Shown in pieces: positions 1 to 14,898 of a stretch of DNA of 14,898 nucleotides. The translations under genes were made by a program, and so were the position numbers. Positions within the stretch are counted from its first letter, which is position 1; each line of letters starts with the position of its first letter. The DNA lies in assembly GCA_030267965.1 (NCBI GenBank), contig BRYA01001053.1:1-14898 (forward strand), given 5' to 3'. The notes beneath the pieces are model-generated. The model had not been told where the DNA came from and searched no databases. It saw only the letters and a list, made by a program, of their open reading frames with translations. The DNA comes from Triparma columacea. Lineage: Eukaryota > Sar > Bolidophyceae > Parmales > Triparmaceae.

Positions 1-114
1 TCAACCGTTTTTAATTTTTTTAAGTGCAAAATGACCGCAACGACGAGACGCATCTTATGGTACCCTCACATTTGAAATCCAAGCCAACCCCAAACCATCC
101 CTAAATCCTAACCC

Positions 115-345
115 CTCTCCTAAACCCAATCCCGATCCCAACCCAAAAAAAAAAAAAAAAAAAAATCCCAACTCCAATCCCAACTCCAATCCCAACTCTA
201 ATCCCAACTCCAAACTCAACTCCAATCCCAACTCCAATCCCGACTCTAATCCCAATTCCAATCCCAACTCCAATCCCAACTCCAATCCCAACCCCAAACC
301 CATCCCCAACCCCAACTCCATCCCCAATTCCAACAGGCTTCCCAA
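115..345. repeat. Degenerate 6/12-bp satellite with an A21 run
   Basis: Irregular tandem units of the form TCCCAACTCCAA fill this stretch, interrupted by a run of 21 A at 145-165. An ORF across it on the minus strand encodes only Leu-Gly-Glu-Leu repeats and is judged spurious. Confidence 0.8.
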
Positions 346-374
346 TCGGTCCCGATCCCGAGGATACGCCTGCT

Positions 375-434
375 CACTACACTTCACTACACTTCACTTC
401 ACTTCACTTCACTTCACTTCACTACACTTCACTA
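375..434. repeat. ACTTC/ACTAC pentanucleotide repeat
   Basis: Tandem ACTTC with occasional ACTAC units, trailing into degenerate CACTAAAC sequence to about 500. Bases 500-782 are AT-rich 3' flank of the START-like gene with several TTCTATT repeats (about 705-765) and no gene that I can see. Confidence 0.75.
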
Positions 435-782
435 AACACTCACACACTACACTAAACCTTTACAGACTCCACTAAACACTTACACAAACACATACACAGA
501 CCCAAACGCAAACACAAGTCTTCTACTTGGTGCCAATCCCTAGCATACAAATGCTTTCTCCCTTTTTCTCTCATTCTGTCACAGAAAGGCTCACACACTC
601 AAACACCACTCCACCTTACATCTCATCTCTGTCACTTAAGCTGCTAATACATTTGTTAAGTTAATGAATTGTGTGCTGTTTTGATCTAATGTTTTTCTCT
701 TTATTCTATTCTATTGTTCTATTTATCTATGGTTCTATTGTTCTATTTTTTTTGTTCTATTTTGTATTGTCGTAACCCTATT

Positions 783-3700
783 TTAGCTTGTCTTTTCATG
801 GTGTGTATTTTTTTTAGTACCACCAGACGTTATATCAGGAGAGACTCTTTTAGTTACCATCAGGTTTTTGGTTCTCACTGATAGTCTCCTATTGGTCTCT
901 AATAACCTTTCTTTTGAAGATGGTATGAAGCTAATTGGTATCTTCCTCTGCATGGTTTCATCGAACCATTTTGGTTTCTCCTCATTCCATCTATCCCAGT
1001 TCAACTCTACCCAGGCCTTTACCTCCTCCTCAATAGAAAGCCAGAGTCTCTTCGAAACTCTAAAGACGTCAGCCTTATCATTATCGTTTTGTGCTTTCCG
1101 AAAGTCACTGCAATACATGTCTTTGGATCTAGTAGAATCCCAAAATGTTGCCAGATACTTGCGTTCAATAGAGGAGGCAAACAAAATAGCATTTATGAGT
1201 ACCACTGTGTAGAGAAGCAGTGCTCCTTGCAACGCCTGTCTAACTACTCTTTCCTTCCCACCTTGATTTTGATATATATAAATAACCGCAGGGAGGCCAG
1301 ATACAGTCAAGCATACACATATGCACCAGTACATGCCTCCCAGCTCCCCAGGATGTCTGAATTGAATCACCAAGGTGAAGTCAGTAACAACCTTCGTTAC
1401 TATTCTTGCAACTAGACTAGTATAGATTTCGAGATTTTCACCGGCAGGAACCCAGTACCAAAAGTCATCTCTTATAATTTTTTGAAGGAGGTACACACTC
1501 AAGTCGACCCCAAGGTACAGTGCTAACCACCGCTTGCCAATAAGAGACAGCAAAACAAGGGTGATGTTTTTGATGAGAAGCATAGCCGCAGAGAAAAAGA
1601 CCATTGCAGCAAATACAAGTGACCTCTTCCTAGGATTTGAAGGTACATAACCGTAGAAGTACTCGTTTTTGCTCCTTTTTATTGGATCGGTGTCATAGTC
1701 ATAACTGAGTACTGCTCCTGTGAGTCCTGTAGACAAAGCAGAGACTGAAAGGGAGAGCCATGCAGCTGTTGATGTTCCCTTGTCACTTGTTGCTATGGCA
1801 AGAACCTGGATAAAGGCCCCTGGTATGGATTCTGAGAATACTTCAGTGCACTTTGTGAATGTGAGCTCGGTTTGTGCGTCAAGCACCGCTGAAATGTGCG
1901 TCTTCTCCCCACTAGCAACTCTCTTTGCATCGAGTGCTGGCTTCAATCCAACAAGCACTGAGAATAACTCACGAACTATGATCTTCCAGCCTGATTTTTT
2001 GCACTGTATGATGGAGATGATTGCTTGAAGAAACAGTGAAGCACTGAGCATTCCAATCGTTGCATAAAAGTATCCCGTCCTGCCCTGCTCCCAGTACATG
2101 GCAGCGACGTATATATCTGTGATTTGGGTGAAGTTTGGGTAAAGAAAGGAGGTGTCGAACGCAGGGGGGCGTGAGTGGGGGGGCTTGTGCGAGCAGTCAT
2201 CTTATTGCTTCTCGCCCGCCCTTCCTCACCTGTCCATAAGTCCAACATTGATGTACCTGCACCAATCAGTACGCGAAACATCATGCCCCAAGGAGCTGCC
2301 TTCACAACACCCTCGGCAACCGAAAGAAACATTCCCTCCATCCAAGGATACTCCACAAACAGTTCGCTCACTGCCCTGTTCTGCAATCTCCAGGTGTCAA
2401 CCCCAGCTCCAATCACCTTCCTGCTCTTCAAGCATGGCATGAGGTTGTTCCCAATCACAGTGGCTTCATCCTCTTCCACACACTCTAGCTTGGTAGACAC
2501 GGCACTGTTGAAGGCAAAATTTGCAAGTCTTGCCCTCTTTAGAAGTGTAGGAAACCATGGGTATTTCTTCTGAACCTCCCTCAAAGCCACGCTCCTCAAA
2601 CACAGATCTTCAATGTGATCCTCTGTGATGTCTCTTTTATTCTTGCGTCCTAGCTGCCTGCCGTCCCAAATCATGTCAAAGCCTAGAGCCTCTCCTGCCT
2701 CAGTTGTCATCTCTTCCAACGGAATGAGGTACATGAAGTACCTTGCCGCCTCTGAGGCCTCAGCCAGAATTCTCTCAAGAGCTTGTTTGGTTGCCTCTTT
2801 GCTGACTCCCTTGCCAAGGTTGAGTCTGAGTGCAAAATCAACAAGCGTGTCATTCTCTCCCCTTCTCCTGATCCTAATAGCAACCTCCTCTTCAAATTTC
2901 TGAGTCCCTCTAGAATACTGGTTTGTAGTAGACCATGCGTCATCACTTTTTGATCCCCACTCGGTTTCCTCTGCACTTGGGTCCATGATAATAACAATGG
3001 TGTCCTTCTTTGTCTTGTTGAGCTGCATGGAGTAAGAATACTCCCTCTGAGTCGAGCCTACCTTCTGTATCTTCTTCACAGTCTGTCTCCATGGGTTCTT
3101 CTCGTCCACTTCCCTGTGGCTGTCTCCGGTAGATGATATGTTGATGCGACTGTCAAATTGCCAGAAATAGGCTGCAACTTCTTCGAAGCTTGCCCTGATT
3201 CTATATGATGTCTTCCCCTTCCCTTTTCCCTTCTCATCAACCTTGAGCCAAGTTTCTGCCAGGTAGACGGCAGAAGTCACAACTTCCTTGCCCTCGACGT
3301 CCACAAACCTGCTCTTGTAGCCACTTGCCCCTTGAGGCAGTGACACTTCGACCTTGAGAAGCCTCTTCTTTATCTCTGTCCTTCTCAGGGAATCCAAGAA
3401 AACGCTCTTGTCGTACTTCCGGCACATTGATAGCAAAAGACTGGCGAAGCTCTTCGAAGCATAACTCATAAAGATAGGGCTAGAAGCCACCACACCTTTC
3501 ATGTTATTCTGCCCAACCATTATGGCCTTACACTGTGGGATTCCGTTCTTGCTCGGGAGGGCTTGCAACTTCCAGACACTCCTAGAGTTCGCTCTTACGA
3601 CTCCGGCCTTCAAAGGAAAGTCCTTGTCTAGTCTATTAGTGTCTTCGTAGGTCAGCCAGATTGTCTTGCCGTCGTCTTCCTTCTTCCAAACGCAAAACCA

Positions 3701-6700
3701 TCTCCAATCCCTTGTACTCACACCAGGAATGCCAAAGTTTCGGCTGCTCTGATACAGCATGCTATGGTTGCTCAAGCTGACAATTTGCTGCTCCACAACT
3801 TTTCTCATCTTTAACACGGCTAGCTTGCTTCTGAGGTCCTTCTTCCAGATATAGGCTGCACATTCTTCGATAGGCACGTCAAAGAAGGCTTCTCCTATGC
3901 CTGAGGCTTGTTTGTCGCCCTTGACAGTTGTGGTCTTAACGGTGACTCTGGTATCTTCGTCTACTGCAAAGTCATCAAACTTTTGGCTTTTGAACCTGCA
4001 CTTCATGAAAAATTTCTTCCCCCTGTCAATGGCTTCTGTCTCCTCTGCAGTGAAGGTTTGTTCTTCCTGATTAATAATCCTAGCTAGGGAAGAAAGGTGG
4101 AACTCATCCACCTCCGTGCTTCTGTCAAAAGAGTTTCTGGCCTCATCTGCAAAGCCAAGAAGTTTTGGGAGGATGCGCTCTATAGTACTCTTTGGGATGT
4201 GGCCTTGAGCATTGCCATAGCAGAGGAACTCCATCTTGCACTGAGGTATGTTACCCAAACTCTTCACGTTGGTGCAAGTAAAAATCCCTTTAGTTTCGGC
4301 TCGAACGAGCCTGCCCATACCTCCACCATAGTCAATTTTTTCTCCTTCCGGAACGGAGAGGAGGGCAAGTGAGTAACCTCTATTCTCATTCTTTCTTAAT
4401 ATGCTCTTAAACACAACCTCTCGCTTGGCAACAGGGAAGGGAAAGTTCTTGATTGTGGCAAAGCGCCTTTCATTGAACCTGTCTTTGCCCTCTGAATCCA
4501 CAGGAAATCTAATATAGTTGCCTTCCTTCCTGTCAATGGCGATCCTTTCGTTGCTGCAGTAATCAAAAGCCCAGGCTGCAACTTCTGCAGCTGTTGAGTC
4601 AGCATATCCAATTGCTCTCCCCACAAGCGAAGTACTCTTGCCTTTCTGCTGGACTTGCTTCTTGAGCGCCATTGTGATGCCCTGAAAGGGTGAGTCTATG
4701 TGAACCCAGCTGTCCTCTGAGTCCCCAGGGTGGAAAAAGTCATGAAGGTTTTCGAAGACGTCAATTTGATCTTCTTCTACTCTGATCCCCTGCTCCATCT
4801 TTTCAGTCAGCTTCTTCCTGACCTCTGCATCTACCTTTGTGCCATTCCTCCTGTGTATGATATGACATGAATATAAGTTTGTGGTTTTAGTAAGGGTTGG
4901 TGATTACATATTTTTGTTCTCATTTTTCATTTCTTGTTGCCACGATTCTCACCTGTACCTCTCATAAAGCCTGTTAGCCATTTTGAGCTCGTTCCTGCTG
5001 ATCTTGTCTATGATGGTTTGGGGAAGGCTAACTTTTAGGTCAACTGTCTGGAGTCTAGTGACTCTGCAGGTGTTTTCAGAGATCTCTCTCAGCTTGTAGA
5101 ATCCGGATGTCACTCCTAGAACATAGCCTGGTGGTTGCTCTCCTAAACCCGAACCTTTGTAATCTCGGAGGGGCGTGAATGCAAGGGTGTAAACCTCTGT
5201 GCCTGTTTCTGGGTTAGTGTCCACTGTCCAGACCATCCAGATATCAAAGAGGCGTGATACATAAGGAGCAGGCAAATGCAAGCCAGTCCTATAGAACATG
5301 CTCCTTGTGCCGTCAACATTCTCCTTGGACATTCTTGGCAAGGGTGTTTTGCTATCTGCTCGAGTGTTTGAATGATCCCTGTTGTATGTTTGAAGCTGAC
5401 AAAGATAGGCCAAGATGGACTTAGCCGACGTGTCGACAACATTGCTGAAGGCTGCCCACACATTGTCCCCCTCTTTCCACAGGAACTTGTCAATGCCTTC
5501 CGTAGCAGTCCCCTTGACCCTCTTTCCTTTCTTCAGAAGCTGCTCTTCCAAGCCCTTCACCTGCCCCAGCATTTCTGTCTCCTGGCTTGTGAGGGCAGGC
5601 ACGTTGGGGATGACATGCTTTATGAAGCGAGCAAACCTCTTTTCGTCAATGACATCAGGTTTACTGAAGTGCTTCCCAATGGAGTCGAGGATGATGCTTT
5701 TGATGGAGGCGTAGGCAGTGGGAATGTTGGCCTTAATTGTCCCTTGCTTGCTATTGGACAGTGTGGAGCTCACTCTAGCCCACCTTTGCGGAGATGCTAT
5801 TGGTGCTCCTACCACTATCCCCGGTGCTAATGCCCTTGCTGTTGATTTTGCTGCTAATTGAGTACCAGGAATAGCAGTGCTGTCTATCGAGTGTTGTGTC
5901 TCTGCCTCCTCCAATTCACCAAGGAAGGTGACAGCAGCTTGATCAAACTCATAGCCAATTATTCTGATCTCCCCCTTAACAGTCGCCCTCTTTGCATTTG
6001 TGGTCCTAACAGAGGCCTCGAATTTGCTGAACGCGGTCCTTATCTCGGAGGGGAGATTCTGTGAGAAGAAGTATGACGAGCAAATGGGTTAGAACTGAGT
6101 TGTTCTCCAGAGGAGCTATTATTCTCAACATGACCCTCCTCCCTTGCACCTTCTTACCATCTCATCCACTGAGCTCAGCTTGATGGTGCACCCCTTGTCG
6201 GACGTGTTGGCTTCAATCTTGACATCCAGCAGGTACTCCACAACTATGTTGCCTTCTGCGCAGAAGTGCTGCCAGTACATCAATGAGTGGATTCCTTCTC
6301 TGTACTTGTGGATATACTGCCTTCTGAAAATGCCCTCTTTTTCTTCCTTCAGGAGAAGGAATTCGGCGACCAGCTCTGGCTTGTCGTGGACAATGAGTCC
6401 AACCTTTATCTTTCTAACCTCTTTGGTCTCCTCAAGAAGATCAGTTGTGACTCCTCTTTTGTGAAGCAAGGAAACGACATCAGAGTGAATACTTGGAGAT
6501 TTAGAGACTGCGAAGGAGACAACATTGTTGTAAAAGTGAGAAAAAACAACAAAGTTTCAACGCTTCCTCCCGCAACTCTTCCGCTCTCCCCTACAGTATT
6601 AAAATGCGTTTTTCTTTTCCGCCTCTCAATGCACAACTCACCTTGTCTCGCATCCTTGTGGCCGTTTTTAGAGTCTGCTGCGGTAATGGCGATTATGGTG

Positions 6701-9700
6701 TTTGTTAGTCAACATGGAAGAGATGTGAACGCGCGCTCCTTGTTTATGTGTAGCATATAAAGCGCCCCATGCGGTCGACGGAGATGGAACCCATGCGGTC
6801 GCCGCAGAAGCGCCCCATGCGGTTGCCATAGACGGAACCCACGAGGTCGCCAGAGACGGATCCAATGCGGTCGCCGCAGACCAGCACGCGCGCGCATGCG
6901 CTGCGGCTGCCCCCCGTCGAGCTCGCCGCCAAGGGCAAGGCCCTCCACAAACGGCTCCGCGCGTTCCGCACACAGGCGGTGACAAAAAACTACAAAGTTT
7001 CAACGCTTCCTCCCGCAACTCTTCCGCCCTCCCCTAGAGTATTAAAGTGTGTTTTTCTTTTCTGCCTCTCACCGCACAGCTCACCTCGTTTCGCGTTCTC
7101 GTGGCCGTTTTTAGAGTCTGCTGCGGTAATGGCGATTATGGTGTTTGTTAGTCAACATGAAGAGATTTCAACGCGCGCTCCTCGATTCCGTGTAGCATAT
7201 AAAGCGCCCCACGCGGTCGTCGCAGAAGCGCCCCATGCCGTCGCCGCAGACGGAACCCACGCGGTCGCCACAGATGGTTGCCGCAGACCAGCGCGCGCGC
7301 ATGTGCACTGTGGCCACCGCCCGTCGAGCCAGGCCCTCCGCAAACGGCTCCGCGCATTCCGCACACAGGCGGTGACAAAAACTACAAAGTTTCAACGCTT
7401 CCTCCCGCAACTCTTCCGCTCTCCCCTAGAGTATTAAAATGCGTTTTTCTTTTCCTTCTCTCACCGCACAACTCACCTTGTCCCGCGTCCTCGTGGCCGT
7501 TTTTAGAGTCTGCTGCGGTAATGGCGATTATGGTGTTTGTTAGTCAACATGAAGGTATTTGAACGCGTGCTCCTCGTTTCTGTGTAGCAATCGCAGACCG
7601 GCGCGCGTGCCTGTGGGTCGCGGGGGCTGACCGTCAAGCTCAACGCCGAGGGCCAGGCCCTCCGCAAACGGCTCCAAGCGTTCCGCACGCAGGCCGTGAG
7701 AAAAACTACAAAGTTTCAACGCTTCCTCCCGCAACTCTTCCGCTCTCCCCTAGAGTATTAAAATGCGTTTTTCTTTTCCCCCTCTCAACGCACAACTCAC
7801 CTCGTCTCGGGTCCTCGTGGCCGTTTTTAGAGTCTGCGGTAAATGGCGATCATGGTGTTTGTTAGTCAACATGGGAGAGATTTGAACGCGTGCTCCTTGT
7901 TTATGTGTAGCATATCAAGCGCAGTCGTGGTAGAAGCGCCCCATGCGGTCGCCGCAGAAGCGCACCATGGGGTCGCCGCAGACAGAACCCACGCGGTCAC
8001 CAGAGACGGATCCCATGTGGTCGCCGCAGACAAGCACGTGCGCGCATGCGCTGCGGCTGCCGCCCGTCGAGCTCGACGCCAAGGGCAAGGCCTTCCGCAA
8101 ACGGCTCCGCACGTTCCGCACGCAGGCCGTGAGAAAAACTACAAAGTTTCAACGCGCCCTCCCACGAATCTCCCGCTCTCCCCTAGAGTATTAATATGTA
8201 TTTTTCCTTTCTGGCGCTCAACGCACAACTCACCTTGTCCCGCGTCCTCATGACCATGTTCAGAGTCTGCTGCGGTAATGGCGATTATGGTGTTTGTTAG
8301 TCAACATGAAGAGGTTTCAACGCGTGCTCCTTGTTTATGTGTAGCACATCAAGCGCAGTCGTCGCAGAAGCGCCCCATGCGGTCGTCGCAAAAGCGCCCC
8401 ATGCGGTTGCCACAGACGGAACCCACACGGTCGCCAGAGACGGATCCCATGCGGTCGCAGTAGACCAGCCAATGCGCGTGTGCACCGTCGTCGCAGAAGC
8501 GCCCTATGCGGTCGTCGCAAAAGCGCCCCTTGCGGTCGCCGCAGACGGAACCCATGCGGTCGCCGCAGAAGCGCCCCATGCGGTCGCCGCAGACGGAACC
8601 CACGCAGTCGCCAGAGACGGATCCCATGCAGTTGCCGCAGACTGGGTCTCCCCTAGAGTATTGAAATGTATTCTTCTTTTCCGGCTCTCAACGCACAACT
8701 CACCTTGTCCTGCGTCCTTGTGGCCGTTTTTGGAGTCTGCGGTAATGGCGATTATGGTGTTTGTTATGTTAGTCAACATGAAGAGATTTCAACGCGTGCT
8801 CCTCGTTTCTGTGTAGCATATCAAGCGCCCCACGCGGTCGACGGAGATGGAACCCAAGCGGTCGCCGCAGAAGCGCCCCATGCGGTCGCCGCAGAAGCGC
8901 CCCATGCGGTCGCCGCAGACGGAACCTTTGCAGTTGCCGCAGACGGAACCCACGCAGTCGCCAGAGACGGATCCCATGCGGTCGCCGCAGACCGGCGCGC
9001 GCACACGTGCGCCGCAGCCGCCGCCCGTCGAGCTCGACGCCGAGGGCCAGGCCCTCCGCGAATGGCTCCGCACGTTCCGCACGCAGGCGGTGAGAAAAAC
9101 TACAAGGGTCTCCCCCCCTGCGACTCCCTGAATCGAACTTACCTTGGTCTTGTCCAGCGTCCTCATGAGAGCTTTTAGATTTAGAGACTGTGAAGGGGAC
9201 GACACAACACATTGCAAAAGTGAGCAAAAAATACAAAGCTTCAACGCGCCCTCCCGCGACTCTCCCGCTCTCCCCTAGAGTATCAAATTGTCTTTTCTCT
9301 CTTCTGCCGCTCAACGCACAACTCACCTTGTCCTGCGTCCTTGTGGCCGTTTTTGGAGTCTGCGGTAATGGCGATTATGGTGTTTGTTAGTCAACATGAC
9401 ATGAAGAGGTTTCAACACGTGCCCTTGTTTATGTGTAGCACATCAAGCGCAGTCGTCGCAGAAGCGCCCCATGCGGTCGCCGCAGACGGAACCCACGCAT
9501 TCGCCGCAGACGGATCCCATGCGGTCGCCGCAGACCGGCGCGCACGCATGTGCACTGTGGCCACCGCCCGTCGAGCTCGACGCCAAGGGCCAGGCTCTCC
9601 GCAAACGGCTCCGCGCGTTCCGCACGCAGGCGGTGACAAAAAACTACAAAGTTTCAACGCGCCCTCCCACGACTCTCCCGCTCTCCCCTACAGTATTAAA

Positions 9701-10494
9701 ATGCGTTTTCTTTTCCCCCTCTCACCGCACAACTCACCTTGTCCCGCGTCCTCGTGGTCGTTTTTAGAGTCTGCGGTAATGGCGATTATGGTGTTTGTTA
9801 GTCAACGCGTGCTCCTCGATTCCGTGTAGAATATCAAGGGTCTCCCCCTCTACCACCCCCTGAAAGGAACTTACCTCGGTCTCGTCCAGCGTCCCGGTGA
9901 GAGCTTCTAGATTTAGCGACTGGGACAACATTGGTGTAAAAGTGAGAAAAAACTACAAAGAGTCAACGCACCCTCCCACGACTCTCCTGCTCTCCCCTAG
10001 AGTACTAAAATGCGTTTTCTTTTCCGCCTCTCATCGCACAACTCACCTCGTCCGTCGTCCTCATGACCATTTTCAGAGGCTGGTGGTTTGACGTCTTCAT
10101 TTGTGTATTTTTGCGAGGATGCGGATGTGGAAGGGAGGGTCTCTGAGAGGGGTAGTGCCGGATTTTTCGTCTCGTCTTCTCGCACTGAATTGTCCCCGTC
10201 AGCGGTGGCAGGAACTGCTCCAGGAAGCGACCCCCCTAGCTCGGTGGTGAGTATTTCATTTCCACCCTCGTTGCTCCCCTCTATCTCTTTGATTATTTCA
10301 TCGTCGTGTGTCTTTATGGCTGCTAGTATTTCGTCGTTCTCCCTCTTGAGACTCTCGTTCCGTTGTCTATAAACCTCGACGATTATGTTGTCAGGAGGTG
10401 CGACCTTTCCGGCACATTGACCATCCAAAAGGGAGTCGTTGAGGTCTTTGAGCCGGCGATTTTCGAGCCGCAGGGCCTCGACGTTCATGTCCAT
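783..10494 (-). CDS. Multi-exon protein: coiled coil, microexon-encoded repeats, START-like domains, polytopic membrane C-terminus
   Basis: Proposed join on the minus strand: 10494-10047, ten microexons (separate entries), 6507-6158, 6058-4953, 4850-2230, 2116-783. The phases agree at every junction and the total is 6225 nt, or 2074 residues. Residues 1-60 look like a coiled coil (ALRLENRRLKDLNDSLL). An acidic, Ser/Pro-rich linker follows, then the repeats at about 150-271. Residues 272-388 are a conserved-looking segment without an assignment. START-like segments lie at about 575-756, 811-1000, 1032-1244 and 1269-1470. The C-terminal part from about 1590 has some six to eight hydrophobic helices, for example 1646-1668, 1748-1768, 1795-1812, 1891-1912 and 1924-1946. 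The 113-nt intron 2117-2229 rebuilds the continuous segment MLDLWTDIYVAAMYWEQG. START folds bind lipids in known families; lipid sensing or transfer at a membrane is inference. I took ATG 10494 because its context is aacATGG and there is no in-frame ATG just upstream. Two separate genes are less likely, since the 4953/4850 junction joins smoothly (ERYR|RNGTK). Confidence 0.8.
6642..6677 (-). other. Candidate microexon 10 (36 nt, type A, CAGCAG acceptor)
   Basis: Acceptor CCGCAG followed by CAG, donor GTGAGT, branch-like GTTGACTAAC. Adds ADSKNGHKDARQ. The next intron, 6508-6641, is 134 nt, lacks the GC-rich insert and leads to the large exon at 6507. Confidence 0.62.
7085..7120 (-). other. Candidate microexon 9 (36 nt, type A, CAGCAG acceptor)
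   Basis: Acceptor CCGCAG followed by CAG. The donor is GTGAGC, the only type A copy that is not GTGAGT. Adds ADSKNGHENAKR. Confidence 0.58.
7477..7512 (-). other. Candidate microexon 8 (36 nt, type A, CAGCAG acceptor)
   Basis: Acceptor CCGCAG followed by CAG, donor GTGAGT, branch-like GTTGACTAAC. Adds ADSKNGHEDAGQ, the consensus form. Confidence 0.62.
7801..7833 (-). other. Candidate microexon 7 (33 nt, type A)
   Basis: Acceptor TTACCGCAG, donor GTGAGT, branch-like GTTGACTAAC. Adds DSKNGHEDPRR, so this copy has drifted at its end (PRR for AGQ) while keeping its length and splice sites. Confidence 0.6.
8234..8269 (-). other. Candidate microexon 6 (36 nt, type A, CAGCAG acceptor)
   Basis: Acceptor CCGCAG followed by CAG, donor GTGAGT, branch-like GTTGACTAAC. 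Adds ADSEHGHEDAGQ. The core GAACATGGTCATGAGGAC is the closest of all copies to the 3' end of exon 1. Confidence 0.62.
8355..8640. repeat. 24-bp GC-rich minisatellite, longest block
   Basis: Consecutive 24-base monomers of three related kinds follow each other here: gcggtcgccgcagaagcgcc plus ccat, gcggtcgccgcagacggaac plus ccac, and gcggtcgccagagacggatc plus ccat. Shorter blocks with the same monomers lie at about 6757-6880, 7206-7280, 7930-8030, 8826-8995 and 9449-9535. Because 24 is a multiple of three, every frame tends to stay open, giving 8-residue repeats such as AVAADGTH on plus and CGDRMGRF on minus. I read these ORFs as by-products of the repeat. Confidence 0.85.
8704..8736 (-). other. 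Candidate microexon 5 (33 nt, type A)
   Basis: Acceptor ACCGCAG, donor GTGAGT. The branch-like GTTGACTAAC is kept although a six-base insertion lies between it and the acceptor. Adds DSKNGHKDAGQ. Confidence 0.62.
8820..9092 (+). repeat. GC-rich intron insert with a coding-like plus-strand segment
   Basis: This is the clearest example of an insert that recurs at about 6745-6985, 7200-7372, 7570-7698, 7910-8131 and 9440-9635. The minisatellite leads into a non-repetitive segment that on the plus strand reads PPPVELDAEGQALREWL and then RTFRTQAV, with G or C at most third positions. It ends at GGTGAG, which resembles a plus-strand donor. The copy at 8345-8642 lacks this segment. It may be a captured gene fragment lying antisense to the host gene, or a GC-rich mobile element; neither can be decided here. 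Confidence 0.5.
9143..9187 (-). other. Candidate microexon 4 (45 nt, type B)
   Basis: Acceptor CCCCTTCACAG, donor GTAAGTTCG. Adds VSKSKSSHEDAGQDQ. Its first 11 nt are identical to the first 11 nt of the exon that starts at 6507. Confidence 0.62.
9327..9359 (-). other. Candidate microexon 3 (33 nt, type A)
   Basis: Acceptor ACCGCAG, donor GTGAGT, branch-like GTTGACTAAC. Adds DSKNGHKDAGQ. Its nucleotide sequence is identical to microexon 5. Confidence 0.62.
9738..9770 (-). other. Candidate microexon 2 (33 nt, type A)
   Basis: Acceptor ACCGCAG, donor GTGAGT, branch-like GTTGACTAAC upstream. Adds DSKNDHEDAGQ. The intron before it is only 104 nt and lacks the GC-rich insert. Confidence 0.62.
9875..9919 (-). 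other. Candidate microexon 1 (45 nt, type B)
   Basis: Preceded by acceptor TTGTCCCAG and followed by donor GTAAGT. Entered in phase 1 it adds VAKSRSSHRDAGRDR. Its first bases resemble the start of the exon at 6507, and its end resembles the other microexons. Confidence 0.6.
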
Positions 10495-10746
10495 GTTATG
10501 CGGGTGCACGTGACTTCCCTGTTTGAGATTCTTAGGAGAGAATGAGAGGAGGACTGGTTTGGGAATTGAGGACGAAGGTATGGTGGAGAGGGGCTTGGTG
10601 CGAAGGAGGGGAGAGAATGAAGGGGAAGGAAGGTGAAGATATTGATGCGTGAGGAGGGGGGGTTGGGTTTGAGATTACGTCAGACCCCTGGTAAGTTTGA
10701 AGGTTGGGTGTTCTCAAGAGTCGGGGGAGTGGTGGAGGTTTGGTCC

Positions 10747-10759
10747 TTTATATATATAT
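10747..10759 (-). promoter_or_regulatory. Candidate TATA box of the START-like gene
   Basis: On the minus strand this reads ATATATATATAAAGG, a good match to TATAWAAG. It lies about 250 bases upstream of ATG 10494, which would leave a 5' leader of roughly 200-230 bases that is CT-rich in the sense direction. It also fits inside the interval between this gene and the 3' end of the next minus-strand gene. Confidence 0.4.
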
Positions 10760-10830
10760 GATCGGGAGATACGATACGATTGGGGTGTTTCGTATCCGGG
10801 AGGTACGCTTTGTTTACCCGATGTTCCCAA

Positions 10831-10838
10831 TTTGGCGC
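10831..10838. promoter_or_regulatory. Candidate E2F-type site
   Basis: TTTGGCGC matches the E2F/DP consensus TTTSSCGC and lies about 75 bases upstream of the candidate TATA box. A CACGTG box (10910-10915) is nearby, and a second CACGTG (10507-10512) lies in the leader. An 8-base match can occur by chance, so cell-cycle control is only a possibility. Confidence 0.2.
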
Positions 10839-10946
10839 TGAAAAATGTAAAGCTGCCGGAAACAGGTCAAGAAACGGAATCCGTTGCGAAAAAAGGTGGC
10901 CTCGGAAAGCACGTGTGCAGAAAATTTGTGCGAAAATTTAGTGAAC

Positions 10947-13286
10947 TTAATTCCTCCCCGCCCTCCTCCCGACTCTCCTCATGGCCGCATCAGGGTCGAA
11001 AGCGAATCCGCTAGTCCCCGCGCTCCATCCCCCCCTCCACTTCCCCCCCCCCCTCTCCTCCTCCTCCCCGCTGCTTCCCTCGTCTTCGCTCTCCGGTTCA
11101 TCCGGGGCGCAGCAGCTGCAGCTCGTTAACTTCTTGGCGGCCTTCAGGCTCCACTCCCGGGACGGCTTAACAGTGTCGAGGAGGGTCTTGTCAGACAACA
11201 GGATGCTCTTGCAGCAGAACGCGGCCTACGGTAAAGTCGAGCGTGGCGAGAGTGCGAGGAGGACCGGATTGCCGAACAAGAATTGGAGCGATTGGTGAGA
11301 ATAGTCAGTGGTGCCTCTCTAGGCTCGTCTGCATGATGCAGGGTTTTAAGGCGTCGTTTCGTTCCTCCCCTTCTCCTCCCCCCTACCACCCTCACCTCTT
11401 CGACTAATTCCCTCTCCCTCTCCCCCAACCCTCCCCCCCAAATACCATCCTCCCTCCCCCTCCATTCCCTGAGCGCCCCCCTAAGGACGTCGGTGTCCTT
11501 GACCTCCCTGCTCCTCCCCCCGCTGATAAACTGAACGAGGTTCGTGAGGTAAAGCACCCCGACCTCCTGGGGTGTCGCGCAAGCGTGGAACCGGAACCGG
11601 TGAAGGGGGGGGTATTATGATGTTAGTAAAACAGCGGGTATGGTGTCCGTGTCAGACCAAGTAAGATGCCGGTTTTAAATCTCCCCCGCTTCCCAACCTC
11701 ACCTCGTCCTCATCCCTGAGGTACCCCAACCTCATGACAAATGGTGCGTAAACCGGTATCCTTTTAACCCTCTCCCTCTCCCTCCTCCTCTCCCTCCTTT
11801 CCTCCTTCGTTAAAAGTCCCTTCGGTACCCCCTCCTTATGTACCTTCCCATCCGGGTCCGTCCTCTCCTTAATCTCAAGCATGCATTCAACAGCGCTCAA
11901 CCAACCCTCAACGACCTCACCCTTATACCTCCCCAGTTTACCAAGTTGTTCGCTAAGACCTTTTACGTGCCCCATTCCCCTTATAGCTGTCCAACCAGCA
12001 CCCCTACCACCACAGTCACCACCCCCGCATTCCCCCCCCTTTACAGGTGGACCGCCACAACACCCACCTCCTCCCCGGAAGGCCCACCTCCCAAGTCCTC
12101 TTCGTATCCAATCTATCCCACCTCCCCCCCCCACCGTTAGGCATGTATTTTTAGCTCTAGTCAAAACTCTATTCAATCCGTCGTATCCGAAGAGATGTCT
12201 GTCGTGGGGGTAAGCTGAGAAGAGGTGGGGCTGCATGGAGGAAGTACAGGACTGACCGGGGATTTGGAAACATACGGTGGAGATTCGGGGATTTGAGGAC
12301 GGGACCTGAAGGAGGGGGGGGGTGGGGGGGGGGGTTAGGGGGGGTTAGGGGGGGGACTGTGAAAGGTTGAAGTGTGTAGCCGATTTCGACTCTTCGAGAA
12401 GGTAGAGCTGTTCAATTTGATGTCTGAAGAATGTGTCTCATTCCTTTCCCTACCCCCCATCCCCCCTCCTCCCTCTCACCTTTCCTGCGAGTCTACAAAG
12501 AATCTCAGTATATTCCCTCATCCTATCCTCCCCAAACCACCCTCTCTCTCCCATATCCCCCAACTGTCCCATCCACTCCGTACCCTCTCCTCCTACCCAC
12601 GCCACGTTCTCAAGCTCCGGTACTGAGATGGAGTTGAAACGTAAGGTGTCAATTAGGGAACGGAAAGAACCACCTGAAACATCGTGGAGGAAGAGGTAGG
12701 CCTCCGTCTTAATTACTGACGAGCACGCGGACTTTACGACCTTTGATAGGGTTGATATTTCCACGGAGATAACGCGACGGGTGGGGCTACCCTTTGTAGT
12801 AACGAGAGTGAGCATTATGAAGACTGTGTTGTTTGAACTTACTCCTTTAGCATCACTCTCATCTACATCATCTCCCTTTTGTTCCTTTACTCTCCCCCCA
12901 ACTTCCTCGACGTATATCCTGCAAGCCTCTACGGCCTCAAGTCCATTGACAACAATCCCTTCTACAATGTCCCTAATTTGGTCGTCTTCTTTTAACCATG
13001 TTTGTATGTTTGTCGAGTTGGATTCCTTGGAGGTGTCGTTTCTTCTGTGTAACTTGTTTCTGGCTGTTTGAATGATGTCGTTGTGGTCGTAATTAGGGTC
13101 GTAATTAGCAGAATTTGCATCATTGGAACTTTGGTATTGGCGATTACGTGTACTTATGTCATTGTATTTCTTTGTATTTAGCTTATTTAGGTACCCTGTT
13201 GATATATAAGCTACAATACCGATGCCTATTGTCAGTCCAAAGGGATAGATTTGATTGAGAGTGACGTTAGCCATATTACTGCTCAT
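10947..13286 (-). CDS. Hypothetical protein with N-terminal membrane segment, four exons proposed
   Basis: Not recognised. Proposed join: 13286-12480, 12230-11703, 11566-11396, 11225-10947. All introns are phase 0 and the total is 594 residues. The start ATG 13286 has A at -3; ATG 13352 would add 22 residues in a poor context. Residues 13-33 (IYPFGLTIGIGIVAYISTGYL) form one membrane anchor, followed by an Asn/Asp-rich polar stretch. Later parts include a Lys/Arg/Glu-rich stretch near 410-425, the segment RIPVYAPFVMRLGYLRDEDE, and an acidic tail (DEPESEDEGSSGEEEE). The junctions at 11703/11566 and 11396/11225 have good donors (GTGAGG) and acceptors (CCCAG, CGTAG). The first junction (donor GTGAGA after 12480) is uncertain: 12231 is the acceptor I chose, but 12357 or 12424 would end the protein early and leave 12236-10947 as a separate gene. 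The Gly-rich stretch at residues 302-349 may be a further intron. Confidence 0.45.
12313..12355. repeat. G-tract with TTAGGG-like units
   Basis: Runs of seven or more G separated by single T or TTA form a strong G-quadruplex candidate on the plus strand. The two GGTTAGGGG units resemble telomere repeats but are too few and irregular to be a telomere. On the minus strand this is a C-rich pyrimidine tract inside the first proposed intron of the hypothetical gene, just 5' of an acceptor-like TTTCACAG in transcript-sense coordinates. Confidence 0.7.
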
Positions 13287-13399
13287 GATATTGCAAGCCT
13301 TTTTGTTTTTTTGCTTTTTCCAGAACTTTTCGACAAAAACCGGAATCGGCATCGATCCATCTCGACCAAAAGTCTCTCAAGTGCACTCCCCCTTCTTTC
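13287..13399. promoter_or_regulatory. Short divergent intergenic interval
   Basis: The hypothetical minus-strand gene (ATG 13286) and the phosphoserine phosphatase (ATG 13400) start back to back with 113 bases between them, or 47 if ATG 13352 is used. The interval probably holds both promoters. I see no TATA box or other clear motif. Confidence 0.4.
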
Positions 13400-14340
13400 A
13401 TGCATCTTACTCGCTTCCTTCAACGTAGTACTCCCTTCCTTGCATCTCGAGCATCATCTTCCCCTCTATCATCTAATCTTAACCCTAACTTTAGCCGTAT
13501 TACATCACTTTATAGCACTAGAATGTATAGCAACCAAATAGGCGTCGACGTGGAGGGATGCAAAGAGGCATTAAGGAATGCTGACGCTGTTTGTTTCGGT
13601 AAGATTTACAACTAAAACCTACCAATCATAACAACAAACAAAAGCCGTACACACAAACCCTAACACACACACACTTAAACCCCCCTCCCCCCCCACACCC
13701 AGACGTTGATAGCACGGTAATAAACGAAGAAGGCATCGACGTCCTCGCCGATTACCTCGGCAAGGGTCCCCAGGTCTCAGAGTGGACCGCGAAAGCCATG
13801 GGTGGAAACGTGAAGTTTGAGGACGCCCTTGCTGCCCGTCTCTCTCTCATAGAACCCAGCAGGTCAAGCATTCTTAAATGCATTTCGGAACGTCCCTTCA
13901 AGTTAACCCCCGGTATCGCGGGGTTGATAAAAGCACTCCACGACAAGGGTGTGGACGTGTGGTTCGTATCAGGTGGTTTCCGTATAATGATAGAGCCCAT
14001 AGCTACCGTACTATCCGTTCCTACCTCAAACATACTCGCAAACACCATACTATTCAAAGACGATGAGGAGGGTACGTATAAAGGGTTCGATGACAAAGAA
14101 CCAACATCAGCGGACATGGGTAAACCCCGTGCAGTCCGTTTCATCAAATCCACAACCGCAGCCACCACCGTAGTAATGGTAGGTGACGGTGCGACGGACT
14201 TACAGGCCGTAGCTCCCGGTGCGGCTGATAAGTTCCTAGGGTTCGGGGGAGTGGCGGATAGGGATGTTGTTAGGGAGAAGGCTGATTGGTTCGTTTATAA
14301 CTTTGATGAGGTTACTAAAATCGTTAAAGGGTTAGACTAG
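13400..14340 (+). CDS. PSPH: Phosphoserine phosphatase (two exons)
   Basis: Catalyses O-phosphoserine + water to L-serine + phosphate, the last step of the phosphorylated serine pathway. Join 13400-13598, 13703-14340; 278 residues. HAD-family motifs are all present: the nucleophile motif DVDST (residues 67-71), SGGF, a Lys near KPRAVRF, and MVGDGATD. The neighbouring MGG and LTPGI segments fit the eukaryotic family closely. About 55 extra N-terminal residues come before ADAVCF; the first 42 are rich in Ser and Arg with almost no acidic residues, so a mitochondrial targeting peptide is likely. A second Met at residue 42 could give a cytosolic form. No signal peptide with an ASAF-type motif is evident, so plastid import is not supported. 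The 104-nt intron (GTAAGA to CCCAG) splits the codon of the catalytic Asp (G|AC). Confidence 0.93.
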
Positions 14341-14377
14341 TTGGGGGACTAGGGGTAACTCCCACACCCCCCCCATC

Positions 14378-14543
14378 ATGGTTGGTTGACGGTGCTACGG
14401 ACGCACAGGCTGTTGCGGAGGGGGCGGCTGATAAGTTCCTGGGGTTCGGGGGGGTGGAGGATAGGGATGTTGTTAGGGAGAAGGCTGATTGGTTCGTTTA
14501 TAACTTTGATGAGGTTACTAAAATCGTTAAAGGGTTAGACTAG
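14378..14543 (+). pseudogene. Partial tandem copy of the PSPH 3' end, frameshifted
   Basis: Matches the last 165 bases of PSPH from the Met of MVGDGATD to the stop, with one inserted T after ATGGTTGGT that breaks the frame. The last 100 bases or so are nearly identical to the parent, while the first 45 differ more. The catalytic nucleophile half is absent, so it cannot make an active phosphatase by itself. No acceptor AG lies at its left edge, so use as an alternative last exon is not supported. Confidence 0.85.
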
Positions 14544-14581
14544 TTGGGGGGACTAGGGGTACTCCCACCCCCCCCCACGTC

Positions 14582-14746
14582 ATGGTTGGTGATGGTGCAA
14601 CGGACGCACAGGCTGTAGTTGAGGGGGCGGCTGATAAGTTTATAGGGTTCGGGGGAGTGGCGGATAGGGGTGTTGTTAGGGAGAAGGCTGATTGGTTCGT
14701 TTATAACTTTGATGAGGTTACTCAAATCGTTAAAGGGTTAGACTAG
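14582..14746 (+). pseudogene. Second partial tandem copy of the PSPH 3' end, frame open
   Basis: Exactly 165 bases with an open frame from MVGDGATD to KGLD and stop. It differs from the parent at, for example, AQAVVEG for LQAVAPG, FIGF for FLGF, and TQIV for TKIV. It shares ACGGACGCACAGGCTGT with the other copy and not with the parent, so the two copies probably share a more recent ancestor or are converting one another. Confidence 0.85.
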
Positions 14747-14898
14747 GGGAGGGACTAGGGGAGATGGAGCGGGGGGGGGAGGGGGGTTTATGAATACTGG
14801 TTTGTGACGATTTGACGCAGTCCCGACGCAGGGCGACGAGATGGATGAGTGAGCAGAGTTTGCGTCTAGGGAGAGGGGGTGCGTGGTTGGGGGGGAGA
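14747..14898. other. G-rich flank without recognisable gene
   Basis: Contains G9 and G6 runs and a short non-repetitive stretch. No ORF with family resemblance, RNA gene or repeat unit of the upstream PSPH array continues here. Confidence 0.5.

What the first reader, a model, noticed from the sequence alone, without database searches (positions are those of the whole stretch)
6508..10046. Array of ten phase-symmetric microexons (33/36/45 nt) created by tandem exon-intron amplification
What looks like a satellite in a long intron reads on the minus strand as ten small exons with consensus donors (GTGAGT, one GTGAGC, GTAAGT), acceptors (CCGCAG, TTCACAG, CCCAG) and, for type A, a TGACTAAC branch site. 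Every exon length is a multiple of three, every exon is phase 1 at both ends, none has a stop, and each joins in frame to exon 1 and to the exon at 6507. Together they encode a 122-residue hydrophilic repeat between coiled coil and START-like body. Any subset can be skipped without frameshift, giving a length-adjustable linker by splicing or by copy-number change.
Basis: partly seen in the sequence, partly recalled or inferred. Interest (0 to 1): 0.9.

Follow-up and report, generated by a model that had tools for sequence, protein, structure and literature searches.

The report
Microexon array joins swappable gene halves
Inside one gene lie ten tiny repeated exon-like segments, and copies of the same array sit between different front and back halves in dozens of related genes; because the joins share one reading phase, the array would likely let halves be swapped, or the predicted linker lengthened, without breaking the protein, although the splicing itself is only predicted.

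Summary
On the minus strand ten 33/36/45-nt segments with donor and acceptor sites lie between exon 1 (10494-10047) and exon 2 (6507-6158). All are phase 1-1 and all 1024 subsets join in frame.

The genome gave a test. The unit or its acceptor motif occurs on at least 86 contigs. In 39 loci an exon finder that left length free gave 213 microexons: all are multiples of three, none has a stop, while the introns between them show no such rule. Type A has pN/pS 0.30 in the predicted frame and about 1 in the others. So they are very likely coding. No transcript or spliced copy was found.

New: the array sits between seven head classes (six clusters) and six body starts, in 13 combinations. In five of eight different-head pairs the longest body match begins inside the array. 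Array introns average 85% identity even where bodies are 20-35% identical. I read it as a phase-locked recombination zone that also encodes a variable linker. Closest known: 90-bp exon arrays of Tetrahymena LRR genes.

The parts
10047..10494 (-). Exon 1 (448 nt, ends phase 1): head; its last 33 nt resemble a fused type A copy
   Evidence: environmental relatives P0002, P0003 keep this frame
9875..9919 (-). microexon 1, type B, 45 nt
9738..9770 (-). microexon 2, type A, 33 nt
9327..9359 (-). microexon 3, type A, 33 nt
9143..9187 (-). microexon 4, type B, 45 nt
8704..8736 (-). microexon 5, type A, 33 nt
8234..8269 (-). microexon 6, type A, 36 nt (or 33, CAG|CAG acceptor)
7801..7833 (-). microexon 7, type A, 33 nt
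7477..7512 (-). microexon 8, type A, 36 nt (or 33)
7085..7120 (-). microexon 9, type A, 36 nt (or 33), donor GTGAGC
6642..6677 (-). microexon 10, type A, 36 nt (or 33)
6158..6507 (-). Exon 2 (350 nt), start of the body; its first bases resemble type B
   Evidence: 31-39% identical to bodies of other array genes in the rows printed
4953..6058 (-). Exon 3 (predicted)
2230..4850 (-). Exon 4 (predicted), member of a large family in this genome
783..2116 (-). Exon 5 (predicted), XK-related membrane domain, stop codon
   Evidence: (PF09815, E 6.3e-07, above cut-off)

Best explanation
The ten segments are predicted to be spliced as phase-1 microexons that encode a hydrophilic linker, and the array they form likely works as a phase-locked recombination zone in which genes near chromosome ends would exchange heads, bodies and linker units without losing the reading frame. 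Shown: the same kind of array, with 2 to 11 microexons found per locus and four types in all, lies between different heads and body starts in many paralogs; every length found is a multiple of three; type A carries a coding signature; in several gene pairs homology begins inside the array. Inferred: that the exons are spliced, that the exchange is by ectopic recombination or gene conversion, and that linker length matters to the membrane protein. How it would work: each unit carries its own donor, acceptor and, for type A, a branch-like motif, so unequal crossing-over in the array yields a gene that is still in frame, whatever the partner genes and whatever the resulting unit number.
For: 1) 213 of 213 microexons in 39 loci are 33, 36, 39 or 45 nt, 0 stops; the 174 introns between them are 61/64/49 for remainder 0/1/2. 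Six further loci (L049-L054): 25 of 25 are 33 or 45 nt, no stop. 2) Type A pN/pS 0.30 in the predicted frame against 0.98 and 1.08 in the other two, 107 distinct sequences. 3) Nine of 81 acceptor hits in the fetched loci and window have no donor in place but run on into the body frame, i.e. a type A copy fused in frame to the body. 4) Body frames are fixed by their own open frames. Head frames: phase 1 and a tail motif were conditions of my search (head found in 27 of 39 loci), so the independent support is that 20 of 20 environmental head proteins that I read keep the same frame up to the donor. 5) The window gene's other introns have phases 0, 2, 1. 6) Thirteen head-body combinations among 35 loci with both assigned (of 39). 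L012/L014: bodies 84% identical, heads without a match; L009/L015: 82%; L039/L044: heads 88%, bodies 31%. Of 13 pairs that I chose, 8 differ in head class: in 5 (L012/L014, L009/L015, L015/L025, L011/L026, L033/L036) no head match exists and the longest body match begins inside the array; the 5 same-head pairs match from about 520-800 nt upstream into the array. 7) A-B introns average 0.85, 0.88, 0.89, 0.88, 0.86 (best intron pair per locus pair) for bodies at 20-35, 35-45, 45-60, 60-80 and over 80% identity (264 pairs, 28 loci). 8) 38 of 38 fetched arrays lie within 15 kb of the contig end towards which the gene reads; C2, C29, C34, C52 carry array and TTAGGG repeats 7-11 kb apart.
Against: No transcript. 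None of 88 database proteins shows a microexon-microexon junction by a regular expression; of the 21 of 88 that I read, P0001 is a body piece and the other 20 are DNA-type frames running from the head into the intron. No spliced retrocopy in the own genome (150 of 161 candidates scored). Types B and C show no clear frame signal (B 0.58, 1.20, 0.58; C 0.77, 0.57, 0.96; the script stopped at D); the codon-position entropy test is borderline (p 0.047 for all, 0.054 for distinct sequences). Array and body divergence are weakly correlated (Spearman 0.20, Mantel p 0.06). In 3 of the 8 different-head pairs the longest body match begins 88-950 nt after the array (L012/L032, L016/L019, L013/L036), and a longest-match start is not a mapped breakpoint. 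Head classes I and III fall in one cluster at 45% identity. Bodies are related beyond their starts: 35 of 36 form one cluster at 50%, the window alone apart. The window's own head (VI) and body start (g) were used as queries and occur once each, so this very gene is not itself shown to be a recombinant. Loci were chosen by similarity to the window's unit, pairs are not independent, and assembly may miscount units. Two labels (L022, L034) disagree with the first residues seen.
Confidence: 0.55

Rival explanations
1. Passive by-product: the microexons are real and spliced, but unit number and head-body mixing are neutral results of ordinary gene conversion among gene copies near chromosome ends, tolerated because the frame is never broken; the array has no role in promoting exchange.
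For: The encoded peptide is bland and hydrophilic (49 of 122 residues D/E/K/R, 2 of 122 V/I/L/M/F/W/C). Body DNA also matches at 81% or more in long stretches in most of the ten pairs compared, which I had chosen mostly for similar bodies. In 3 of 8 different-head pairs the longest body match begins after the array.
Against: In 5 of 8 different-head pairs it begins inside the array; array identity hardly falls with body identity. Both facts fit this rival as well if the array is simply the longest shared repeat.
Confidence: 0.3
2. Splicing-tuned linker: cells skip subsets of microexons to make isoforms with linkers of different length, as in titin PEVK or schistosome MEG proteins.
For: All 1024 subsets are in frame; four window exons have tandem CAG|CAG acceptors; 33-nt exons are short for exon recognition (general knowledge).
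Against: No isoform evidence at all; splice signals are uniform across units, which fits constitutive inclusion.
Confidence: 0.2
3. Non-coding satellite of an intron: the exon-like segments are conserved for another reason (a DNA element or splicing decoys) and the real transcript joins exon 1 to exon 2.
For: The 30 nt before the type A acceptor are more alike between units (0.82) than third codon positions (0.73), and the first 17 nt after the donor are nearly fixed; 24-nt minisatellites lie in most introns that lead into type A.
Against: Frame-specific pN/pS in type A, 213 of 213 multiples of three, in-frame fusion of type A copies to bodies and to exon 1.
Confidence: 0.06

Closest known systems
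Tetrahymena LRR genes with 90-bp exon arrays (PMC6564038; abstract and passages seen)
   Same: Many equal-length tandem exons in one intron phase, clonal expansion of exon-intron units, young copies concentrated near chromosome ends and centromeres, exon shuffling by unequal or ectopic crossing-over proposed, exon number varies between close paralogs.
   Different: 90 bp, phase 2 and a leucine-rich repeat there; 33-45 nt, phase 1 and a hydrophilic linker here. Here the array sits between exchangeable heads and body starts. RNA-seq support exists there, none here.
Schistosoma micro-exon genes (MEG) (PMC10526429; start of abstract, passages)
   Same: Short exons, mostly multiples of three, separated by longer introns, gene family.
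   Different: [quoted passage not shown] here 366 of 6225 coding nt are microexons in a large protein with an XK-related end.
Aphid bicycle genes (PMC9168663; passages seen)
   Same: Many small internal exons of one phase in a fast-evolving family.
   Different: Phase 2 there, about 17 exons on average with unusually small internal ones; the passages do not speak of recent copies of one exon-intron unit.
Plasmodium knowlesi SICAvar genes (PMC5798397; passages seen)
   Same: Large multi-exon family, partly subtelomeric, repeat-laden introns, exon shuffling and recombination proposed.
   Different: No short phase-symmetric exon array in the passages that I saw.
Titin PEVK exons (PMC7274174, PMC6300359; search listing only)
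   Same: Spring-like spacer whose length depends on which exons are present.
   Different: One muscle gene; no exchange between genes (recalled).

Membership tests
Tetrahymena-type LRR 90-bp exon array | exons of exactly 90 bp | tested here: not met
   33, 36, 39 or 45 nt
Tetrahymena-type LRR 90-bp exon array | introns in phase 2 | tested here: not met
   phase 1 for all eleven introns that touch a window microexon
Tetrahymena-type LRR 90-bp exon array | one phase and cloned exon-intron units near chromosome ends | tested here: met
   TTAGGG repeats seen on 4 of 14 array contigs in the listed range; works alike, not a member
Schistosome MEG | gene composed of microexons | tested here: not met
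   366 of 6225 coding nt
Schistosome MEG | short exons, mostly multiples of three | tested here: met
Schistosome MEG | differential splicing shown in transcripts | not testable with these tools
   no RNA data
Schistosome MEG | secreted protein with signal peptide | not tested
   no signal-peptide predictor was run
XK-related protein (PF09815) | profile match above curated cut-off | tested here: met
   29.1 bits against 24.8, E 6.3e-07, exon 5
START domain protein (PF01852) | profile match above curated cut-off | tested here: inconclusive
   none in the window stretches scanned; sub-threshold in 3 of 10 proteins given (E 8.5e-4 to 7.5e-3); no PDB match; model too poor to use (pLDDT 32.5)

The most novel reading that the evidence does not exclude
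A genome-wide adaptor: one phase-1 microexon array, carried at many chromosome ends, is a universal in-frame joint through which a large membrane-protein family builds new genes from interchangeable heads and bodies, with linker length set by unit copy number; each unit brings its own splice sites, so a crossover inside the array still makes an open gene.
Probability: 0.4. Interest if true: 0.8.

Novelty: new variant of a known kind. Interest (0 to 1): 0.62.

Why it matters
If transcripts confirm it, this is another case, in what may well be a quite different lineage from the ciliates, of a gene family near chromosome ends that uses tandem exons of one phase as raw material. It adds something not described in the passages that I saw on the known cases: the array is a joint between exchangeable gene halves. 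It gives a concrete test of whether intron phase symmetry is kept for frame-safe recombination rather than for alternative splicing. It also warns annotators: each microexon is 33-45 nt between introns of about 100-580 nt and is easily missed.

Tried and rejected
RNA evidence: three protein searches gave 88 proteins, none with a microexon-microexon junction by a regular expression; I read 21 of the 88 letter by letter. Spliced retrocopy: none. Virus contigs: 0 exact matches to one 23-base pattern. START fold: no PDB match; the AlphaFold model with a two-row alignment is unusable, so no fold search was made. Local amplification as the sole origin: rejected, 7 of 128 units have their nearest relative in the same locus, 3.5 expected by the script. 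Organism: not named by any tool. I suspect a parmalean alga (Triparma and kin: 31.0-43.6 Mb genomes, scaffold N50 above 60 kb in five of eight, START genes enriched; PMC10328945 passages; the short genome note PMC7427184 read whole), but 37.85 Mb in 789 contigs matches no row of that Table 1, so this stays a guess. Literature: eight searches; no row listed there concerns such arrays in stramenopiles. The lists were short (at most 15 rows), so this is a statement about those rows only.
Full report
What is there. The gene is on the minus strand. My model has 15 exons, 6225 coding nt and 2074 residues: exon 1 at 10494-10047, ten microexons, exon 2 at 6507-6158, exon 3 at 6058-4953, exon 4 at 4850-2230, exon 5 at 2116-783. 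All eleven introns that touch a microexon are in phase 1; the other three are in phases 0, 2 and 1. Ten of the eleven array introns hold a stop in the incoming frame and the last one has none but is not a multiple of three, so retention would end or shift the protein while skipping never does: all 1024 subsets are open. Exon 5 matches XK-related proteins (PF09815). The body pieces given to and one search have no PDB relative; START is only hinted at in some paralogs.

Is it more than chance? The own genome answers. The type A acceptor motif (35 nt) occurs 85 times on one strand and 111 on the other with up to three mismatches, none for the reversed control. together place the unit or this motif on at least 86 contigs (only 100 of the 196 motif places are listed); one search counted 386 first-look candidates for one 85-nt unit, of which it scored 40. 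I fetched 38 loci. An exon finder that asked for an acceptor, a donor and a 3' end like the consensus, with lengths from 27 to 51 nt free, gave 213 microexons in 39 loci, the window included: A33 123, A36 5, B45 43, B39 3, B33 15, C33 14, D33 10; all are multiples of three, none has a stop; the finder misses the window's first type B exon. Antisense and reversed sequence gave none. The 174 introns between the microexons are 61, 64 and 49 for remainders 0, 1, 2. Because the exons are paralogous, the independent length events are few: a 3-nt difference within A and 6-nt and 12-nt differences within B, all of them multiples of three. Six loci not used before gave 25 of 25 at 33 or 45 nt.

Coding signature. 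Among 107 distinct type A exons pN/pS is 0.30 in the predicted frame and 0.98 and 1.08 in the others. Types B (0.58, 1.20, 0.58) and C (0.77, 0.57, 0.96) do not single out the frame, and D was not computed. Entropy is 0.46, 0.30 and 0.65 at codon positions 1, 2, 3, permutation p 0.047 (0.054 on distinct sequences). In nine of 81 acceptor hits the type A copy has no donor in place and runs on; in the translations these read DSENGHEDAVGLVADSN or nearly so in eight loci and DSKNGLATVSHAT in one, within open frames of 195 to 933 codons. Exon 1 of the window ends in a type A-like copy (31 of 33 nt against the consensus) followed by a type A-like intron start. The repeat is thus part of unbroken coding sequence on both sides of the array.

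Heads and bodies. I sorted first exons into seven classes and body starts into six; at 45% identity classes I and III join, leaving six head clusters, and the bodies beyond their starts are related, 35 of 36 in one cluster at 50% with the window apart. In one search a phase 1 end and a tail motif were conditions of the head search, so that call does not test the head phase; the 20 environmental head proteins that I read do, and agree. Of 39 loci, 35 had both parts assigned by best tblastn match: I-a 9, I-b 2, I-c 4, I-f 2, II-b 6, II-d 3, III-a 2, III-b 1, IV-a 2, IV-f 1, V-c 1, VI-g 1 (the window), VII-a 1; four lacked one (L020, L024, L027, L040). L012 and L014 have bodies 84% identical and heads without a match; L039 and L044 the reverse (heads 88%, bodies 31%). 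DNA comparison of 13 pairs of my choice: of 8 pairs with different heads, 5 (L012/L014, L009/L015, L015/L025, L011/L026, L033/L036) show no head match and a longest body match that begins inside the array; in 3 (L012/L032, L016/L019, L013/L036) it begins 88-950 nt after the array; the 5 same-head pairs match from 519-797 nt upstream into the array.

Array against body. The short A-B introns are 0.77-0.97 identical between loci (mean of the best 0.88). Their mean hardly changes with body identity: 0.85, 0.88, 0.89, 0.88, 0.86 for bodies at 20-35, 35-45, 45-60, 60-80 and over 80% (n = 25, 49, 67, 113, 10). Spearman 0.20, Mantel p 0.06, so some link may remain. The simplest reading is that arrays are exchanged or converted among genes whose bodies are old and diverged.

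Place in the genome. All 38 fetched arrays lie within 15 kb (median 7.2 kb, one match position taken per locus) of the contig end towards which the gene reads. TTAGGG arrays probably mark chromosome ends: in the listed part (contigs up to C70), 4 of the 14 array-bearing contigs known to me have them, 7-11 kb from the array. The window's own contig start shows no such tandem repeat.

How it likely works. Shown: repeated units with splice sites, phase 1, frame keeping, mixing of heads and body starts. Inferred: splicing; exchange by ectopic recombination near chromosome ends; a flexible linker (49 of 122 residues charged). Each unit is self-contained, so crossing-over in any register gives an open frame, and the number of units can drift. 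Whether this property was selected, or is just tolerated, I cannot tell; that is the difference between my best explanation and the first rival.

Relation to what is known. The nearest published case that I saw is the Tetrahymena LRR family with tens of thousands of 90-bp exons between phase 2 introns, young copies near chromosome ends and centromeres, and exon shuffling proposed by its authors (PMC6564038, abstract and passages). It is the same kind of thing, not the same family: length, phase, encoded motif and the head-body joint differ. Schistosome MEG and aphid bicycle genes share short exons, bicycle genes also one phase. I therefore file it as a new variant of a known kind.

Noticed in passing
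6766-9535 (long array introns); 38 fetched loci and window: A GC-rich 24-nt minisatellite sits in introns that lead into a type A exon (93 of 105) and in none of the 69 introns that lead into B or C; its copy number goes with intron length in A-A introns (r 0.87).
   Followed up: partly
donor and acceptor flanks of type A microexons: About 30 nt before the acceptor and 17 nt after the donor are conserved beyond ordinary splice signals, more than third codon positions; possible splicing enhancers for 33-nt exons.
   Followed up: partly
8269-8234, 7512-7477, 7120-7085, 6677-6642: Tandem CAG|CAG acceptors in four window exons and one in L018, none in the other 208 of 213; the nearest relatives of the 6677 unit are on C715 (98%) and within the window (96%), a trace of recent copying within and between loci.
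   Followed up: partly
genome G000, e.g. C70: C70 bears outward TTAGGG arrays at 4-63 and at 75420-75461, and several other listed contigs bear one at their start: the genome may consist of many small chromosomes. Length of C70 was not looked up.
   Followed up: no
14176-14761: The 3' end of a HAD-hydrolase gene (phosphatase-like) on the plus strand is repeated 2.9 times with a 203-bp period.
   Followed up: no
164-333: A 12-nt tandem repeat (14 copies) near the contig start, not the canonical telomere repeat.
   Followed up: no
P0002-P0088: Relatives of heads I, II and VI occur in contigs from sources marked ena, jgi and lgn; some (P0005, P0013) read from the head through a short intron into a type A microexon, so the arrangement exists outside this genome.
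   Followed up: partly
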